In this document: positions 1 to 64,000 of the stretch, piece by piece | Numbering within the stretch: position 1 is the stretch's first letter | Layout: each line of letters opens with the position of its first letter | DNA from: an uncultured Burkholderiales bacterium | GTDB lineage: Bacteria; Pseudomonadota; Gammaproteobacteria; Burkholderiales; Burkholderiaceae_C | Assembly (NCBI GenBank): GCA_903932865.1 | Contig: CAIZHQ010000020.1 | Coordinates: forward strand, 204,468-268,467 | Length of the DNA stretch: 64,000 nt | Direction: 5' to 3' | Position numbers and translations under genes: made by a program | The notes under the pieces: model-generated | What the model was told of the DNA's origin: nothing | Databases searched by the model: none | Seen by the model: the letters and a program-made list of their open reading frames with translations, nothing else

Positions 1-2
1 TC

Positions 3-245
3 CTCGATCGCCCTGTCCAACCCTTGTCTGGCCACCCTGGTTCCTGCCTCGGAGCCGCATGGATGGCAGCGCTTGGCTGTGGCCTGAGTACAAACTGGCA
101 GGGTGCGCAGGCTTTTGTTTCTCTGGGCACACCCGTTGAACCCGACCCCAGGAATCGACGCGTTTATGACCAAGCGTATGGCGATTACCACGAACTTTAT
201 CGCGTACTTAAACCCTTGTTCCAAACGATGGGCGCCAAGCAATGA
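3..245 (+). CDS. FGGY-family carbohydrate kinase, C-terminal end (partial)
   Basis: The reading frame is open from the left edge, so only the last ~80 residues are seen. They match the C-terminal ATPase lobe of xylulokinase-type FGGY kinases: a small-residue helix around GSCLGAAWMAALG and then the family's tail PVEPDPRNRRVYDQAY followed by YHELYRVLKPLF. These enzymes phosphorylate pentuloses or polyols with ATP in the cytoplasm. The stop overlaps the next start (ATGA), so the gene belongs to the operon that follows. The track start (Met at 24) is internal. The exact sugar cannot be told from the tail. Confidence 0.85.
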   Translation, partial: LDRPVQPLSGHPGSCLGAAWMAALGCGLSTNWQGAQAFVSLGTPVEPDPRNRRVYDQAYGDYHELYRVLKPLFQTMGAKQ

Positions 246-955
246 ACCGCACGCGCGCCATGGCTTGGGACATCGACGGCACCTTGGTTGACAGCGAGCC
301 TTTGCACCTGCGTGCGCTCCAGTCGGTCTGCGATGCACATGGCGTTGACATCACGGACTATGGCGACACACCCTTTGTCGGGGTGGCGATCGGCGATGTC
401 TGGCGCTTACTTGCCACCCGTTTCGAAAGTAAGTTCGGACAGCAATCAGGTAACGCCGAGGGCGAGTTCAGGCGCGCCGTTACCCGGTATTACCTCGAGC
501 ATTCAAGTGAGGTTCGCGTATTGCCCGGCGCACGTCAGGCCCTCGAACACCTGTCAAGCTTGGGAGTCTCGTTGGCCGCCGTTTCTAACTCTGAGCGACC
601 GATCGTGCTGGCAAACTTAAAGACGATCGGTGTCCTCGAATTGTTTCAGGTCATCGTCTCACTGGACGATGTGGGGCAACCAAAGCCAGCGGCAGAACCC
701 TATTTGCGGGCGCTAACCACAATGGCGGTACCGGCTCGGGAAGCATGGGCCGTGGAAGACAGCGTTAGCGGTGCGCGATCAGCGCGGGCGGCAGGCCTGA
801 GGGTGCTGATCGTTGGAGAAGATGAGCTACCGCAAGGTGATCAGCGCCTTCACGACCTGCGGGACTTTCAGCAATGGTGGACAACAACAGGTTCGCAAAG
901 CGGTCCGGCCCAGCATGAGTCAACTCTGCTGGCGACTACTGGAGAAAACGAATGA
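242..955 (+). CDS. HAD-superfamily phosphatase / phosphoglucomutase-like hydrolase
   Basis: 237 aa, usual size for a subfamily IA HAD hydrolase. Motif I is DIDGTLVDSEPLH near residues 10-22 (nucleophile and acid/base Asp), motif II is the Ser in AAVSNSE (~114), motif III the Lys in GQPKPAAEPY (~149), and motif IV the acidic VEDSVSGARSA (~172). It resembles beta-phosphoglucomutase and sugar-phosphate phosphatases, soluble and Mg-dependent. It overlaps the kinase before it and the SDR after it by 4 nt each, so translation is probably coupled. A role on a phosphorylated sugar made by the kinase is inferred; the substrate is unknown. Confidence 0.88.
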   Translation: MNRTRAMAWDIDGTLVDSEPLHLRALQSVCDAHGVDITDYGDTPFVGVAIGDVWRLLATRFESKFGQQSGNAEGEFRRAVTRYYLEHSSEVRVLPGARQALEHLSSLGVSLAAVSNSERPIVLANLKTIGVLELFQVIVSLDDVGQPKPAAEPYLRALTTMAVPAREAWAVEDSVSGARSARAAGLRVLIVGEDELPQGDQRLHDLRDFQQWWTTTGSQSGPAQHESTLLATTGENE

Positions 956-1710
956 CATCTATCGTGGTGGTAACAGGCGGCGCCTCAGGAATTGGTGCGG
1001 CCATCTGCACCGAACTGGCGAGTCGGGGCTATACGGTCGTGGTGACGGACATGGACGAAGCTGGCGCCGAGAGTGTCGCGTCAGGATTGCCCGGTGCGCA
1101 TGCACGCAAGCTGGATGTGACACGGGCATCGACCTGTCATGAGGTGGTCACGTCTATCGAATCGGATATCGGCCCGATTCAAGCATGGGTCTCGAATGCG
1201 GGTGTCTCCAGAATGGCGCGGTTCCTAGACATCGATGAAAAACAGTATGACTTCACTCTGGACGTCAACCTGAAAGGACTGTTTTTTTCAGGGCAAGCAG
1301 CTGCACGCGCTATGGCCAAGCGTCAATCCGGCTGTATCGTCAACATCGCCTCAATGGCTGGAAAACAGGGGCGAGTCCCCTTCCTTGCAGACTATGTCGC
1401 CAGCAAATTTGGCGCAATCGGGCTCACGCAAGCGATGGCTTTTGAGCTTGCGCCGTTAGGCATTAGGGTGAACGCGGTATGTCCCGGGTTCGTAGCCACC
1501 TCCATGCAGGTGCGCGAGCTTGAATGGGAGTCGAGCCTTCGCGGCACTGACCCTGAAAGCGTAAAGCGCCAGTGGATCGCCGACACACCCATGGGGCGCC
1601 TAGAGCAGCCACATGATGTGGCGCGGGTCGTTGCTTTTCTTTTGTCCAACGATGCCGGTTTCGTGACCGGGGAGTCGATCGCCGTCAACGGTGGCGCCTT
1701 CATGGATTGA
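952..1710 (+). CDS. SDR-family NAD(P)-dependent oxidoreductase
   Basis: 252 aa classical short-chain dehydrogenase. The N-terminal Rossmann glycine motif is TGGASGIG (residues ~8-15), followed by NAG (~82), catalytic Ser in NIAS, and YVASK (Tyr/Lys). The acidic residue after strand 2 (VTDMD) suggests NAD preference. The C-terminus SNDAGFVTGESIAVNGG is typical of the family. Start is at the ATGA overlap with the HAD gene. With a sugar kinase and phosphatase beside it, a polyol or sugar-alcohol oxidation is plausible but not shown. The gap to the next gene is ~50 nt. Confidence 0.9.
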   Translation: MTSIVVVTGGASGIGAAICTELASRGYTVVVTDMDEAGAESVASGLPGAHARKLDVTRASTCHEVVTSIESDIGPIQAWVSNAGVSRMARFLDIDEKQYDFTLDVNLKGLFFSGQAAARAMAKRQSGCIVNIASMAGKQGRVPFLADYVASKFGAIGLTQAMAFELAPLGIRVNAVCPGFVATSMQVRELEWESSLRGTDPESVKRQWIADTPMGRLEQPHDVARVVAFLLSNDAGFVTGESIAVNGGAFMD

Positions 1711-1763
1711 TTTTCTTTTGATTCCCGTCCCCTCTGTTCCACCTTTTTAAGGAGTATCCCGTC

Positions 1764-2603
1764 ATGAGCACCTCAAGAACACCCCTGTTCCTGCGTCGTT
1801 ATGTTGCTGCCGTCGGAATGGCCGCATGCGCTTTGTGGGCCGCGACGCCCACGCAGGCACAGACCCCGCGGGTCCCTGCACCGGCTGCCCTGGCCGCCAA
1901 AGGGACGATCAACTACTGCGCCACCATCGACAACCCGCCACGGGCATACTTCGACGAAAAACAGCAACCGATCGGTTTCGAGGTAGATCTGGGCGTGGAG
2001 ATCGCAGCCCGAATGGGCCTGAAGGTCAGCTGGATACAACTCAAGTTTCCCGGTTTGGTCCCGGCTCTGCAGGCTCAGCAGTGCGATGCGCTCATGCAGG
2101 AGCTTTTCATAAGGCCCGAGCGCCTAGAAATCATAGATATGGTGCCGTTTTCGCGTACCGGCCAGCAGATTGTTGTTCGCCGTAACGACAACAGCCCTGG
2201 GGCCGGACTTGAGGACTTGGGTGGCAAGAAAATCGCCGTGCCCAACGGCACGACGATTCACAACCTCGCAATCGAAGCGAACAAAAAGCTCAAAGAATCA
2301 GGCAAACCTGAGATCAACCTCGTCGTCTTGCCCACCACGACCGACACCTTCCAGCAATTGGCAACCAATCAAGTTGATGCAGTGGGAACCACCTCGACTG
2401 CAGGCGCCTACTACGTGAGACTGCGTCCGAATGACTTTAAAGCCAAAGGCAACCCATTTGGACTGATAGGTACCGGCATCGGGATTCGAAAGGGCAACAC
2501 CGACTTGACGAACGCCATCAAGAAGTCTTTTGACAGCATAGTGGCGGACGGCACGTATAAAAAATTGATCGACAAGTGGAACATGCAGGGCATGGAACTC
2601 TGA
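1764..2603 (+). CDS. Polar amino-acid ABC transporter, periplasmic binding protein
   Basis: 279 aa solute-binding protein of the SBP_bac_3 (family 3) type. It has an N-terminal Sec signal peptide (twin Arg then the hydrophobic stretch VAAVGMAACALWA, ending near TQAQ). The mature part starts with GTINYCATIDNPPRAYFDE and has the signature IGFEVDLGVEIAARMG at ~residue 73. A strong ribosome site, AAGGAG, lies 8-10 nt upstream of ATG 1764. It is followed directly by its permease and ATPase. The ligand is probably a polar amino acid or a derivative such as an opine or gamma-glutamyl compound, judged from the family and the downstream glutamyltransferase. Confidence 0.92.
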   Translation: MSTSRTPLFLRRYVAAVGMAACALWAATPTQAQTPRVPAPAALAAKGTINYCATIDNPPRAYFDEKQQPIGFEVDLGVEIAARMGLKVSWIQLKFPGLVPALQAQQCDALMQELFIRPERLEIIDMVPFSRTGQQIVVRRNDNSPGAGLEDLGGKKIAVPNGTTIHNLAIEANKKLKESGKPEINLVVLPTTTDTFQQLATNQVDAVGTTSTAGAYYVRLRPNDFKAKGNPFGLIGTGIGIRKGNTDLTNAIKKSFDSIVADGTYKKLIDKWNMQGMEL

Positions 2604-3388
2604 TGGATTTCGACTGGGCATTTTTCGTCGAACGCATCGTCAATCCAGGGGCTCCCTACCTCAACGCGTTGGGCCGCACGGTATCCATGGCCGTGCTGGC
2701 CATGTTCCTGGGGCTTCTTATCGGATTGGTGGTGGGTTTTGGCCGACTTTCACGCTACGGCCTGATTCGGTCGGCCTGCGGCTTCTACGTGTGGTTGATC
2801 CGGGGCATTCCTGTCCTGGTTCTTTTAGTGATGCTGTTTTCCGGTATGGCTGCGGCAGGGCTATTTCGATTCACAGATCTTGAGTTTGCAGGGTTCAAGT
2901 TGACAGCATCCTTCCAAGCTGCGGTCATTGGGCTGGCCATTCATGAAGGCGCCTACATGGCCGAGATTGTGCGCAACGGCATCCAATCCGTGGCACGCGG
3001 CCAAATTGAGGCCGCACGGTCACTGGGAATGAATCCTTGGCTTGTGACTTGGAGAATCGTGATTCCTCAGGCCACCCGCGTCGTCATGCCACCTTTTGGC
3101 AATGATTTCAACCATATGTTGAAGACCACTTCGCTCGCCAGCGTGATCGGTGTACCTGAGATCTTCCAGCTTACAGAAGCCATGTCGGCCACCACATTTA
3201 AGACCTTTGAATTGCTGACGGTGGTGGCCCTCAACTATCTTGTACTCACCGCGATCTGGAACACGATCCAGGGCGTTATTGAAACTCGCTTACGTGCCCA
3301 CGAAATAGACCGGCCCGTGCGAAGTTGGTGGCAGAGCTTTGTCGTGTACTTAACGCCAAGCACGAATAGCTCGGAGCGTCGATCATGA
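2603..3388 (+). CDS. Polar amino-acid ABC transporter, permease
   Basis: About 261 aa inner-membrane permease of the HisM/GlnP family. The start chosen is ATG 2603, which shares a base with the binding-protein stop (TGATG); the track start at 2576 lies inside that gene. Several hydrophobic helices are seen (AVLAMFLGLLIGLVVGF, IPVLVLLVMLFSGMAAAGL). The EAA-loop contact with the ATPase is EAARSLGMNPWLVTWRIVIPQA (~residues 140-161). One permease gene suggests a homodimer. The next gene starts with a 4-nt overlap. Confidence 0.93.
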   Translation: MDFDWAFFVERIVNPGAPYLNALGRTVSMAVLAMFLGLLIGLVVGFGRLSRYGLIRSACGFYVWLIRGIPVLVLLVMLFSGMAAAGLFRFTDLEFAGFKLTASFQAAVIGLAIHEGAYMAEIVRNGIQSVARGQIEAARSLGMNPWLVTWRIVIPQATRVVMPPFGNDFNHMLKTTSLASVIGVPEIFQLTEAMSATTFKTFELLTVVALNYLVLTAIWNTIQGVIETRLRAHEIDRPVRSWWQSFVVYLTPSTNSSERRS

Positions 3389-4161
3389 GAACAGAGAATT
3401 CCCAGCCGCTTGTGAGGGCGATCGATGTACGAAAGCGCTTCGGAGATACGGAGGTTCTGTGCGGCGTTAATTTAGAGGTGCATCGTGGAGAAGTTCTTTG
3501 CATCATCGGCCCTTCTGGATCCGGAAAGAGTACCTTCCTGAGGTGCATCAATCAACTCGAGATCTATCAAGAGGGGAGAATTTTGGTCAACGGTGAGTTG
3601 ATAGGTTACAAGGAAACGGGAGGCCGTTTGCTCCCGATTGGTAACCGACAGGTCGTACTGCAACGACGCCGAATCGGTATGGTGTTCCAGCAGTTCAACC
3701 TTTTTTGGCACATGACTGTGATGGAAAACATCATTGAAGCCCCTGTCCGCGTGCTAGGTCAATCGGTAGCTCAGGCCAGGCAAAACGCGATGCGACTGCT
3801 TGAACGAGTCGGTCTTGCGGCCAAGGCTGAGGCCTACCCGATGAAGTTATCTGGTGGCCAACAGCAACGTGCCGCAATCGCTCGCGCATTGGCCATGAAT
3901 CCTGAGCTGATTCTGTTCGACGAACCTACGAGCGCACTAGATCCGGAAACAACAGGAGAAGTACTTTCAGTGATCTCTGAGTTGGCCTCCACTGGCATGA
4001 CCATGATTATCGTGACACACGAAATGGGGTTTGCACGGCAGGTTGCAAACCGCGTCGTGCTCATGGAAGAAGGCCAGATCCGGCATGAGGCCCCACCCGA
4101 TCAATTTTTTGGCAATCAAGCGCCAGCGCGTCTGCAAGCGTTTCTCTCCACCATTCACTAA
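3385..4161 (+). CDS. Polar amino-acid ABC transporter, ATP-binding subunit
   Basis: 258 aa, GlnQ/HisP type. Walker A is GPSGSGKST (~residues 42-50), the Q-loop is VFQQFNLFWHMTVMEN, the ABC signature is LSGGQQQR, Walker B is LILFDEPTSALDP, and the H-loop is IIVTHE. All catalytic residues are present. A ~15-residue insertion after the first strands (around LIGYKETGGRLLPIG) is common in the opine/histidine branch. ATGA overlap with the permease; 10 nt separate it from the glutamyltransferase. Confidence 0.94.
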   Translation: MRTENSQPLVRAIDVRKRFGDTEVLCGVNLEVHRGEVLCIIGPSGSGKSTFLRCINQLEIYQEGRILVNGELIGYKETGGRLLPIGNRQVVLQRRRIGMVFQQFNLFWHMTVMENIIEAPVRVLGQSVAQARQNAMRLLERVGLAAKAEAYPMKLSGGQQQRAAIARALAMNPELILFDEPTSALDPETTGEVLSVISELASTGMTMIIVTHEMGFARQVANRVVLMEEGQIRHEAPPDQFFGNQAPARLQAFLSTIH

Positions 4162-4171
4162 AGTAAAAAAT

Positions 4172-5737
4172 ATGCTCACACTTGGCGCCATTGCCTCACC
4201 ACATGCCCTGGCCACACAGTCGGGCCAGCGTGTGCTCCACGACGGCGGCACTGCAGTTGACGCGGCTATTGCAACCTGCGCAGTGCTGACTGTCGTCTAC
4301 CCGCACATGAACTCAATTGGCGGCGACATTCAGGCGTTGTTAGCCCTTCCAGACGGCCGCACTAGGGCGCTCGGCGGCAGTGGGGCAGCTGCAGCGGCGT
4401 TAAGTGCACAGGCCTTGCGCGGTAAGCATGCATCCATGCCGATCCACGGTGTTCACCCGATCACCGTACCAGGCGTGATCGCCGCATGGGGGGAACTGCA
4501 CGCTCAAGGCGGACGCCTGCCGTGGGCACGACTTCTGGAGGATGCCGTTGCTCTTGCGCAAAACGGGGTGCCAGTAGCAGCGGCTCTTGGGAGAGACCTC
4601 GACGCATTGCAGGAACGGTTACGTTTAGATGCAGGGTTATTTGGCGTTTTTTTTCGACCCGACGGGCGCGTATTGCGCACGGGCGAAATCCTCAAGCAAC
4701 CAGCCCTTGCCGCGAGTCTGGCGCTGATCGCCAAAGACGGGCCTGATGCGTTCTACAGGGGCGAAGTAGGTGCCAATTTTGTCAACGGGGTGCGGGCTCA
4801 AGGTAGCCTGCTGACCCGCGCAGATTTGGCGAGCCATCATTCACTTTGGCTTGAACCGCTGTCCACGAGTTTCGGGCCTTATGAAATTCTGACAACGCCG
4901 CCCGTATCCCAAGGCTTTGTGCTTATGCAGTTGCTGGCCGCGATGCGCCAAATGGACCTCGAGTCGGCCGATCCGAGCGACAAAGCTGCGACAACGCTGG
5001 CACGCCTGTGCGCCATCACAGCAGACCTTCGAGACCGTCACCTTGGGGATCCAGAGCATGCTCGCGTCGACATCGACTACCTACTTTCCGACCGCATGAT
5101 CGGAGACTTGGTTCGCAGAGCCAGCGATCTAACCATGCCAATACCGGCAACTCCGCCCCTACCTCGCCCCAGTGGCGACACCGTGGCAATAGTGGCACAG
5201 GATGCGCTGGGTCATTCAGTGACTGTCATCCAAAGTATCTTTCACGCATTCGGGGCCGGTATGTTGGAGTCGTCAACGGGCATCGTGTGCCAGAACCGCG
5301 GTGCCGCATTCACACTGCACGAAGGTCCTGCGGTGTTAACAGGTGGGAGCAGACCCCCGAGCTCGTTGACAGCAACTTTATTGCGCCGCAATGGAGAGAT
5401 TGAGGCTGCCTTGGGCTGCATGGGGGGCAAGAGTCAGCCGCAAATTCTCGCTCAGGTACTCATGCGCCTGCTGGCAGGAACTGCGCCCGCCGATGCGCTA
5501 GCGGCTCCCCGCTGGGTTGTGGGTACGTTCGGCCAAGGCAATGAAAATGTAGTGCTGGCTGAATCTGCGCTGGGAGATGCAGGCCGTCAAGCGCTTTCCC
5601 AAGTAGGGCTACCGCTGGTGTTTGGCGCCGAGCGCGACGATCGGGCAGGTCATGTTCAATTCGTACGCCGATACCCGGACGGGCAGTTTGAAAGCGCCAC
5701 TGATCCTCGAGGAGATGGCCTTCAGACGTCAAGCTGA
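4172..5737 (+). CDS. Gamma-glutamyltransferase family protein (Ntn hydrolase)
   Basis: 521 aa when started at ATG 4172, 10 nt after the ATPase; the longer track start lies inside the ATPase gene. The N-terminus (IASPHALATQSGQ, GGTAVDAAIA, then NSIGGDIQAL) is typical of GGT-like Ntn hydrolases. The predicted self-cleavage and nucleophile Thr is in SGDTVAIVAQD, and the distal glycine motif is GCMGGKSQPQ. The short PPVSQG loop is more like YwrD-type GGT-like proteins than classical GGT. These enzymes hydrolyse or transfer gamma-glutamyl amide bonds. No clear signal peptide is seen, so cytoplasmic action after ABC uptake is likely. Confidence 0.88.
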   Translation: MLTLGAIASPHALATQSGQRVLHDGGTAVDAAIATCAVLTVVYPHMNSIGGDIQALLALPDGRTRALGGSGAAAAALSAQALRGKHASMPIHGVHPITVPGVIAAWGELHAQGGRLPWARLLEDAVALAQNGVPVAAALGRDLDALQERLRLDAGLFGVFFRPDGRVLRTGEILKQPALAASLALIAKDGPDAFYRGEVGANFVNGVRAQGSLLTRADLASHHSLWLEPLSTSFGPYEILTTPPVSQGFVLMQLLAAMRQMDLESADPSDKAATTLARLCAITADLRDRHLGDPEHARVDIDYLLSDRMIGDLVRRASDLTMPIPATPPLPRPSGDTVAIVAQDALGHSVTVIQSIFHAFGAGMLESSTGIVCQNRGAAFTLHEGPAVLTGGSRPPSSLTATLLRRNGEIEAALGCMGGKSQPQILAQVLMRLLAGTAPADALAAPRWVVGTFGQGNENVVLAESALGDAGRQALSQVGLPLVFGAERDDRAGHVQFVRRYPDGQFESATDPRGDGLQTSS

Positions 5738-5759
5738 TCTTAGGGGCACAATCGGTCAT

Positions 5760-6626
5760 ATGGTGATTTCTAATTCAGCGCCCTTGATGGCCCCAAGCCA
5801 GAAACCGCAGCGAACCAAGCAGACGACCCTGCCAGCTGCGGTTCGGCAACAGCGAATCTTTGAACTCGTAAAACAGGACGGGTACGTGCGAGTCTCAGAT
5901 TTGGCGAAGCATTTTGGAATTTCTCAGATGAGCGCTAGACGGGACCTAGACTCGCTGAGCAGGCAAGGGTTGATCCAGCGTTCTCAAGGGGCCGCAGTAG
6001 CACTGTCAGCAGAGTTAACGTCAAACGGAAACAATGGCCTGAGCGATGCGGACATGCGGGAGTTACAGTACGAGACACGGCGGCGAAGGCAGATCGCCGC
6101 CAAACAATCGATTGCCCGCTCTGCTGCGGTGCTTTTGTCATCTGATGACAATATTGCACTGGATGTCGGCAGCTCGGTGCTGACGCTTGCCCGTGAACTG
6201 AGCAAGCACGCCGGTATGCACGTATTCACGAACCATCTGCGCGTCGCGAGCCTGCTGGCAGGATCACGCTGTGTTGTGCTGATGCCAGGGGGAATCGTCC
6301 GGGCCCAGGAACTCTCCATCTGTGGTGAGCAGGCAGTGAAAGATACCTCGCAGCGCTGGTTCAGCAAGGCTTTTATCGGTTTGGCAGGTCTGACCGAGGA
6401 CGGCGGGTTCGATTCATCACCTGAGGACACGCTGGTCAAGCACGCCTACATCAAGCATGCCGACCAAGTCATTCTTCTGTGCGATTCCAGCAAGTTCGGC
6501 AAGCGATCTCTTGTGCGGGCCTGCGCACTGGATGAGATTGATGTGCTCATCACAAACGCACCTCCTCCACGAGCACTTGCGACCGCCCTGGCCGCCGCTT
6601 CGGTCAAGGTGTTAGTGGCCAACTGA
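5760..6626 (+). CDS. DeoR/GlpR-family transcriptional regulator
   Basis: 288 aa from ATG 5760; the track start 5622 would put ~46 unrelated residues inside the glutamyltransferase gene. The DeoR-type helix-turn-helix is near residues 25-75 (RQQRIFELVKQDGYVRVSDLAKHFGIS and SARRDLDSLSRQGLIQRSQGAA). The C-terminal DeoR sensor domain has ALDVGSSVLTLAREL and ends with LITNAPP. DeoR proteins usually repress and sense a phosphorylated sugar, which fits the kinase and phosphatase at the head of the operon. Last gene of the operon, probably autoregulatory. Confidence 0.9.
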   Translation: MVISNSAPLMAPSQKPQRTKQTTLPAAVRQQRIFELVKQDGYVRVSDLAKHFGISQMSARRDLDSLSRQGLIQRSQGAAVALSAELTSNGNNGLSDADMRELQYETRRRRQIAAKQSIARSAAVLLSSDDNIALDVGSSVLTLARELSKHAGMHVFTNHLRVASLLAGSRCVVLMPGGIVRAQELSICGEQAVKDTSQRWFSKAFIGLAGLTEDGGFDSSPEDTLVKHAYIKHADQVILLCDSSKFGKRSLVRACALDEIDVLITNAPPPRALATALAAASVKVLVAN

Positions 6627-6640
6627 TCTGAAAGTCGGAG

Positions 6641-6704
6641 TGAATCGCCCTGGATTTTTAAGAGGCTAGACACTTTGAGCTGATGGCACCTGAGCAAGAA
6701 TTCA
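6641..6704. repeat. 64-bp repeat copy 1, possible IS3-like end remnant
   Basis: The stretch starting TGAATCGCCCTGGATTTTTA aligns along its length with 32191-32254 (TGAATAGCCCCGGATTTTGG), including shared ACACTTT, GATGGC and GAATTCA positions. From memory the layout (TGAAnnGCCCnGG end, then an ATG-AGCAA-like start) resembles ends of some IS3-family elements, but no transposase is present. In both places it directly follows the last gene of a cluster. Confidence 0.45.
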
Positions 6705-7075
6705 CGCCTACCTGCTCCATTGAGCACCCAGTTCCATTGAGCCGGACGGAGCAAGCTTCTCGACCAGCTCAGCCTCCATGAGTTCGAGCGCCAAGGTGAT
6801 ACTGCGCTCCGAAAAGTGTCTACAGGTTTGGGGAAATGCCAGGTTCGCTGGGCTGAATAGCTGGACTCATTTCAAAACAAACGTAGCGTTTTTTTCAAGC
6901 TGAGCACAGCGCTAGTTGCCTCTGCGCAGAGGCAAAAAGCAAGGCCGCATTGACACTATGCTGGCGTCACTGATAACAGATTGAATTGGAGTTGTTTGAC
7001 TGTTCCGAAATCTATGAAAAGACTTCGAAAAATCTATGAGAAGTAGTAAACTCGGGCCATACTACTTTTAACATA

Positions 7076-7107
7076 AGAAAAAGCACCTAGAGTTTCCTCT
7101 AAGTGCT
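7076..7107 (-). terminator. Terminator downstream of the tRNA-Val 3' half
   Basis: The hairpin AAGCACcTAGAG / CTCTAaGTGCTT (7081-7107) is followed on the minus strand by a T-run. It lies ~20 nt beyond the CCA end of the tRNA-Val fragment, where a tRNA terminator belongs. Its presence here, but not at the second fragment (33343), suggests this copy keeps the original chromosomal end of the tRNA gene. Confidence 0.7.
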
Positions 7108-7127
7108 TGATTTCATTGGGAATTTTT

Positions 7128-7173
7128 TGGTGGGCGATGCAAGTTTCGAACTTGCGACCCCTGCAGTGTGAAA
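7128..7173 (-). other. 3' half of tRNA-Val(CAC), island attachment core (copy A)
   Basis: On the minus strand this reads TTCACAC (anticodon loop, CAC), 3' anticodon stem TGCAG, variable loop, T-arm GCAAG-TTCGAAA-CTTGC, acceptor strand ATCGCCC, A and CCA. The sequence on the 5' side of the anticodon loop cannot pair, so the 5' half is missing. A tRNA 3' half of this kind is what site-specific integration into a tRNA gene leaves at the distal end of an island. Relative to copy B (33343) the T-stem differs by paired changes. Confidence 0.8.
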
Positions 7174-7383
7174 ACGCCAACATTTCACCCTTTTCCCCTT
7201 TAAAAACAACAACTTAGCTGTTTTCAACAGGGTCAAAGTAGTATACTTGTAGTATGCCCATGTAATTATAAAGTGATATTATACTTTCACTTCTGTGACT
7301 CCGGCTGTAAACCAGTGTCATTTCTTTTTACGGTGCTGTTTTTTAAGCACTTGCAGAACATTCATTGTGGCTCAGAAACGGCT

Positions 7384-7572
7384 CAATGTATATAGAGTTT
7401 TGGTTCGAGCCGGCTCAATGTATATAAAGTTTCAAGCCCCGGACCGGCAATGTGTATGGAGTTTTGGTTGGCACCGGGCAATGTATATAAAGTTTTCGCT
7501 CAAACACACTCAATGTATATGGAGTTTTGGTTGGCACTGGGCAATGTATATAAAGTTTTGATGGCGACCATT
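7384..7572 (+). repeat. Tandem ~31.5-bp repeat array, six units (copy A)
   Basis: Units begin CAATGTATATAAAGTTTT (variants TATAGAG, TGTATGGAG) at 7384, 7416, 7448, 7479, 7511 and 7542, spaced 32, 32, 31, 32 and 31 bp. That is three helical turns, so all sites would face the same side of DNA. Two more units sit near 7771 and 7803. There are no unique spacers, so this is not CRISPR. Arm-type integrase sites or a segregation/replication protein array are possible. Confidence 0.8.
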
Positions 7573-7860
7573 GAGCACCCTCTTCCTATGAGTTGGGCAC
7601 CGCAAGATGGCGATTGCTTTGTGCGCGCCCGATCCAAAGTCAATATGCGGAATTTGATAACAGTTAAATCGCCTGAACAATTTCACAACTTTGATCAAGT
7701 GTCATTCCTTTTTACGCTGAAACTTTTTCGAGCCACAACTTTTAATCGAACCACAGGTAGAGCCGTCGCTCAATGTGTATAAATTTTTTGTTTGAAGTGC
7801 CCGATTTGCATGAAGTTTGCGATTTGTACTTCGCCCTTCCCAATTAGTCTTGCACACAAT

Positions 7861-8456
7861 GTGCCACTACGCGACGGCGAACTTGTTGTGTATCGCCGCA
7901 GCCGCAGTCTGCTGTATCAATGTCGCTAACGTTTGGCTGACGGCAGTTGGGTGAGACAAACAACGGGTATGCGGCACGGCACAGAGGCAATGGGCATTAG
8001 GTGGCGGGACTTGGAGTGGCACACAAAGGATGGTGTGCGGTATCTGCGTGTGTGGGTGGATGGCAAAACGGGCGGACGCTGGCTCATTGCCAAGCACAAG
8101 GCAGTGGATGTCTTGCGTAGGCTACACGCACGACAGAAGGCCATTTGCCAAATGTCGTTTGAAACGACATTTACAGAGCGTGTGCCGCACTTGCTGTTCA
8201 GCTTCAGTGATGGACACCAGCCGCACAGTTTGGTGGGACATTCCGCAGATTGATGCGAGATAGTGGCTTGCTGTTGGATAGTGCGGGACAAACGCGAACC
8301 TTCTATTCGCTGCGACACACCTACGCCACGCTGGCGTTGCTGGAGGGTGGTGCTGACATTCACACATTGAGCAAACACATGGGCAATAGTGCTGCAATGA
8401 TTGAACGGCACTACAGCAAACTCACAGCGACTATGGGGGCAGATAGGTTGGCTTGA
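7861..8456 (+). pseudogene. Tyrosine recombinase (integrase) pseudogene
   Basis: A GTG-led frame reads VPLRDGELVVYRRSRSLLYQCR, hits an in-frame TAA (7927), then continues LADGSWVRQTT, like the N-terminus of an island integrase. It then jumps to TGMRHGTEAMGIRWRDLEW, the catalytic Arg region, so ~100 or more residues of the core-binding domain are missing. A frameshift near 8250 leads to YSLRHTYATLALLEGG...IERHY with the His-x-x-Arg and Tyr motifs. It has at least three lesions and lies directly right of repeat copy A. A palindrome sits inside it at 8150-8172. Confidence 0.82.
8150..8172. repeat. Palindrome copy 1 (ATGTCGTTTGAAACGACAT)
   Basis: Perfect 11-bp arms around a central G, inside the integrase pseudogene, where it reads through in frame as QMSFETTF. 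It is related to the two identical copies near 9571 and 9697. Confidence 0.7.
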
Positions 8457-8643
8457 GTTGGTTTCGTCTAACTTGTCAATAAAAGTGGCTAAAAACGGGA
8501 ATCGACACATTCTGAAATTCTCAAAAATTAGTTCTCAAATAAATTATTAGTCGCGCACTTTATTGGTGCGCCACTCTCTTAACTCAAAGATTTATCAAGA
8601 AAATGGTGTATAAACTATCCAATTTTTTAAATGTGACAAAACA

Positions 8644-9171
8644 ATGAAAAAAGATGAACCCCTTGTAAGTGCAGCAGAACTTGAGGCTCTTATCCACGGA
8701 TGGGGTTCTAAGACCCAAGCCAAAAGCGTGGATAAATTCTTTGCATTGCGTTATTGGTTCGTCTGCTTAGTAGCGGCTTCGTATGCAATTGCCTTACTTT
8801 TTTCCCCAGGCAAAGTTGCACAAACTCTTTCAGTTCATCCAGTCGAAATAGCCAGGATCACCAATTTCTTATATTTCAGAGGCTGGTTTTTGGTCATCGC
8901 CTTGTCATTTGTGACTTTTTGCTACGTTAAAAATTGGTATTTTGGTATCGTGCTTTGTGCCATTGCTCTGCTCGCCAGCGTCAATTTGGTCTTCGATTTG
9001 TTCAATGTGTATGCGGAACAATTGTCAAATCCGTCACCTAGGCTCACATTTTTGTTGCTGATCAGGCTTGTGTGTCTTTCGTTTGTGTTTTTAGCCATCA
9101 AGAATATCTCCCGTATGCCTGTTGGTGAGGGACGCTTGAGCATCTTTTTGCCATTTAAAAAGTATGCGTAG
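8644..9171 (+). CDS. Hypothetical four-helix membrane protein
   Basis: 175 aa, family not recognised. After a charged N-terminus (MKKDEPLVSAAELEALIHGW) four hydrophobic segments are seen: RYWFVCLVAASYAIALLF (~46-63), FLVIALSFVTFCYV (~92-105), YFGIVLCAIALLASVNLVF (~109-127) and LTFLLLIRLVCLSFVFLAI (~144-162). An inner-membrane location is likely. An A+T-rich region precedes the ATG; no strong ribosome site is seen. It sits in the left end of island I and overlaps the next small ORF by 8 nt, which suggests a two-gene unit. Confidence 0.6.
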   Translation: MKKDEPLVSAAELEALIHGWGSKTQAKSVDKFFALRYWFVCLVAASYAIALLFSPGKVAQTLSVHPVEIARITNFLYFRGWFLVIALSFVTFCYVKNWYFGIVLCAIALLASVNLVFDLFNVYAEQLSNPSPRLTFLLLIRLVCLSFVFLAIKNISRMPVGEGRLSIFLPFKKYA

Positions 9172-9373
9172 GGCAGAAGAGAATACAAGAAGCAGTTGCT
9201 TGAATTGTTCCTATCTGCTCTTGACTGAAACTATGGGTAGCCCATACAGATGTGGTCAAGCCTATTTCAGCTTGCCCCCTTTGGAACGAAGGGTTGAGCG
9301 TATGGACAACTATCCTCAAGTCTCTCCTGATCAGTGTTGTGATCAGTGGAAGCTTCAAGGGTCAAGCAAATAG
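9164..9373 (+). CDS. Small Cys-rich hypothetical protein
   Basis: 69 aa, overlapping the membrane protein gene by 8 nt. The pattern CLNCSYLL...YRCGQAYF, then RMDNYP and a late CCDQW, looks like a conserved compact metal-binding (zinc-ribbon-like) or redox protein. It has five cysteines and an aromatic-rich middle, and no signal peptide. I do not know its function. A strong terminator follows at ~9537, which supports a real transcription unit here. Confidence 0.55.
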   Translation: MRRAEENTRSSCLNCSYLLLTETMGSPYRCGQAYFSLPPLERRVERMDNYPQVSPDQCCDQWKLQGSSK

Positions 9374-9536
9374 AGGGTGCCAATGCCCAGCTGAGACTGC
9401 TTGAGCTAACTGTTGAACCTGTATTGGGCGTAGAGACGAAAAGCTTGACTAAGCTGAATCTACATCTGGCATTTCTCGTGAATTTGATTTGACTGAAGAT
9501 TCATTGTTCTGAATTTAGAAATTTTCACTCAGAATC

Positions 9537-9570
9537 AAAAAAGCCCGCTCAATGGCGGGCTTTTTCTATT
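9537..9570. terminator. Bidirectional Rho-independent terminator
   Basis: The perfect stem AAGCCCGC / GCGGGCTT with loop TCAATG is preceded by an A-run and followed by TTTTT. It lies between the small + strand gene ending 9373 and the leftward material from 9594. Confidence 0.88.
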
Positions 9571-9590
9571 GTGTCGTTCAAAACGACATT
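9571..9590. repeat. Palindrome copy 2 (TGTCGTTCAAAACGACA)
   Basis: Arms TGTCGTT/AACGACA. Including flanks, TGTGTCGTTCAAAACGACATT is the same at 9570-9590 and 9696-9716, 126 bp apart. It lies just past the terminator. Confidence 0.7.
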
Positions 9591-9593
9591 GGT

Positions 9594-9884
9594 TTAAGGT
9601 GGGCTAGCACTCTGCTTGCGGCGAGCAAGGCGTTTGACACGGCTCATCACCTCACGCATTGAGCCATTGAAGGCGGCAATCTCCGTCGTTAGTTCTGTGT
9701 CGTTCAAAACGACATTCAAATCAGCAGCAACCTTGCGGGCGATGGGCAGCAGTCGTCCTGTGCTGGCAGCGTTCATCTCAACCAAAACGCACCTGTCTTT
9801 CAGTCCTTTTGCATAAGGTCTGGAGTGCACCTGTTGCGGTTGGTCGTGTCCCGCAGTCACTTCTGGGCTTACAGCCAGAAGCAC
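9594..9884 (-). pseudogene. Remnant ORF carrying a palindrome insertion
   Basis: 96-codon ORF of no known family. Its first ~17 codons coincide with a dispersed repeat also found near 34116-34165, so this start is not original. The middle reads DRCVLVEMNAASTGRLLPIARKVAADL and looks like helical coding sequence. The palindrome adds NVVLNDTE in frame. The C-terminus is basic (SRVKRLARRKQ). It is most likely the 3' end of a truncated gene, possibly of phage or plasmid origin. An expressed small protein cannot be excluded. Confidence 0.4.
9696..9716. repeat. Palindrome copy 3 (TGTCGTTCAAAACGACA)
   Basis: Identical to the copy at 9570-9590 over 21 bp. It is inside the 96-codon ORF and keeps its frame. 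Confidence 0.7.
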
Positions 9885-9886
9885 GT

Positions 9887-10711
9887 TTAACGCACCCCGA
9901 CTTGACGTCCGGCCATGTTGACAAATTGGACCAGCGCGGGCCCTATCGTCTTCAGTAAATCATTGGGCTTGGCACGGTACCCTGGTACAGCACAGTTAAA
10001 CAACAGCCTGCGCGAGCCGTAACGGATGTCAGAAGCCACGCCAACGGCCAGAACACCAAGACCGGCATCCCCCATATTGATCGCGAAGCCGCGCTTGCTG
10101 TAATGGGTGATACTTTCTTTCAGACCCTCTGTGCTGCGCGTGTATTCGTCGGGCCTCTCCTTGCGTGCTCTCACAAGAAAGCGGTTTCGATCGGCAACTG
10201 ACAGTTGCGAGAGCCACGAACGACCCATCGCAGTTTCGACGATACCGCGCACTGCCCCCACACCCGGCCGCTTGAGCGTGCCGCTCTCGTGTGTACATGT
10301 TTCGATATAGACAACGTCTAAGTCCATGGTCACCCCAATGGAAACAGCGCCTTCAAAGCGATCCGCCATGGATTGAAGTGCCGGCTTCAGGTGCGTAAGT
10401 AAGGGTGTGTTGATCACATAGGGATACCCGAGTGCTACTGCGGCTGGGCCAATAAAGTACCTGTCCAGCCGTTCGTCGTGATCAAGAAATCCCAATGCTT
10501 GAAGACTTCGACACAAGCGGCTGACCGTTGAGCGCGGAATTCCCAAGATTTCAGCGAACTCGCTGTTCGCATGAGCGCGCGGATTGCGAACAAAACATTG
10601 CAGGATCATCAATCCCTTGGCGAGCGTTCCGGAAAAGTCGGGGTCATCCGCACGCACGCGCTGGAGGTCCAGCTGGTTTTTGATTTGATGAACTGTTCGT
10701 TCTTGTCGCAT
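9887..10711 (-). CDS. IclR-family transcriptional regulator
   Basis: 274 aa from ATG 10711, the usual IclR length; the track start at 10981 would run into the divergent acyl-CoA dehydrogenase gene. The winged helix is at residues ~28-85 (LAKGLMILQCF, EFAEILGIPRSTVSRLCRSLQALGFL), and the effector domain from ~110 has GVTMDLDVVYIETC and ends with the typical GYRAKPNDLLKTIGPALV. Divergent from the acyl-CoA dehydrogenase at 10810, with ~98 bp between them, it is the likely regulator of the 10.8-21 kb operon. IclR proteins usually bind small organic acids or aromatic effectors. Confidence 0.9.
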   Translation of the reverse strand: MRQERTVHQIKNQLDLQRVRADDPDFSGTLAKGLMILQCFVRNPRAHANSEFAEILGIPRSTVSRLCRSLQALGFLDHDERLDRYFIGPAAVALGYPYVINTPLLTHLKPALQSMADRFEGAVSIGVTMDLDVVYIETCTHESGTLKRPGVGAVRGIVETAMGRSWLSQLSVADRNRFLVRARKERPDEYTRSTEGLKESITHYSKRGFAINMGDAGLGVLAVGVASDIRYGSRRLLFNCAVPGYRAKPNDLLKTIGPALVQFVNMAGRQVGVR

Positions 10712-10809
10712 ATTGACATTTTCGCGTGGAACACACTTGTCTGCACATCTCAGTTCCAATAGTTGAAACATTGGTTTGAAGTCAAGGAAGACTTGCCTAA
10801 AGTATTTGC

Positions 10810-11976
10810 ATGATTCGCAATAACGCAAAACTTGACACGCTGTTGGAAGATATCCGCTCATTTGTTCGCGAACGATGGCATCCCATAGAGGATGAAATTG
10901 AACGCTCAGAAGAGATTCCAGAGTCGATCGTCTCAGAACTGCGCACCAAGGGGTACTTCGGCTGGAGTATTCCAGAGTCATATGGAGGACTGGGACTCAC
11001 GGCAGAAGAACTTGTTTTGTGCGCGATGGAACTCTCCCAAGCTTCAGTAGCGCTGCGCGCGCGCGTGGGAACTAATACTGGCATCGGCTCAGAAGCACTC
11101 GTCGCAGATGGCACTGAAGAGCAGAAAAGGCGCTGGTTACCGCGTATGGCCTCCGGCGAGCTCACTGGCTGCTTAGCACTCACTGAACCGGACGCAGGAT
11201 CTGAAGCGACCAATATTCAGACCACTGCACGACGTGATGGCGACAACTATGTGCTCAATGGAATGAAGCGCTACATCACCAATGCACCTGTCGCAGACGT
11301 GTTCACAGTCATTGCACGCACTGAGGAGGATTCACGTGGTCATGCAGGGCTGACCCCCTTCCTGGTTGAACGGGGTCCGGGGTTGCGAACTGGCGCTCAG
11401 TACAAAAAAATGGGGCAAGCTGGATCGCCGGTTTCAGATGTTTTTTTCGAGAACTGCCGTGTGCCCGCCGCTAACGTGATCGGTGAGAAAGAAGGCGTTG
11501 GCTTCCAAACCGTGATGAAGGTTCTGAACAAACAAAGGATGCACTTGGCAGCGCTTTGCACCGGACCGGCAATCCGCATGCTTGATCTCGCTGTGACCCA
11601 TACGACGCAACGTGCACAGTTCGGCCAATCAGTTGCCAACTTCCAGTTGGTTCAAGCGATGATCGCTGACTGCCGTACAGAAATTTTTGCGGCGCGCTCC
11701 ATGATTCTCGAAGCAGCGCGTGCACGTGATCGTGGTGAGGATGTAGCCCTCACGGCTTCCATGTGTAAATACTTCGCCTCTGAAATGTGTGGTCGGGTAG
11801 CAGACCGCTGCGTTCAGATGTTTGGCGGTGCTGGCTACATCGCAGACTTCAGCTCGATCGAGCGTTATTACCGCGATGTGCGTCTTTTCCGCTTGTATGA
11901 GGGTACGAGCCAGATTCATCAACTCAACATCGCCAAGCTGACACTGCGTGAACATGAAAAAGCAGCTGTCAAATGA
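10810..11976 (+). CDS. Acyl-CoA dehydrogenase
   Basis: 388 aa FAD enzyme that introduces the alpha,beta double bond in acyl-CoA esters. Family signatures are GYFGWSIPESYGGLGL (~residues 46-61), CLALTEPDAGSEATNI (FAD/substrate motif, ~122), the second signature QMFGGAGYIADF, and YEGTSQIHQLNIAK near the end, where the catalytic Glu of short/medium-chain enzymes is expected. All domains look complete. It is the first gene of the IclR-facing operon. A gap of ~138 bp to the next gene may hold a second signal. Confidence 0.92.
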   Translation: MIRNNAKLDTLLEDIRSFVRERWHPIEDEIERSEEIPESIVSELRTKGYFGWSIPESYGGLGLTAEELVLCAMELSQASVALRARVGTNTGIGSEALVADGTEEQKRRWLPRMASGELTGCLALTEPDAGSEATNIQTTARRDGDNYVLNGMKRYITNAPVADVFTVIARTEEDSRGHAGLTPFLVERGPGLRTGAQYKKMGQAGSPVSDVFFENCRVPAANVIGEKEGVGFQTVMKVLNKQRMHLAALCTGPAIRMLDLAVTHTTQRAQFGQSVANFQLVQAMIADCRTEIFAARSMILEAARARDRGEDVALTASMCKYFASEMCGRVADRCVQMFGGAGYIADFSSIERYYRDVRLFRLYEGTSQIHQLNIAKLTLREHEKAAVK

Positions 11977-12114
11977 AATTGCGTGAAATTGAGCTTGACC
12001 CAATGATCACATCCCTTGCAGACCACCAAACCCTGAGCATGCCCGCGAAGAATTTTCTGCAGGGTCTGAAAAGATGATCACTTTCCCTAACCAAAACACC
12101 ACCAGGAGATGCAT

Positions 12115-13068
12115 ATGAAAAGACGTTCCATGATCCTTTCGGGGGCAGCTATCGCCGCATTGCCTTACAAGGCCCTGCAGGCGCAAGAGGCGTTTCCCGC
12201 AAAACCCATTCGAATCATCGTGCCTTATCCTGCAGGTGGTGTGGTGGACGTTCAAACACGGGCCATGGCACAAGGTCTGGAACTGGGTCAACCGGTTGTC
12301 ATTGAAGCGCGACCAGGTGCTAACGCCAATATCGCCGCAGAAGCTGTTGCGCGAGCCAACGCTGATGGTTATACCTTGCTGGTGTCAGCACCCTACCTGC
12401 TCAACAATCCATTGCTGGAACAAAATCTCCGATGGGCGCCAAAAGACTTCATCCCTGTCGCGCGCTTTTCTCTATCACCCAGCTACCTTTGCGTACCCGC
12501 TTCATCACCCGCACGCAGTGTGCGAGAGTTCATCGAAATGGCGCGTAAGGCGAATCCGGCATTGCAGTATGGTGATGGCGGCTCGGGCACCACCCAAACC
12601 ATGGCCACCGAAATCCTCAAGCAAGTCACCGGCATCAAGCTTGACCCGATTCCCTACAAAGGCGCACCACCGATGGCTGTAGACCTGATCACGAACACCT
12701 TCGCGGTGGGAATTTTGCCTTCCAGTGTGGCCTTTCCTCACATCAAATCAGGCAAGTTGCGCGCTCTGGCCAACACCAGTGCCAACCGCTCACCCCAACT
12801 GCCAGAGGTTCCCACCATTGCTGAAGTAGGATTTCCAGAAGTGACTGTGTTGTCTTGGTACGGTCTGCATGCGCCAGCAGGAACCCCACCGGAGGCCATT
12901 CGCAAACTTGAAGCTGGTGTGCAGGCTGCTTTACAAAAGAACGATACAAAAGAACGGCTGACCACTGCGGGTGGCGAAGCCGCTTTCTTGTCCACTGCCG
13001 ATTTCAGCCAATTCATGCGCAATGACTTGCAGATGTGGGAACGCATCAACCGCATGCTCAAAAAGTGA
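12115..13068 (+). CDS. Bug/TctC-family periplasmic binding protein
   Basis: 317 aa from ATG 12115; AGGAG lies 6 nt upstream of this ATG but touches the track's ATG at 12109. Signal peptide MKRRSMILSGAAIAALPYKALQAQ. Bug signatures are PIRIIVPYPAGGVVDVQTRA, VVIEARPGANANIAAEAVA and ADGYTLLV. Bug proteins bind carboxylates or aromatic acids, feed TctAB-type carriers or act as extracytoplasmic sensors. No tctAB is in the window, so its partner is elsewhere. Only 7 nt separate it from the next dehydrogenase. Confidence 0.93.
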   Translation: MKRRSMILSGAAIAALPYKALQAQEAFPAKPIRIIVPYPAGGVVDVQTRAMAQGLELGQPVVIEARPGANANIAAEAVARANADGYTLLVSAPYLLNNPLLEQNLRWAPKDFIPVARFSLSPSYLCVPASSPARSVREFIEMARKANPALQYGDGGSGTTQTMATEILKQVTGIKLDPIPYKGAPPMAVDLITNTFAVGILPSSVAFPHIKSGKLRALANTSANRSPQLPEVPTIAEVGFPEVTVLSWYGLHAPAGTPPEAIRKLEAGVQAALQKNDTKERLTTAGGEAAFLSTADFSQFMRNDLQMWERINRMLKK

Positions 13069-13075
13069 CAAAGCC

Positions 13076-14239
13076 ATGACCGCTCACACCCCATCGGTGC
13101 AAGTATTGCTTGAACGGGCCAGACGCTTCATTGATGAAGAAGTCATTCCGCGTGAAAACCTGCGCCGTGCACACGAGCGAGACTACAACTTGGCCTTGGT
13201 GCAAGAGTTGCGTGCGCTGGCCGTCTCCCAAGGTCTGACAGCGCCTCGTGGCGCCGTGGCCGATGGCGGTCTGGGCCTGAGCTGGGCGCAGTGCTGTGCT
13301 TACCTTGAAACTGCTGGCCGCAGTTTTCTTGGACCGGGGGCGCTGCAGTGCGCGGCCCCGGGCCAGCCGGACATCACCACACTCGAGGCTTTGGCCACAC
13401 CATTGCAGCGCGAACGTTACTTGCGCCCACTGTTACAAGGGACCCAGCGCTCGTGCTTTGCAATGAGCGAACCAGCCCCGGGTGTAGGGTCAGATCCTCG
13501 CATGCTCAGCAGCCGCGCTGAGCGTACGGCACGGGGTTGGCGACTCAATGGCCACAAATGGTTCGCCACTTCAGCCTCAGTGGCTGATTTCGCCATCGTT
13601 ATGGCACGTACCGAAATCGGCCCCTCGCTTTTTTTGGTCGATGTCCAGCAGCCAGGCTTTGATATCGTACGAGACGTCCCCACGGTCGAGCCCTTTGACT
13701 TGGGCGGTCACGCCGAGATTCGTCTGCAAGACTGTGAAGTGCCTGCCGATGCGTTGCTGGGTGAAGAAGGAAAAGGCCTTGAACACGCGCAGCTGCGGCT
13801 AGAGGGCGCCCGCCTGTTTCACTGCATGCGTCTGATCGGTCTGTCCTCGCGCGCCATGAGCTTGGCGCAGCAATATGCTCTCGAACGTCAATCACACGGT
13901 GCCCGGGTATCCGAGCACCAAATGGTGCAAGCCATGGTGGCCGATGCGCACATCGAGTTGCATGCTGCACGCCTGATGACTCTGGACACCGCTCAAAGGC
14001 TCGATGCAGGTGAATCGATTCGACACCATTCGGCCATGACCAAAGTCTTCGTGTCAGAGGCCGTTAACCGCGTGGCTGATTCAGCTGTACAGATCACAGG
14101 TGCTCTGGGTATTTCTGAAGATTGGCCACTGTCCATGATCCAGCGACTGTTGCGCCCATTCCGTATTTACGACGGGGCCTCCGAAGTTCACCGATCCGCC
14201 ATTGCACGGCGCGTGTTCCACCAAGGTCTGGAAGCATGA
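13076..14239 (+). CDS. Acyl-CoA dehydrogenase, second and divergent copy
   Basis: 387 aa from ATG 13076, 7 nt after the Bug gene; the track start lies inside that gene. It is recognisable by FAMSEPAPGVGSDPRML, WRLNGHKWFATSA, VPADALLGEEGKGLEHAQLRL and the end IYDGASEVHRSAIARRVF. The N-terminal domain (VQVLLERARRFIDEEVIP) resembles phosphotransferase-linked ACAD10/11-like dehydrogenases. Together with the dehydrogenase at 10810 it could form a two-subunit enzyme or act on a different chain or branched acyl group; this is inference. Confidence 0.88.
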   Translation: MTAHTPSVQVLLERARRFIDEEVIPRENLRRAHERDYNLALVQELRALAVSQGLTAPRGAVADGGLGLSWAQCCAYLETAGRSFLGPGALQCAAPGQPDITTLEALATPLQRERYLRPLLQGTQRSCFAMSEPAPGVGSDPRMLSSRAERTARGWRLNGHKWFATSASVADFAIVMARTEIGPSLFLVDVQQPGFDIVRDVPTVEPFDLGGHAEIRLQDCEVPADALLGEEGKGLEHAQLRLEGARLFHCMRLIGLSSRAMSLAQQYALERQSHGARVSEHQMVQAMVADAHIELHAARLMTLDTAQRLDAGESIRHHSAMTKVFVSEAVNRVADSAVQITGALGISEDWPLSMIQRLLRPFRIYDGASEVHRSAIARRVFHQGLEA

Positions 14240-14334
14240 GATCCATCTGAAGCACATGTCAAAAATAGATGCCTATATTTGAAAATTTGGGCCAGACAAA
14301 AATCCACCATCCTTAAGAAGAACATAAAAAAGAC

Positions 14335-16464
14335 ATGTCCACTGCCCAATTCGACCTCTTGCGCATGTTCAGCGCCCGCAGCATCGCCGTCATTGGTGCC
14401 TCCACCACGGGCAGCAAACCCAGTGGACAGCCTTTGCTGCACCTGCGTAATCTGGGCTATGAGGGCCAGGTCTACCCAATCAACCCGCGCTACACAGAAG
14501 TTTTTGGCTGGCCGTGTTTTCCGGACGTGGCTGCGTTGCCCGAAGTGCCCGATGTGGCGCTGATCGCAGTGAGCGCCGATCAGGTCATCGCCCAACTGGA
14601 AGCTTGTGGTCGCAAAGGCATCTGTCAGGTCATCGTGATCACCTCCGGCTTTGCCGAGATGGGTGGTGAGGGTGTGGCTGCCCAGCAAGCACTGGTCGAT
14701 ATGGCCAATCGGTATGGCATCGCCATGATGGGGCCCAATTGCCAAGGCATGATCAGCGTGGGTCAGGGTTTCAGCTTGGGATTTGGTGCGCCCTATGGGC
14801 TGCGGTACCGAAAAGGGCCCATCAGCATGAGCTCACAAAGTGGTGCCTGGGGCAACACCGTGCTGATGCTGGCCAACGATGCTGGACTGGGTTTCCAGCA
14901 CTACCAATCTACCGGTAATGAAGCCCAGACCACCAGTCTCGACCTGGTGCAAGCTTGGGCAGACGATCCGCAGACTGGCATGGTGGTGTCGTATGTCGAA
15001 GGCTTTAAGGACGCCCACCGCATCGTTGATGTAGGTCGTCATATTTTGCGGGCCGGTAAACCTTGGTTGCTGTGGAAGGTGGGCACTTCCGAGGCCGGTG
15101 CACGCGCTGCCGCCTCCCATACTGCCAATTTGGGCGGGGACGCTGCGCTGTATCAGGCTGCATTTGCTCAAGCTGGGGCCATCGAGGTCACGGATGTTCA
15201 AGACCTGGCTGACCGCGCACTGGCACTGCTGTCGCCACGCCAGCCCACTGGACCTCGTGTCGCGGTGGTCACGCTTTCGGGTGGAGCGGGCGTGCTGCTG
15301 GCCGACCACTGCGCACCCGCAGGCTTGGTGCTGCCGCCTCTGTCAGAGACAACCTTGGAGGCGTTAAGACAAGTGCTGCCGCCCTATGCCGGACTACACA
15401 ACCCGATCGATGTGACGGGCAACATCATCGCGCAAGAAGACAAGCTGATCACCTCCCTGCGTCTGATCGTGAACGATCCTGCGGTAGACATGATGGCCGT
15501 GTGCCTGGCAGCTGTCTCCGGGCCGGTGGGTATCAGGCTGGCCCAATGGGTGGCCGAGGTGGCTCAGGCAACCGACAAGCCGGTGCTGGTGTCCTGGACC
15601 GCCGACACCGCCACCACACAAGCCGGATATGACGCGTTGCTGGAAGCGGGTGTGCCGCGCTATGACACTCCTGTTCGCTGTGCCACCGGTATGGGAGCCA
15701 TGTGGCAATTTGTCGCTGCCTGCAGTCGCGAAGCCGAGCGTGCGCGGGAGCCGATGCTCAACTGCTCTCGCCCGTTGCGGCGCCAGCAACTGGCAACTGC
15801 CCACAAGGACCTGACCGAATACGAGGCCAAGCAGCTGCTGGCCGACTATGGCCTCCCGGTCACAGCCGAAGCATTGGCACACAGTGCTGACGAGGCCGTG
15901 CAGCAGGCTGCTGCCATCGGGTTTCCAGTAGCCTTGAAAGTGGTCTCACCCGACATTGCACACAAGACCGAAGCGGGGGGTGTGCGCATCGGCCTTAGCG
16001 ATGCCGATGCCGTGCGTCAAGCTTACGATGAGATCCTTCTCAATGCGCAGCATCATGCGCCACACGCCACCATCGACGGGGTGCTGGTGCAATCCATGGT
16101 CCCTAGCGGGGTCGAGGTGATCTTGGGGGTCACGAACGATCCGCTGTTTGGGCTGGCCATCATGTTCGGTCTGGGCGGCATCTATGCAGAGGTACTGCGT
16201 GACGTGAGCTTCAGGATGTTGCCCATCACCCGCAGTGAAGCCGAGGCCATGGTGCGCGAGATCCGTACCTTCGCCTTGCTGGATGGTGCACGCGGTCAGC
16301 CCAAGGCCGATGTCGATGCGCTGGTGGACACCATCCTGAAGCTGGCGGCATTGGCACAAGATTTAGGCGAACACATCTCCGGCATCGACATCAACCCCTT
16401 GTTCGTCAAACCGGCTGGGCAAGGTGTTGTGGCGGCCGATGCGCTGATCCAGATCAAGCGCTGA
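14335..16464 (+). CDS. NDP-forming acyl-CoA synthetase (fused alpha-beta type)
   Basis: 709 aa. The N-terminal CoA-binding Rossmann domain is SIAVIGASTTGSKPSGQPLL (~16-35), followed by succinyl-CoA-ligase-like domains (GPNCQGM, SMSSQSGAWGN). The phospho-His segment is ASHTANLGGDAALYQ (~260). The C-terminal ATP-grasp domain has YEAKQLLADYGLPV (~500), FPVALKVVSPDIAHKTEAGGV and GIDINPLFV. It joins an acyl group to CoA with ADP+Pi formation, without AMP. Beside it are two dehydrogenases and an AMP-forming ligase, so two activation modes exist in one operon. Confidence 0.92.
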   Translation: MSTAQFDLLRMFSARSIAVIGASTTGSKPSGQPLLHLRNLGYEGQVYPINPRYTEVFGWPCFPDVAALPEVPDVALIAVSADQVIAQLEACGRKGICQVIVITSGFAEMGGEGVAAQQALVDMANRYGIAMMGPNCQGMISVGQGFSLGFGAPYGLRYRKGPISMSSQSGAWGNTVLMLANDAGLGFQHYQSTGNEAQTTSLDLVQAWADDPQTGMVVSYVEGFKDAHRIVDVGRHILRAGKPWLLWKVGTSEAGARAAASHTANLGGDAALYQAAFAQAGAIEVTDVQDLADRALALLSPRQPTGPRVAVVTLSGGAGVLLADHCAPAGLVLPPLSETTLEALRQVLPPYAGLHNPIDVTGNIIAQEDKLITSLRLIVNDPAVDMMAVCLAAVSGPVGIRLAQWVAEVAQATDKPVLVSWTADTATTQAGYDALLEAGVPRYDTPVRCATGMGAMWQFVAACSREAERAREPMLNCSRPLRRQQLATAHKDLTEYEAKQLLADYGLPVTAEALAHSADEAVQQAAAIGFPVALKVVSPDIAHKTEAGGVRIGLSDADAVRQAYDEILLNAQHHAPHATIDGVLVQSMVPSGVEVILGVTNDPLFGLAIMFGLGGIYAEVLRDVSFRMLPITRSEAEAMVREIRTFALLDGARGQPKADVDALVDTILKLAALAQDLGEHISGIDINPLFVKPAGQGVVAADALIQIKR

Positions 16465-16644
16465 CCATCGGCCAGCGACCAGCCACGCCAATACCCGCCC
16501 TGGGTGGTCAGTGCGCCTGCGTCCATCCGCATGCATCGAACGGGCTGGGTTTGTCGTACAGGTGACGAAAAATCTGTCACCCAAGTGCCATTCACAGGGT
16601 TTTTGGCGTTGTCAGAGTGGTTCAGTTTGACTACTCTCAAAAAC

Positions 16645-17946
16645 ATGAATGCACATTCACAAAATCAATCACCCCAAACGGCGGTCACTGCGGTGATGGC
16701 CAAGCCTCTGGTGCTGTGGGGCTACCCCTTGCTCGAAGTCCTTCGAACCTGCCAAGTGCAAAGCAATCCAGAAGCCACACCTGCATTCGGTCGCGGCCCC
16801 TTCGGGATGTTCCACGGCAGTGACAGACCCTGGACACACGAAGACCGAGATATCGTCACACCCTCGTGCGATCTGTTGTATTACAACGCTTGGATCTGGA
16901 TCGGAGCTTCCCCGGTTCGACTGCACATCCCTCCGAACCACGGCCGGTATTACGTGGTGCAACTGATGGATGCTTGGAGCGAAAACTTCCACAACGTGGG
17001 CCTGCGCAACACGCCAGCCGAAGGTGCGGATTGGTGGCTGATTCACACCGAGGACCCGATGCCAGCGGGAATTGATCCAGCGCGCGTGGTGCGCTGCCCC
17101 ACTCGCTTGGTCTGGCTGCTGGGGCGCGCGCTGGTGGGGGATCTCTCCGATGTGCCCAAGGCACGCGCATTTGCAGATGGCGTTCAGTTGCAAGGCAGCG
17201 GACCTCGCCCTTCATGCGTTAGCCAGTGGCGAGACAGCGGCCATGCCGCCGACGATTTTTTTGCCAACCTGCTGCAGGCGGTCGATGAGATCGGGGTACC
17301 GAGCAACGCCAGTGACCTGCGTCCACTGATGCGCAGCTTGCGCTTGCCACCAGGTGGGCTGGATGCGCTGGAGCGCAGCAGCCAGCGTGTACGAGAGGGC
17401 TTGCGACATGCCTACTCCGAAGGGATACATCTGATCGAACAGCACATCGTTAACTTGACACGAAAGCCCTGGACCTGGAGTCCCCATTTGGGCATCTGGG
17501 GCGACAACATCCTGATGCGCGCCACAGTGGCCATGAAGGGGCTGGGCGCGTTAGCGGCCACCGAAACCCTCTATGCACAGGCCGATTTCGACGCCGACAG
17601 TGAACCTTTACACGGCCAGCATGGCTACACCTTGCGCTTTGAGGGTGGCCACATGCCGCCGGCAGACGCCTTTTGGTCGGTATCGCTCTATGGCGAAGAC
17701 CGCTATTTCGCGGCCAATCCGATGGGTCGCTATGCGATTGGGGATCGAACCAAAGGCTTGCGACTCGGTCAAGACAACTCTCTGACGCTTCAAATTCAGC
17801 ACGAACGCCCCGCCGAAGGCGATGCGAACTGGTTGCCAGCGCCATCAGGACCGTTCTACCTGATTTTGCGCATGTACCACCCGCGCGAAGAGATGCTCAA
17901 CGGCCGCTATACCCTCCCCCCCGTCCAACGCGTCAAAGAAAGATGA
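16645..17946 (+). CDS. DUF1254/DUF1214 protein, copy 1
   Basis: 433 aa from ATG 16645; the track's upstream start has no support. The first part (WGYPLLEVLRTCQ, DIVTPSCDLLYYNAW, LHIPPNHGRYYVVQLMDAWSENF) is the DUF1254 half, the end (FEGGHMPPADAFWSVSLYG, NPMGRYAIGDRTKGL, NWLPAPSGPFYLILRMY) is DUF1214. The fold is a beta-sandwich of unknown biochemical role. No signal peptide is visible, although many relatives are exported. It is paired with a paralogue 4 nt downstream. The position inside an acyl-CoA operon suggests a lipid or terpenoid-related role. Confidence 0.85.
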   Translation: MNAHSQNQSPQTAVTAVMAKPLVLWGYPLLEVLRTCQVQSNPEATPAFGRGPFGMFHGSDRPWTHEDRDIVTPSCDLLYYNAWIWIGASPVRLHIPPNHGRYYVVQLMDAWSENFHNVGLRNTPAEGADWWLIHTEDPMPAGIDPARVVRCPTRLVWLLGRALVGDLSDVPKARAFADGVQLQGSGPRPSCVSQWRDSGHAADDFFANLLQAVDEIGVPSNASDLRPLMRSLRLPPGGLDALERSSQRVREGLRHAYSEGIHLIEQHIVNLTRKPWTWSPHLGIWGDNILMRATVAMKGLGALAATETLYAQADFDADSEPLHGQHGYTLRFEGGHMPPADAFWSVSLYGEDRYFAANPMGRYAIGDRTKGLRLGQDNSLTLQIQHERPAEGDANWLPAPSGPFYLILRMYHPREEMLNGRYTLPPVQRVKER

Positions 17947-17950
17947 CCCC

Positions 17951-19249
17951 ATGAACCGCAACGATCTGGCCAGAGAGGCCATCCTCTACACGCTGCCCTT
18001 GTATGAAACAGCACGGATGCAAGCAGCAAGCAGTCCACGCAAAAATACAGAAGGGCTCTTTGCGGACCCGGCGGGTGGTCCCGAATCTAAGCGCCGCTGG
18101 GCCAATGTGTTTTCACACACGCGCCAACTGCTCAATGCCAAAGACCGCCGAGTGGTCACACCCAACACTGACACGCTCTACACCAGTACCTGGATCGATC
18201 TGTCAGACGGACCTTTGTTGTTGCACACCCCGGACACTGGCGAGCGCTACTACGTGCTAGGGCTGTTGGACTTCTACACCAACCCTTTTGCGCATCTGGG
18301 CACCCGCTTGAATGGCAATGCGGCCCACACGTTTTTTCTTCATGGACCTGGCTGGCAAGGCACCCCACCGGCTGGTACGCTGCCCATTGAGTGCGCCACC
18401 CCAACGGTGTGGCTGATTGGCCGTATTCTGGCCCTCCCACATGAGGACCTGGCCCCTGTTCACGCACTCCAGGACGCCTTTCGCTTGACCACCCTTCAAG
18501 GCGAGCCAGCGGCCCGTATCGTCACATGCAGCCTCCATGGGCAAGACAAGCTGGGCGACGCCGCCACCTTCGTCCAAGTGGTCAATCGACAGCTGGCCAT
18601 CAACCCACCACCTGCTGATGAAACGTCCGACCTGGCTCGCTTCGCAGTCTTGGGCATCGGAGCGGGTCTGGACTCATCACAGGCCGACTTGCCCTTGTTC
18701 CAACAAACCTTGACCGAGATCCTGTCCGAACTGGATGCCCCGGCTTCTTCTGATTTGGAGGGCGGCTGGAATGCCTCGGTCGAAGTCACTGACCACTATG
18801 GCCGCGATTGGTTTACCCGAGCCCGCGTGGCCCGTTGCTACATTGGTCTGCTGGGTACGCAGGAAGTCATTTACCAGATGGCGCACCGCGACAGTCAGGG
18901 CCGCCCACTGGACGGGCGTCACCGTTACCGCCTGCGGTTCGCACCAGGAGGCTTGCCACAGGTCGATGCTTTCTGGTCGCTGAGCCTATACCGCAAAAGC
19001 GATTACCTGTTCGTAGACAACCCGCTGCAGCGCTACGCCATCGGGGACCGCACAGCCGGCTTATGCACCGACCCCGATGGCGGTTTGACGATCTGGCTAG
19101 GCCATACGTCACCCCCGCAGACCAGCAACTGGTTGCCCGCACCGGCTGATACTTTTTACGTTGCCCTGCGCCTGTATCTGCCTCGCGAAGTTCACCAGAA
19201 TGGCCATTACAACTACCCGCTCATCGAGCGGGTCAACGACAGCGCCTGA
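17951..19249 (+). CDS. DUF1254/DUF1214 protein, copy 2
   Basis: 432 aa. Same architecture as the preceding gene: AILYTLPLYETARMQ at the start, RVVTPNTDTLYTSTWIDLSDGPLLLH, YYVLGLLDFYTNPF, then GLPQVDAFWSLSLYRKSDYLF, NPLQRYAIGDRTAGL and NWLPAPADTFYVALRLYLP. Overall similarity is moderate, so this is an old duplication or a heteromeric pair. No signal peptide. ATG 17951 lies 4 nt after the first copy's stop, so coupled translation and a two-subunit complex are plausible. Function unknown. Confidence 0.85.
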   Translation: MNRNDLAREAILYTLPLYETARMQAASSPRKNTEGLFADPAGGPESKRRWANVFSHTRQLLNAKDRRVVTPNTDTLYTSTWIDLSDGPLLLHTPDTGERYYVLGLLDFYTNPFAHLGTRLNGNAAHTFFLHGPGWQGTPPAGTLPIECATPTVWLIGRILALPHEDLAPVHALQDAFRLTTLQGEPAARIVTCSLHGQDKLGDAATFVQVVNRQLAINPPPADETSDLARFAVLGIGAGLDSSQADLPLFQQTLTEILSELDAPASSDLEGGWNASVEVTDHYGRDWFTRARVARCYIGLLGTQEVIYQMAHRDSQGRPLDGRHRYRLRFAPGGLPQVDAFWSLSLYRKSDYLFVDNPLQRYAIGDRTAGLCTDPDGGLTIWLGHTSPPQTSNWLPAPADTFYVALRLYLPREVHQNGHYNYPLIERVNDSA

Positions 19250-19278
19250 GGATCAGGCCTGACCGCAATGCCTGCGCC

Positions 19279-21027
19279 ATGAACCTGACATCCTCAACCA
19301 AGGCGTCACTTATGACCACCGACCTTCATCCTGCAACGGCCACTTACCGTCTGATTCTTGACCATGTTCAGGACCACGAAGTTCAGCGGGCTGACCAGGT
19401 CTACCTGACCCAGCCTGTGGGTCAAGGCCAAGTGCGTGATTACACTTGGCGCCAAACACTCGATGAGGCACGCCGCATGGCGCGGCACTTGCAGTCGCAA
19501 GGCTTCGAGCAGGGCACTCGAATCGGTCTGATCACCAAGAACTGTGCCCATTTCATCATGGCGGAACTGGCCATCTGGCTGGCCGGTGGCACAACTGTGG
19601 CCTTGTTCCCGACCGAGTCGGCCGACAACATTCGCTTCGTCCTGGAGCACAGCGAGACACGCCTGCTTTTCGTGGGCAAACTCGACAACTGGGCGCGTCA
19701 GCAAACAGGCGTGCCCCAAGGTCTTACCTGCATCGCGCTGCCCCTGTCAGATGCCACAGCACATCAGCCTGATCTACCCCGTTGGGAAGACATCGTCGCC
19801 AGCACCGAAGCATTGAACGGTCGCATTAGGCGCGATTCGAAGGATCTGGCGCTTATTTCTTACACATCCGGATCGACCGGCGAACCCAAGGGAGTCATGC
19901 ACAGCTTTGGCGGTATCAGCGATGCTTCCGAACGCACCATGGCGTTGATCAACGAGCGCACAGGTCACCCGTCTGAGCACCGCGTCTTGTCGTATTTACC
20001 GCTGTCCCACGTATTCGAACGCTCAAAGATCGCCTGCTGGTCTCTGGTAGCTGGCAATGTGCACGTGTTCTTTTCCGAATCGCTGGTCACGTTTGTGGAT
20101 GACCTCAAGCGCGCACGGCCCAACTCCTTCATTTCAGTGCCCCGGCTGTGGCTCAAGTTCCAGCATGGTGTCTTCGCCAGAATGCCGGCAGAGCAGCTGG
20201 ACGCGGCGCTGGCAGACCCTGTCAAAGGCCGAATGGTCGCCAAGCAAGTACTGGCATCGCTCGGTCTGGACGCGGTGGTGTCGGCCGGCAGCGGCTCGGC
20301 GCCCATCTCAGCCGAGCTGATTGAGTGGTACCGCAAGCTGGGGCTGGACTTGATGGAAGGCTACGCGATGACCGAAGACTTTGCGTATTCACATGGTTCG
20401 CTGCCGCAGTACAGCAAACCGGGGTATGTTGGAGGAGCGCTTCCAGGCGTGCAATCGCGGCTATCACCCGAGGGTGAAATTTTGGTCAAGTCGCCTGGCT
20501 GCATGGTCGGATACTACAAACGTCCTGACCTGACGGCCGAAGCCTTCACCGATGACGGCTATTTCCGCACTGGCGATTGCGGACATTTCGAGCCCAATGG
20601 CATGCTCAAACTCACTGGACGGATCAAGGAGCTGTTCAAGACGACGAAAGGCAAATATGTGGCACCTGCACCGATCGAAAGCCGATTGAACAACCACCCA
20701 ATGATCGAACTCAGCATGGTGTGCGGCACCGGTCAGAGCGCTGCATGCGCCTTGGTTCAGCTGTCAGAGCAGCACCAGACACAGCGCCAGGACCCTGCGA
20801 TGCGAGAACAGATCGAACTCGAGCTGGCGCGGCTGATGGAGGACGTCAATGCGACACTGAGCGATCACGAACAGCTGCGCTTGATGGTGGTGATGAACGA
20901 GCCATGGACCATTGACAATGGTTGCCTAACGGCCACGCTGAAAATCAAGCGCAACGCCATCGAGGCCAGCGTCCAGCAACGTCTGTACGGCTGGTACGCA
21001 CAACCGGATCAGGTCCTCTGGGCCTGA
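19279..21027 (+). CDS. AMP-forming long-chain acyl-CoA synthetase
   Basis: 582 aa ANL-superfamily ligase. P-loop ISYTSGSTGEPKGVMHS (~residues 193-209), YLPLSHVFERS, the A5 motif EGYAMTED, the adenylate motif YFRTGDCGHFEPNGMLKLTGRIKELFKTTKGKYVAPAPIE, and a C-terminal catalytic Lys region TATLKIKRNAIE. The long-chain (FAA/FadD-like) subtype is favoured by the KTTKGKYVAPAPIE segment. An alternative start is ATG 19312. It activates a free carboxylic acid with ATP and CoA. Ends 13 bp from the convergent alkylsulfatase. Confidence 0.92.
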   Translation: MNLTSSTKASLMTTDLHPATATYRLILDHVQDHEVQRADQVYLTQPVGQGQVRDYTWRQTLDEARRMARHLQSQGFEQGTRIGLITKNCAHFIMAELAIWLAGGTTVALFPTESADNIRFVLEHSETRLLFVGKLDNWARQQTGVPQGLTCIALPLSDATAHQPDLPRWEDIVASTEALNGRIRRDSKDLALISYTSGSTGEPKGVMHSFGGISDASERTMALINERTGHPSEHRVLSYLPLSHVFERSKIACWSLVAGNVHVFFSESLVTFVDDLKRARPNSFISVPRLWLKFQHGVFARMPAEQLDAALADPVKGRMVAKQVLASLGLDAVVSAGSGSAPISAELIEWYRKLGLDLMEGYAMTEDFAYSHGSLPQYSKPGYVGGALPGVQSRLSPEGEILVKSPGCMVGYYKRPDLTAEAFTDDGYFRTGDCGHFEPNGMLKLTGRIKELFKTTKGKYVAPAPIESRLNNHPMIELSMVCGTGQSAACALVQLSEQHQTQRQDPAMREQIELELARLMEDVNATLSDHEQLRLMVVMNEPWTIDNGCLTATLKIKRNAIEASVQQRLYGWYAQPDQVLWA

Positions 21028-21040
21028 CAAATCGAAGGGC

Positions 21041-23017
21041 CTACTCAGGCAGCTGAAAACTGCTAATAGGTGGCAAAGGCTCCAGCACAGCGAAGCCACG
21101 GTCAAAGGTGTCGAGCAGCATCAGGAATTCCTCAAAAATTTCCCGCGGGCCTTGCAGCTGTATGCGCCCGCTGTCCAGCGCATCTGCAAAACTCAGCTGC
21201 TCGAGAGAAATGTCATCGAGTGTCGCGCGGCTCAGGCGCAATTGGACATCCACTTTGTCAACAGGTTCTTCGCAGGCATGGCGCAACACACCATTCGACA
21301 GTGTCAACACATGGCTGGCGTCTGGTTCGCTAAAAAGCCAATGCATCACCAGGCGATGCCGCGCTGCGCGAGGTCCGTTCAGGCGCATGGCCAAATAATC
21401 AAAATAATGCGACAGGGGCAGCGCACGGATCATGTCGCGGCTGGCAGCCATCCCTGATGCCAAGCGCGGCGACCCCTGGCGCAGCTCCCGGGCGCCTTGC
21501 AGGTAAGCATTACGCCAGGTGGATGACTCGGTCTGATAACCCAGTTGTTCCATGGCTTGGGCGCACAGTCGGCGCGCTTCGGCGCAAGACGGATCCACCC
21601 ACACAATCCGGGCACAGACATCGGCCACCCAACGGTATTCACCCGCAGCCAAGTCGGCACGTGCCTTGCTCAATACGACGTCCACGCCGCCCATGTAATC
21701 GATGGTCTTGCGCGCCTGTGCTTCACGCGGCAACGGGTCCAGGAATGCCGGGTGGCCTTCATAGGCACCCAGGTAGCGCTGGTACACGGCCTTCACGTTG
21801 TGCTTGAGGTGACCATAAAAGCTGTGTGTTGACCAATCCTGTTGGAGTGCCTCTGGCAAGCGAATGGCTTCGGCGATGTCGCCACCCGTGTGTCCGTGGT
21901 TCATCAACCGCAATGTCTGGTCATGCACGAACTTGTAAAGATCGTGCTGGCGCAACAGATACTCGCCCATGGACTGACTGCCCCAAACTGGCCAATGGTG
22001 CTGAGCAATCAGCACATCGCTGTGAGCAGCATACCGTTGGCGTGCACCTACCAAATAGCTCGCCCAGGCACGGGCATCGCGCACCTGGGCTCCGCGCAGG
22101 GGCAACAGGTTGTGAAAGTTGTGGCTGGTGATCTCGGCCATGTTGAGCACGCGCAGGCCCGGGTGATGGATGATCATCTCGGCTGGGGCTTCAGCCCCGG
22201 GCGTAAGCTCGAACACACATTCGATGCCATCCACCTGGAGACTCTCCACCGGTTGGGTGATCAGCCGATTGGGCGCAATCAGTGTGACGGTTCCGGCTGA
22301 CACGGCCTTGCCCAGACCAGCATCCACCTGACCGCGCTCGCCACGTGGTAGCAATGCGCCGTACTGGAACAAGGCGCGCCGTGTCATGGCATTGCCAGCC
22401 ATCACGGTTTCGCTGATGGCGTCATCCATGAAGCCCACAGGTGCAATCACCTGAACTCGGCCGGCTAGGACATCGGCCTCGTCGATGACGCCACGCACGC
22501 CGCCAAAATGGTCCACATGGCTGTGTGTATAAACCACCGCCACCACCGGCCGTTGTGGCCGGTGTTGGTGATACAAGGCCAACGCCGCAGCGGCCACCTG
22601 GGTCGACGTGAGCGGGTCAATGATGATCAGTCCGGTGTCACCTTCCAGAATGGTCATGTTGGCCAGATCCATGCCGCGAACTTGGTAAACACGGTCACAG
22701 ACCTTGAACAAGCCGGTGACCATATTGAGGCGGGCATGTCGCCACAGACCGGGGTGCACACTGTCGGGCGCCTGCTCATGAGCCAGGAAACCATAGGCCT
22801 GCAGGTTCCAGACCGGGCGGCCGTTGGGGCGCAGAACGCCTTCGGGCGGCAAGGGTGCGACCAGTCCCCGACGCGCATCGTCAAACGCACGGTCATCGTG
22901 CAAGGGCAAATGCAGCCGCTGGGCGGCTTGGCAGGCACGGGTGTGCATCGAGGCCGGTTGAGGATCTTCTGTCGCCAGGTTTTTTTCAGGCTTACGAGCA
23001 GGTGTGTCAGAGGTCAT
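21041..23017 (-). CDS. Alkyl sulfatase, metallo-beta-lactamase type (SdsA1-like)
   Basis: 658 aa, the length of SdsA1-type enzymes. The Zn-binding motif THSHVDHFGGVRGV gives His165, His167, Asp169 and His170. It is followed by LIAQHHWPVWG and the dimerisation helices (LRLMNHGHTGGDIAEAIRLP), with a C-terminal SCP2-like domain (~530-650) for hydrophobic substrates. It hydrolyses primary or secondary alkyl sulfates to alcohol and sulfate. No cleavable signal peptide is evident. It faces the TetR operon divergently across ~280 bp, so co-regulation is plausible. The alcohol it releases would feed the P450/ADH operon or the CoA ligases. Confidence 0.93.
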   Translation of the reverse strand: MTSDTPARKPEKNLATEDPQPASMHTRACQAAQRLHLPLHDDRAFDDARRGLVAPLPPEGVLRPNGRPVWNLQAYGFLAHEQAPDSVHPGLWRHARLNMVTGLFKVCDRVYQVRGMDLANMTILEGDTGLIIIDPLTSTQVAAAALALYHQHRPQRPVVAVVYTHSHVDHFGGVRGVIDEADVLAGRVQVIAPVGFMDDAISETVMAGNAMTRRALFQYGALLPRGERGQVDAGLGKAVSAGTVTLIAPNRLITQPVESLQVDGIECVFELTPGAEAPAEMIIHHPGLRVLNMAEITSHNFHNLLPLRGAQVRDARAWASYLVGARQRYAAHSDVLIAQHHWPVWGSQSMGEYLLRQHDLYKFVHDQTLRLMNHGHTGGDIAEAIRLPEALQQDWSTHSFYGHLKHNVKAVYQRYLGAYEGHPAFLDPLPREAQARKTIDYMGGVDVVLSKARADLAAGEYRWVADVCARIVWVDPSCAEARRLCAQAMEQLGYQTESSTWRNAYLQGARELRQGSPRLASGMAASRDMIRALPLSHYFDYLAMRLNGPRAARHRLVMHWLFSEPDASHVLTLSNGVLRHACEEPVDKVDVQLRLSRATLDDISLEQLSFADALDSGRIQLQGPREIFEEFLMLLDTFDRGFAVLEPLPPISSFQLPE

Positions 23018-23170
23018 GCGTTGAAGCGACTACAAGTCGTGCTGGGTGACGAAGTTTGGCCGTTAAAAATGGATACGAATCAGGCGCTTTGCAAACCCTT
23101 CGTGATCGCATGATGAGCGAGCCGATTGGAATCAAACACATGGTTTTCCCTTGGTTCTTAAAGCTGGTGC

Positions 23171-23200
23171 TTGACAAGTGCTGCCAGGCGGAATTATTGT
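23171..23200 (+). promoter_or_regulatory. Candidate sigma70 promoter for the TetR-CYP153 operon
   Basis: TTGACA at 23171-23176, 18 bp, then TATTGT at 23195-23200, in the gap between the divergent alkylsulfatase and TetR genes and ~98 bp before the chosen TetR start. The -35 is perfect and the -10 weaker, as expected for a regulated promoter. Confidence 0.5.
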
Positions 23201-23297
23201 GAACCTGAATTCATGTTCTGTATTTTGCTTTTGAAAGCCGCACTTGTCCACCCTTCCATTGACTGCCTCTGCAACCTCTAGAAAACCAGCTTCAAAC

Positions 23298-24026
23298 ATG
23301 GAGAAAAAAACCATAGAGGCTGTCATCAAGGCCTTTCCAGCCAAGCAGCAAAGGTCCGAACAAACCCACGAAAAATTGCTGCAGTCAGGTCTCGATTTGT
23401 TGCGCGATGGGGTTTTTGATGACATTTCCATTGCGCAAATTGCGGCCCGAGCAGGATGCGCTGTGGGTTCCTTTTATCTGAGATTTCGCAACAAAGAGGC
23501 TTTTTTCAAATTTCTCATTGAAAGCATCAGCGAAACCTTAGAAGCAGACCTGCACGCCAATCTCACCCCAGAAAGCATCAAAGAACTCAACCTGGCACAA
23601 ACGGTACGTCACTGTGTAGACCATTACGTGGAGACCAACCGACAGTACGAAAGCATCATTCGTGCGGCAGTGCAATACAGCATCAATGACAGCGATGACT
23701 GGCAACCCGTAAGGGACAACGGGCTAAAGCTGCACGATCACTACATTGAATTGATCCTCAGTAAATCAAGAAAATCAAACCAAGAAGAAGTCCGACAACA
23801 ACTGATCGTCGGCTTACAAATCATCAGTGGACATTTGGTCAACAGCATTACTCACCCGATCAACCGCTTACCCCTGCATGACCCCAACCTCAGCTATTGG
23901 CTTTATGAAGTGGTCATGCACTGCTTAAAGGTCAAGCCGCCAGTACCCGCCATGTCGCAGCAAAAAAAGGGGCATTTGCGGACTGCATCCCCAGTGAAAA
24001 AAGCCATAACCAAAAGGAGCAAATAA
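23298..24026 (+). CDS. TetR/AcrR-family regulator
   Basis: 242 aa from ATG 23298; the track start at 23244 is a TTG with no ribosome site. The helix-turn-helix is at residues ~20-65 (EKLLQSGLDLLRDGVFDDISIAQIAARAGCAVGSFYLRFRNKEAFF), textbook TetR. The ligand domain is helical with a basic tail (KKAITKRSK). It is the first gene of the operon ending at 32193 and 1 nt from the alcohol dehydrogenase, and it faces the alkylsulfatase. The likely role is repression of both units until an alkyl or fatty-acyl effector binds; the effector is unknown. Confidence 0.9.
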   Translation: MEKKTIEAVIKAFPAKQQRSEQTHEKLLQSGLDLLRDGVFDDISIAQIAARAGCAVGSFYLRFRNKEAFFKFLIESISETLEADLHANLTPESIKELNLAQTVRHCVDHYVETNRQYESIIRAAVQYSINDSDDWQPVRDNGLKLHDHYIELILSKSRKSNQEEVRQQLIVGLQIISGHLVNSITHPINRLPLHDPNLSYWLYEVVMHCLKVKPPVPAMSQQKKGHLRTASPVKKAITKRSK

Positions 24027-24027
24027 A

Positions 24028-25110
24028 TTGAAAGCCGCCGTATTTCATGGCCCAGGTCAGCCCATGACTATCGAGAGCATCGAGATCGAAAAACCCAAAC
24101 GCAACGAGGTGTTGGTGCGCACCCGTGTCAGCGGCCTGTGCCACAGCGACTTGCATTTCATCGAGGGCAAATACCCGACCCCCGTGCCCGCCGTACTCGG
24201 CCATGAAGCCGCTGGGGTGGTCGAAGCGGTGGGTGAAGACGTCACCCACGTCAAGCCTGGTGACCATGTGGTCACCTGCTTGTCGGTGTTCTGTGGCCAT
24301 TGTGAGTATTGCGTGACGGGTCACCAAACCATCTGCAGCAACACCGCAGTCAAAATGCCTCCCGGCGTGGCCAAACGCCTGCGCTGGAAGGGGGAACACC
24401 TCAATCAGTACCTCAACCTCTCCACTTTTGCTGAGCAAATGCTGGTGCACGAGAACGCGGTCGTCAAAATTCGAGAAGATATGCCCCTGGACCTGGCGGC
24501 TTTGCTGGGCTGTGGCGTTCTCACGGGTTATGGCTCGGTGGTGCACAGCGCACAACTGGAGCCTGGCACCACAGTGGCTGTGCTTGGTTGCGGCGGCGTA
24601 GGCCTGTCCACCATTCATGCGGCGCATCTGGCTGGCGCAGCCCGGATCATTGCCATCGACATCGACCCCGCCAAGCTGGAGATGGCCAGGATATTTGGAG
24701 CCACAGATGGCATAGATGCTAAAGACCCGGACATGGTCGCCAAGATCATCGAGATGACCCAAGGCGGCGTGCATTACGCATTCGAGTGCATAGGTCTGAA
24801 GACCACGACCGAAGCTTCATTTGCCATGCTGCGTCCTCGCGGTTTGTCCACCATTGTGGGCATGATTCCGCTGGGCACCAAAATTGAGCTGCACGGCTTT
24901 GACTTTCTACGAGAGCGGCGCATTCAAGGCACGATGATGGGTTCCAACCACTTCCGACTAGACATCCCCCGCTTGGTGGAATTTCACATGCAGGGCCGGA
25001 TGAAACTCGACCAGTTGGTTTCGAACCGACTCAAGCTGGAGCAAATCAACGACGGTTTTTCCGCTCTGCAGCGAGGTGGTATCGCTCGCAATGTGATCGT
25101 TTTCGATTGA
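24028..25110 (+). CDS. Zn-dependent alcohol dehydrogenase (MDR family)
   Basis: 360 aa, TTG start with AAGGAG a few nt upstream. Catalytic Zn site: SGLCHSDLHFIEG (Cys), GHEAAGVVEAVGE (His-Glu). The structural Zn lobe CLSVFCGHCEYCVTGHQTIC has four or more Cys. The NAD site is VAVLGCGGVGLSTIHAAHLAGA followed by AIDID (Asp, NAD preference). It resembles class III-like and medium-to-long-chain alcohol dehydrogenases found beside CYP153 genes. It would oxidise the hydroxylated product of the P450 or the alcohol from the alkylsulfatase. It overlaps the next reading frame's upstream ATG by one base. Confidence 0.92.
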   Translation: MKAAVFHGPGQPMTIESIEIEKPKRNEVLVRTRVSGLCHSDLHFIEGKYPTPVPAVLGHEAAGVVEAVGEDVTHVKPGDHVVTCLSVFCGHCEYCVTGHQTICSNTAVKMPPGVAKRLRWKGEHLNQYLNLSTFAEQMLVHENAVVKIREDMPLDLAALLGCGVLTGYGSVVHSAQLEPGTTVAVLGCGGVGLSTIHAAHLAGAARIIAIDIDPAKLEMARIFGATDGIDAKDPDMVAKIIEMTQGGVHYAFECIGLKTTTEASFAMLRPRGLSTIVGMIPLGTKIELHGFDFLRERRIQGTMMGSNHFRLDIPRLVEFHMQGRMKLDQLVSNRLKLEQINDGFSALQRGGIARNVIVFD

Positions 25111-25121
25111 TGGAGCGCCCC

Positions 25122-25994
25122 ATGAAACGATTGCAAAACAAAGTCGCCGTGATCACGGGCGCCTGCTCGGGCATTGGCTTGGCCACCACCGAGCTGTTTC
25201 TTTCAGAAGGCGCCCAAGTGGTGGCAGCGGACGTGCAGGACGAGGTGGGACAGCAACTGCAAGAGAAGTATGCAGGTCAGCTGCACTTTGCGCATTGCGA
25301 TGTGACCCAGCTCGATGAGTTACGCGCCGCCATCGACTGTGCCGCCGAACATTTTGGTGGTCTTGACATCCTGTTCAGCAATGCGGGTCGCATCGGCACC
25401 ATGGGCGGCGTTCAGGCTTTTAACGCCGAGGCTTGGGACAACACCCAAAACCTTTTGCTGCGATCTGTCGCGGCAGGCGCGAGCTACGCAGTGCCCCACA
25501 TGATCAAACGGGGCGCAGGCGCCATCGTGAACACATCGTCCATTTCGGCCTTGCAGGCTGGCTACGCCCCGCTGGCCTATTCGGTGGCCAAAGCGGGCGT
25601 TCTGCATTACACACGGGTGGCAGCGGCCGAACTCTGCGCCTTGAACATCCGCATCAACGCGGTGGTGCCGGGCTTCATTGCCACGCGCATCTTCGGCGGC
25701 CTGTTTGGCATGGACCAACAGGCCTCGCAAGACCTGGCCAAACGTGTGAGTGATCACAGCAGCAGCGCCAATCCGATTGGCCGTGCCGGTCAGCCGCAAG
25801 ACATTGCAGAGGCTGTCCTGTATCTGTCTAGTGATGCCGCGCGGTTTGTCACTGGCACCCACATCACCGTGGATGGGGGGATCACCATCGGCCCCCGACA
25901 CAGTTGGGACCCCCAAACAACCAGCCCCATGAGCCAAGCACTCGGCGTGTCACGCGAGCAAATCGAAGCCATGCGCAAGTCAGCCGATTCCTGA
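25122..25994 (+). CDS. SDR-family oxidoreductase
   Basis: 290 aa from ATG 25122, with GGAG 6 nt upstream; ATG 25110 is an alternative that overlaps the ADH stop. Cofactor motif TGACSGIGLA, NAG motif SNAG, catalytic Ser in NTSSIS, and YSVAK for Tyr/Lys. VVAADVQD (Asp after strand 2) suggests NAD. The C-terminus is extended by ~25 residues beyond the usual end (VTGTHITVDGG). It probably oxidises a secondary alcohol to the ketone needed by the BVMO three genes downstream; inferred from context. Confidence 0.9.
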   Translation: MKRLQNKVAVITGACSGIGLATTELFLSEGAQVVAADVQDEVGQQLQEKYAGQLHFAHCDVTQLDELRAAIDCAAEHFGGLDILFSNAGRIGTMGGVQAFNAEAWDNTQNLLLRSVAAGASYAVPHMIKRGAGAIVNTSSISALQAGYAPLAYSVAKAGVLHYTRVAAAELCALNIRINAVVPGFIATRIFGGLFGMDQQASQDLAKRVSDHSSSANPIGRAGQPQDIAEAVLYLSSDAARFVTGTHITVDGGITIGPRHSWDPQTTSPMSQALGVSREQIEAMRKSADS

Positions 25995-26024
25995 ATTTTG
26001 ATTTTTCCAGAAAGATTTTTGTCC

Positions 26025-26345
26025 ATGCCCCAAGTTCATTTCATCAGCTTTGACGGTATTCGCCGCAGCGTTGAGACCCAGATTGGCGAGAACCTGATGC
26101 GCGCTGCCACCGATAACGCCGTGCCTGGCATCGATGGGGATTGCGGCGGCCAGTGCGCTTGCGCAACTTGTCACGTGTTCGTATCTACGCCCTGGGCAGA
26201 GCGTCTGCCCATCATGCGTACCAATGAGAACGATATTTTGGAATTCACCAACGAGCGCCGGGAATCTTCCCGTCTGGCCTGCCAGATCGTCATGACCGCC
26301 GAGCTCGACGGTATCGAAGTCCATATGCCCGAAGGCCAGCACTGA
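26025..26345 (+). CDS. [2Fe-2S] ferredoxin, adrenodoxin/putidaredoxin type
   Basis: 106 aa from ATG 26025. The cluster ligands fit C-x5-C-x2-C...C: Cys40, Cys46 and Cys49 in GDCGGQCACATCHVFV, and Cys86 in RLACQIVM. The fold start PQVHFISFDG and the acidic helix (ENDILEFTNERRE) are typical of P450 redox partners. It lies 27 nt before the P450 gene. No ferredoxin reductase gene is in the window, so the electron source is encoded elsewhere. Confidence 0.93.
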   Translation: MPQVHFISFDGIRRSVETQIGENLMRAATDNAVPGIDGDCGGQCACATCHVFVSTPWAERLPIMRTNENDILEFTNERRESSRLACQIVMTAELDGIEVHMPEGQH

Positions 26346-26372
26346 AGCTGTCGATGAAGCGAAAGAAAAAAC

Positions 26373-27635
26373 ATGAAACTGTCACAAGCCGAAATTCAGG
26401 CTTCAGCCCGCGCCGAAGCCTTTGCCATGCCGATCGAGCAGATCGACCCCGGAACACCAGCTTATTTTGAGAACGACACCGTTGGTCATTATTTCGAACG
26501 CCTTCGACGTGACGACCCTGTCCACCACTGCAACAGCGCTTTGTACGGACCGTATTGGTCGGTGACCCGTTTCCAGGACATCATGCAGGTGGACACCAAC
26601 CACGGCATCTACTCTTCAGACTGGACAAATGGTGGTATTGCCATCACCGAACCACCACCGGGTGAAGCGAAGTTGCAGATGTTCATCGCCATGGACCCTC
26701 CGCGCCATGACGTGCAACGCAAGGCCGTTCAGCCCATCGTAGCGCCGGGCAACCTGGCCAACATGCAGAACCTCATCCGGGAGCGGACCTGCAAAGTTCT
26801 CGACGGCTTGCCTCGTGGCGAGACCTTCAACTGGGTAGAGCATGTGTCTATCGAGCTCACCACTTTGATGCTGGCGACTCTTTTTGATTTTCCGATCGAG
26901 GACCGTCACCTGTTGACGCACTGGTCAGATGTGGCCACCGCCAACAAGGATGTTGACCCCAACGCGCCAACGCGTGAAGAACGCCTGGCTGAATTGCAAA
27001 AGATGGCGGCTTATTTCACCCGCCTGTGGAATGAACGCGTCAACTCAAGTCCAGGATCCGACCTGATTTCCATGATGGCCCACAACCCGGAAACCCGGAA
27101 CATGTCTCCGCAGGAATTCATGGGCAATCTGGTGTTGCTGATCGTGGGTGGTAACGACACCACTCGCAACTCGATGACCGGAGGCCTGCTGGCCCTGCAC
27201 AACAACCCGGCCGAATGGGACAAGCTGCGAAACAATCCAGCCTTGGTGGACAACATGGTCTCGGAAATCATTCGCTGGCAGACACCGCTGGCCCACATGC
27301 GCCGCACAGCCTTGCAAGACACAGAACTGGGCGGCAAACAGATCAAAAAAGGCGACAAGGTGGTGATGTGGTATCTCTCGGGCAACCGCGACGAGGAAGC
27401 CATTCCCAACGCGAGCCAGTTCATCATTGATCGGCCACGTGCACGCCAACACTTGTCTTTTGGCTTTGGCATCCACCGCTGTGTGGGGAACCGCTTGGCA
27501 GAGATGCAACTGCGGATCCTGTGGGAAGAAATTCACAAGCGCTTTCCCGTCATTGAAGTCGTGGCCGACCCGGTGCGAGTGCGTTCGCCCTTTGTGCGTG
27601 GCTTCACCGAACTCATGGTGCGCATACCCACATGA
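26373..27635 (+). CDS. Cytochrome P450, CYP153-like alkane/fatty-acid hydroxylase
   Basis: 420 aa soluble bacterial P450. The I-helix is LLIVGGNDTTRNSMTGG, the ExxR motif is in MVSEIIRWQTPLAHMRR, and the heme loop HLSFGFGIHRCVGNRLAEMQ puts the Cys thiolate at residue 370. AMDPPRHDVQRKAVQPIVAP and the end FVRGFTELMVRI are hallmarks I associate with CYP153A enzymes, which hydroxylate terminal carbons of medium-chain alkanes, alcohols, fatty acids and some terpenes. Partners are the ferredoxin upstream and the ADH at the head of the operon. Subfamily assignment is from motif memory. Confidence 0.88.
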   Translation: MKLSQAEIQASARAEAFAMPIEQIDPGTPAYFENDTVGHYFERLRRDDPVHHCNSALYGPYWSVTRFQDIMQVDTNHGIYSSDWTNGGIAITEPPPGEAKLQMFIAMDPPRHDVQRKAVQPIVAPGNLANMQNLIRERTCKVLDGLPRGETFNWVEHVSIELTTLMLATLFDFPIEDRHLLTHWSDVATANKDVDPNAPTREERLAELQKMAAYFTRLWNERVNSSPGSDLISMMAHNPETRNMSPQEFMGNLVLLIVGGNDTTRNSMTGGLLALHNNPAEWDKLRNNPALVDNMVSEIIRWQTPLAHMRRTALQDTELGGKQIKKGDKVVMWYLSGNRDEEAIPNASQFIIDRPRARQHLSFGFGIHRCVGNRLAEMQLRILWEEIHKRFPVIEVVADPVRVRSPFVRGFTELMVRIPT

Positions 27636-29137
27636 ACGAGGCGCCTGACATGAAGCCGTTGCCCGAGCAATTGGATGTGCTGATCATCGGCGCCGGTATT
27701 TCTGGCGTCGGTGCTGCCTGCCACCTGCAGCAACAGTGCCCGGACAAGCGTTTTGCGTTAGTCGAGGCCCAGGCCAGTTTCGGCGGCACATGGCGGACTC
27801 ACAACTATCCCGGCATTCGCTCCGACAGCGATCTTTTCACCTTTGGCTACCGATTCAAGCCGTGGCGCGGCAACCCGATCGCCAGTGGCGATCAGATCTT
27901 GAACTACATGAACGAGGTCATCGACGAATACGACTTGGCTGCGCGGATCCATTACCGAAACCGTGTGACCTCGGCCCGGTGGTCTTCTGTCGACGCCCGC
28001 TGGCATGTCGAGATCCTGCAAACGCCACAAGAAAGCAAGCCTGTCATCCGCCAAGTGCGTTGTCAGTTTTTATGGATGTGCCAGGGTTACTACAGTCACG
28101 CCGCGGGTTACACGCCGGAATGGTCCGGTATGAATGACTTTGCCGGTCGCATCGTCCACCCGCAACAATGGCCGAGAGACCTCGACCTGACCGGTCAGCG
28201 TGTGGTGGTGATCGGTTCTGGCGCGACCGCCGCAACACTGGTACCTTCCCTGGCGGGCCGCTGTGCGCATGTGACCATGCTCCAGCGATCACCCACTTGG
28301 TTTGCAACTGGGCGCAACGCCAATGAACTGGCCGACACGCTGCGCGCACTGGACATACCGCACGAATGGACCCATGAAATCGTGCGCCGCAAAGTGCTTT
28401 TTGACCAAGCCCACATCCAGCGGCGATGTGTCCAAGAGCCCGAGACTGTGGCGGCTGAACTGCTCGCCGCAGCCAGAGAGGCACTCGGCCCCGAACACGC
28501 ACACTTGGTCGATGTCCATTTCAAGCCGACCTATCGCCCATGGCAACAGCGTTTGGCCTTTGTGCCCGATGGCGACCTTTTCAAAGCGATACGTCATGGG
28601 CAGGCCAGTATTCAAACTGGTTCGATTGAGCGCTTCGTGCCAGAAGGCATTCGCCTGAGCAACGGTGAGACTGTGCCCGCCGATGTGATTGTGACTGCCA
28701 CAGGTTTTAACCTGAACGTATTGGGTGACATTGATTTCCAGATCGATGGCAAGCCGCTGGACTTTGCGAGCAGCGTCACTTGGCGCGGTGCCATGTTCAC
28801 AGGCTTACCCAATTTGTTGTGGGTGTTCGGCTATTTCCGTGCCAGTTGGACGCTGCGCACCGACTTGCTGGGCGACTTTTTCTGCAAGCTTGTGAAGCAC
28901 ATGGACCAACACAAATTGCGCAGTGTGGTTCCAGCGCTTCGACCTGAAGACCAAGACATGACCTTGAGCCCTTGGGTGCGACCCGACAACTTCAATCCCG
29001 GTTACCTGGCTCGGGGCATGCATCAGTTGCCACGCCAAGGTGATCGTGCACCCTGGTTGCACCTGCAAGACTATTCGACCGACAAGAACGATCTTCCAGT
29101 GGCCGCACTCGATGACGGCTCTTTGATTTTTAACTGA
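27632..29137 (+). CDS. Baeyer-Villiger-type flavin monooxygenase, copy 1
   Basis: 501 aa, starting at an ATGA overlap with the P450. FAD motif IIGAGISGVGAACHLQ (~16-31), the BVMO fingerprint F-x-G-x3-H-x3-W-P as FAGRIVHPQQWP (~170), and the NADP motif VVVIGSGATAATL (~190). The N-terminus FGGTWRTHNYPGIRSDSDL is typical of the family. It inserts O next to a ketone to give an ester or lactone, using NADPH. The SDR upstream and the esterase downstream would supply the ketone and cleave the ester. It is a clear paralogue of the gene at 50738. Confidence 0.92.
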   Translation: MNEAPDMKPLPEQLDVLIIGAGISGVGAACHLQQQCPDKRFALVEAQASFGGTWRTHNYPGIRSDSDLFTFGYRFKPWRGNPIASGDQILNYMNEVIDEYDLAARIHYRNRVTSARWSSVDARWHVEILQTPQESKPVIRQVRCQFLWMCQGYYSHAAGYTPEWSGMNDFAGRIVHPQQWPRDLDLTGQRVVVIGSGATAATLVPSLAGRCAHVTMLQRSPTWFATGRNANELADTLRALDIPHEWTHEIVRRKVLFDQAHIQRRCVQEPETVAAELLAAAREALGPEHAHLVDVHFKPTYRPWQQRLAFVPDGDLFKAIRHGQASIQTGSIERFVPEGIRLSNGETVPADVIVTATGFNLNVLGDIDFQIDGKPLDFASSVTWRGAMFTGLPNLLWVFGYFRASWTLRTDLLGDFFCKLVKHMDQHKLRSVVPALRPEDQDMTLSPWVRPDNFNPGYLARGMHQLPRQGDRAPWLHLQDYSTDKNDLPVAALDDGSLIFN

Positions 29138-29190
29138 GTTTTTCTCAACGCACCTAGAAAATTTTCACCACCACAATCAGGAGACACTTC

Positions 29191-30162
29191 ATGAGAAATG
29201 CATTGACACGCCGCCAGACTCTTCAAGCGTTGGGGGCCAGCTTGCTGCCGATGCCGCTGATTGCAGTAGCGCAAGCCGCTTTTCCAAATAAGCCCGTTCG
29301 AATCATCGTGCCGCTGCCTGCCAGCGGTGCAGCCGACGTGTCGGTGCGGATCTTGACAGAATTCATGCAACAGCCTCTGGGCCAAAGCCTCGTGGTGGAG
29401 AACCGACCCGGTGGAATTTACCAAATCGGCATTCAGGCCATCACCAGCGCTCCAGCGGACGGTTACACCCTGATTCACCTCAATGCAACCATGTGTGCCG
29501 TACAGGCTTCGCTCAAACGCTTTGACATGCTCAAACAACTCATTCCCGTGGGGTTGATGGGCTCAACAGATGCCATGCTTTGCATTGCCAACAATGCGCC
29601 ATTCAAGACTGCACAAGAAATGGTTGCATGGGGCAAGGCCAACCCCGGCAAGCTCAACTATGGCTCCACAGGTCCGGGCTCGATGGAGCATTTGAGCATG
29701 GTCAGCATCATGCAACGTGTCGGCATCACGGGGAACAACATTCCATTCAAAGGCGGTCCAGATGGTGCCTTGGCGCTGGCGCAAGGTGAGATCCAGGCTA
29801 TGGCATTGCCAGCGCCACTGATCATCCAGTTCAGAGACAAAATCAGACCTGTGATTGCCCTGACGGAACAAAGGATTGGCTTCTTGCCTGATTTGCCCAC
29901 CGCCAAAGAGCAGGGGCTGGATATCCCCACGGTGAATTACTGGGGTGGCCTAGCTGTCCCTGTTGGCACCCCAACTGCTGTCGTCGAGACCCTTGAAAAA
30001 GCCATGAGCGTTGCCGTGAATAACCCGGCGCTGTCTCAGCGTTACACCCCATTGGGACTGAATGCACGATTTGCAGGTGGCGCCGCATTCAAAACCATCA
30101 TCGAGCGTGACCTTCAGTGGCTGGGCGATGCGGTCAAGTCGGCCAATTTGCAATTGAGCTGA
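29191..30162 (+). CDS. Bug/TctC-family periplasmic binding protein
   Basis: 323 aa. Signal region MRNALTRRQTLQALGASLLPMPLIAVAQA with an RR pair, so Tat export is possible. Bug motifs are PVRIIVPLPASGAADVSVRI, LVVENRPGGIYQIG and ADGYTLIHLN. AGGAG precedes the ATG. It is in the P450 operon between the monooxygenase and the esterase, with a second Bug protein two genes on, so the two probably bind different acids or a substrate and a product. No cognate membrane carrier is nearby. Confidence 0.92.
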   Translation: MRNALTRRQTLQALGASLLPMPLIAVAQAAFPNKPVRIIVPLPASGAADVSVRILTEFMQQPLGQSLVVENRPGGIYQIGIQAITSAPADGYTLIHLNATMCAVQASLKRFDMLKQLIPVGLMGSTDAMLCIANNAPFKTAQEMVAWGKANPGKLNYGSTGPGSMEHLSMVSIMQRVGITGNNIPFKGGPDGALALAQGEIQAMALPAPLIIQFRDKIRPVIALTEQRIGFLPDLPTAKEQGLDIPTVNYWGGLAVPVGTPTAVVETLEKAMSVAVNNPALSQRYTPLGLNARFAGGAAFKTIIERDLQWLGDAVKSANLQLS

Positions 30163-30235
30163 TGCACTCAATCCAAGAGCGGGCCGGCCTATCGCTTGCC
30201 CGCTTAGTGGCTTCATCACGTACCCCTTGCATGCC

Positions 30236-31228
30236 ATGACTACCTACCCGGATCCTGCCTTGCTGAACCCTGGCAGCATTTCACCAGACATTCACCAGCG
30301 AAATGCGCTCATCGCCCAAGCGATGGCTGCGATGCCCGAGTGGTGGGAGATTGGAGCGCCCGCTTTTCGCCAGAAGCAGCGCGAGGGCGCAGGTATTTTT
30401 CCACCCGTGGTTTTCAGCGAGCGAGCCCATACAAGAACCATTGATGGCCCGGCAGGCCCCTTGCGCTTGCGTGAATTTCTTCCAGCCCAAGGTCAAGCCC
30501 GTGGCGTTTACCTGCACATGCATGGCGGCGGTTGGGTCATTGGTGGGGCCGACATGCAAGACACCATGTTATTGGCACTGGCGGACCATGCGCAGGTGGT
30601 GGTGCTGAGTGTGCATTACCGACTCGCTCCTGAGCACCCTTACCCTGCAGCCCCTGACGACTGCCAAGCAGCCGCGCTTTGGCTGCTGGATCACTGCTCT
30701 CAACTTTACGGTTGCGATCAGTTGCTCATTGGCGGCGAATCCGCCGGAGCACACCTCAGTGCCGTCACCCTTCTGCGCTTGCGCCAACAACTTGGGGTTT
30801 GCCCCTTTGCAGGTGCAAATTTCAATTTCGGCCTGTTCGACATGGCATTGACGCCCAGTGCGCGCGCCTTTGGTAATGAACGGCTTTTTTTGCGCACCAT
30901 CGACATGGTTCAATTTCGGGACGCATTTTTACCGGGAGAACAAAACCTGCGTGACCCGGATATTTCCCCACTTTATGGTGACCTTCAGAATTTATGTCCA
31001 GCGCTTTTCACTATTGGTACGCGGGACGCCCTCCTAGACGACAGCCTATTCATGCATGCGCGATGGTTGGCGGCTGGAAACGCAGGGCAACTCGATGTCT
31101 ATCCAGGCGCACCTCATGTGTTCTTTCGGTTGGGTGATGCACACGGCCAAAGTTCCATGACACAGCAAATTCAATTTATCTGTCGCCAATTGAAATCAGC
31201 AGCATCTACATCAGGAGACCATAAATGA
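30236..31228 (+). CDS. Alpha/beta hydrolase, HSL-type esterase
   Basis: 330 aa from ATG 30236; the track start is a TTG 9 nt earlier. The oxyanion motif is HMHGGGWVIGGAD (~100), the nucleophile elbow is GGESAGAHLSAV (Ser ~165), the acid Asp is in TRDALLDDSL and the His in YPGAPHVFFRLG. These are the hormone-sensitive-lipase family signatures. It has no signal peptide. It most likely hydrolyses the ester or lactone made by the monooxygenase two genes upstream. It overlaps the following Bug gene by 4 nt. Confidence 0.92.
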   Translation: MTTYPDPALLNPGSISPDIHQRNALIAQAMAAMPEWWEIGAPAFRQKQREGAGIFPPVVFSERAHTRTIDGPAGPLRLREFLPAQGQARGVYLHMHGGGWVIGGADMQDTMLLALADHAQVVVLSVHYRLAPEHPYPAAPDDCQAAALWLLDHCSQLYGCDQLLIGGESAGAHLSAVTLLRLRQQLGVCPFAGANFNFGLFDMALTPSARAFGNERLFLRTIDMVQFRDAFLPGEQNLRDPDISPLYGDLQNLCPALFTIGTRDALLDDSLFMHARWLAAGNAGQLDVYPGAPHVFFRLGDAHGQSSMTQQIQFICRQLKSAASTSGDHK

Positions 31229-32193
31229 CCCCCTCGCACCGAATCCGCACCATCGTATGGCTCACTGCCGCACTCACCGCTGGTCCAGCCCTTGCTTCCT
31301 ACCCCGACCGCCCCGTCAAGCTGGTCGTACCTTTTCCTGCAGCTGGCAGCACTGACCTTGTAGCGCGTGCTCTTTCCGCTGAGCTGGGGGCCACCTTGGG
31401 GCAGCAGATCGTCGTTGAGAACAGAGCGGGTGCTGGCAGCCTGATCGGGTCCGAGGCAGTGGCAAAGGCTGCGCCAGACGGCTACACCATTCTGATGGCC
31501 GGGCTCACCAACGTCTTCCTGCCCTACGTGTACAAGGACTTGAAGTGGAACCCGATTGATGACTTTGTGGGCATCGGTCTTGTTGCAGATCTGCCCAACG
31601 TGATCGCAGTGAATTCAAAAACGCCTTACATGTCGCTGAGCCAGCTCGTTGCGGCCGACAAAGCCAAACCGGGCGCCATGTCGTTTGGCTCTGCCGGGGT
31701 TGCCACGCCATCGCACTTGGTCTGCGAAATGGTGAACCATCAGACCCAAATCAAGCTCCAGCACATCCCCTACAAAGGCAATGCACCTGCAGTGAACGAC
31801 CTCATGGCCGGACACATTCCTGTGATGTGCAACAACCTCGGTGGCACGCTGCCTTTCATGCAAAGTGGACAAATTCGCATCCTTGCACAGACTGGCAGAA
31901 CCCGTTCAGCAGCTGTGCCAGACGTTCCAACCTTCAGCGAGCTTGGGTTGCCTGGGCTTGATGCAGGGCTCTGGATGGGACTGGCGGCGCCCAAAGGCAC
32001 GCCAAAACAAGTTATCGACACATTGAACGCTGCACTTACCAAAGTGATGGCCATGCCGACAGTCAGGGAAAAACTGTCCAAGCTGGGTGCTACCCCGCTG
32101 AACCCATCACCGACTGCATTCGTCGAGCGCGTTCAAGCGGACCGCAAGGCATGGGATCCTGTTCTAAAAACTCTTGATTTAAGGCCCAACTGA
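31225..32193 (+). CDS. Bug/TctC-family periplasmic binding protein
   Basis: 322 aa. Sec signal peptide with core VWLTAALTAGPALA. Bug motifs are PVKLVVPFPAAGSTDLVARAL, IVVENRAGAGSLIGSEAVA and PDGYTILMAG. ATGA overlap with the esterase. It is the last gene of the ~9-kb TetR-led operon, followed by a hairpin and then the convergent integrase. It is a third distinct Bug protein in island I. Confidence 0.92.
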   Translation: MTPSHRIRTIVWLTAALTAGPALASYPDRPVKLVVPFPAAGSTDLVARALSAELGATLGQQIVVENRAGAGSLIGSEAVAKAAPDGYTILMAGLTNVFLPYVYKDLKWNPIDDFVGIGLVADLPNVIAVNSKTPYMSLSQLVAADKAKPGAMSFGSAGVATPSHLVCEMVNHQTQIKLQHIPYKGNAPAVNDLMAGHIPVMCNNLGGTLPFMQSGQIRILAQTGRTRSAAVPDVPTFSELGLPGLDAGLWMGLAAPKGTPKQVIDTLNAALTKVMAMPTVREKLSKLGATPLNPSPTAFVERVQADRKAWDPVLKTLDLRPN

Positions 32194-32254
32194 ATAGCCC
32201 CGGATTTTGGGTAGGCGCCACACTTTCAGAAGATGGCGCCTTAAGCATGAATTC
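32191..32254. repeat. 64-bp repeat copy 2, with terminator-like hairpin
   Basis: Counterpart of 6641-6704. It starts on the stop codon of the Bug gene. It contains the perfect inverted repeat AGGCGCCA (32213-32220) / TGGCGCCT (32234-32241), which could end transcription, though no T-run follows directly. Confidence 0.5.
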
Positions 32255-32277
32255 AAACTGCTTTGCTCAACCAATCA

Positions 32278-33252
32278 TCACACCGCCGACAACGCCCATG
32301 TTGGATTGAGCTGCGCAGTTGACGAACTGACCGATTGCCAACGCGCTTGTTGCGCCTCCAAGAGTGACATATGGTCCAGGTGGCCATATCTCCGAAGCAA
32401 CATGGTCTGATCCCGATGCCCGAGAATTTGCGAGGCAACCCCAACACCCACGCCATTCCTCAACAGCGATGCAGCGACCCAATGCCGGATGTCATGCACT
32501 CGCAGATCTGGACGACGCAACATGCCCGTCACGCTGCTCCACTTCTTTCGATAGCAAATGGGCGTGATGCCGTTCTTGCCCGCAAAGATCAATCGATCCC
32601 CAGAACCCGCAGTCAATGCAGGCTTCAAACGTTTGGCCAATGCCATAGTTTCGGGCGTAAAAAACAGTGTTCGCGAATCCCCGTTCTTGGTTCTGGGTAC
32701 GATGAGTTTTCCGCCTCCGATATCAAGCTCTTGCCATGACCTTTGAAGCAGCTCACTCTTGCGTGCGCCAGAGTCCACCAGCATCCAAACGAACAGCGTG
32801 AACAAGCGGTCTCTGCCCATTTTTGCGGCCAGGCGCAAGGACAAAATATCCTGCTCTGACGATGCCACGTAACGAATTTTTTCCTCGAAGCGCTTGACGG
32901 CAAGTGTGGGTGAAGTGAATCCTCTTGGAGCCATCCGACGACTCACAACAGCCCATCTATAGACTTGTCCCAGTGCACCGATGTCGCGGTTGACCGTGGA
33001 AGTTGCGTAACCAACTTCGACCAATGCCTCGGCTGCTTTTTGCAGTCGTTCACTGGAAATGGACCATGCCGATTCGTGACCGAAACCATTGACTGGGTCG
33101 CACCACTTTCTGAGCCGCAGCTCCAGTTCAAGACGGGGTTTTGCAAGCGAATGCGCTTGGACCAGTTCAGCCAACGTGACGTCAACGGGAACAAAAGATG
33201 AAGCCGCATCCGCTGCAGCTTTGAGATCGATGGGGTGTTTGAATTTGCGCAT
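32278..33252 (-). CDS. Tyrosine recombinase, island I integrase
   Basis: 324 aa site-specific recombinase. The catalytic domain shows SGARKSELLQRSW (Arg I), the Lys beta-hairpin region VPRTKNGDSRTLFF, HDIRHWVAASLL (His-x-x-Arg) and LGHRDQTMLLRRYGHL (His and the Tyr nucleophile). The N-terminal SAM-like domain is ~residues 45-130. The start lies ~90 bp from the tRNA-Val fragment at 33343 and the gene reads away from it, the usual int-next-to-att arrangement. It appears intact. A remnant of a close relative's 3' end is near 55.97-56.06 kb. Confidence 0.92.
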   Translation of the reverse strand: MRKFKHPIDLKAAADAASSFVPVDVTLAELVQAHSLAKPRLELELRLRKWCDPVNGFGHESAWSISSERLQKAAEALVEVGYATSTVNRDIGALGQVYRWAVVSRRMAPRGFTSPTLAVKRFEEKIRYVASSEQDILSLRLAAKMGRDRLFTLFVWMLVDSGARKSELLQRSWQELDIGGGKLIVPRTKNGDSRTLFFTPETMALAKRLKPALTAGSGDRLIFAGKNGITPICYRKKWSSVTGMLRRPDLRVHDIRHWVAASLLRNGVGVGVASQILGHRDQTMLLRRYGHLDHMSLLEAQQARWQSVSSSTAQLNPTWALSAV

Positions 33253-33342
33253 GGGGTTTCCTAGAACACTGCCTTAGAAAACCTAAAACAAGTGTGAAGA
33301 AAACCCTAACAGCCGTTGATTTGGAAGAGGAAATTCCAAAAG

Positions 33343-33389
33343 TGGTGGGCGATGCAGGGTTTGAACCTGCGACCCCTGCAGTGTGAAAA
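33343..33389 (-). other. 3' half of tRNA-Val(CAC), island attachment core (copy B)
   Basis: Minus strand: anticodon loop TTCACAC, stem TGCAG, T-arm GCAGG-TTCAAAC-CCTGC, acceptor ATCGCCC, A, CCA. As in copy A, similarity to a tRNA stops at the anticodon loop and the 5' half is absent. There is no tRNA terminator on its CCA side; the integrase of island I is there instead. This marks the end of island I and the start of a second element. Confidence 0.82.
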
Positions 33390-33599
33390 CGCCAACATTT
33401 CACCTTTTTCCCATTTAAAAACAACAACTTAGCTGTTTTTGACTGGATCAAAGTAGTATACTTGTAGTATACCCATGTAATTACAAAGTGATATTTAAAT
33501 TTCACTTATTTGACGCTGACTGTAATCCAGTGTCATTTCTTTTTACGGTGCTGTTTTTTTAAGCACATCTCACAGTGTCATTGTGGCCCAAGAACGGGT

Positions 33600-33756
33600 C
33601 AATGTATATAGAGTTTTAGTTCCGAATGGCCAAAGTGTATGAAGTTTTAGTTCGCACTGGCTAATGTATATAAAGTTTTCGCTCAAACACACTCAATGTA
33701 TATGGAGTTTTGGTTGGCACTGGCCAATGTATATAAAGTTTTGATGGCGACGATTG
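33600..33756 (+). repeat. Tandem ~31-bp repeat array, five units (copy B)
   Basis: Unit positions (AATG or variant) are 33601, 33632, 33663, 33695 and 33726, spaced 31, 31, 32 and 31 bp. The units match CAATGTATATAAAGTTTTGG with the same variants as copy A. Units have drifted individually, but the phase is kept. Confidence 0.8.
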
Positions 33757-34398
33757 AGCACCCTCTTCCTATGAGTTGGGCGCCGCAGGATGGGGATTGA
33801 TTTGTGCGCGCTCGATCCAACGTCAATGTACAGAATTTGATGTCAGTTAAATCGTCGGAACAATTCCATAGCTGTGATCAAGTGTCATTTTTTTACGCTG
33901 AGAAATTTTCGAGCCACAACTTTCAAGCGAGTCACACGTAGAGCCGTCGATCAATATATATAAATTTTTTGTTTGAAGTGCCCGATGTGCATGAAGTTTG
34001 TGATTTGTACTTCGACCTACCCCCTTCGCTTTGCTGACGATTAGCGGCAGGGAGCTCATAAATTTCACCTGCGTCGATGACTCACCAGGTTATTTTTTAT
34101 AACTGCAATGCAGCGATTGCCGCCGGTCGTGTCCTACAGTCATTTCGGGGCTTTCTGCCAAAAGCAGTCACTCAAACTCAGTCGTCACTGTTTCCTCCGC
34201 TGACCGCTTTCAGGTGACCAACTGACAGTTGCAAAGCTCTGGATCGCTTTAAGGTGATGACGGTCCGCTATATTGAAATTAATCACCGATTGGCAAATAG
34301 ACGAGCTTTTTTTAGTACCACTAATGAAAAATTATCCGCCACCTAAGTTCAGCAGTGGTCATAGATTTTCATGAGTAATTCAGCACAAGAAAAAATTT

Positions 34399-35688
34399 CT
34401 AAAACCAACTAAGCGATACAAGTGCCAATTGTGGCCAAGCAATCAAGATCCCGACAGCGATCAAGTTTGCAATTACAAACGGCATCACACCCTTGAAGAT
34501 GGTTGACAATTTCACATCAGGCAAGAGAGATTTGACCGTGAACACGTTCATGCCGACGGGTGGTGTCAGCATTCCGATTTCGATCATCATGACCACAAAA
34601 ATACCAAACCAAATTGGCGACGCACCCAATTCAACTGCAATAACTGTAAAGATAGGCGCGGTTAGCAGCAGCAATCCCATTGCTTCCATTAGGGCGCCTA
34701 AGACCAGGTAAATCAGCACCATCACCAAAAGAACGCCCAACAGCGAGAAGCCGCTGTTTTTGATCCACTCAACCAACTGAAAAGTGAGTCCAGAAAGTGT
34801 GATGAAATTTGCGAAAACAAGCGCACCGAAGACGATCGCAAAGATCATGGCAGTTGTTGAGGCTGTCTCCTTCAGACATTCAAGCGCTGCCTGAAAATTC
34901 ATCTTTCGACGAGCAACTGCAATCAGTAATGCCCCAGAGGCACCCATACCAGCGCATTCAGTGGCTGTGAAAACGCCTCCGTAAAGGCCGCCCATCACAA
35001 AGGCAAACAACACGATCGTTGACCAGACACCTTTCAAAGCTAAAAAGCGCGCTTTGATTGGCAAGCGCGTGCCCCGCGGACCTAGCGCAGGATTCAGCAT
35101 CAAGGTGACCCAAACCGCGCCCAGAAAAAGAATGAGCAACAAAATACCGGGAATAACGGTTGCAATGAATAGTTGTCGGATATCGGTCTCGGTGAGCAAA
35201 CCAAAGATAACAAGCGGCACCGAAGGGGGAATCAGTACACCCAATACCCCACCGGAAGCGATTGTGCCGGTTGACAGGCTATCGTGATACCCCAAACGGC
35301 GCATAGGAGGCATGGCCACCTTGGTCATGGTGGCCGCTGTAGCGATCGAGCTGCCCGAAATGGCCGCAAACAAACCGCATGCAGCGAGCGTAGCGTGTGC
35401 CAACCCACCTTTAAGATGGCCAAGCCATGCATTGGCTGCGTCGTAAAGCTCACCACTGATATCAGCTTTGTGGACAAACAAGCCCATCAAAATGAACATA
35501 GGCAATACAGACATGCCGTAATTCGTCGAAGCATCGACGACCACTTGGCCCAACATGTGAAGCGAAGGGTCTATGCCGCGAAGGGCCGCGTAACCGCCTA
35601 CACCGGCAAGCAGCATGGCAAAAGCCAGTGGAACGCCTGCAAATGCCAGCAAAAAAACAGCGGCAAAGCCAATCAGTGCTGCGGTCAT
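34399..35688 (-). CDS. dctM: TRAP transporter large permease (DctM family)
   Basis: 429 aa with ~12 hydrophobic segments. DctM features are FAGVPLAFAMLLAGVGGYAALRG, VLPMFILMGLFVHKADISGELYDAANAWLGHLKGGLAHATL, GTIASGGVLGVLIPPSVPLVIFG and TPPVGMNVFTVKSL. It forms the ion-coupled inner-membrane channel of a tripartite TRAP system with the DctQ gene that overlaps its start by 4 nt and the DctP protein at 38465. The cargo is probably an aromatic or aliphatic acid handled by the oxygenase and dehydrogenase in the same unit. Confidence 0.94.
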   Translation of the reverse strand: MTAALIGFAAVFLLAFAGVPLAFAMLLAGVGGYAALRGIDPSLHMLGQVVVDASTNYGMSVLPMFILMGLFVHKADISGELYDAANAWLGHLKGGLAHATLAACGLFAAISGSSIATAATMTKVAMPPMRRLGYHDSLSTGTIASGGVLGVLIPPSVPLVIFGLLTETDIRQLFIATVIPGILLLILFLGAVWVTLMLNPALGPRGTRLPIKARFLALKGVWSTIVLFAFVMGGLYGGVFTATECAGMGASGALLIAVARRKMNFQAALECLKETASTTAMIFAIVFGALVFANFITLSGLTFQLVEWIKNSGFSLLGVLLVMVLIYLVLGALMEAMGLLLLTAPIFTVIAVELGASPIWFGIFVVMMIEIGMLTPPVGMNVFTVKSLLPDVKLSTIFKGVMPFVIANLIAVGILIAWPQLALVSLSWF

Positions 35689-36194
35689 ACTACCCCCTCA
35701 TGGCTGGTCAATGTTTGCCAGATTAGTGCCAATACCAAGCAGGTCGTTAGACCAGCGAAAAATGTCAATGCAAAGCTCAGTGGGGCGTGAGGTAAGTTAA
35801 GTACGATCGTGGCGGAGCCCGATTGCAGATCATCCAATCCTTGTAAGTACAAACGCCATGTCAGAAGACCCAGCGCCAAGGCGCTGACGGCATCGCACAA
35901 AATAATTTTTATTTTTTTACTGCGCAAACTTTTGACCATACCGTCTATCAGACTGACAGTGACATGCTCTCGTTGACGAGTCACTAATGGCAGTGCCGTA
36001 AAAATGACTAAAGCCATAGCAAATTCAATAATCTCCATGCTTCCACGGACAGGTGAGGAAAAAACGTAACGGGCAAATACATCTGCAAATGTCAAAACCA
36101 CGATCAATGCCACTGGAAGTGCGCTCAGCCACCCCAATACGCGAAATAGCAGATCCGAACGGTTTGCTTGTAAAGCAGAGCTGTTGTTGTTCAT
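35685..36194 (-). CDS. dctQ: TRAP transporter small permease (DctQ family)
   Basis: 169 aa with four hydrophobic helices. The DctQ hallmark is LVFTADVFARYVFSSPVRGSMEI-like (here VVLTFADVFARYVFSSPV near residue 38), then a hydrophobic helix and TRQREHVTVSLIDGMV. It pairs with DctM (ATGA overlap). A 43-bp gap to the alcohol dehydrogenase suggests a single transcript from DctP to DctM. Confidence 0.9.
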   Translation of the reverse strand: MNNNSSALQANRSDLLFRVLGWLSALPVALIVVLTFADVFARYVFSSPVRGSMEIIEFAMALVIFTALPLVTRQREHVTVSLIDGMVKSLRSKKIKIILCDAVSALALGLLTWRLYLQGLDDLQSGSATIVLNLPHAPLSFALTFFAGLTTCLVLALIWQTLTSHEGVV

Positions 36195-36237
36195 GTTTTT
36201 GGTCTCATAGGTGCTGGTTTGGCTGAGTCGGGGTCAG

Positions 36238-37353
36238 TCAAGCAGGCATTCTCAAAACAGGTTTAACAGTGACACCAGATTTGGCATCTTTTATCGCCTG
36301 GTCGATGGCATCAAAAGGGTAGATTTTCATTAATTTTTCAAAAGGGAAACTGCCCTGTGCTTGCATCCGGATCAGATCGGGAATAAACGCGTCTGCATTG
36401 GCGTCGCCCTCAACAATACCGCGCAACGTCTTACCGTTGAGCATCATGTCTCGCACATCCACTTCCAAAGTGGTACCCAAAGGAGCGCCGCCAACAAAGC
36501 CGCAGCGTCCCAATGATCCGAGACAATCCAAGGCTTGTCGAAGTACAACACTGACAGCTGTGGTGTCCAAGCTGCATTGAGCGCCGCCGCCTGTGATCTC
36601 TCGAATGCGGGCCACCACGTCGGTCTGACCATCGGCCAAGACAGTATGCGTTGCACCCAAATCAGTGGCAAGGGTCAATCGCTCAGGCACCTTGTCGACA
36701 GCAATTAGAACAGCGGCACCAATAGCTTTAGCCGCCATCAAACCCGCCAGACCAACAGCACCCGCTCCAAAGACAACGAAAGATTCTCCCATTTGTGGTT
36801 TGAGCACATTGATGACAGCACCTGCACCGGTCTGAATGCCGCAACCCAGTGGCCCCAACAGTTCGAAAACCTCATTTGGTACAGAGTCCGGCACTTTCAC
36901 TGCGTTGTTCTCGCTGCACAGGCAATGGGTGGCAAATGATGACTGTCCGAAAAAGTTATGCCGAACGGGTTGTCCTTGACGGGATAAAGCGGTGCTGCCA
37001 TCACGACGCTGACCCAGAAAGTTATGCCCAAAAAAGTAGTGGCAGTAACTGGGTGCATGTCGTTGACAACTTGGGCATTCGCCGCAAAAGTTGTAGCTCA
37101 GGACCACACGATCGCCAACTTTCACTTTGGTAACCGCACTGCCAATGGATTCCACTATCCCCGTACCCTCATGGCCCAGCACAATAGGTTGTGACACTGG
37201 GAACGGTCGACCCATCACGGAAATGTCGGTATGGCAGACACCTGTTGCTACCAAACGCACCCGAATTTCAAGCTCACGTGGCGCTTCTAGCTCCAGTGTT
37301 TCAATCTCCAGTTGACCTTGAGGTGTATTCAGTACAGCGGCTTGAATTTGCAT
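36238..37353 (-). CDS. Zn-dependent aryl-alcohol dehydrogenase-like protein
   Basis: 371 aa from ATG 37353, 1 nt after the oxygenase stop; the track start lies inside that gene. Zn motifs are ATGVCHTDISVMG and GHEGTGIVESIG, with the structural Zn lobe NFCGECPSCQRHAPSYC. The long insertion HYFFGHNFLGQRRDGSTAL and FFGQSSFATHCL are typical of benzyl-alcohol dehydrogenases (XylB/AreB group). NAD site FVVFGAGAVGLAGLMAAKAIGA. It likely oxidises an aromatic alcohol formed by the adjacent Rieske oxygenase; the substrate is not proven. Confidence 0.88.
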   Translation of the reverse strand: MQIQAAVLNTPQGQLEIETLELEAPRELEIRVRLVATGVCHTDISVMGRPFPVSQPIVLGHEGTGIVESIGSAVTKVKVGDRVVLSYNFCGECPSCQRHAPSYCHYFFGHNFLGQRRDGSTALSRQGQPVRHNFFGQSSFATHCLCSENNAVKVPDSVPNEVFELLGPLGCGIQTGAGAVINVLKPQMGESFVVFGAGAVGLAGLMAAKAIGAAVLIAVDKVPERLTLATDLGATHTVLADGQTDVVARIREITGGGAQCSLDTTAVSVVLRQALDCLGSLGRCGFVGGAPLGTTLEVDVRDMMLNGKTLRGIVEGDANADAFIPDLIRMQAQGSFPFEKLMKIYPFDAIDQAIKDAKSGVTVKPVLRMPA

Positions 37354-37354
37354 A

Positions 37355-38404
37355 TCAATCCGCCTTGGCAATGGAAATGGTTTGAGCCGATACTGCCGCT
37401 TCCTGCTCTAGCAAACGTTCAGTCATATACCGCACACGTCCCAGTGCTGCATCGTTGCGCACAGATTTCATCTTTGCATCTGGCTGGCTGTTGATCACAG
37501 TTTGCTGCGCCTCGATGACCCAGCGATCTTCTGCAAATGCGGTGGCAATGCCTTGGCCTACGCGATCAATCATGCTGGCGTCGTCATGGGGAAACTGGCA
37601 GGGCTGCAACCAGAAATAATGTGTTGTTTGGTCAGTTTCTGGGGTGAGCAACGAAAAATGGCGCAGGTGTAATGCACCCTCTCGTTCATGTGGCTCGCCC
37701 TCACCCAGTGGCACAGACCCGGCCCAGTTTTCAAAGATCGAAGGAAGCCACCAAACCTGGCGATTCCAAAAATCCACTTTGCCCTCAAACTTCCCCGCCA
37801 TGCCATGCAAAGGCGAGGGATCACAATTGTGAATCACTCGGTTTAAACGGATGCCCCGTTCAAACGGCGTGATTTCTGGACGCGCATTGGGGAAAGCATT
37901 GTTCGCCAGGGTCGTCCGGTGTACAAACGTCAGGTGGGTGAAGTCCAGCAGGTTGTCTGCTATCAGTTGGTAGTTTGCTTGGTAGTGGATATACCCGGTG
38001 GCAGTAGGCCACCCTGGAGCTCCGTTCCAGTGGACATCAACAATCTCGTCAGGGTTGGCGTTGACTGGATCACCCATCCATATCCAAAGCAAGTTGTGTC
38101 GCTCAACAAGGGGAAAGCTGCGGACGCACATACCGGGGGGAATTTGGGCTTGCCCAGGAATTTCCACGCATTGCCCGTTATCGTCAAAAACCATGCCGTG
38201 GTAGCGGCAACGGATGCCATGACTTTCCACATCGCCTAGGGATAGTGGGGCAAAGCGGTGGCAGCAACGATCTTCCAAGGCTACTGCTGTGCCAGCCGCC
38301 GTACGGAACAAAACCACCTTTTCATTCAGGAATGTACGGGCTAGTGGTTTGTCTGTGCACTCCACAGACATCCCTGCTGCATACCAAGCATTTTTTACAA
38401 ACAT
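37355..38404 (-). CDS. Rieske non-heme iron oxygenase, VanA/TsaM-like, copy 1
   Basis: 349 aa from ATG 38404 (MFVKNAWYAAG); four track residues upstream are unsupported. Rieske cluster ligands are in DRCCHRFAPLSLG and IRCRYHGMVF. The mononuclear iron site follows NLLDFTHLTFVH (Asp/His, ~165-176) with a distal Asp later. It is a single-component-alpha monooxygenase of the vanillate demethylase / toluenesulfonate methyl-monooxygenase group. There is no reductase gene in its own unit; the reductase at 42441 could serve both oxygenases. It is co-oriented with TRAP genes and an aryl-alcohol dehydrogenase. Confidence 0.9.
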   Translation of the reverse strand: MFVKNAWYAAGMSVECTDKPLARTFLNEKVVLFRTAAGTAVALEDRCCHRFAPLSLGDVESHGIRCRYHGMVFDDNGQCVEIPGQAQIPPGMCVRSFPLVERHNLLWIWMGDPVNANPDEIVDVHWNGAPGWPTATGYIHYQANYQLIADNLLDFTHLTFVHRTTLANNAFPNARPEITPFERGIRLNRVIHNCDPSPLHGMAGKFEGKVDFWNRQVWWLPSIFENWAGSVPLGEGEPHEREGALHLRHFSLLTPETDQTTHYFWLQPCQFPHDDASMIDRVGQGIATAFAEDRWVIEAQQTVINSQPDAKMKSVRNDAALGRVRYMTERLLEQEAAVSAQTISIAKAD

Positions 38405-38464
38405 GTTGAACTCCAACCAAATTGAAGGGCTTCTTGGCTAAGCCAAGAGCCCTAGCGTCGCTGT

Positions 38465-39481
38465 TCAGCGGTTGGCAATGGCCTCAGTGCGATAAAAGTC
38501 AAGAGCCTCACGACCGTTCACCCCCAACTTTTGAGCATCGGTTAGCCATGACTGGGTGAGCGGAGCACCCAAGGCCTGTAGGTCTTTGTTGAAACTGTCA
38601 CTGGCCCTATGAAACTTGATGCCACTGGCTGCAGCATCTGCGCGCGCTTTGATTTCCAGATCGTCATACATCTTCATGCTCTGAGCAAGCGCTTCACCGC
38701 TGATAGATTCAATGGCTTTACGATCTTTTTCAGACAATCCAGTCCAGCGCTTTTTGTTGATGAACAAGACAAATGATGGGGCTGTCAGATTACCCGTAAT
38801 GTCTGTGACGTCTGTAGCGTAGGATAAGGTCTTCAGACCGTTGGCATCCGACACCGAGTAGCCAGCAAAAGCATCTACGGTCTTTCCCGATACGATTTCA
38901 TGACTGCGGGCAGCAGGTGCTGCCACCACGCCAGCACCTGCTGCCTGAAGAAGTGTTGCAGGCACACCGGGCAAGGCGTAAACCTTACGTCCCTTGAGCT
39001 TGTCCATGCCATCAATAGGGCCCTTCATGCCGTAGAAAACACCTGGGGGCAAGACGAACATGCCGAGCACATGAACATCTTCGATTTCCTTGACCTTGGC
39101 GAAATGTTTTTGGTAAGTGCGCCACAAAGCGACTGAACTTCCGCGCGAAGTGGTGTTGACAAAAGGAAGATGAGCAATTTGGTTGAGTTTGACCTGCTCA
39201 GCCATGAGCCCATGGAACTGATAGGCAACATCAAAGACTCCTTTGTTCACGCTCGCTATTTGCTGGTGGGGTGCCGCCAGACTTGATGGCGCTACATCAA
39301 CCTTCACACGACCTTCGGTCACCTGGCCAATTCTTTCAGCCCAAGGCTTGATGACCATGCTGGTCACCGGATGTTGAGGTGCAAGAAAACTGTTGAGCAG
39401 CAGTGTGTTGCTTTGCGCGATACCGCTCAGGGGCAGGGTCAGCGCTAGCACGCAGGCGAGAAGGGAGCGACGAAGGTTCAC
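38465..39481 (-). CDS. dctP: TRAP transporter periplasmic binding protein (DctP family)
   Basis: 338 aa. Sec signal MNLRRSLLACVLALTLPLSGIAQS. DctP features include HPVTSMVIKPWAERIGQVTEGRVKVDV and MDKLKGRKVYALPGV near the middle, where the substrate Arg normally lies. It is transcribed ahead of the oxygenase, dehydrogenase, DctQ and DctM genes, so uptake and first oxidation are in one unit. Upstream ~157 bp separate it from the TSUP permease gene. Confidence 0.92.
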   Translation of the reverse strand: MNLRRSLLACVLALTLPLSGIAQSNTLLLNSFLAPQHPVTSMVIKPWAERIGQVTEGRVKVDVAPSSLAAPHQQIASVNKGVFDVAYQFHGLMAEQVKLNQIAHLPFVNTTSRGSSVALWRTYQKHFAKVKEIEDVHVLGMFVLPPGVFYGMKGPIDGMDKLKGRKVYALPGVPATLLQAAGAGVVAAPAARSHEIVSGKTVDAFAGYSVSDANGLKTLSYATDVTDITGNLTAPSFVLFINKKRWTGLSEKDRKAIESISGEALAQSMKMYDDLEIKARADAAASGIKFHRASDSFNKDLQALGAPLTQSWLTDAQKLGVNGREALDFYRTEAIANR

Positions 39482-39638
39482 GGTTGTCTCCTGTTATGTG
39501 ATGAACGGATTGAATGATAGGGAACGGCTTGTGCAAGATGCAAATCGATTTTTTGAGCCATTGATCAGAAAAACAAATCACAGGCGTGACATCTCTGTGA
39601 AAGCTACTAGGAGCCTTAAAAGTTGCAAACGATCGTTT

Positions 39639-40379
39639 TTAAAGCCAGATATGACGGGTCAAGGACAAGCCACTGGCAATCAGCAGCAACGCAATGGTTC
39701 TTTTCATGATGACCGCCGGAATTTGTTTTGCCAGTCGGTTGCCAATCAGTACCCCAAGAGCGGCTATTGGAAGGCCAATGATCCAACGTTCAAAGGTTTG
39801 AGCACTGTTAACCTGATCTGAAATAGCCAGTACGGCGATGGCCACCGAGCCAGCCACAACCATCACCACGGGAACTGTGGCTCGAATTTCGGCAACATTC
39901 GGCAAGCGCCGTTGTAACAGCGCCAAGACAACTGGGCCTGCCGTTGCAAACATCACTTCAACAACGCCCAATACCGTGCTGCCTGCGTGATAGCCCCAAC
40001 GGGAGGCGGTCGTAGTTGTGGGTGTAGCCGCCACCCTTAGTGCTCGAAGTCCAACGATAGCGATGTAGATCCCGAGTACGAACAGCGGCCAGCGTTTGTC
40101 GAGTTGACCCAGAAGCCATAAACCCACAACAGAGCCCACCGCCATGCCAGGCAGCATGGCATTCAGAGCATTCCATCTGACTTGGCGAAAATTCAGACCG
40201 CCATGCAATATGGAAGCGGGAATATCCAACAAAATGGCCAGCACTACTACTTCTGGCAATGGCCATATCCAAGCCAACAAAGGTACCGTGACTAACGCTG
40301 AACCAAACCCAGTGATTCCCAAAACAAGGTAACCCAAACCTAAAACAATGGCTGGATACAGCCAATCGGTCCACTCCAT
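39639..40379 (-). CDS. TSUP-family (TauE/SafE) permease, TsaS-like
   Basis: 246 aa with ~7-8 hydrophobic segments (WLYPAIVLGLGYLVLGITGFGSALVTVPLLAWIWPLPEVV at the start; IIGLPIAALGVLIGNRLAKQIPAVIMKRTIALLLIASG at the end). The internal repeat and GFGSALV motif are typical of the 4-toluenesulfonate uptake permease family, named after Comamonas TsaS. It moves organosulfonates or sulfite. It lies 3 bp after the LysR gene in the same direction, facing the tsaMBCD-like operon, which supports a TsaS role. Confidence 0.85.
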   Translation of the reverse strand: MEWTDWLYPAIVLGLGYLVLGITGFGSALVTVPLLAWIWPLPEVVVLAILLDIPASILHGGLNFRQVRWNALNAMLPGMAVGSVVGLWLLGQLDKRWPLFVLGIYIAIVGLRALRVAATPTTTTASRWGYHAGSTVLGVVEVMFATAGPVVLALLQRRLPNVAEIRATVPVVMVVAGSVAIAVLAISDQVNSAQTFERWIIGLPIAALGVLIGNRLAKQIPAVIMKRTIALLLIASGLSLTRHIWL

Positions 40380-40382
40380 GAT

Positions 40383-42440
<2,058 letters not shown>

Positions 42441-42444
<4 letters not shown>

Positions 42445-43394
42445 GTGTCGATATTGATGTCATCGTCAGCAGTGTGCGCGCAGTGGCGCGTGATGTGCTG
42501 GCGATAGAACTTCGCCACAAATCAGGGCAGAGCTTGCCCGCTGCACAAGCCGGAGCACACATCGACCTTGCCTTGCCCAACGGCCTCGTGCGCCAGTATT
42601 CATTGGTCAATGCCACAGGGCAAAAGAGTGCGGACTCCTATGTGGTTGCGGTTGGCTTAGACGCTAACAGTCGTGGGGGCTCGGTCTGGATCCATGACAG
42701 GCTCAAGGCGGGGCAGGCCATGCGGGTCAGTGCACCGCGAAATCTGTTTGAGATGGCACCCGAGCACCGCCGAGTTTTGTTATTGGCTGGGGGCATCGGC
42801 ATCACTCCCATCTATGCCATGGCCCAGGCCTGTGCTCATCAAGGGCTGGACTTTGAGTTGTGGGCCAGCGCTCGCTCTGCACCACGTCTAGCTTATCTAG
42901 AAGAGATCAAGAACCTGGCCAAAGGACGTTTGCATCTGCATTTTGACGATGAGCAAGGCGGCCCAATGGATCTCTCCTCCCGCTTGCAACAACAGCAGTG
43001 GGGTGCGGTCTATGCCTGCGGCCCAGCCCCCATGCTGGATGCACTCACTGCTGCTACGGCCCACTGGACATCTGGGTCGGTACGCATGGAGCGCTTTAAA
43101 GGCGCAGAAGTCAGCACCAGTGGGCGCAAACCATTTGAGCTGAAGCTCCAAAAATCCGGGCTGAGTACCACTGTCAACGAAAACGAGAGCGTGCTTGATG
43201 CCATGGAGCGACTGGGAGTGGATTACCCATGGTCATGCCGAGAAGGCATTTGTGGCACCTGCGAAGCCTCAGTGCTTTCTGGTGAGGTGCAACACCTTGA
43301 TTTTGTGCTCACCCCAGAGGAGCGTGCAGAACAGCGTCGCATTATGGTCTGTGTCTCGCGATGCGGTGGCGGTTCATTGGTTTTAGATATTTGA
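42441..43394 (+). CDS. Oxygenase reductase, TsaB/VanB-like (class IA)
   Basis: 317 aa, the length I know for TsaB. It has an N-terminal flavin-binding barrel (HIDLALPNGLVRQYSLVN, ~35-52), an NAD domain (VLLLAGGIGITPIYAMAQ, YACGPAPMLDAL), and a C-terminal plant-type [2Fe-2S] domain CREGICGTCEASVLSG with a distal Cys in MVCVSRCGGG. It passes electrons from NADH through FMN to the Rieske oxygenase. It starts within the oxygenase stop (ATGA overlap). It probably serves both Rieske oxygenases in this island. Confidence 0.94.
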
Positions 43395-43405
43395 AAGAGA
43401 TGACC

Positions 43406-44164
43406 ATGCAATTGAAAAACAAAGTAGCCATCGTGACAGGTGGCGCATCGGGGTTTGGCGCGGCTATTGCGCGGCGGTTGAGCCAGTGTGGTGCGGCTGT
43501 GATGGTTGCCGACCTGAATGCTGAAGGGGCAAATCGAATGGCCGCTGAATTGACCGCAGCAGGCGGCCGTGCAGCGGCCATGCCGTGCGATGTGGCACAA
43601 CAGGCGGATTACCAAAGCATGGTGGCTAGCACCATCGAGCAACTAGGTGGGCTGCATATTGTTGTCAATAACGCTGGCACTACCCACCGCAATAAGCCCG
43701 CTTTACAAGTGACCGAAGAAGAGTTTGACCGAGTTTATAGAGTAAATCTGAAAAGTCTCTATTGGTCAGCGCAGTTCGCTTTGCCACACTTCACGGCACA
43801 AGGTCATGGCGTGATGGTCAACGTTGCGTCCACCACTGGTGTACGGCCAGGGCCTGGGTTAACTTGGTACAGCGGAAGCAAAGCGGCCATGATCAACATT
43901 ACCAAGGGGTTGGCTCTGGAATTTGCTCGAGGGGGTATTCGCATCAATGCGGTCAATCCCATGATCGGTGAAACCCCAATGATGGCCGACTTCATGGGCA
44001 TGGAGGACACCCCCGCTAACAGAGAAAAATTTCTTGCGCGTATCCCTCTCGGACGTTTTACCCAGCCCAATGATGTGGCTTCAGCTGTAGCTTTCCTTGC
44101 ATCAGATGATGCGAGTTTCCTTACCGGCGTTTGTTTGGATGTAGATGGGGGACGCAACATATGA
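43406..44164 (+). CDS. SDR alcohol dehydrogenase, TsaC-like
   Basis: 252 aa from ATG 43406 (MQLKNKVAIVTGGASGFGAA); ATG 43400 is an alternative. Cofactor motif TGGASGFG, VADLN for NAD, NNAG, catalytic NVASTTG and YSGSKAA (Tyr/Lys), then NAVNPMIGETPMM. Length and context match TsaC, the zinc-independent 4-(hydroxymethyl)benzenesulfonate dehydrogenase. It converts the benzyl alcohol from the oxygenase to the aldehyde. The next gene starts on its stop codon. Confidence 0.88.
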   Translation: MQLKNKVAIVTGGASGFGAAIARRLSQCGAAVMVADLNAEGANRMAAELTAAGGRAAAMPCDVAQQADYQSMVASTIEQLGGLHIVVNNAGTTHRNKPALQVTEEEFDRVYRVNLKSLYWSAQFALPHFTAQGHGVMVNVASTTGVRPGPGLTWYSGSKAAMINITKGLALEFARGGIRINAVNPMIGETPMMADFMGMEDTPANREKFLARIPLGRFTQPNDVASAVAFLASDDASFLTGVCLDVDGGRNI

Positions 44165-45600
44165 GCACCACCACTTTGACTTACGAATGCCCACCCATGT
44201 TGTTGGGTGGCGAGTGGCGATCGGGTCGCCATGCCCAACGCTCGCCAGTTCGAAATCCTGCCAACGGTGAGTTACTGGGAGAATTGGGGCTTGCCAGCAC
44301 GGATGACCTGCAATTGGCCTTGCAAACAACGCAAAAGGCTTTTGAGCATTGGCGCCAAGTGCCCGCCCATGATCGGTGTGCAAGGCTCGAGCGTGGGGTT
44401 GCTCGTTTGCGTGAAAACACAGAACGCATTGCCACCTTGTTGACTTTGGAGCAAGGTAAGCCTTTGGCTGAAGCGCGGGCTGAATGTGCCATGGCTGCCG
44501 ACCTGATCAAGTGGTATGCCGAAGAAGCGCGACGTGTCTATGGGCGAGTGGTCCCAGCACGTTTACCCAACAGCCGAATGGACGTGCTCAAATTTCCAGT
44601 CGGTCCGGTAGCTGCTTTTTCGCCATGGAATTTCCCCTTGGTTTTGTCAGCACGCAAAATTGGCGGAGCCTTGGCAGCTGGCTGCTCCATCATCGTCAAA
44701 GGGGCCGAAGAAACGCCAGCTAGCGTAGCAGCCATGGTCGAGTGCCTTAATCAAGAATTGCCGGCTGGTGTTTTGCAATTGATCTACGGCGTTCCCAGTG
44801 AAGTGTCAGAGATACTTATTCGGTCTCCCATCATCCGGAAAGTTACATTCACCGGCTCAGTCCCCGTGGGGCGTCATTTGGCGGGCATGGCAGCGCAGCA
44901 CCTCAAGCGCATCACATTGGAGTTGGGTGGGCACGCCCCAGTGATCATTTGTGGCGACACTGACCTGCAGCGTGCAGTCAATTTGATGGTCCAACATAAG
45001 TTTCGCAACGCAGGCCAGGCCTGTTTGGCTCCGACGCGCTTCTATGTGGAAAAGCGAATCTACGGCGATTTTTTGGATGCCTTTGGCGCAGCCATGCAGG
45101 CTTTGCGAGTGGGTTCGGGTATTGAAAGCAGCACTCAAATGGGCCCTGTGGCGAGTACACGGCGGCAATCGGCGGTACGCGACCTAATCGAACGTTCTGT
45201 CGCTATGGGGGCTCGCTCTGTGACGGGCTTGGCGCCAGAGCAAGGCAGCTTTGTAGCTCCAACCTTGCTGGCTGATGTGCCGCTGAATGCACCTGTGTTG
45301 ACAGAAGAGCCCTTTGGGCCTGTAGCGAGCGCCATGCCCTACGAAACATTGGAACAAGCCCTTGGAATGGCCAACAACAATCCCTATGGGTTGGCTGGCT
45401 ATTTGTTCACTGATTCGGCGAAAACCATCTTGTCGGTCTCAGAGCGTCTTGAAGTGGGCAGCCTGGCCATCAACGGCATGGGCGTTTCTGTACCAGAAGC
45501 GCCTTTTGGTGGAGTCAAAGACAGCGGCTACGGCAGTGAATCTGGCATTGAGGGAATGGAGGCCTTCCTTGACACCAAATTCACACATTACGTTGCGTGA
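44161..45600 (+). CDS. Aldehyde dehydrogenase, TsaD-like (SSADH family)
   Basis: 479 aa from ATG 44161 (overlap ATGA). The oxyanion Asn is in FSPWNFPLVLSARK, the general base Glu in ITLELGGHAP (~255), and the catalytic Cys in FRNAGQACLAPTRF (~290), with EEPFGPVASA near the end. It belongs to the succinate-semialdehyde dehydrogenase-like class. As the fourth gene of the tsaMBCD-like operon it should oxidise the aryl aldehyde to the carboxylate. A 30-bp palindrome follows the stop. Confidence 0.92.
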   Translation: MSTTTLTYECPPMLLGGEWRSGRHAQRSPVRNPANGELLGELGLASTDDLQLALQTTQKAFEHWRQVPAHDRCARLERGVARLRENTERIATLLTLEQGKPLAEARAECAMAADLIKWYAEEARRVYGRVVPARLPNSRMDVLKFPVGPVAAFSPWNFPLVLSARKIGGALAAGCSIIVKGAEETPASVAAMVECLNQELPAGVLQLIYGVPSEVSEILIRSPIIRKVTFTGSVPVGRHLAGMAAQHLKRITLELGGHAPVIICGDTDLQRAVNLMVQHKFRNAGQACLAPTRFYVEKRIYGDFLDAFGAAMQALRVGSGIESSTQMGPVASTRRQSAVRDLIERSVAMGARSVTGLAPEQGSFVAPTLLADVPLNAPVLTEEPFGPVASAMPYETLEQALGMANNNPYGLAGYLFTDSAKTILSVSERLEVGSLAINGMGVSVPEAPFGGVKDSGYGSESGIEGMEAFLDTKFTHYVA

Positions 45601-45609
45601 AAGCTGACC

Positions 45610-45639
45610 CTAAATGAAGAGAAATTTCTCTTCATTTAG
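45610..45639. promoter_or_regulatory. Perfect 30-bp palindrome between ALDH and sulfatase
   Basis: Arms CTAAATGAAGAGAAA and its exact reverse complement, with no loop and no T-run. It sits 10 nt past the aldehyde dehydrogenase stop and ~36 nt before the sulfatase start. It could be an operator for the sulfatase unit or a factor-dependent terminator. Confidence 0.6.
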
Positions 45640-45674
45640 AAATCTGAACCAGTACAGATCCAAACCATCAAAAC

Positions 45675-47015
45675 ATGACACACGTCAGCAAAAAACGGCC
45701 CAACATCATCTTCATCGTGGCCGATGACCTAGGCTTTGCGGATCTCGGCTGCTATGGCGGCCGCGACGCGAAGTTCGGCAAGGTATCGCCCGTGCTAGAC
45801 CAGTTGGCTGCAGGTGGTCTGAAGTTCACACAGGGTTATGCCAACTCGCCCGTGTGCTCCCCCACCCGCTTTGCGCTGATGACAGCCCGCTACCAGTACC
45901 GCCTTCGCGGCGGTGCCGACGAGCCGATCAGCAGTAAGAGCAAAGGCAGCACCGTGCTGGGCCTGCCGCCCGAGCACCCCACGCTGCCTTCCCTGCTCAA
46001 GGCCAGTGGCTACCGCACGGCGCTGATCGGCAAATGGCACCTGGGCTACCCACCCCACTTCAGCCCCATCAAATCCGGTTACGAAGAGTTCTTTGGCCCC
46101 ATGTCGGGCGGGGTGGATTACTTCACCCACGCCAGCAACAACGGCACGCACGACCTCTACAGCAATGAAGAAGAAAAGTACGAAGACGGATACCTGACCG
46201 ACCTGCTCTCGCAGCGTGCGGTCGACTACGTGAACCGCATGGCCCCGGGCGCTGAGCAGGGCACGCCTTTCTTTTTGAGCTTGCACTACACCGCGCCGCA
46301 CTGGCCATGGGAAACCCGTGAAGACCATGCGCTGGCCCAAGAGGTCAAAGACAACCTGTTCCACCTGCACGGCGGCAACATCCACACCTACCACCGCATG
46401 ATCCACCACATGGACGAAGGCATTGGCTGGGTGGTGGACGCGCTCAAAAAGACGGGGCAACTGGACAACACCCTGATCGTCTTCACCAGCGACAACGGCG
46501 GCGAGCGCTTTTCTGACAACTGGCCCTTGGTGGGCGGCAAGATGGACCTGACCGAAGGCGGCATCCGTGTGCCGTGGATCGCGCACTGGCCCGCCGTGAT
46601 TGCGCCGGGCGGCACCTCCACCCAGCACTGCATGACCATGGACTGGTCGGCCACCATGGTCGAGCTGGCAGGTGCCAAGGCCCATGAGGACTTGCCCTTT
46701 GACGGCGTGTCCATGCTGCCTGTACTGCGGGATGCCCAGCACCAGTTTGAGCGGCCGCTGTACTGGCGCATGAACCACCGGGGGCAACGCGCCCTGCGCA
46801 TGGGCGATTACAAATACCTGCGTGTAGACGGCCACGACTATTTGTTCAACATCCCGGCGGACGAACGCGAGCGGGCTAACTTGGCCAAGCACCAGCCTGA
46901 GAAACTTCAAGCTTTGCGTGCCGCTTGGGAAGCCTGGGACGCCACAGTGCCAGCCATCCCCGAAGACGCGGCGGTGAGCCTTGGCTACTCAAAAGCCGAT
47001 ATGCCGCAGAGATAA
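45675..47015 (+). CDS. Sulfatase (formylglycine-dependent arylsulfatase family)
   Basis: 446 aa. The C-x-P-x-R activation motif is SPVCSPTRFALMTARYQYR with Cys61 to be turned into formylglycine. Metal ligands are seen in FIVADDLGFADLG and FTSDNGGERFSDNWPLVGGK; IGKWHLGYP and the C-terminal YKYLRVDGHDYLFN are also family-typical. It has no signal peptide, so it is cytoplasmic, and a maturation enzyme must be encoded elsewhere. Its G+C looks higher than the tsa-like genes before it, a hint of separate origin. It would release sulfate from an aryl or alkyl ester. Confidence 0.92.
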   Translation: MTHVSKKRPNIIFIVADDLGFADLGCYGGRDAKFGKVSPVLDQLAAGGLKFTQGYANSPVCSPTRFALMTARYQYRLRGGADEPISSKSKGSTVLGLPPEHPTLPSLLKASGYRTALIGKWHLGYPPHFSPIKSGYEEFFGPMSGGVDYFTHASNNGTHDLYSNEEEKYEDGYLTDLLSQRAVDYVNRMAPGAEQGTPFFLSLHYTAPHWPWETREDHALAQEVKDNLFHLHGGNIHTYHRMIHHMDEGIGWVVDALKKTGQLDNTLIVFTSDNGGERFSDNWPLVGGKMDLTEGGIRVPWIAHWPAVIAPGGTSTQHCMTMDWSATMVELAGAKAHEDLPFDGVSMLPVLRDAQHQFERPLYWRMNHRGQRALRMGDYKYLRVDGHDYLFNIPADERERANLAKHQPEKLQALRAAWEAWDATVPAIPEDAAVSLGYSKADMPQR

Positions 47016-47018
47016 GTC

Positions 47019-47378
47019 ATGTCGGACCCATTGATGAGCGAAGAACATTTAGGAAAAGAGCCCGATTACCGTTTTTCTTTGGCCAATGAGCGAACCTTCT
47101 TGGCGTGGATACGCACTGCTTTGGCGTTGTTAGCCGGCGGTGTCTTGCTTTACCAGTACGGCACCCGGATCGAGCCGATTGGACTTCGCCTTGGTTTGTG
47201 CTCTGGACTCATCATGATGTCAGGTGCACTGTCACTCGGAGCCTATCTGCACTGGCGTCGATGTGATCATGCCATGCGGCACGACGCCCCGCTGCCTAAG
47301 TCTTTCTTGATTGTTTTGTTAGCGGCGGCAGTGATGGTTTTAGCGATGATTACTGCCGGATCTCTGGTGTTGCCGTGA
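47019..47378 (+). CDS. DUF202 (YidH-family) membrane protein, copy 1
   Basis: 119 aa. The family motif is FSLANERTFLAWIRTALALLAGGVLL (~18-43), then two more hydrophobic helices. It starts 3 nt after the sulfatase stop and overlaps the next DUF202 gene by 4 nt, so the three form a unit. Inner-membrane protein of unknown function. Confidence 0.88.
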   Translation: MSDPLMSEEHLGKEPDYRFSLANERTFLAWIRTALALLAGGVLLYQYGTRIEPIGLRLGLCSGLIMMSGALSLGAYLHWRRCDHAMRHDAPLPKSFLIVLLAAAVMVLAMITAGSLVLP

Positions 47379-47683
47379 ATCTCCCTCATGACGCCGGTTT
47401 ACAAGCCGAAAGAACAGCTTTGGCTTGGAAAAGAACAGCCTTGGTCATGATGGCGACCGTTCTTATCGTTTTACGACTGGGAATACAAAAAGAGCAAGTG
47501 TCGTTGTTGTTAGCTTGTGCGCTTCTTTCGCTATTTGCCGGAGCTTTCGCGCTGCTCGCCTACCTTAGATGGGAGCGTCTGATTGCAAAACGGTGCAATT
47601 CAAACTCTGGCTTGGCTGTTGGTGTTGCAAGCTTTTTAACCACTGTGGCTGCTTTGTTTGGATCTTTCACCCTTTTGGTGTGA
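47375..47683 (+). CDS. DUF202 membrane protein, copy 2
   Basis: 102 aa with a GTG start overlapping copy 1. N-terminus GLQAERTALAWKRTALVMMATVLIVLRLG, with helices around LLACALLSLFAGAFALLAYL and GVASFLTTVAALFGSFTLLV. Paired DUF202 proteins of this kind (YidG/YidH) often sit next to sulfatases; in E. coli yidG, yidH and the sulfatase gene yidJ are neighbours. Function unknown. Confidence 0.85.
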   Translation: MNLPHDAGLQAERTALAWKRTALVMMATVLIVLRLGIQKEQVSLLLACALLSLFAGAFALLAYLRWERLIAKRCNSNSGLAVGVASFLTTVAALFGSFTLLV

Positions 47684-47951
47684 CTGCGTTGAATTGCGGT
47701 CATCGGATGAGAGGTATGACGGGCTCTAGGCGGCCAATAGCAGTCAGCAGCATGGGCGCCTTGAAAATACGAAAATAATTGATTGATAAGTGAGTCAACA
47801 CGTGTTCGTGTCTCTGTATTGCCATCTGCATGCCAAATAATTTGATCTAATGACCGAGACCCTGATATCTCTTGCTTGTGCATGTTGATGCGCCTTCAAT
47901 CATTCACAAAAATCATCTTGATGCAGAGATGGAATTCAAGGACATACAGAG

Positions 47952-48635
47952 ATGGCTTCTCAAAATCTCGCAGCAATTGCACCAGATGAATACGACCTTT
48001 CACGTGAACTGACTCAACAACTTTTGGCTAAAGCTCGATTGAAACGATTTGCCAAGGGCGAAAGTCTTTTTCACCAAGGCTCGGCGCCCGACGCGGTCTA
48101 TTTTGTGAAGTCTGGTGCTGTACAGCTGAGCAATACGTCATCAACTGGCAGAGAAGCGGTTTTGGGTATCGCTGAGGCTGGCATGTGGTTTGGTGAATTG
48201 ACTCTGATCATTCAACAAGAACGCGTACACGACGCCAAAGCACTGGTCCCGACGGAGTTGATGGTGGTGTCTAAAACGCACTTCTTTGATGTGGTCAATG
48301 ACAACAAAGAATTTTTGAGCGAACTGCTGCACTTGGTGTGCCGACGCTACAAATGGGCCATTGAACGGATCGAAGCCACCATTCTTCGGCCCGTACCGGT
48401 TCGTTTGGCTGACCGTTTGCTGGCAGAACTTGACATGGCCCAACACACATCAGCAAGCCATCCGACCGAGCTCAATTTGTCACAAGAACAGCTCGGCCGC
48501 ATGTTAGGGGCCTCTAGGCAGACGGTCAACCGCTTGCTCAAGCAGTGGGAGTCGGAAAACATCCTCACATTGACCTACGGTCGCATCCGTTTGCGCAATC
48601 TGTCGGCATTGCGCCGGATCGTGACAGAGTCTTAA
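47952..48635 (+). CDS. Crp/Fnr-family transcriptional regulator
   Basis: 227 aa. The cyclic-nucleotide-binding-like domain at ~20-140 (LKRFAKGESLFHQGSAPDAVYFVKSGAVQLSN, GIAEAGMWFGEL) is followed by the dimer helix and a winged helix at ~165-225 (LNLSQEQLGRMLGASRQTVNRLLKQWESENILTL). There is no N-terminal Cys cluster, so it is not a classical FNR oxygen sensor. A gap of ~268 bp separates it from the DUF202 genes. It may control the sulfatase unit or the convergent Bug-SDR-BVMO genes. Confidence 0.92.
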   Translation: MASQNLAAIAPDEYDLSRELTQQLLAKARLKRFAKGESLFHQGSAPDAVYFVKSGAVQLSNTSSTGREAVLGIAEAGMWFGELTLIIQQERVHDAKALVPTELMVVSKTHFFDVVNDNKEFLSELLHLVCRRYKWAIERIEATILRPVPVRLADRLLAELDMAQHTSASHPTELNLSQEQLGRMLGASRQTVNRLLKQWESENILTLTYGRIRLRNLSALRRIVTES

Positions 48636-48766
48636 AGCGTAAACATCGGGGTGCTGGAAGCGCGCTGCCGAACCAGATGCTTACACCCTCCCAAAACGAG
48701 TTCCTGCCTTGATCTGCCACTTTTCATGCAACGATGCAGTGATGCATCATTGCATGAGCGGATTGA

Positions 48767-49753
48767 TCACTGCGTGATACGAATATTGGCGGCTTTTGTG
48801 ATGTCTGCGTAAATGGCTGCGTCGGCCTTGATCACCTGTGCAAACTCTTCAGGCGTACCACCACCAGGTGCCACCCCCATGGCTTTCAGGCGTGCCTGCA
48901 CGTCAGGCATTTGCAGGACGGCATTCACGTCTTTGCTGATCTTCTGTGCAATGGTGCTAGGCGTACCGGCTGGCAAGAAAAGCCCGTGCCAGCCCATAGG
49001 CTCAAATGATTTGTAACCCAGCTCCGTGAAAGTGGGGACACCCGACAACTCTGGAGGGCGTTGGGTGCCCGCAATGGCCAGAGGCCGCAGGTTTTTCATG
49101 TGCGGCAGTGCCGAAGGGATATCGATGAACGCGCTGGGCAGCTGATTGCCAATCAGGTTGGTGATCATCGGGGCCGAACCCTGGAAAGCCACATGCGTCA
49201 AATCCAGACCGGTTTGTTGCTTGAAAAGTTCGCCATTCAAATGCGCTGCGCTGCCGATGCCGTAGCTGCCATAGCTGCCTTGTGCAGTCTGCGATCGAGC
49301 CAGATCGATGAACTCCTTGAGTGTCTTGGCAGGCGAGCTGGCAGGGACGACGAAGATGTTGTTGGTCTTCAAGGTCGCAGTCACAGGCTGCAGGTCCTTC
49401 AATGGATCGTAGGGCAGCTTCTCCATCATCGATGGCTGCTGAATCAACACTGTGTTGTGGTACAGCAAGGTGTAGCCATCGGCCGCCGTTCTGACTACTT
49501 GCTGTGTGCCGATGATGCCTGACGCGCCGGGTTTATTGTCCACCACCACGGGCTGGCCCCAAGTCTGTTGCAACTTGTCTGCGATCATCCGAGCCACGGC
49601 GTCTGAACCACCGCCAGCGGGGTAAGGCAGCACGATTTTGACGGGCTTATTGGGATAAGTTGCTTGCGCGAATGTGGAGCCGGATGCGCAATACCCCAGG
49701 ACAGCGAGTGCAAGGGTTGCGACGTGTACAGAGCGGCGAGAAATTCGAATCAT
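48767..49753 (-). CDS. Bug/TctC-family periplasmic binding protein
   Basis: 328 aa. Signal peptide with core VATLALAVLGYCASGSTFAQA. Bug motifs are PVKIVLPYPAGGGSDAVARMIA, VVVDNKPGASGIIG and ADGYTLLYHN. It is downstream of the SDR and BVMO genes in the same direction (gap 45 bp), so it is the last gene of a three-gene unit starting at 52267. Fourth orphan Bug protein of the window. Confidence 0.92.
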   Translation of the reverse strand: MIRISRRSVHVATLALAVLGYCASGSTFAQATYPNKPVKIVLPYPAGGGSDAVARMIADKLQQTWGQPVVVDNKPGASGIIGTQQVVRTAADGYTLLYHNTVLIQQPSMMEKLPYDPLKDLQPVTATLKTNNIFVVPASSPAKTLKEFIDLARSQTAQGSYGSYGIGSAAHLNGELFKQQTGLDLTHVAFQGSAPMITNLIGNQLPSAFIDIPSALPHMKNLRPLAIAGTQRPPELSGVPTFTELGYKSFEPMGWHGLFLPAGTPSTIAQKISKDVNAVLQMPDVQARLKAMGVAPGGGTPEEFAQVIKADAAIYADITKAANIRITQ

Positions 49754-49798
49754 GGTTATGTCTCCTTGGTTGAGTATGTTGAAACAGGTCAGGGAAAT

Positions 49799-50713
49799 TC
49801 AAGTTTTGGCTTGCGCCGCCAGCATGCGATCACGTCGATCTTTCATCGCAGGAAACAGCTCGTACGGGAACTCTGGTGTGACTTGATTCAGGATGTTGTC
49901 CGAGCGCAGTTTGAACAAAGCAAGGCCTTCGGGACTCGGGAAGATGTAAAAACATCCTTGCTCTATGGACTTGAAGGTGATCTCTGCCACTTTTGTCGCA
50001 GTGATGTTCCCCTGAGCCACGGCCTGCTGCGCGGCCGCCAAAGATGCCATTTGCGCCTTGGTGGGTGGCTTTTCATTCAGAAGGTGAGTCGGCCTGTTGC
50101 GATCGGAGTTGCCAATCGCTGTAGGCACATAGGAGGGACAGAGCACAGCTGCCCTGACTTGAGGAGATACCAGCTGCAAGTCATAGTGCAGGCACTCCGA
50201 CAGCGCAACGACCGCATGCTTGGAGACGCTGTAGATGCCCATGCCCGGGCCTGCCAGGATGCCCGCCAAAGAAGCCGTGTTGACCACACAGCCCTCGTAG
50301 GCTTTGTCTGAGGCTGCTGCTGCCAGCATTTTGGGTGTGAAGCTGCGCACCCCATTGACCACGCCTTTGAGGTTGATGCCCAGCAGCCAATCCCAGTCTT
50401 TTTCAGTGCTTTCCCAAACCGGGCCTGACGATGTCACCCCTGCGTTGTTGAAGACCAAGTGGATGGCGCCGTAATGGATTTCAATTTTGTCGGCAACGGT
50501 TTGTATCGCTGCAGCATCCGAGACGTCGGCGGTGATGCCTACCGCTTCGGCGCCCATCTGGCGCAATTCATCCACAGATTGGGCCAAGGCATCGCTTTGG
50601 ATGTCGAGCAAAGCCAATTTCATGCCGCGCTTGGCGGCGGCCATGGCCAATGCTTTGCCAATGCCCGAGCCACCGCCCGTGATGACGGCCACTTTTCCGG
50701 TGAAGTTTTTCAT
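49799..50713 (-). CDS. SDR-family oxidoreductase
   Basis: 304 aa. TGGGSGIGKAL, LLDIQ (NAD preference), NNAG, catalytic NTASLAG, and YSVSKHAVVAL (Tyr/Lys). The C-terminus is extended by ~50 residues relative to core SDRs (FYIFPSPEGLALFKLRSDNIL), as in hydroxysteroid or retinol dehydrogenase-like groups. It lies between the BVMO and Bug genes, so it probably makes the ketone for the BVMO. This mirrors the SDR/BVMO/Bug combination of island I, but the SDRs are not close copies. Confidence 0.9.
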   Translation of the reverse strand: MKNFTGKVAVITGGGSGIGKALAMAAAKRGMKLALLDIQSDALAQSVDELRQMGAEAVGITADVSDAAAIQTVADKIEIHYGAIHLVFNNAGVTSSGPVWESTEKDWDWLLGINLKGVVNGVRSFTPKMLAAAASDKAYEGCVVNTASLAGILAGPGMGIYSVSKHAVVALSECLHYDLQLVSPQVRAAVLCPSYVPTAIGNSDRNRPTHLLNEKPPTKAQMASLAAAQQAVAQGNITATKVAEITFKSIEQGCFYIFPSPEGLALFKLRSDNILNQVTPEFPYELFPAMKDRRDRMLAAQAKT

Positions 50714-50737
50714 GGTTGATTTCCGAAGTGAGGTTGA

Positions 50738-52267
50738 TCAAGCGTTCTGTGCGTGTTGGCCTGCAGCCGCGTACACAAAAATCTCATCCGAAAAGTCCAC
50801 GTTCGGGAGGACTTCGCTTTCATACAAGTAATCCTGGCTGTGCTGCCATTCCGGCTTGCTGCCGCGTTTGGGCATGCGGTCAACGCCGCGCAAGACATAA
50901 CCGGCGTTCATGTCCTGCAGATCGGTCCACGGGAGCAGTTGCATGTCGGTGTCTTCTGCACGGATGGACGGTTTGACGCTGGCCAAATGGTGCTCTTGCA
51001 TGTGATGCAACAACTTGCAGACAAATTGGGCAATGAGTTCGGCGCGCAAGGTCCAGCTGTAGCGCCCATAACCGTAAACCCATGCCATGTTGGGAACGCC
51101 TGTGAACATGATCCCTCGGTAGCTCACCGTCTTAGCAAAGTTGACAGATTGGCCATCTACCGAAAACGGAATTTCACCCATCACAGACAACTCAAAACCC
51201 GTGGCAGTGACAACAACATCACAATCGACGCGCTCACCACTTTTCAGCTGGATACCCTTCTCATCGAAATGCTCGATATGGTCGGTGACCACCGAGGCCT
51301 GGCCTGAGCTGAAGGCCTTGAACAAGTCACCGTCAGGCACAAAAGCCACCCTTTGCTGAAATGGTCTGTAGGGCGGGGTGAAATGTTTATCGACATCAAA
51401 GCCTTCAGGCAGGCAAGCCTTGACACCTGCAATCAGGTGTTTCTTCATCACATCGGGATGGCTTTTGGCTTTCTCAATGATGTCGGCCCGTTCGCGAACC
51501 ACTTTTCGGCGCATGATTTCGTGAATCCATGCTTCATCAATGCCCAGACTGCGCAACTCTTCGGCCAGTGCATCGCTGTTGCGGCCCGTTGCAAAGTAAG
51601 TCGGCGTTCTTTGGAGCATGGTGACATGCGCGCATTGCCCGGCCATGGCCGGGATCAGTGTGGCCGCTGTCGCGCCAGAGCCAATGACGGTGACGCGTTT
51701 GCCCGTGAGATCCAAGTCCTCTGGCCAGTTCTGCGGGTGAATCACCTGGCCCTTGAACCGGTCCATCCCCGGCCATGCGGGCGTATAGCCATGGCTGTGG
51801 CGATAGTAGCCTTGGCACATCCAGAGAAAATTCGTCTGGATGTTTATCCGCCTCTGGCCTTCAGCGGTCTCGACCTCCAAAGACCAAGTGTTCGATGTGC
51901 TTGACCAATTGGCAGAACGAACGCGGTGCTTGTAACGGATGTGGGGTGCCAGATTGGCGTCCGCGATCACGGAGCCCAAGTAATCCAGAATCTGCTGCCG
52001 GGTCGCAATCGGATTGCCGATCCACGGTTTGAACCCATAGCCGAATGTGAAGAGGTCACTGTCTGAGCGGGTACCTGGATACTTGTGAATTTGCCAGGTG
52101 CCACCGAATGTTTCCAGTGACTCCAAAATCAGAAATCGCTTCTCGGGAAATGCCTGGCGTAAAGCATGAGCACTGCAAATGCCAGATATACCGGCACCGA
52201 CAATGACCACATCGTATGGCTCTACGTCCTTATCTGATTCTTTGTTATCGGGGGTGTTTTCAATCAT
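50738..52267 (-). CDS. Baeyer-Villiger-type flavin monooxygenase, copy 2
   Basis: 509 aa. FAD motif VIVGAGISGICSAHALRQ, fingerprint FKGQVIHPQNWP, NADP motif VTVIGSGATAATLIPAM. Long stretches (SDSDLFTFGYGFKPW, LQRTPTYFATGRN, VVTATGFELSVMGEI) closely follow the copy at 27632, so the two are paralogues with perhaps 55-60% identity by eye. It is the first gene of a BVMO-SDR-Bug unit. Substrate ketone unknown. Confidence 0.92.
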   Translation of the reverse strand: MIENTPDNKESDKDVEPYDVVIVGAGISGICSAHALRQAFPEKRFLILESLETFGGTWQIHKYPGTRSDSDLFTFGYGFKPWIGNPIATRQQILDYLGSVIADANLAPHIRYKHRVRSANWSSTSNTWSLEVETAEGQRRINIQTNFLWMCQGYYRHSHGYTPAWPGMDRFKGQVIHPQNWPEDLDLTGKRVTVIGSGATAATLIPAMAGQCAHVTMLQRTPTYFATGRNSDALAEELRSLGIDEAWIHEIMRRKVVRERADIIEKAKSHPDVMKKHLIAGVKACLPEGFDVDKHFTPPYRPFQQRVAFVPDGDLFKAFSSGQASVVTDHIEHFDEKGIQLKSGERVDCDVVVTATGFELSVMGEIPFSVDGQSVNFAKTVSYRGIMFTGVPNMAWVYGYGRYSWTLRAELIAQFVCKLLHHMQEHHLASVKPSIRAEDTDMQLLPWTDLQDMNAGYVLRGVDRMPKRGSKPEWQHSQDYLYESEVLPNVDFSDEIFVYAAAGQHAQNA

Positions 52268-52644
52268 GCTGCGAACCTTGCTGAAGTACAGCTTTTGCTG
52301 TGACTTCAGTTTGGTGGCAAGGGCATGGGTAAGACTGTCGTGTTTGAGCAGTCTGAGGATTTACGGTGGCGTTTAATTGGACCTCATAGATCAATCGAAT
52401 CGAACGGTGCTTCCTCTAACAGGCCGTACTGCCATGTTCACGTGACCATTCGCCATCGATGAAATGACAACTCTGAAAAAATAGCTGAATGACTGCTTTG
52501 GGTCGGCTGCTGTCGGTGAATAACCCACTACGGCAGTCCGCTCACAGCCTCATCCCGGTGGGCTGAAGTGGAGCGTGAGCGGCCGGTCTAGATGGCATGC
52601 CTTGAACACTGTTCGACTTGCTCTGCGTTTTAAAGGTAACCAAT
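52268..52644. other. Intergenic region with a dispersed-repeat-like block
   Basis: 377 bp without a credible gene. 52490-52585 (GACTGCTTTGGGTCGGCTGC... CACAGCCTCATCCCGGTGGG...) looks like an intergenic repeat I remember from Comamonadaceae genomes, including its GCGGCCGG end. The start of the region should hold the promoter of the BVMO unit; no clear boxes were recognised. Confidence 0.45.
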
Positions 52645-53547
52645 CTACAGAGAAGCCCACGGCGCCTCTCTCAGCCGGGCATCAAGAAACTCGACCAAGG
52701 CGCGCACCTTGGGCAATACGAATTTGCGCGTGGGATAAACCGCGTAAATCCCTAAAGTCACCGCCTGAAACTGCGGAAGGATCTCCACCAGTTCACCCCG
52801 ACGCAGTTCCTCGGCAATCAAAAATGTGGGCTGCATCTGGATGCCTGCCCCTTGAATGCAGGCTGCAATGCAACTGTCGCCGTTGTTGGACCACAGGCGA
52901 GGTCGAACCTTCACGCTCACAGGGCCATCGGGTCCATCAAAATGCCATTGATCGCCCGTAGCCAGCAGGCTGTAGCCCAGCACATCGTGCGCAGCCAAAT
53001 CCCTTGGGTGCAGTGGCGTGCCTTTGCGCTGCAGGTAATCTGGCGCAGCGCACAGCACCAACCGCGTGGCCACGATTTGCCTGGAGATCAGACTCGAATC
53101 TGCGAGGCGGGCGATGCGGATGGCCATGTCAAAGCCCTCGTCCACCAGATCGATGACACGGTCGGCCAGCTGCACATCCAGCTTCAATTGCGGGTGCAAA
53201 GCCAGAAACTCCGGCCAGAGTGGCGCCAAGTGGCGAATGCCGAAGCTGACTGGCACGCTCACCTTGAGCAGGCCGCTGACGCTGAGGCTGCGTGTGGAAA
53301 TCTCAGCCTCGGACGCCTCGATGCTCGACAGGATGTCCCGGCAGCGGCTCAGGAACACCTCTCCCTCGGGGGTCAAAGAGAGCCTGCGCGTAGTGCGGTG
53401 CAAAAGCCGCACGCCCAAGCGCTGCTCCAGCTCCGACACGTAGCGCGAGACAGCTGCTTTGGACATGCCCAGACTGTCCGCAGCTGCCACAAAACTGGAA
53501 GCCTCCACCACGGCGGTGAAGACACGCATTTCCTGATACTTGTCCAT
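52645..53547 (-). CDS. LysR-family regulator
   Basis: 300 aa. HTH at ~5-60 (MRVFTAVVEASSFVAAADSLGMSKAAVSRYVSELEQRLGVRLLHRTTRRLSLT), effector domain from ~90 (GLLKVSVPVSFGIRHLAPLWPEFLALHPQLKLDVQLADR). It is of the large subgroup with GI-R-HLAPLWP-like starts. It is divergent from DoxX (114 bp), which it most likely controls together with the dioxygenase. It is co-directional with, but ~377 bp from, the BVMO unit. Confidence 0.92.
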   Translation of the reverse strand: MDKYQEMRVFTAVVEASSFVAAADSLGMSKAAVSRYVSELEQRLGVRLLHRTTRRLSLTPEGEVFLSRCRDILSSIEASEAEISTRSLSVSGLLKVSVPVSFGIRHLAPLWPEFLALHPQLKLDVQLADRVIDLVDEGFDMAIRIARLADSSLISRQIVATRLVLCAAPDYLQRKGTPLHPRDLAAHDVLGYSLLATGDQWHFDGPDGPVSVKVRPRLWSNNGDSCIAACIQGAGIQMQPTFLIAEELRRGELVEILPQFQAVTLGIYAVYPTRKFVLPKVRALVEFLDARLREAPWASL

Positions 53548-53661
53548 TGTTCCGATATTCTAAACAGTCGGTTCCGCTATGGATTGTTTATCTTTGTTAG
53601 ATGAGCCAATAAAGTTGAGTCCATGCCCGCAGTGTGGGTCTAACCCCTGAAAGGATTCGCG

Positions 53662-54147
53662 ATGTCAACTTCAATCAACGCTCTCAAACTCGAGGATGCT
53701 TCCGGCACATCCGTCATCCAGCGCGTGCTGACCACCAAAGCCAGCTTGGCACCACTGGCACTGCGTATCCCTGTCGGCATCATCTTTGCCGCGCACGGTG
53801 CACAAAAACTCTTTGGTGCGTTTGGCGGCTATGGCCTGGAAGGCACCGGCCAGTTCTTCGAATCAATTGGCTTGACCCCCGGTTATCTGATGGCTTTGCT
53901 GGCTGGCGGCGCCGAGTTTTTGGGTGGCTTGGCTTTGATCCTGGGCTTGCTGGTGCGTCCGTCGGCATTGGTGCTGGCCTTCACCATGCTGATCGCCATC
54001 GTCACAGTTCACTTGGACAAGGGCTTGTTCATGGCCAACAACGGCTATGAATTTGGTCTGGCTCTGTTGGCCATCAGCGTTGCACTGGTCTTCTCGGGTG
54101 CGGGCAGTTTCTCAGTTGATCGGACCCTTAGCCGTTCGTCCAAATAA
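53662..54147 (+). CDS. DoxX-family membrane protein
   Basis: 161 aa with four hydrophobic helices. Family motif PLALRIPVGIIFAAHGAQKLFGAFGGYGLEGTGQFFESIGL, then AGGAEFLGGLALILGLLVRPSAL. AAAGGA lies before the ATG. DoxX proteins are small membrane proteins linked to redox and thiol stress in several bacteria. It is followed 50 nt later by a DODA-type dioxygenase, a common pairing in Proteobacteria. Confidence 0.9.
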   Translation: MSTSINALKLEDASGTSVIQRVLTTKASLAPLALRIPVGIIFAAHGAQKLFGAFGGYGLEGTGQFFESIGLTPGYLMALLAGGAEFLGGLALILGLLVRPSALVLAFTMLIAIVTVHLDKGLFMANNGYEFGLALLAISVALVFSGAGSFSVDRTLSRSSK

Positions 54148-54197
54148 TTGCGCACGTCGCTCACAAGCCTCTTGCCCTGTATCTTTTGGAGATCCAC

Positions 54198-55010
54198 ATG
54201 ACCCGCTGGCCATCCTTGTTCGTCTCACACGGCGCACCGACCTACGCCATCGAGCCCGGTCTGGCCGGTGCGCAGCTAGGAGCGCTGGGACGCTTGCTCG
54301 GCAAACCCCGCGCGATTGTGGTGGTCTCGCCGCACTGGATGACCTCGGGACTCGAGATCTCCGCCACCGAACGTCCCCAGACGGTGCACGACTTTGGTGG
54401 TTTCCCCCGTGCACTGTATGACCTGCAGTATGCGGCACCAGGTTCACGCGCGCTGGCCCTGCAGATCCAGCAGCAACTGGCCAACAGTGGCATGCCAGCT
54501 CATCTAGATGTTCTTCGCGGTCTGGACCATGGCGCGTGGGTGCCTCTGCTGCATCTGTACCCCGATGCGAACGTGCCAACCTTGCAGGTGTCCTTGCCCT
54601 ACGATGCCAATCCGAGCAGTGCTTTTGCGCTGGGTCAGGCTTTGGCACCTTTGGCAGATGATGGGGTCCTGATCATCGGATCGGGCAGCCTCACCCACAA
54701 TCTTTACGAGGTCCGCATGAGCGCATCGGAGGGGGATGCTGCTGCCTATGCACAGGAGTTCTCGGCCTGGATTCGTCAGGCGGTGGCAGCGGGTGACCTA
54801 GCCCGTTTGCGCCAGGCGCTGGATTTGGCACCGCATGCTGCCCGCGCCCACCCGACCACCGAGCATTTCCTGCCTTTGCTTGTGGCGGCTGGGGCTGCGC
54901 TGGAGCACACAGCCGTGACGGTACTCAACGGTGGCATTCGCCACGGTGTTTTGGCGATGGAGTCGTATGTGTTGGGGCAGGCTTTAGACCTTGAATTGGG
55001 GAAACCCTAG
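54198..55010 (+). CDS. DODA-type extradiol ring-cleavage dioxygenase family protein (YgiD-like)
   Basis: 270 aa from ATG 54198, with TTTGGAG upstream; the track start is 12 nt earlier without support. Class III extradiol/LigB-like fold: FVSHGAPTYAIEPG (His near residue 10), VVVSPHWMT (His ~47), and GLDHGAWVPLLHLYPDANVPTLQ. The end LGQALDLELGK is family-typical. It belongs to the 4,5-DOPA dioxygenase group, Zn/Fe-dependent, acting on catechol-like substrates. It may be a detoxification rather than a catabolic enzyme. Confidence 0.88.
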   Translation: MTRWPSLFVSHGAPTYAIEPGLAGAQLGALGRLLGKPRAIVVVSPHWMTSGLEISATERPQTVHDFGGFPRALYDLQYAAPGSRALALQIQQQLANSGMPAHLDVLRGLDHGAWVPLLHLYPDANVPTLQVSLPYDANPSSAFALGQALAPLADDGVLIIGSGSLTHNLYEVRMSASEGDAAAYAQEFSAWIRQAVAAGDLARLRQALDLAPHAARAHPTTEHFLPLLVAAGAALEHTAVTVLNGGIRHGVLAMESYVLGQALDLELGKP

Positions 55011-55042
55011 TCTCCGCCAAACCTGAATTTTTACAGCATCCT

Positions 55043-55681
55043 TCAGGCACGCCACGCTGGTAATTGCCAGTTGCGCCAAAGAGCCAGTGCGCGAAGGCCG
55101 ACGGTGACAACAAGACATCCCAGCAAGGCTATCCAGCCTGGGGAGTCTGCGGACCAAAGAGCCACATAAGTCCAACCACCCGCAAAAGAACACACCGCAT
55201 AAGGACGGTGGTCTTTGAAGGCTTTGGGAATCTCGTTGCACACCATGTCCCGGAGCACGCCACCGAAAACTCCTGTGACCAGACCCATCATCACAGCGAC
55301 CACTGGTGGCATGTTTGACTGCAAAGCCTGATGTACGCCGGTGGCAGTAAACAGTCCTAAGCCTAGTGCGTCGGGCCAGAGTATTGTTTTTTCAGTGACC
55401 TCAAAATGCCGCTGACGCATGAATAGCATGGCCAAAACACATAGGGCCAGAACACCCCAAAGAATTTCGGTGTGACGCACCCAAAAAAACGGCCGCTGAT
55501 CAAGTAGTAAGTCGCGCAAAGTGCCGCCACCAAACGCTGCCAAGAACGCAACTACACACACGCCTACCGCATCAAGCCTTTTGCGCGCTGCCTCCATAAG
55601 CCCAGATAAAGCAAAAGCAGCAGTGGCTGATAGCTCGACCAGCAGGCGAAGGGTGTCTCCCCATGATTGAAGTGCGTACAT
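55043..55681 (-). CDS. UPF0126/TRIC-type membrane protein
   Basis: 212 aa. Two internally similar halves of three helices. Markers: AAFALSGLMEAARKRLDAVGVCVVAFLAAFGGGTLRDLLL in the first half, and AVMMGLVTGVFGGVLRDMVCNEIP in the second, each with the GGG/G-x-LRD motif. Relatives are trimeric cation channels or glycine-linked transporters. Convergent with the dioxygenase. Probably near the end of island II. Confidence 0.88.
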   Translation of the reverse strand: MYALQSWGDTLRLLVELSATAAFALSGLMEAARKRLDAVGVCVVAFLAAFGGGTLRDLLLDQRPFFWVRHTEILWGVLALCVLAMLFMRQRHFEVTEKTILWPDALGLGLFTATGVHQALQSNMPPVVAVMMGLVTGVFGGVLRDMVCNEIPKAFKDHRPYAVCSFAGGWTYVALWSADSPGWIALLGCLVVTVGLRALALWRNWQLPAWRA

Positions 55682-56185
55682 GTCAGGATTATGTTGCCTT
55701 TAAAAGTTGCCATAGCCTTAGCTTTGGGCTAGTGGGTCAAGTACCCATTACCCAAACCGCAAGCAGTCGTTCCCCGGATCTATCGCAAACTGTCCTTTGA
55801 ACTGTGACTGCTGTGTGCTTTAGACCGGTCACGTGATGCGCTGCATAGCGAACGACAGGTTATGGCAAGCGCTAAATATCAGCATTAGTCTAGGGATGTC
55901 CGCTACCAGCCTGAAGAAGCCACTTTATTGGGATTTGATTTCAATCCTGGCCTGCTCTTGCGATGCAACTGTCATCGAAGGACCATGCTGGGTTGAGCCG
56001 CGCTGATGAAACACTGAACGACTTCCACGGTGCTTGTTGCACCCCAAGAGTGACATACGATCCGGATAATCTTTTAGTACGTATATTTAGATCTTGAAAT
56101 GGCCCCGTGCACATAGAGTTTTGTTCATCGAACCTGGTGTGTATCGAACTTTTCCGATGAACTGTTAACTCTTTTGAACTGGCTG
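55682..56185. other. Decayed island junction (~500 bp, no intact gene)
   Basis: From left to right: ~290 bp without recognised features, an integrase 3'-end remnant (about 55973-56060), a short linker, and two degenerate array-like units near 56108 and 56138 (ACATAGAGTTTTG and TGTATCGAACTTTT, 30 bp apart). No tRNA fragment remains. ORF 55941-56201 is not a gene; it reads through the remnant and the array. Confidence 0.6.
55973..56060 (-). pseudogene. Integrase C-terminal remnant, relative of the 32278 gene
   Basis: Nucleotides such as CATGCTGGGTTGAGC, GTGCTTGTTGCACC and CCAAGAGTGACATA align with the 3' end of the integrase at 32278 in order and spacing. The minus-strand translation reads VQQAPWKSFSVSSARLNPAW against the intact AQQARWQSVSSSTAQLNPTW. 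Everything upstream in the gene is gone. It represents the right end of a second element that once had its own integrase. Confidence 0.72.
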
Positions 56186-56752
56186 TCATCCAACTAGCCA
56201 TTGGTCTAGAAGCGGCCCAACATAGTCCTTGCCCAAGTCATGATCACCACCAGGAACCACGATAACTGAGATTCCAGTGAGCCGACCCAAAGCCTGCACG
56301 TTGGCAGGAATGCTTTGCCAATCTTCTTCCCCGACATGCATCTCGCATTGACGCGGTACCTTGAAATGCCCTGCTTCAGCCAAATCCTTGAGTCTTGTTG
56401 GCCTTGGTGGAGAAAAACTAGTGCGGGCCTGGGCATTTGTGAACTCCCCCACGATAGGCGACAACAGCAGCACTCGCCCAGGAAAAGATGACATCTGAGT
56501 TTGAGCGTGCAAGAAAAGATACGCACCGAAGGAGTTGCAAATCACTTGGGCCTCCTCATGCCAAAAGTGATCTTTGAGGTCTTGACCCACCGTCGCGATT
56601 TGTTCATCAAAAGGCAATGAACGAAAGTCGCCTCGCGTCTCACGTCCGGCGACATCAAAGCCGCGATCCATCAATGCTCTGCCCAGCCCTGTACCCAGTT
56701 GACCGCCATAGCCAGGCAGGTAGTAGATGGTTTTTGCATTTGGATTTGCCAT
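56186..56752 (-). CDS. Small alpha/beta hydrolase
   Basis: 188 aa. N-terminal strand and oxyanion turn TIYYLPGYGGQLGTGLG, nucleophile elbow AQVICNSFGAYLFLHA (Ser ~76, C-N-S-F-G in place of the usual G-x-S-x-G), and a C-terminal VVPGGDHDLGKDYVGPLL with the catalytic His. It is small, as in RBBP9/YdeN-like or serine-esterase families. No signal peptide. It stands alone, divergent from the MerR gene, with ~85 bp between them. Substrate unknown. Confidence 0.75.
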   Translation of the reverse strand: MANPNAKTIYYLPGYGGQLGTGLGRALMDRGFDVAGRETRGDFRSLPFDEQIATVGQDLKDHFWHEEAQVICNSFGAYLFLHAQTQMSSFPGRVLLLSPIVGEFTNAQARTSFSPPRPTRLKDLAEAGHFKVPRQCEMHVGEEDWQSIPANVQALGRLTGISVIVVPGGDHDLGKDYVGPLLDQWLVG

Positions 56753-56812
56753 GCTTTGATTGTGGCTCAGGTACGTACAAGCTTGGTGGTTTTTAAATGA
56801 CAGTTCTATTTG

Positions 56813-56825
56813 ACAGTTTTACTGT
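56813..56825. promoter_or_regulatory. Dyad ACAGT-TTT-ACTGT before the MerR gene
   Basis: Perfect 5-bp arms 12 nt before ATG 56838, overlapping TTGACA at 56810-56815, with another CAGTT 12 bp upstream. MerR-type regulators bind such dyads in their own promoters, so autoregulation is likely. Confidence 0.5.
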
Positions 56826-56837
56826 ATGATAGAAAAC

Positions 56838-57236
56838 ATGGACACCAATTTGACCCTGGACCAACTCAGCGCGCTGACCGATTTGCCGCTGAGAACGATC
56901 CGCTATTACATCCAACTCGGCTTGGTTGATCGACATGAAGGCGATCGAAAACATGCCCGGTACACCCAAAAGCACCTGGACCAAGTGCTGCAGGTTCGCG
57001 CCATGGCGGATCAGGGCATGCCCCTGGAACGAATCAAGCAACTGATCAACGGAATCACAACGCCCCCGCCCCTTCCAAAGGCTGCGGGTGACATCTCTGT
57101 CATCAGCAAAGTGTTCATCGCCCCCGGCGTTGAACTGCACCTAGAACCGCAAATTGCGGGTCTCTCGCCTGAAAAACTCCGTCTATTTGTCCGTTCCGTG
57201 CTCACTACCTGGGAAGAAATCAATGCAAGCGAATAA
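56838..57236 (+). CDS. MerR-family regulator (short, no ligand domain)
   Basis: 132 aa from ATG 56838. The winged helix is residues ~5-72 (LTLDQLSALTDLPLRTIRYYIQLGLVDRHEGDRKHARYTQKHLDQVLQVRAMADQGMPLERIKQLI), with a short linker PPPLPK. The last ~50 residues (VISKVFIAPGVELHLEPQIAGLSPEKLRLFVRSV) are not a known metal- or drug-binding domain and could be a docking tail. The stop lies 14 nt inside the next gene, so the two proteins are translationally coupled. Confidence 0.88.
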   Translation: MDTNLTLDQLSALTDLPLRTIRYYIQLGLVDRHEGDRKHARYTQKHLDQVLQVRAMADQGMPLERIKQLINGITTPPPLPKAAGDISVISKVFIAPGVELHLEPQIAGLSPEKLRLFVRSVLTTWEEINASE

Positions 57237-59652
57237 AAAACAAATTGGACTGCACGCCCAGGACATGGAAGCCAACATTGGGCTGGTGTCGGCCCATGTG
57301 ACTGGACGTCTCAATGGCTTGGTGGCCCAGATCAAGGTTCGCCAGGTTTACAAGAACTGGTCAGATGACAACGTCGAATGCGTCTACACCTTCCCTCTGG
57401 GATGGCAAAGCGTCCTTTTGGGCATGCGAGTGGAACTGAACGGCAAAAGCATGACCGGTACCGTCAAGCCCAAGAAAGTAGCCGAAGCGCAATATGAAGA
57501 GGCCATCAGCAGCGGTGACTTGCCAGTCATGCTGGAGCGGTCAGGTAAAGACCTGTACACGGCCAATATCGGCAACATACAGACTGGGGATGAGGTGGTC
57601 ATTGAACTTGACTACGCTCAAATCCTGAAAGCCGAAGATGGCGCAATTCGATTCAGCTTGCCCACGACCATTGCACCGCGATACGGGGATGCATCGGCTG
57701 CGGGCTTGAAGCCGCACCAACAAGCTGAACCCAATCCACAGGCCGAGCATCGCCTATTTCTGAATCTTGAACTGTCTGAGAACCTGAGCCAGGGCACGGT
57801 TTACAGCCCCAGCCATGAAATCCAGCTTAGCCGTCAAGGCAACCAATGCGCCTTGAAGTTGGAGGGCGCAGCATGGCTAGACCGGGATTTCATCTTGGTC
57901 ATTGACCGGCTGGGCGATATGAACTTCGCCGTCGCAGCGCATGACCCGATGCGCCCAGGAGAAGCCACCGTCTTGACTGGCAGTGTGTACCGTCCAACCT
58001 GCGTTAGAAAGCAGCACCCCGTCTCCATCAAGGTCCTGGTCGACTGCTCTGGCTCCATGGAGGGCGACAGCATTGAACAGGCCAAAGACTGCCTCAGCTG
58101 GCTGTTTGGGCAGCTGAATAATACGGACCAAGTCTCCTTCACGCGGTTTGGCAGCACTGTTCACCACGAACAACCGGAACTGAAGCCTTGCTCCATCATT
58201 TACCGCCAGCTCTTGAAGGCAGCAACACGTCGGTTGAATGCGAATATGAGCGGTACCGAGATTGATGCGGCGTTGAAAGAAGTCATCAGTATTGAGAGTG
58301 GTGAATCAGAGGAAACAAAAAATTCGGCGATCTTGTTGATCACCGACGGCGAGGTCTGGAACATTGAACAGACCATCGCCACAGTGCGCGCCTCTGGGCA
58401 ACGCATATATGCCGTGGGCGTGGGCTCTGCGCCATCAGAAAGTCTGCTCAAAGACATGGCAGAAGTCACAGGCGGCGCTTGTGAAATGGTCACACCCCGA
58501 GAAAACATGCAAAAAGCCGTCGAACGTCTGTTGATCCAGATTCGGCAAACACAGGCGATCGAACACGAGGTTGTATGTGGAGCGCCTAACGTCTGGCAGT
58601 CCAAATCCTCAGGGCATGCCGCAGATGGCAGCTCCTTGATGTCATGGATGCAAATCAATACTCAAGGCAGCCCGCTGGATGAACTGAACGTGGTCCAGAC
58701 CGTTTATCCCCACGGTCAACAAACATCCTGCCCCGTCATTTGGGATGAGACCCTTGACCTCTCTCGCATTGCAGCCGCATTGCGCTTGAACGATATAGCA
58801 AAGGCCAAAGAGCGAGAGCGCCTCGCTGTCGAATATCAACTGGTCACCAGCGAAACCAATTTAATTCTTGTTCACGAAAGAGCTGAAAACGAAAAAGCAG
58901 ATGACATGCCAGAGTTGCACCAGGTGAAGCCTATGCTGGCTGCCGGATGGAGTGGTAACGGAGTTGCTGCTTATAGAAGAGCAGCCCCTTCGCTTCAAGT
59001 CATGCGATCTGGTTGTGACAACGTACCCTTCATAGCTGAATCGCGAATCGATATGAGCATGTCTGTTCCGGCCATGTGGCGATCGAATCGATCACATTCT
59101 GCCGCCCGAGTTGATGGGATGGCTAATGCAGGCATGGATGACATTGAGATACCGGCTTTTCTGAGGAAACAAGAGTCGTCCTCCGATTCAAAGCCCGTCA
59201 AGACGTTCGTCCAGAAATTCAAGGACATCGTCAGTACACCCAATAAACCGCCGCAAAGCACGCACACGGTCAAAAAACCACAGGGCACATCAGATGAGCT
59301 GAAGGCCATCCTGGCCAATAAGACCAACGCAAAGAACCCAATTCATGAATTGCTGAGCAGCTTCAACCAGGTAGCCCTGACGCACACGAGATTCAGATCT
59401 GCACTTGCCGCATGCCTTCGAACAAACCAAGCCAACTACATGGAGTGGTTGATCACAAAGCACATGAAGGCTGCTGGCTCTGGAGCCCCAATTTGGGCGA
59501 TTTTCATCAACTGGGCAGCGGAAAACCTATCCGTCGAACTCGATCGGCATGCAGAAAGGATATTGAGCGACTTCCTGTCGCCGATTGACCGCGATCTACA
59601 ACAGGCGATCTATGCAGAGCTGTCCGAATTAAAACAAGAAGCTGCGGTCTGA
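57223..59652 (+). CDS. VIT and von Willebrand factor A domain protein
   Basis: 809 aa from ATG 57223, inside the MerR gene. The VIT domain is residues ~15-135 (SAHVTGRLNGLVAQIKVRQVYKN, VYTFPL). The VWA domain is ~268-445 with an intact metal site Asp274-x-Ser276-x-Ser278 (VLVDCSGSMEGDS), a Thr in MSGTEIDAAL and Asp in LITDGEVW. There is no signal peptide or membrane segment, so it is cytoplasmic. The region ~610-720 is low-complexity; the C-terminal ~90 residues are helical (LSSFNQVALTHTRFRSALAACL). The function is not known; the coupled MerR suggests a regulator-partner pair. Confidence 0.9.
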   Translation: MQANKKQIGLHAQDMEANIGLVSAHVTGRLNGLVAQIKVRQVYKNWSDDNVECVYTFPLGWQSVLLGMRVELNGKSMTGTVKPKKVAEAQYEEAISSGDLPVMLERSGKDLYTANIGNIQTGDEVVIELDYAQILKAEDGAIRFSLPTTIAPRYGDASAAGLKPHQQAEPNPQAEHRLFLNLELSENLSQGTVYSPSHEIQLSRQGNQCALKLEGAAWLDRDFILVIDRLGDMNFAVAAHDPMRPGEATVLTGSVYRPTCVRKQHPVSIKVLVDCSGSMEGDSIEQAKDCLSWLFGQLNNTDQVSFTRFGSTVHHEQPELKPCSIIYRQLLKAATRRLNANMSGTEIDAALKEVISIESGESEETKNSAILLITDGEVWNIEQTIATVRASGQRIYAVGVGSAPSESLLKDMAEVTGGACEMVTPRENMQKAVERLLIQIRQTQAIEHEVVCGAPNVWQSKSSGHAADGSSLMSWMQINTQGSPLDELNVVQTVYPHGQQTSCPVIWDETLDLSRIAAALRLNDIAKAKERERLAVEYQLVTSETNLILVHERAENEKADDMPELHQVKPMLAAGWSGNGVAAYRRAAPSLQVMRSGCDNVPFIAESRIDMSMSVPAMWRSNRSHSAARVDGMANAGMDDIEIPAFLRKQESSSDSKPVKTFVQKFKDIVSTPNKPPQSTHTVKKPQGTSDELKAILANKTNAKNPIHELLSSFNQVALTHTRFRSALAACLRTNQANYMEWLITKHMKAAGSGAPIWAIFINWAAENLSVELDRHAERILSDFLSPIDRDLQQAIYAELSELKQEAAV

Positions 59653-59663
59653 TTGGCATGAAA

Positions 59664-59720
59664 CTAGACCGCAATCCGGTTTAAAACATCAAGCTTCTGC
59701 TCCAGCGCGTAGCTCTACCA
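59664..59720 (-). pseudogene. 3'-end remnant of an integrase like the 60902 gene
   Basis: The minus-strand translation SYALEQKLDVLNRIAV-stop matches the C-terminus of the 60902 integrase (GYTLEQKLEVLNRISI-stop), with stop codons in equivalent positions and similar DNA (AAGCTTCTGCTCCAGCGCGTA against TAGCTTTTGTTCAAGCGTATA). Stops occur further upstream, so only ~15-20 codons remain. Confidence 0.75.
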
Positions 59721-59797
59721 GCCCTACATCCAGGTTGACGATGAGTTTTTCAGAAACTATCATGCAGCATGAATGCATGAACTTTAAGGAAAGCGCA

Positions 59798-60058
59798 ATG
59801 TCTTACCCCGCAACTGACAGCAAGATGGTCAAATCCATCGGCGCAAGTGGCCAAATCTCTTTGGGCAAAGAGTTCGCGGGAAGACAAGTCCTGATTGAGT
59901 CGCCAGCTAAAGGTGTGTGGATCATTCGGACTGCCACCATAACTCCCGATCATGAGCCTTGGCCTGAAGAAGAAAAGGCTCAAACTGGACTCAAAAAAGG
60001 CCGTACCGGCAAGACACCATCACACGATCAAACGTCACGAAAAAAATCTCAGGCCTGA
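59798..60058 (+). CDS. AbrB-like antitoxin-type small protein
   Basis: 86 aa from ATG 59798, with AAGGAAAG upstream. The core VKSIGASGQISLGKEFAGRQVLIESPAKGVWIIRTATITPDHEPWP resembles a single swapped-hairpin AbrB/SpoVT-type DNA-binding domain found in antitoxins, followed by a basic tail (KKGRTGKTPSHDQTSRKKSQA). It lies 52 nt before the Fic gene in the same direction, the expected order for an antitoxin-toxin pair. The longer track start (59735) is unsupported. Confidence 0.68.
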   Translation: MSYPATDSKMVKSIGASGQISLGKEFAGRQVLIESPAKGVWIIRTATITPDHEPWPEEEKAQTGLKKGRTGKTPSHDQTSRKKSQA

Positions 60059-60110
60059 GGGCATCCGAGGTTTTCACAGAAATGACATTTGTCCATGGAG
60101 CAAGATAAAA

Positions 60111-60896
60111 ATGATTGACCTGTTTGCCGCTTTAGGCTTTAGCTGGAACTGCGAAAAGATTCCTCAGCAGATTCCTACCCACTCGATTGATCGAGTAACT
60201 TTTCATTTCCATCGAATGCTGACTACGTATGTTTGGGACGCATCAGTGCTTGAAGGCAATCCCTTTACGTTTCCAGAAGTGAAAACTTTGCTTGAAGGTG
60301 TGACGGTCGGTGGCCGGAAAATTTCCGATCAAGAGCAAGTACTGAACTTGGCCGAAAGCTCCAAATACCTGCTGTCACTGGTCAAAGCTGGAAAGTTCGA
60401 GCTGGACAAAATCACATTCACCCAGCTACATGGACTGGTAGCAAAAAATGAAGCGCTGGAATGGGGACATTTTCGTGGAGAAGGTCTAGAGACTAACTAC
60501 ACACCCGACGTTGGCCTAGGTCCTGAAGGTCGCTACACACCACTACCCACCGTGCCCGGAGCCCCGGAGCTCAACCGTGTTTTTTCCGAAGGCCTGCAAG
60601 CGTTAACCAATAAAGTCGAAAGTCCATTTGAAAGAGCTGGTGCATTTTTTCTGTTCGGAGCCTTGCAGCAGTTCTTTTTTGACGGCAACAAACGCACATC
60701 ACGCTTCATGATGAATGGAATTTTGATGTCCTCCGGTATGGATGCCATCAGCATTCCAGCGGCAAAGGCGCAAGACTTTAACGAAAAAATGGTCCGTTTC
60801 TACTTGACTAAAGACGCCACTGAAATGATGGAATTTTTAGTTAGCTGTCATCCAGATGCCATCACCATTCAACAAAACAATCCGCAAGTGGATTGA
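60111..60896 (+). CDS. Fic-family protein with altered catalytic motif
   Basis: 261 aa from ATG 60111; GGAG lies 10 nt upstream, whereas ORF 59952 would overlap the antitoxin. Fic motif: HxFx(D/E)GN(G/K)RxxR would be expected, but here it reads Q-F-F-F-D-G-N-K-R-T-S-R, so the catalytic His position is Gln; all anion-binding residues are kept. A class II-like inhibitory helix may be present in WDASVLEGNPF (~residues 40-50), with Ala instead of Ser/Thr at the usual first position. Fic proteins transfer AMP or phosphate to target proteins; with Gln, activity is doubtful or different. The 3' end lies 5 nt from the convergent integrase. Confidence 0.85.
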   Translation: MIDLFAALGFSWNCEKIPQQIPTHSIDRVTFHFHRMLTTYVWDASVLEGNPFTFPEVKTLLEGVTVGGRKISDQEQVLNLAESSKYLLSLVKAGKFELDKITFTQLHGLVAKNEALEWGHFRGEGLETNYTPDVGLGPEGRYTPLPTVPGAPELNRVFSEGLQALTNKVESPFERAGAFFLFGALQQFFFDGNKRTSRFMMNGILMSSGMDAISIPAAKAQDFNEKMVRFYLTKDATEMMEFLVSCHPDAITIQQNNPQVD

Positions 60897-60901
60897 TTGC
60901 T

Positions 60902-61927
60902 TTAAATTGAAATGCGATTTAAGACTTCTAGCTTTTGTTCAAGCGTATAGCCTACTGTGCCGTAGTTATTGAACTCAGAGCCACCACTGGAGTGGCCTGT
61001 GATACTTTCTGCCAAACGCGTGGGAATGTCGTTACAGGCCTTCATCCTGTCGATCAGGGCATGACGGAACATGTGACTTCTGAAGTCTAGGTCGGCCAGG
61101 TATTTGTTCATGATGGCCGAGCAGCTGTTGCTGCCATGGTAGTGCGCATACTGCGGCACCAGCCATTCACTGCCTTCGCACTTGGCCATCTCCACCAGTC
61201 GCTTGGCCGCAAACAGCGACACCCCTACCAACGGTACGGCACGAATACTGCTCTTGTTCTTTCGATTGGAGAGTGCATTTTTGCGGATCCAAATGTGCGG
61301 AATCGGGTGATCAAAAACACAATCCTCAACACGGGCGTACACAGGTTCAGACAGTCGCAAGCCAGTATTCATCTGGATCAGCCCAATGAGCTTGTAGGGC
61401 TTGAACCGCGTCATCAACTTTTGTTTGACTGCCAGCAACAAGTCATGGGTAATGACAGGCATTGGCCTGCGCTCATCTTCACCGGAAATTTTCAGAGCTC
61501 GGAATGGGCTCAATCTGTCGATGTCCAGACATCTGAATGCAACATTGAGCATGGCGTTCAAGATCGCCGTTTGCTTGCGGACTGTCACAGGCTTCAAACC
61601 CAAACTCAGCAAATGGTCGCGAAAAATGCAGGCATGCGCATAACGTAGATCACAGAGGTACAAATCACCCACCAAGGACGAGAAGCGCCTGAAAACATGC
61701 AAGACATCGCCCTTGAATTTACGGCCATCACCTGCATCACTTTCATGGAGATAAATCGCCACGGCATCCGAAATTTTGGGTTCGGCATGCATTTCTTTGC
61801 GGATGAAATAGTTGCCAATGAGCTCTGCAACAAACGACTCATCAAAGTCAACACCCCTTACCCTAACCAACCGCCGCAAGACGGCTTCAGGAGTTGATTT
61901 AACAATCTCAAAGTGGCCGTCACTCAT
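60902..61927 (-). CDS. Tyrosine recombinase (integrase), second family
   Basis: 341 aa from ATG 61927 (MSDGHFEIVKST); the track's first Met is 57 nt upstream. Arg I in MNTGLRLSEPVYARVED, Lys region IRKNALSNRKNKSSIRAVPL, HMFRHALIDRMK (His-x-x-Arg), TGHSSGG (His) and NNYGTVGYTL (Tyr). It is clearly different in sequence from the integrase at 32278. A remnant of a relative's 3' end lies at 59664. It may belong to a separate mobile unit together with the antitoxin-Fic pair. Confidence 0.9.
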   Translation of the reverse strand: MSDGHFEIVKSTPEAVLRRLVRVRGVDFDESFVAELIGNYFIRKEMHAEPKISDAVAIYLHESDAGDGRKFKGDVLHVFRRFSSLVGDLYLCDLRYAHACIFRDHLLSLGLKPVTVRKQTAILNAMLNVAFRCLDIDRLSPFRALKISGEDERRPMPVITHDLLLAVKQKLMTRFKPYKLIGLIQMNTGLRLSEPVYARVEDCVFDHPIPHIWIRKNALSNRKNKSSIRAVPLVGVSLFAAKRLVEMAKCEGSEWLVPQYAHYHGSNSCSAIMNKYLADLDFRSHMFRHALIDRMKACNDIPTRLAESITGHSSGGSEFNNYGTVGYTLEQKLEVLNRISI

Positions 61928-62293
61928 GCTCAAAATGGTCAATTTGCATACAACAAATTTACTGTCAAAGACGCAGATGGACAACCGGATTTAGACGAAT
62001 TTTCAGGTCGATCTAGACAGAAAACCCACGAAATTTTCTACCCAAACTAAGCGCTACAACACCTCTCCTGCAGGCCTTGGATCCGTGTCGATACCGGAAT
62101 CCAAATCAGCCGTGTAGCGCTTGTTTTATGCGTTGCAAGATGCCCGATTTATTGAATACCCAATAGAGCCAACAGACTTTGCCCGTGGGTATGCAGAAAC
62201 CATTTTTGCTATGCCTTTCATCCCCATGACCAAAGATTTTAAAAACAGCCATATTCGGGGCCAAAACCCCGCGTTTTCGGGTCTTTCGACGGT
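61928..62293. other. Intergenic region right of the second integrase
   Basis: 366 bp with no credible gene. It contains an exact inverted repeat AAGCGCTACA (62049-62058) / TGTAGCGCTT (62113-62122) separated by 54 bp, a candidate att or operator site next to the integrase, and near 62255-62275 a hairpin with GGGG...CCCC arms that could end the leftward gene at 62294. ORF 62121-62348 is not convincing. Confidence 0.55.
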
Positions 62294-62689
62294 TTATCGT
62301 GGCATGTTGGCCTGGCCTGGCCCTATCGATTGTTGCTGCAACCCATAGGCATCGGCCTGGCTGAAGCTGCTTGAATGTGTGGGCCTGAGTACTGGCTGTG
62401 AGCTGGGCAGTGGTGGGGGCCTGTTGGGGGTCACTACCCTCGCCTGCTGGGGTACCGGACTTTTGGGTGGGAGTGGTTTCGGGGCTGGTGGTTTTGGCTT
62501 GGGGGCTGGTGGCTTTTTCGGAACAATCTTTTTAGGCTTGATCCTTTTAGGCTTGGGGGTGGCAGCAATTTGCGCCTTGAGCCTGGCCTGCTCCTTGGCC
62601 TGAGCTATCACGGCAGACCAAACGTTGTCTGATATCAATCGCCAAAGAGCAAGTTGATCGTCCGCACTGGCTATTTCGTTAAATCGCAT
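62294..62689 (-). CDS. Hypothetical protein with Lys/Pro-rich tail
   Basis: 131 aa from ATG 62689, with a strong GGAGAGCAACT-ATG context; the track start 62857 is unlikely. The first ~45 residues are helical (MRFNEIASADDQLALWRLISDNVWSAVI), followed by a long low-complexity Lys-Pro region (PKPKRIKPKK, PPAPKPKPPAPKP). It resembles small plasmid or integrative-element proteins but belongs to no family I know. The complementary Gly-rich ORF 62379-62603 is its shadow. Confidence 0.6.
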   Translation of the reverse strand: MRFNEIASADDQLALWRLISDNVWSAVIAQAKEQARLKAQIAATPKPKRIKPKKIVPKKPPAPKPKPPAPKPLPPKSPVPQQARVVTPNRPPPLPSSQPVLRPTHSSSFSQADAYGLQQQSIGPGQANMPR

Positions 62690-62771
62690 AGTTGCTCTCC
62701 TTTCTCTATATTTATTTAGCAAAAAGACGAGATCTCGTCCCCTCAATTTCGATCTGCTCATAAATAAAAAT

Positions 62772-62993
62772 ATGCGGATCAACGAACTCATCAAACCTAA
62801 GTCTCCAGAGCAATTGAAGCTGGACCAACTTCGCGCCACGAGGGAACGCGCCACCACAGCAGTTCAACAGGAACGTGAACGTCAAAAGACACAGCGGGCC
62901 CAAAAAGCCCTGCACTTGTTGACAAAGCCTAAAGCCCCATCAGCCAAAACAACCAAACCCATTGGCACCATCAAGCCAATCAAATCAATCTAG
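62772..62993 (+). CDS. Small basic coiled-coil-like hypothetical protein
   Basis: 73 aa. MRINELIKPKSPEQLKLDQLRATRERATTAVQQERERQKTQRAQKAL is highly charged and helical, and its MRINE/IKPK start resembles the neighbour's MRFNEIA, as in paired small genes of plasmids and ICEs. It is divergent from that gene over 82 bp. Ribosome site weak (AAATAAAAAT). Function unknown. Confidence 0.5.
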   Translation: MRINELIKPKSPEQLKLDQLRATRERATTAVQQERERQKTQRAQKALHLLTKPKAPSAKTTKPIGTIKPIKSI

Positions 62994-63069
62994 CCAAAAG
63001 AAAACCGACACTGGAATGCATTTCAGTGTCGGCCATGGCCGATAAGCAATGATTGTTTGAATCGCGGCT

Positions 63070-63564
63070 TTAAGTAGCAGGCTTAACGGGCAGCTTCAAT
63101 TTCCCTTTTTTCACCACGCCCTCCTCTTTGCCGAATGCGGCCTTGACCAACCCACTTACCGCTTCAATGCGTGCGTCTAACTCCCCGGCATCTACAGCGG
63201 CACGCAGTACCTCAAGCGTAGTGATGACGCCTGCAATGTTGTCGGTCTCAATGGCGTTTTTGCCTTCGATCACATCCAGCGTGCGTGCGCCATAGCGGAC
63301 TGTGATGCACATCTTTCCGTTATCTCCAGACCACCACCATGGTTTCAACCGCTTGGGAATTTCTACTCGTCGCATTTCGCCGGTGGCGTCGTCCCGGACT
63401 GTGCGAATCTTCACCGGTACAAACTCGGTACCTGACTGAACGGCTTTGGCCATTTGAATCTGCTCATGCAGCTTGGCGCTGAGCTTTTGCCGTCTGGCAT
63501 GCGCTGGGCTTGTGCCCTGCTGACGCTTGCTGGCGATGAATTTCAATGCATTGAGACCTGACAT
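63070..63564 (-). CDS. DUF6641-like hypothetical protein
   Basis: 164 aa. SGLNALKFIASKRQQGTSPAHARRQKL at the start, then TVRDDATGEMRRVEIPKRLKPWWWSGDNGKMCITVRYGARTLDVIEGKNAIE and a helical end GELDARIEAVSGLVKAAF. I recognise this as a small family common in integrative elements and plasmids of Beta- and Gammaproteobacteria. AAGGAGTAGCAA precedes its ATG. No enzymatic motif. Function unknown. Confidence 0.7.
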   Translation of the reverse strand: MSGLNALKFIASKRQQGTSPAHARRQKLSAKLHEQIQMAKAVQSGTEFVPVKIRTVRDDATGEMRRVEIPKRLKPWWWSGDNGKMCITVRYGARTLDVIEGKNAIETDNIAGVITTLEVLRAAVDAGELDARIEAVSGLVKAAFGKEEGVVKKGKLKLPVKPAT

Positions 63565-63680
63565 TTGCTACTCCTTGTGTGTTGCAGGAATAACAAATTT
63601 ATTGTCAGACCGTGGCTCTGGGCAACCGAATCATTGGTAACCCGACAGTCTGGAAGGACACCACTCGCAGCTTCAACCAA

Positions 63681-64000
63681 TCAAGATGTTGGAAAAACCG
63701 ATTTGTACCCTTTGGCCAAAGCTTCCTCTTGCTCGATTCTTTTCTTGTGCTCGCTTTCCTCTGCAGCAGCGTTCAAGGAACGCGGTTTGTAACGCTCCAG
63801 CTGCTTAGGGGTCAAATGCCAATAAGGATTACCCGTTTGCTCGCGCATCTGCATTTCAATCTCGGTCTTGAAATCCACGCCCAACCGCCGCTTGAAGAAA
63901 ATGGCGTCGTGAACATTGGCAATCGGTCTGTGACCTTTTGTGAGTGCTGTGCGTCTGACGATGTCCATGACCTGCGTCTCGCCGTGCTGATACAGGTAAG
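63681..64000 (-). CDS. Hypothetical element-borne protein, C-terminal part (partial)
   Basis: The frame is open beyond the Met at 63968 to the right edge (YLYQHGETQVMDIVRR), so this is the C-terminal ~105 residues of a longer protein. GHRPIANVHDAIFFKRRLG recalls the C-terminal palm of a polymerase-like or replication protein, then QTGNPYWHLTPKQLERYKPRSL and a charged helical tail. I cannot name the family. It lies ~117 bp upstream of the DUF6641-like gene in the same direction. Confidence 0.6.
   Translation of the reverse strand, partial: YLYQHGETQVMDIVRRTALTKGHRPIANVHDAIFFKRRLGVDFKTEIEMQMREQTGNPYWHLTPKQLERYKPRSLNAAAEESEHKKRIEQEEALAKGYKSVFPTS

What the first reader, a model, noticed from the sequence alone, without database searches (positions are those of the whole stretch)
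60111..60896. Fic protein with Gln at the catalytic His position, paired with an AbrB-like antitoxin
The motif Q-F-F-F-D-G-N-K-R-T-S-R keeps the phosphate-binding and Arg residues but lacks the His needed for AMP transfer. With an antitoxin-like gene 52 nt upstream this could be an altered-chemistry toxin, a decoy regulator, or an inactive relic preserved for another purpose.
Basis: partly seen in the sequence, partly recalled or inferred. Interest (0 to 1): 0.68.

Follow-up and report, generated by a model that had tools for sequence, protein, structure and literature searches.

The report
Gln-type Fic protein behind AbrB-like gene
A freshwater bacterium carries a Fic-fold protein whose usual catalytic histidine is glutamine; that swap is an old, strictly kept hallmark of a whole uncharacterised branch of Fic proteins, and in this genus the gene occupies the slot normally held by a different partner behind a small AbrB-like regulator.

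Summary
In detail: 60111-60896 (+) encodes a 261-aa Fic protein with Gln187 where other Fics have the catalytic His, 52 nt after an AbrB-like gene (59798-60058). Gln is not a local mutation. 79 of 81 aligned copies keep it (CAA/CAG about equal), none has His although one base change would give it, and dN/dS is about 0.07. Gln- and His-bearing Fics split at one branch, even with the motif removed. Khater and Mohanty described this as Doc clade D2 in 2015 (PMC4454073); I found no experiment on it. The phosphate-binding residues and the autoinhibitory Glu48 are kept, so a relic is unlikely and a nucleotide-binding protein without His-dependent AMPylation is most likely. The AbrB pairing is partly right: most relatives stand alone. 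In Limnohabitans the pair is constant (5 of 5) and looks like a partner swap: in 11 of 12 Fic-less relatives of the small gene, a conserved ~106-aa gene stands where Fic stands here, behind a similar operator. New observation: many solitary Gln-Fic genes carry direct-repeat boxes 45-46 bp apart around their promoter, paired nowhere else in four genomes, which suggests self-regulation. Biochemical function remains inferred.

The parts
60111..60896 (+). Gln-type Fic protein, 261 aa
   Evidence: ORF and translation; Pfam Fic; AF2 model pLDDT 94 and Foldseek to FICD
60669..60704 (+). Fic core motif QFFFDGNKRTSR; Q187 (60669-60671) in the place of the catalytic His; D191, N193, R195, R198 kept
   Evidence: alignments and codon table
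60252..60254 (+). Glu48 codon of the class II-type inhibitory helix (ASVLEGN)
   Evidence: invariant among the 31 close copies; kept in nearly all Gln-Fics
59798..60058 (+). small AbrB-like gene, 86 aa; relatives elsewhere precede a ~106-aa gene instead of Fic
59735..59763 (+). sigma-70-like promoter TTGACG-17-TATCAT of the two-gene unit
   Evidence: about as many as expected by chance; kept in all five Fic-linked copies
59760..59780 (.). operator-like palindrome TCATGCAGCATGA (59760-59772) and TCATGCA-N7-TGCATGA, overlapping the -10 hexamer
   Evidence: the first palindrome is in 5 of 5 Fic-linked copies; related TTCGTGC-N-GCACGAA in several 106-aa-linked relatives
60059..60110 (+). 52-nt gap between the two genes, without the direct-repeat boxes seen upstream of solitary Gln-Fic genes

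Best explanation
This is a functional member of an old clade of Fic-fold proteins in which Gln stands permanently in the place of the catalytic His (shown). It keeps the metal, anion-hole and arginine residues that bind nucleotide phosphates, and the autoinhibitory Glu, so it most likely still binds a nucleotide but cannot carry out His-dependent AMPylation (inferred). I think it acts as a nucleotide-gated binding or regulatory protein, not a classical AMPylating toxin (inferred). In Limnohabitans it is the second gene of an operon led by an AbrB-like gene with a palindrome at the -10 hexamer; in Fic-less relatives that place is held by a ~106-aa gene, so Fic took over another module's partner slot (arrangement shown; the direction, autorepression and any neutralisation are inferred).
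For: Gln187 kept in 79/81 copies with CAA 40 and CAG 39, never His; median dN/dS 0.07 over 32 usable pairs. D191, N193, R195, R198 and E48 invariant among 31 rows. Gln and His Fics separate by one change (97/89; 100/99 with the motif cut out). Gln goes with GNKR and His with GNGR in the rows where the motif is intact. FICD-like fold at high confidence. Partner swap: 11 of 12 Fic-less relatives of the small gene are followed by the ~106-aa gene, 0 of 5 Fic-linked ones are; palindrome at the same place.
Against: No biochemical data. Selection on all active-site residues would equally fit an enzyme that needs no general base. The wider family shows no partner or target gene that would explain a regulatory role. 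P0002's fold and DNA binding are not demonstrated. The five Limnohabitans copies descend from one event, so their constancy is weak evidence for interaction.
Confidence: 0.5

Rival explanations
1. An active toxin with altered chemistry: Gln187 is the working residue, nucleotidyl or phosphoryl groups go to an acceptor that needs no strong general base, and the AbrB-like protein is its antitoxin.
For: Whole pocket under purifying selection; GNKR as in Doc, which phosphorylates (established knowledge); TA-like operon layout; AbrB-Fic pairs are over-represented in genomes (PMC2701414); loci often lie near other TA genes.
Against: Most family members have no antitoxin-like neighbour at all, which is odd for a free toxin unless Glu48 restrains it; His is essential for the characterised Fic-1 (PMC13327609).
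Confidence: 0.28
2. A removal enzyme: Glu48 positions water and the protein hydrolyses AMP from proteins modified by another Fic.
For: Glu48 kept in nearly every Gln-Fic; nearest solved structures are FICD, a deAMPylase; His-bearing Fics occur in the same genome.
Against: In Fic-1-AntF the His is essential for deAMPylation too, while the residues kept here (E139, R143, R146 equivalents) are reported as needed for AMPylation only (PMC13327609).
Confidence: 0.07
3. An inactive relic or a mere structural leftover.
For: The catalytic His is gone; 4 of 81 copies have stops and a few have frameshifts or truncations; the Zeta-fused Acinetobacter copies have lost E48 and R198 as well.
Against: dN/dS about 0.07, both synonymous Gln codons, invariant pocket, spread over several phyla.
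Confidence: 0.04
4. The small gene and Fic are neighbours without functional link: a mobile Fic landed behind an orphaned regulator and only uses its promoter. (This concerns the pairing and can be true together with the best explanation of the Fic protein itself.)
For: Family-wide lack of the small gene; the small gene has its own usual partner; its C-terminal tail diverges among Limnohabitans copies.
Against: Pair, promoter and palindrome are kept in all five genomes although upstream flanks differ from 59720 on in two of them.
Confidence: 0.4

Closest known systems
Gln-motif Fic/Doc clade D2 of Khater and Mohanty 2015 (PMC4454073)
   Same: Consensus Qx[FY]x[DE][GV]NKR fits QFFFDGNKR exactly; mostly single-domain; bacterial; interpreted there as possibly not dead
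   Different: They placed it in the Doc subfamily; here the whole-length match is to FICD-like proteins, and the kept inhibitory Glu, the promoter boxes and the Limnohabitans pairing are added
Class II Fic enzymes (FICD, EfFic)
   Same: Fold and inhibitory-helix Glu with following Gly-Asn
   Different: Catalytic His absent; GNK instead of GNG; Ala44 where the [S/T]xxxE[G/N] motif has Ser or Thr
Campylobacter fetus Fic2 (PMC5651007)
   Same: Fic with a degenerate core motif that is still functional (toxic)
   Different: Fic2 keeps and needs its His; this one lacks it
CccR of Yersinia (PMC9755527)
   Same: Fic-domain protein that represses its own promoter through sites near -35 and -10
   Different: CccR has an HTH domain and an active His; Gln-Fics of this size show no HTH
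AbrB-Fic/Doc toxin-antitoxin pairs (PMC2701414)
   Same: Small AbrB-like gene directly before a Fic gene
   Different: Here the pair is confined to one genus and the small gene's usual partner is a ~106-aa protein

Membership tests
Fic/DOC superfamily (PF02661) | profile match above cut-off and Fic fold | tested here: met
   24.7 bits against 24; Foldseek E 7e-10 to FICD
Fic/DOC superfamily, AMPylating enzymes | catalytic His in HxFx[DE]GN[GK]R | tested here: not met
   Gln187; no His in 81 copies
Clade D2 (Gln-type Fic) | motif Qx[FY]x[DE][GV]NKR and one clade apart from His-Fics | tested here: met
   motif; split 97/89 and 100/99. Identity with the published 45 sequences was not checked row by row
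Class II Fic | N-terminal inhibitory helix [S/T]xxxE[G/N] | tested here: inconclusive
   Glu48-Gly49 invariant, but Ala44 in the S/T place; other Gln-Fics have S or T
Class I FicT-FicA pair | separate antitoxin with [S/T]xxxE[G/N] | tested here: not met
   no such motif in the 86-aa sequence, read by eye
AbrB-Fic type II toxin-antitoxin module | two-gene operon with autoregulatory operator | tested here: inconclusive
   adjacency, promoter and palindrome present; binding not testable; AbrB fold not established
AbrB-Fic type II toxin-antitoxin module | pair conserved across the toxin family | tested here: not met
   small gene found only in the Limnohabitans copies
AbrB-Fic type II toxin-antitoxin module | toxicity neutralised by the small protein | not testable with these tools
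   needs expression experiments

The most novel reading that the evidence does not exclude
Gln-type Fics are self-regulating nucleotide sensors: the Fic fold itself, without an HTH, binds direct-repeat boxes (AAACCGTGTTTTGTGATTGA type, 45-46 and 56 bp apart) around its own promoter, with the nucleotide pocket as switch. In Limnohabitans this self-control was replaced by an AbrB-like repressor taken from another module.
Probability: 0.18. Interest if true: 0.75.

Novelty: new variant of a known kind. Interest (0 to 1): 0.5.

Why it matters
Fic proteins are defined by their catalytic His. A widespread clade that has kept everything else and never takes His back is either a new chemistry or a large family of Fic-fold regulators; it has been named for a decade and, as far as I could find, never tested. 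The promoter boxes and the Limnohabitans operon give concrete, simple experiments, and the swapped partner is a clear case of recombination between toxin-antitoxin-like modules.

Tried and rejected
Conserved neighbour of the Gln-Fic family: none among about 80 loci. A parE-Fic-parC arrangement in L035 and L048 suggested topoisomerase IV as target, but only in two related loci. Zeta-toxin link: fusion in Acinetobacter plasmids and one adjacent Zeta gene (L020), not general. Pfam, NCBIfam and PDB searches for the 106-aa partner found nothing useful; only a weak PADLOC match to the C-terminal part of 'NsnC', and a literature search for that name gave nothing relevant. AF2 of the small protein was too poor to call AbrB; it was not used for a fold search. 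Idea that the 106-aa gene was replaced in situ: flanks of the Fic-less modules do not match the window, so only the module, not the locus, can be compared. Host regulon as explanation of the boxes: not supported in four genomes.

Full report
Observation. The ORF 60111-60896 (+) encodes 261 aa. An upstream ATG at 59952 would give 314 aa, but the family begins at 60111. Pfam Fic matches just above its cut-off (24.7 against 24 bits). The AF2 model (mean pLDDT 94) matches human FICD structures best, as does the sequence profile. The core motif reads Q187-F-F-F-D191-G-N193-K-R195-T-S-R198. More distant Gln-Fics read YLQPFADVNKRTSR against KIHPFVDGNGRTAR in His-Fics, so Gln really stands in the place of His.

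Is Gln conserved? A scan of GTDB genomes gave 80 loci, 58-97% identical. In 81 aligned copies (80 loci plus the window's own) codon 187 is CAA 40 times and CAG 39 times; the exceptions are Leu in L052 and Lys in L058, and L058 carries a stop at codon 207. His codons are one base away from both Gln codons, yet none occurs. The median NG86 dN/dS is 0.07 over 32 pairs with usable dS. Gln persists in copies around 40% identical (L101-L104, L116, L128) and in contigs classed as viral (L174-L178), and in two other subfamilies of about 380 and 450-500 aa. One divergent copy (L127) has lost the motif altogether. On a tree of 56 rows, Gln and His rows part at one branch (97/89, 98% of bootstraps); with the motif cut out and 43 rows, 100/99. 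The rooting, and hence the direction His to Gln, is assumed. This matches clade D2 of Khater and Mohanty (45 sequences, motif Qx[FY]x[DE][GV]NKR; PMC4454073). My searches found no experiment on it.

What is kept. Among the 31 close rows E48, R122, D191, N193, K194, R195 and R198 are invariant. In rows with an intact motif Gln goes with GNK and His with GNG. The inhibitory Glu is kept in nearly all Gln-Fics; the Acinetobacter Zeta-toxin fusion has lost both Glu48 and Arg198, which in class II Fics form a salt bridge (salt bridge from general knowledge). In Fic-1, His135 is needed for AMPylation and deAMPylation alike, while E139, R143 and R146 are summarised as specific for AMPylation (PMC13327609; the passages shown are not fully consistent on R146). 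So loss of His should abolish both known reactions, while the kept residues argue that a nucleotide is still bound. That step is inference.

Partner. The small gene 59798-60058 lies 52 nt upstream. It was not found next to Gln-Fic outside Limnohabitans, and about 80 loci show no shared neighbour. In a genus sample of 60 genomes, the five with a close Gln-Fic all carry the small gene next to it. Of twelve relatives of the small gene (44-65% identical) without Fic nearby, eleven (L087, L088, L089, L091, L092, L168-L173; not L090) are followed by a conserved ~106-aa gene; none of the five Fic-linked copies is. More remote relatives (L093-L097) lack it. The flanks of the two kinds of module do not match, so this is a comparison of modules, not an in-place replacement. 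The arrangement is best described as a partner swap; which state came first is not shown.

Operator. Upstream of the small gene stand TTGACG-17-TATCAT and, overlapping its end, TCATGCAGCATGA, in all five Fic-linked copies. The consensus scan finds promoters about as often in shuffled sequence, so the weight lies on conservation; the 21-bp palindrome pattern occurs once in the window against 0.06 expected (one mismatch allowed), though it was chosen after being seen. Several 106-aa-linked relatives carry TTCGTGC-N-GCACGAA or close forms at a similar place (L168, L169, L170, L092 and others, by eye). This suggests autorepression by the small protein, not shown. Its AbrB nature is a sequence impression only.

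Solitary Gln-Fics. About twenty loci carry direct-repeat boxes 45-46 bp apart, the nearer one usually 32-34 nt before the start codon; some have a second spacing of 55-58 bp. At spacing 46, 12 loci reach 14 of 20 matches against 0.1 in shuffles. The loci are related, so these counts are not independent, and one of the twenty rows tabulated (L043) is a poor match. Two box types exist (AAACCGGATT and AAACCGTGTT); copies within a locus agree more (0.73) than between types (0.55). In four genomes (G473, G491, G559, G471) the paired box hits lie only at the Gln-Fic promoter, with single one-mismatch hits elsewhere near chance level (my estimate about two per genome); a fifth genome had none. As Fic is the only conserved gene there, I propose that it, or an unlinked factor, acts on these boxes. 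Limnohabitans copies lack them.

Verdict. The Gln is real, ancient and selected; the clade is known but untested; the AbrB link is specific to Limnohabitans; the function is inferred. Searches failed or were empty and were repeated.

Noticed in passing
L035:2788-3768 and L048:3001-3765: Gln-Fic lies between genes that look like parE and parC (topoisomerase IV), the enzyme that canonical FicT proteins AMPylate; seen in two related loci only, identified by eye.
   Followed up: partly
L084:280-1782 (Acinetobacter plasmid): Zeta toxin fused to a degenerate Gln-Fic domain (FEGEKRTAH, Glu48 to Ala), directly behind a 75-aa gene; Acinetobacter is the commonest genus (96 records) among the plasmid hits.
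   Followed up: partly
L087:1112-1432 (-), L168-L173: Conserved ~106-aa protein, usual partner of the AbrB-like gene, without Pfam or PDB match; weak PADLOC match to the C-terminal part of NsnC (5e-6).
   Followed up: partly
60902-61984 (-): Tyrosine-recombinase-like gene directly downstream, also present in the other Limnohabitans copies (cut short in L006).
   Followed up: no
59719-59720: Similarity to L005 and L006 begins exactly here; their upstream flank instead resembles a repeat at window 55898-56154.
   Followed up: partly
7166-7400 and 33381-33616: Two similar stretches in the window that also match both flanks of the module in L006, probably parts of an insertion element.
   Followed up: no
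57154-59652: Large protein upstream that reads like a VIT/von Willebrand type A protein, preceded by a MerR-like gene; by eye only.
   Followed up: no
L105:1667-1728 (-): A Gln-Fic remnant whose two promoter boxes still match the pattern exactly.
   Followed up: no
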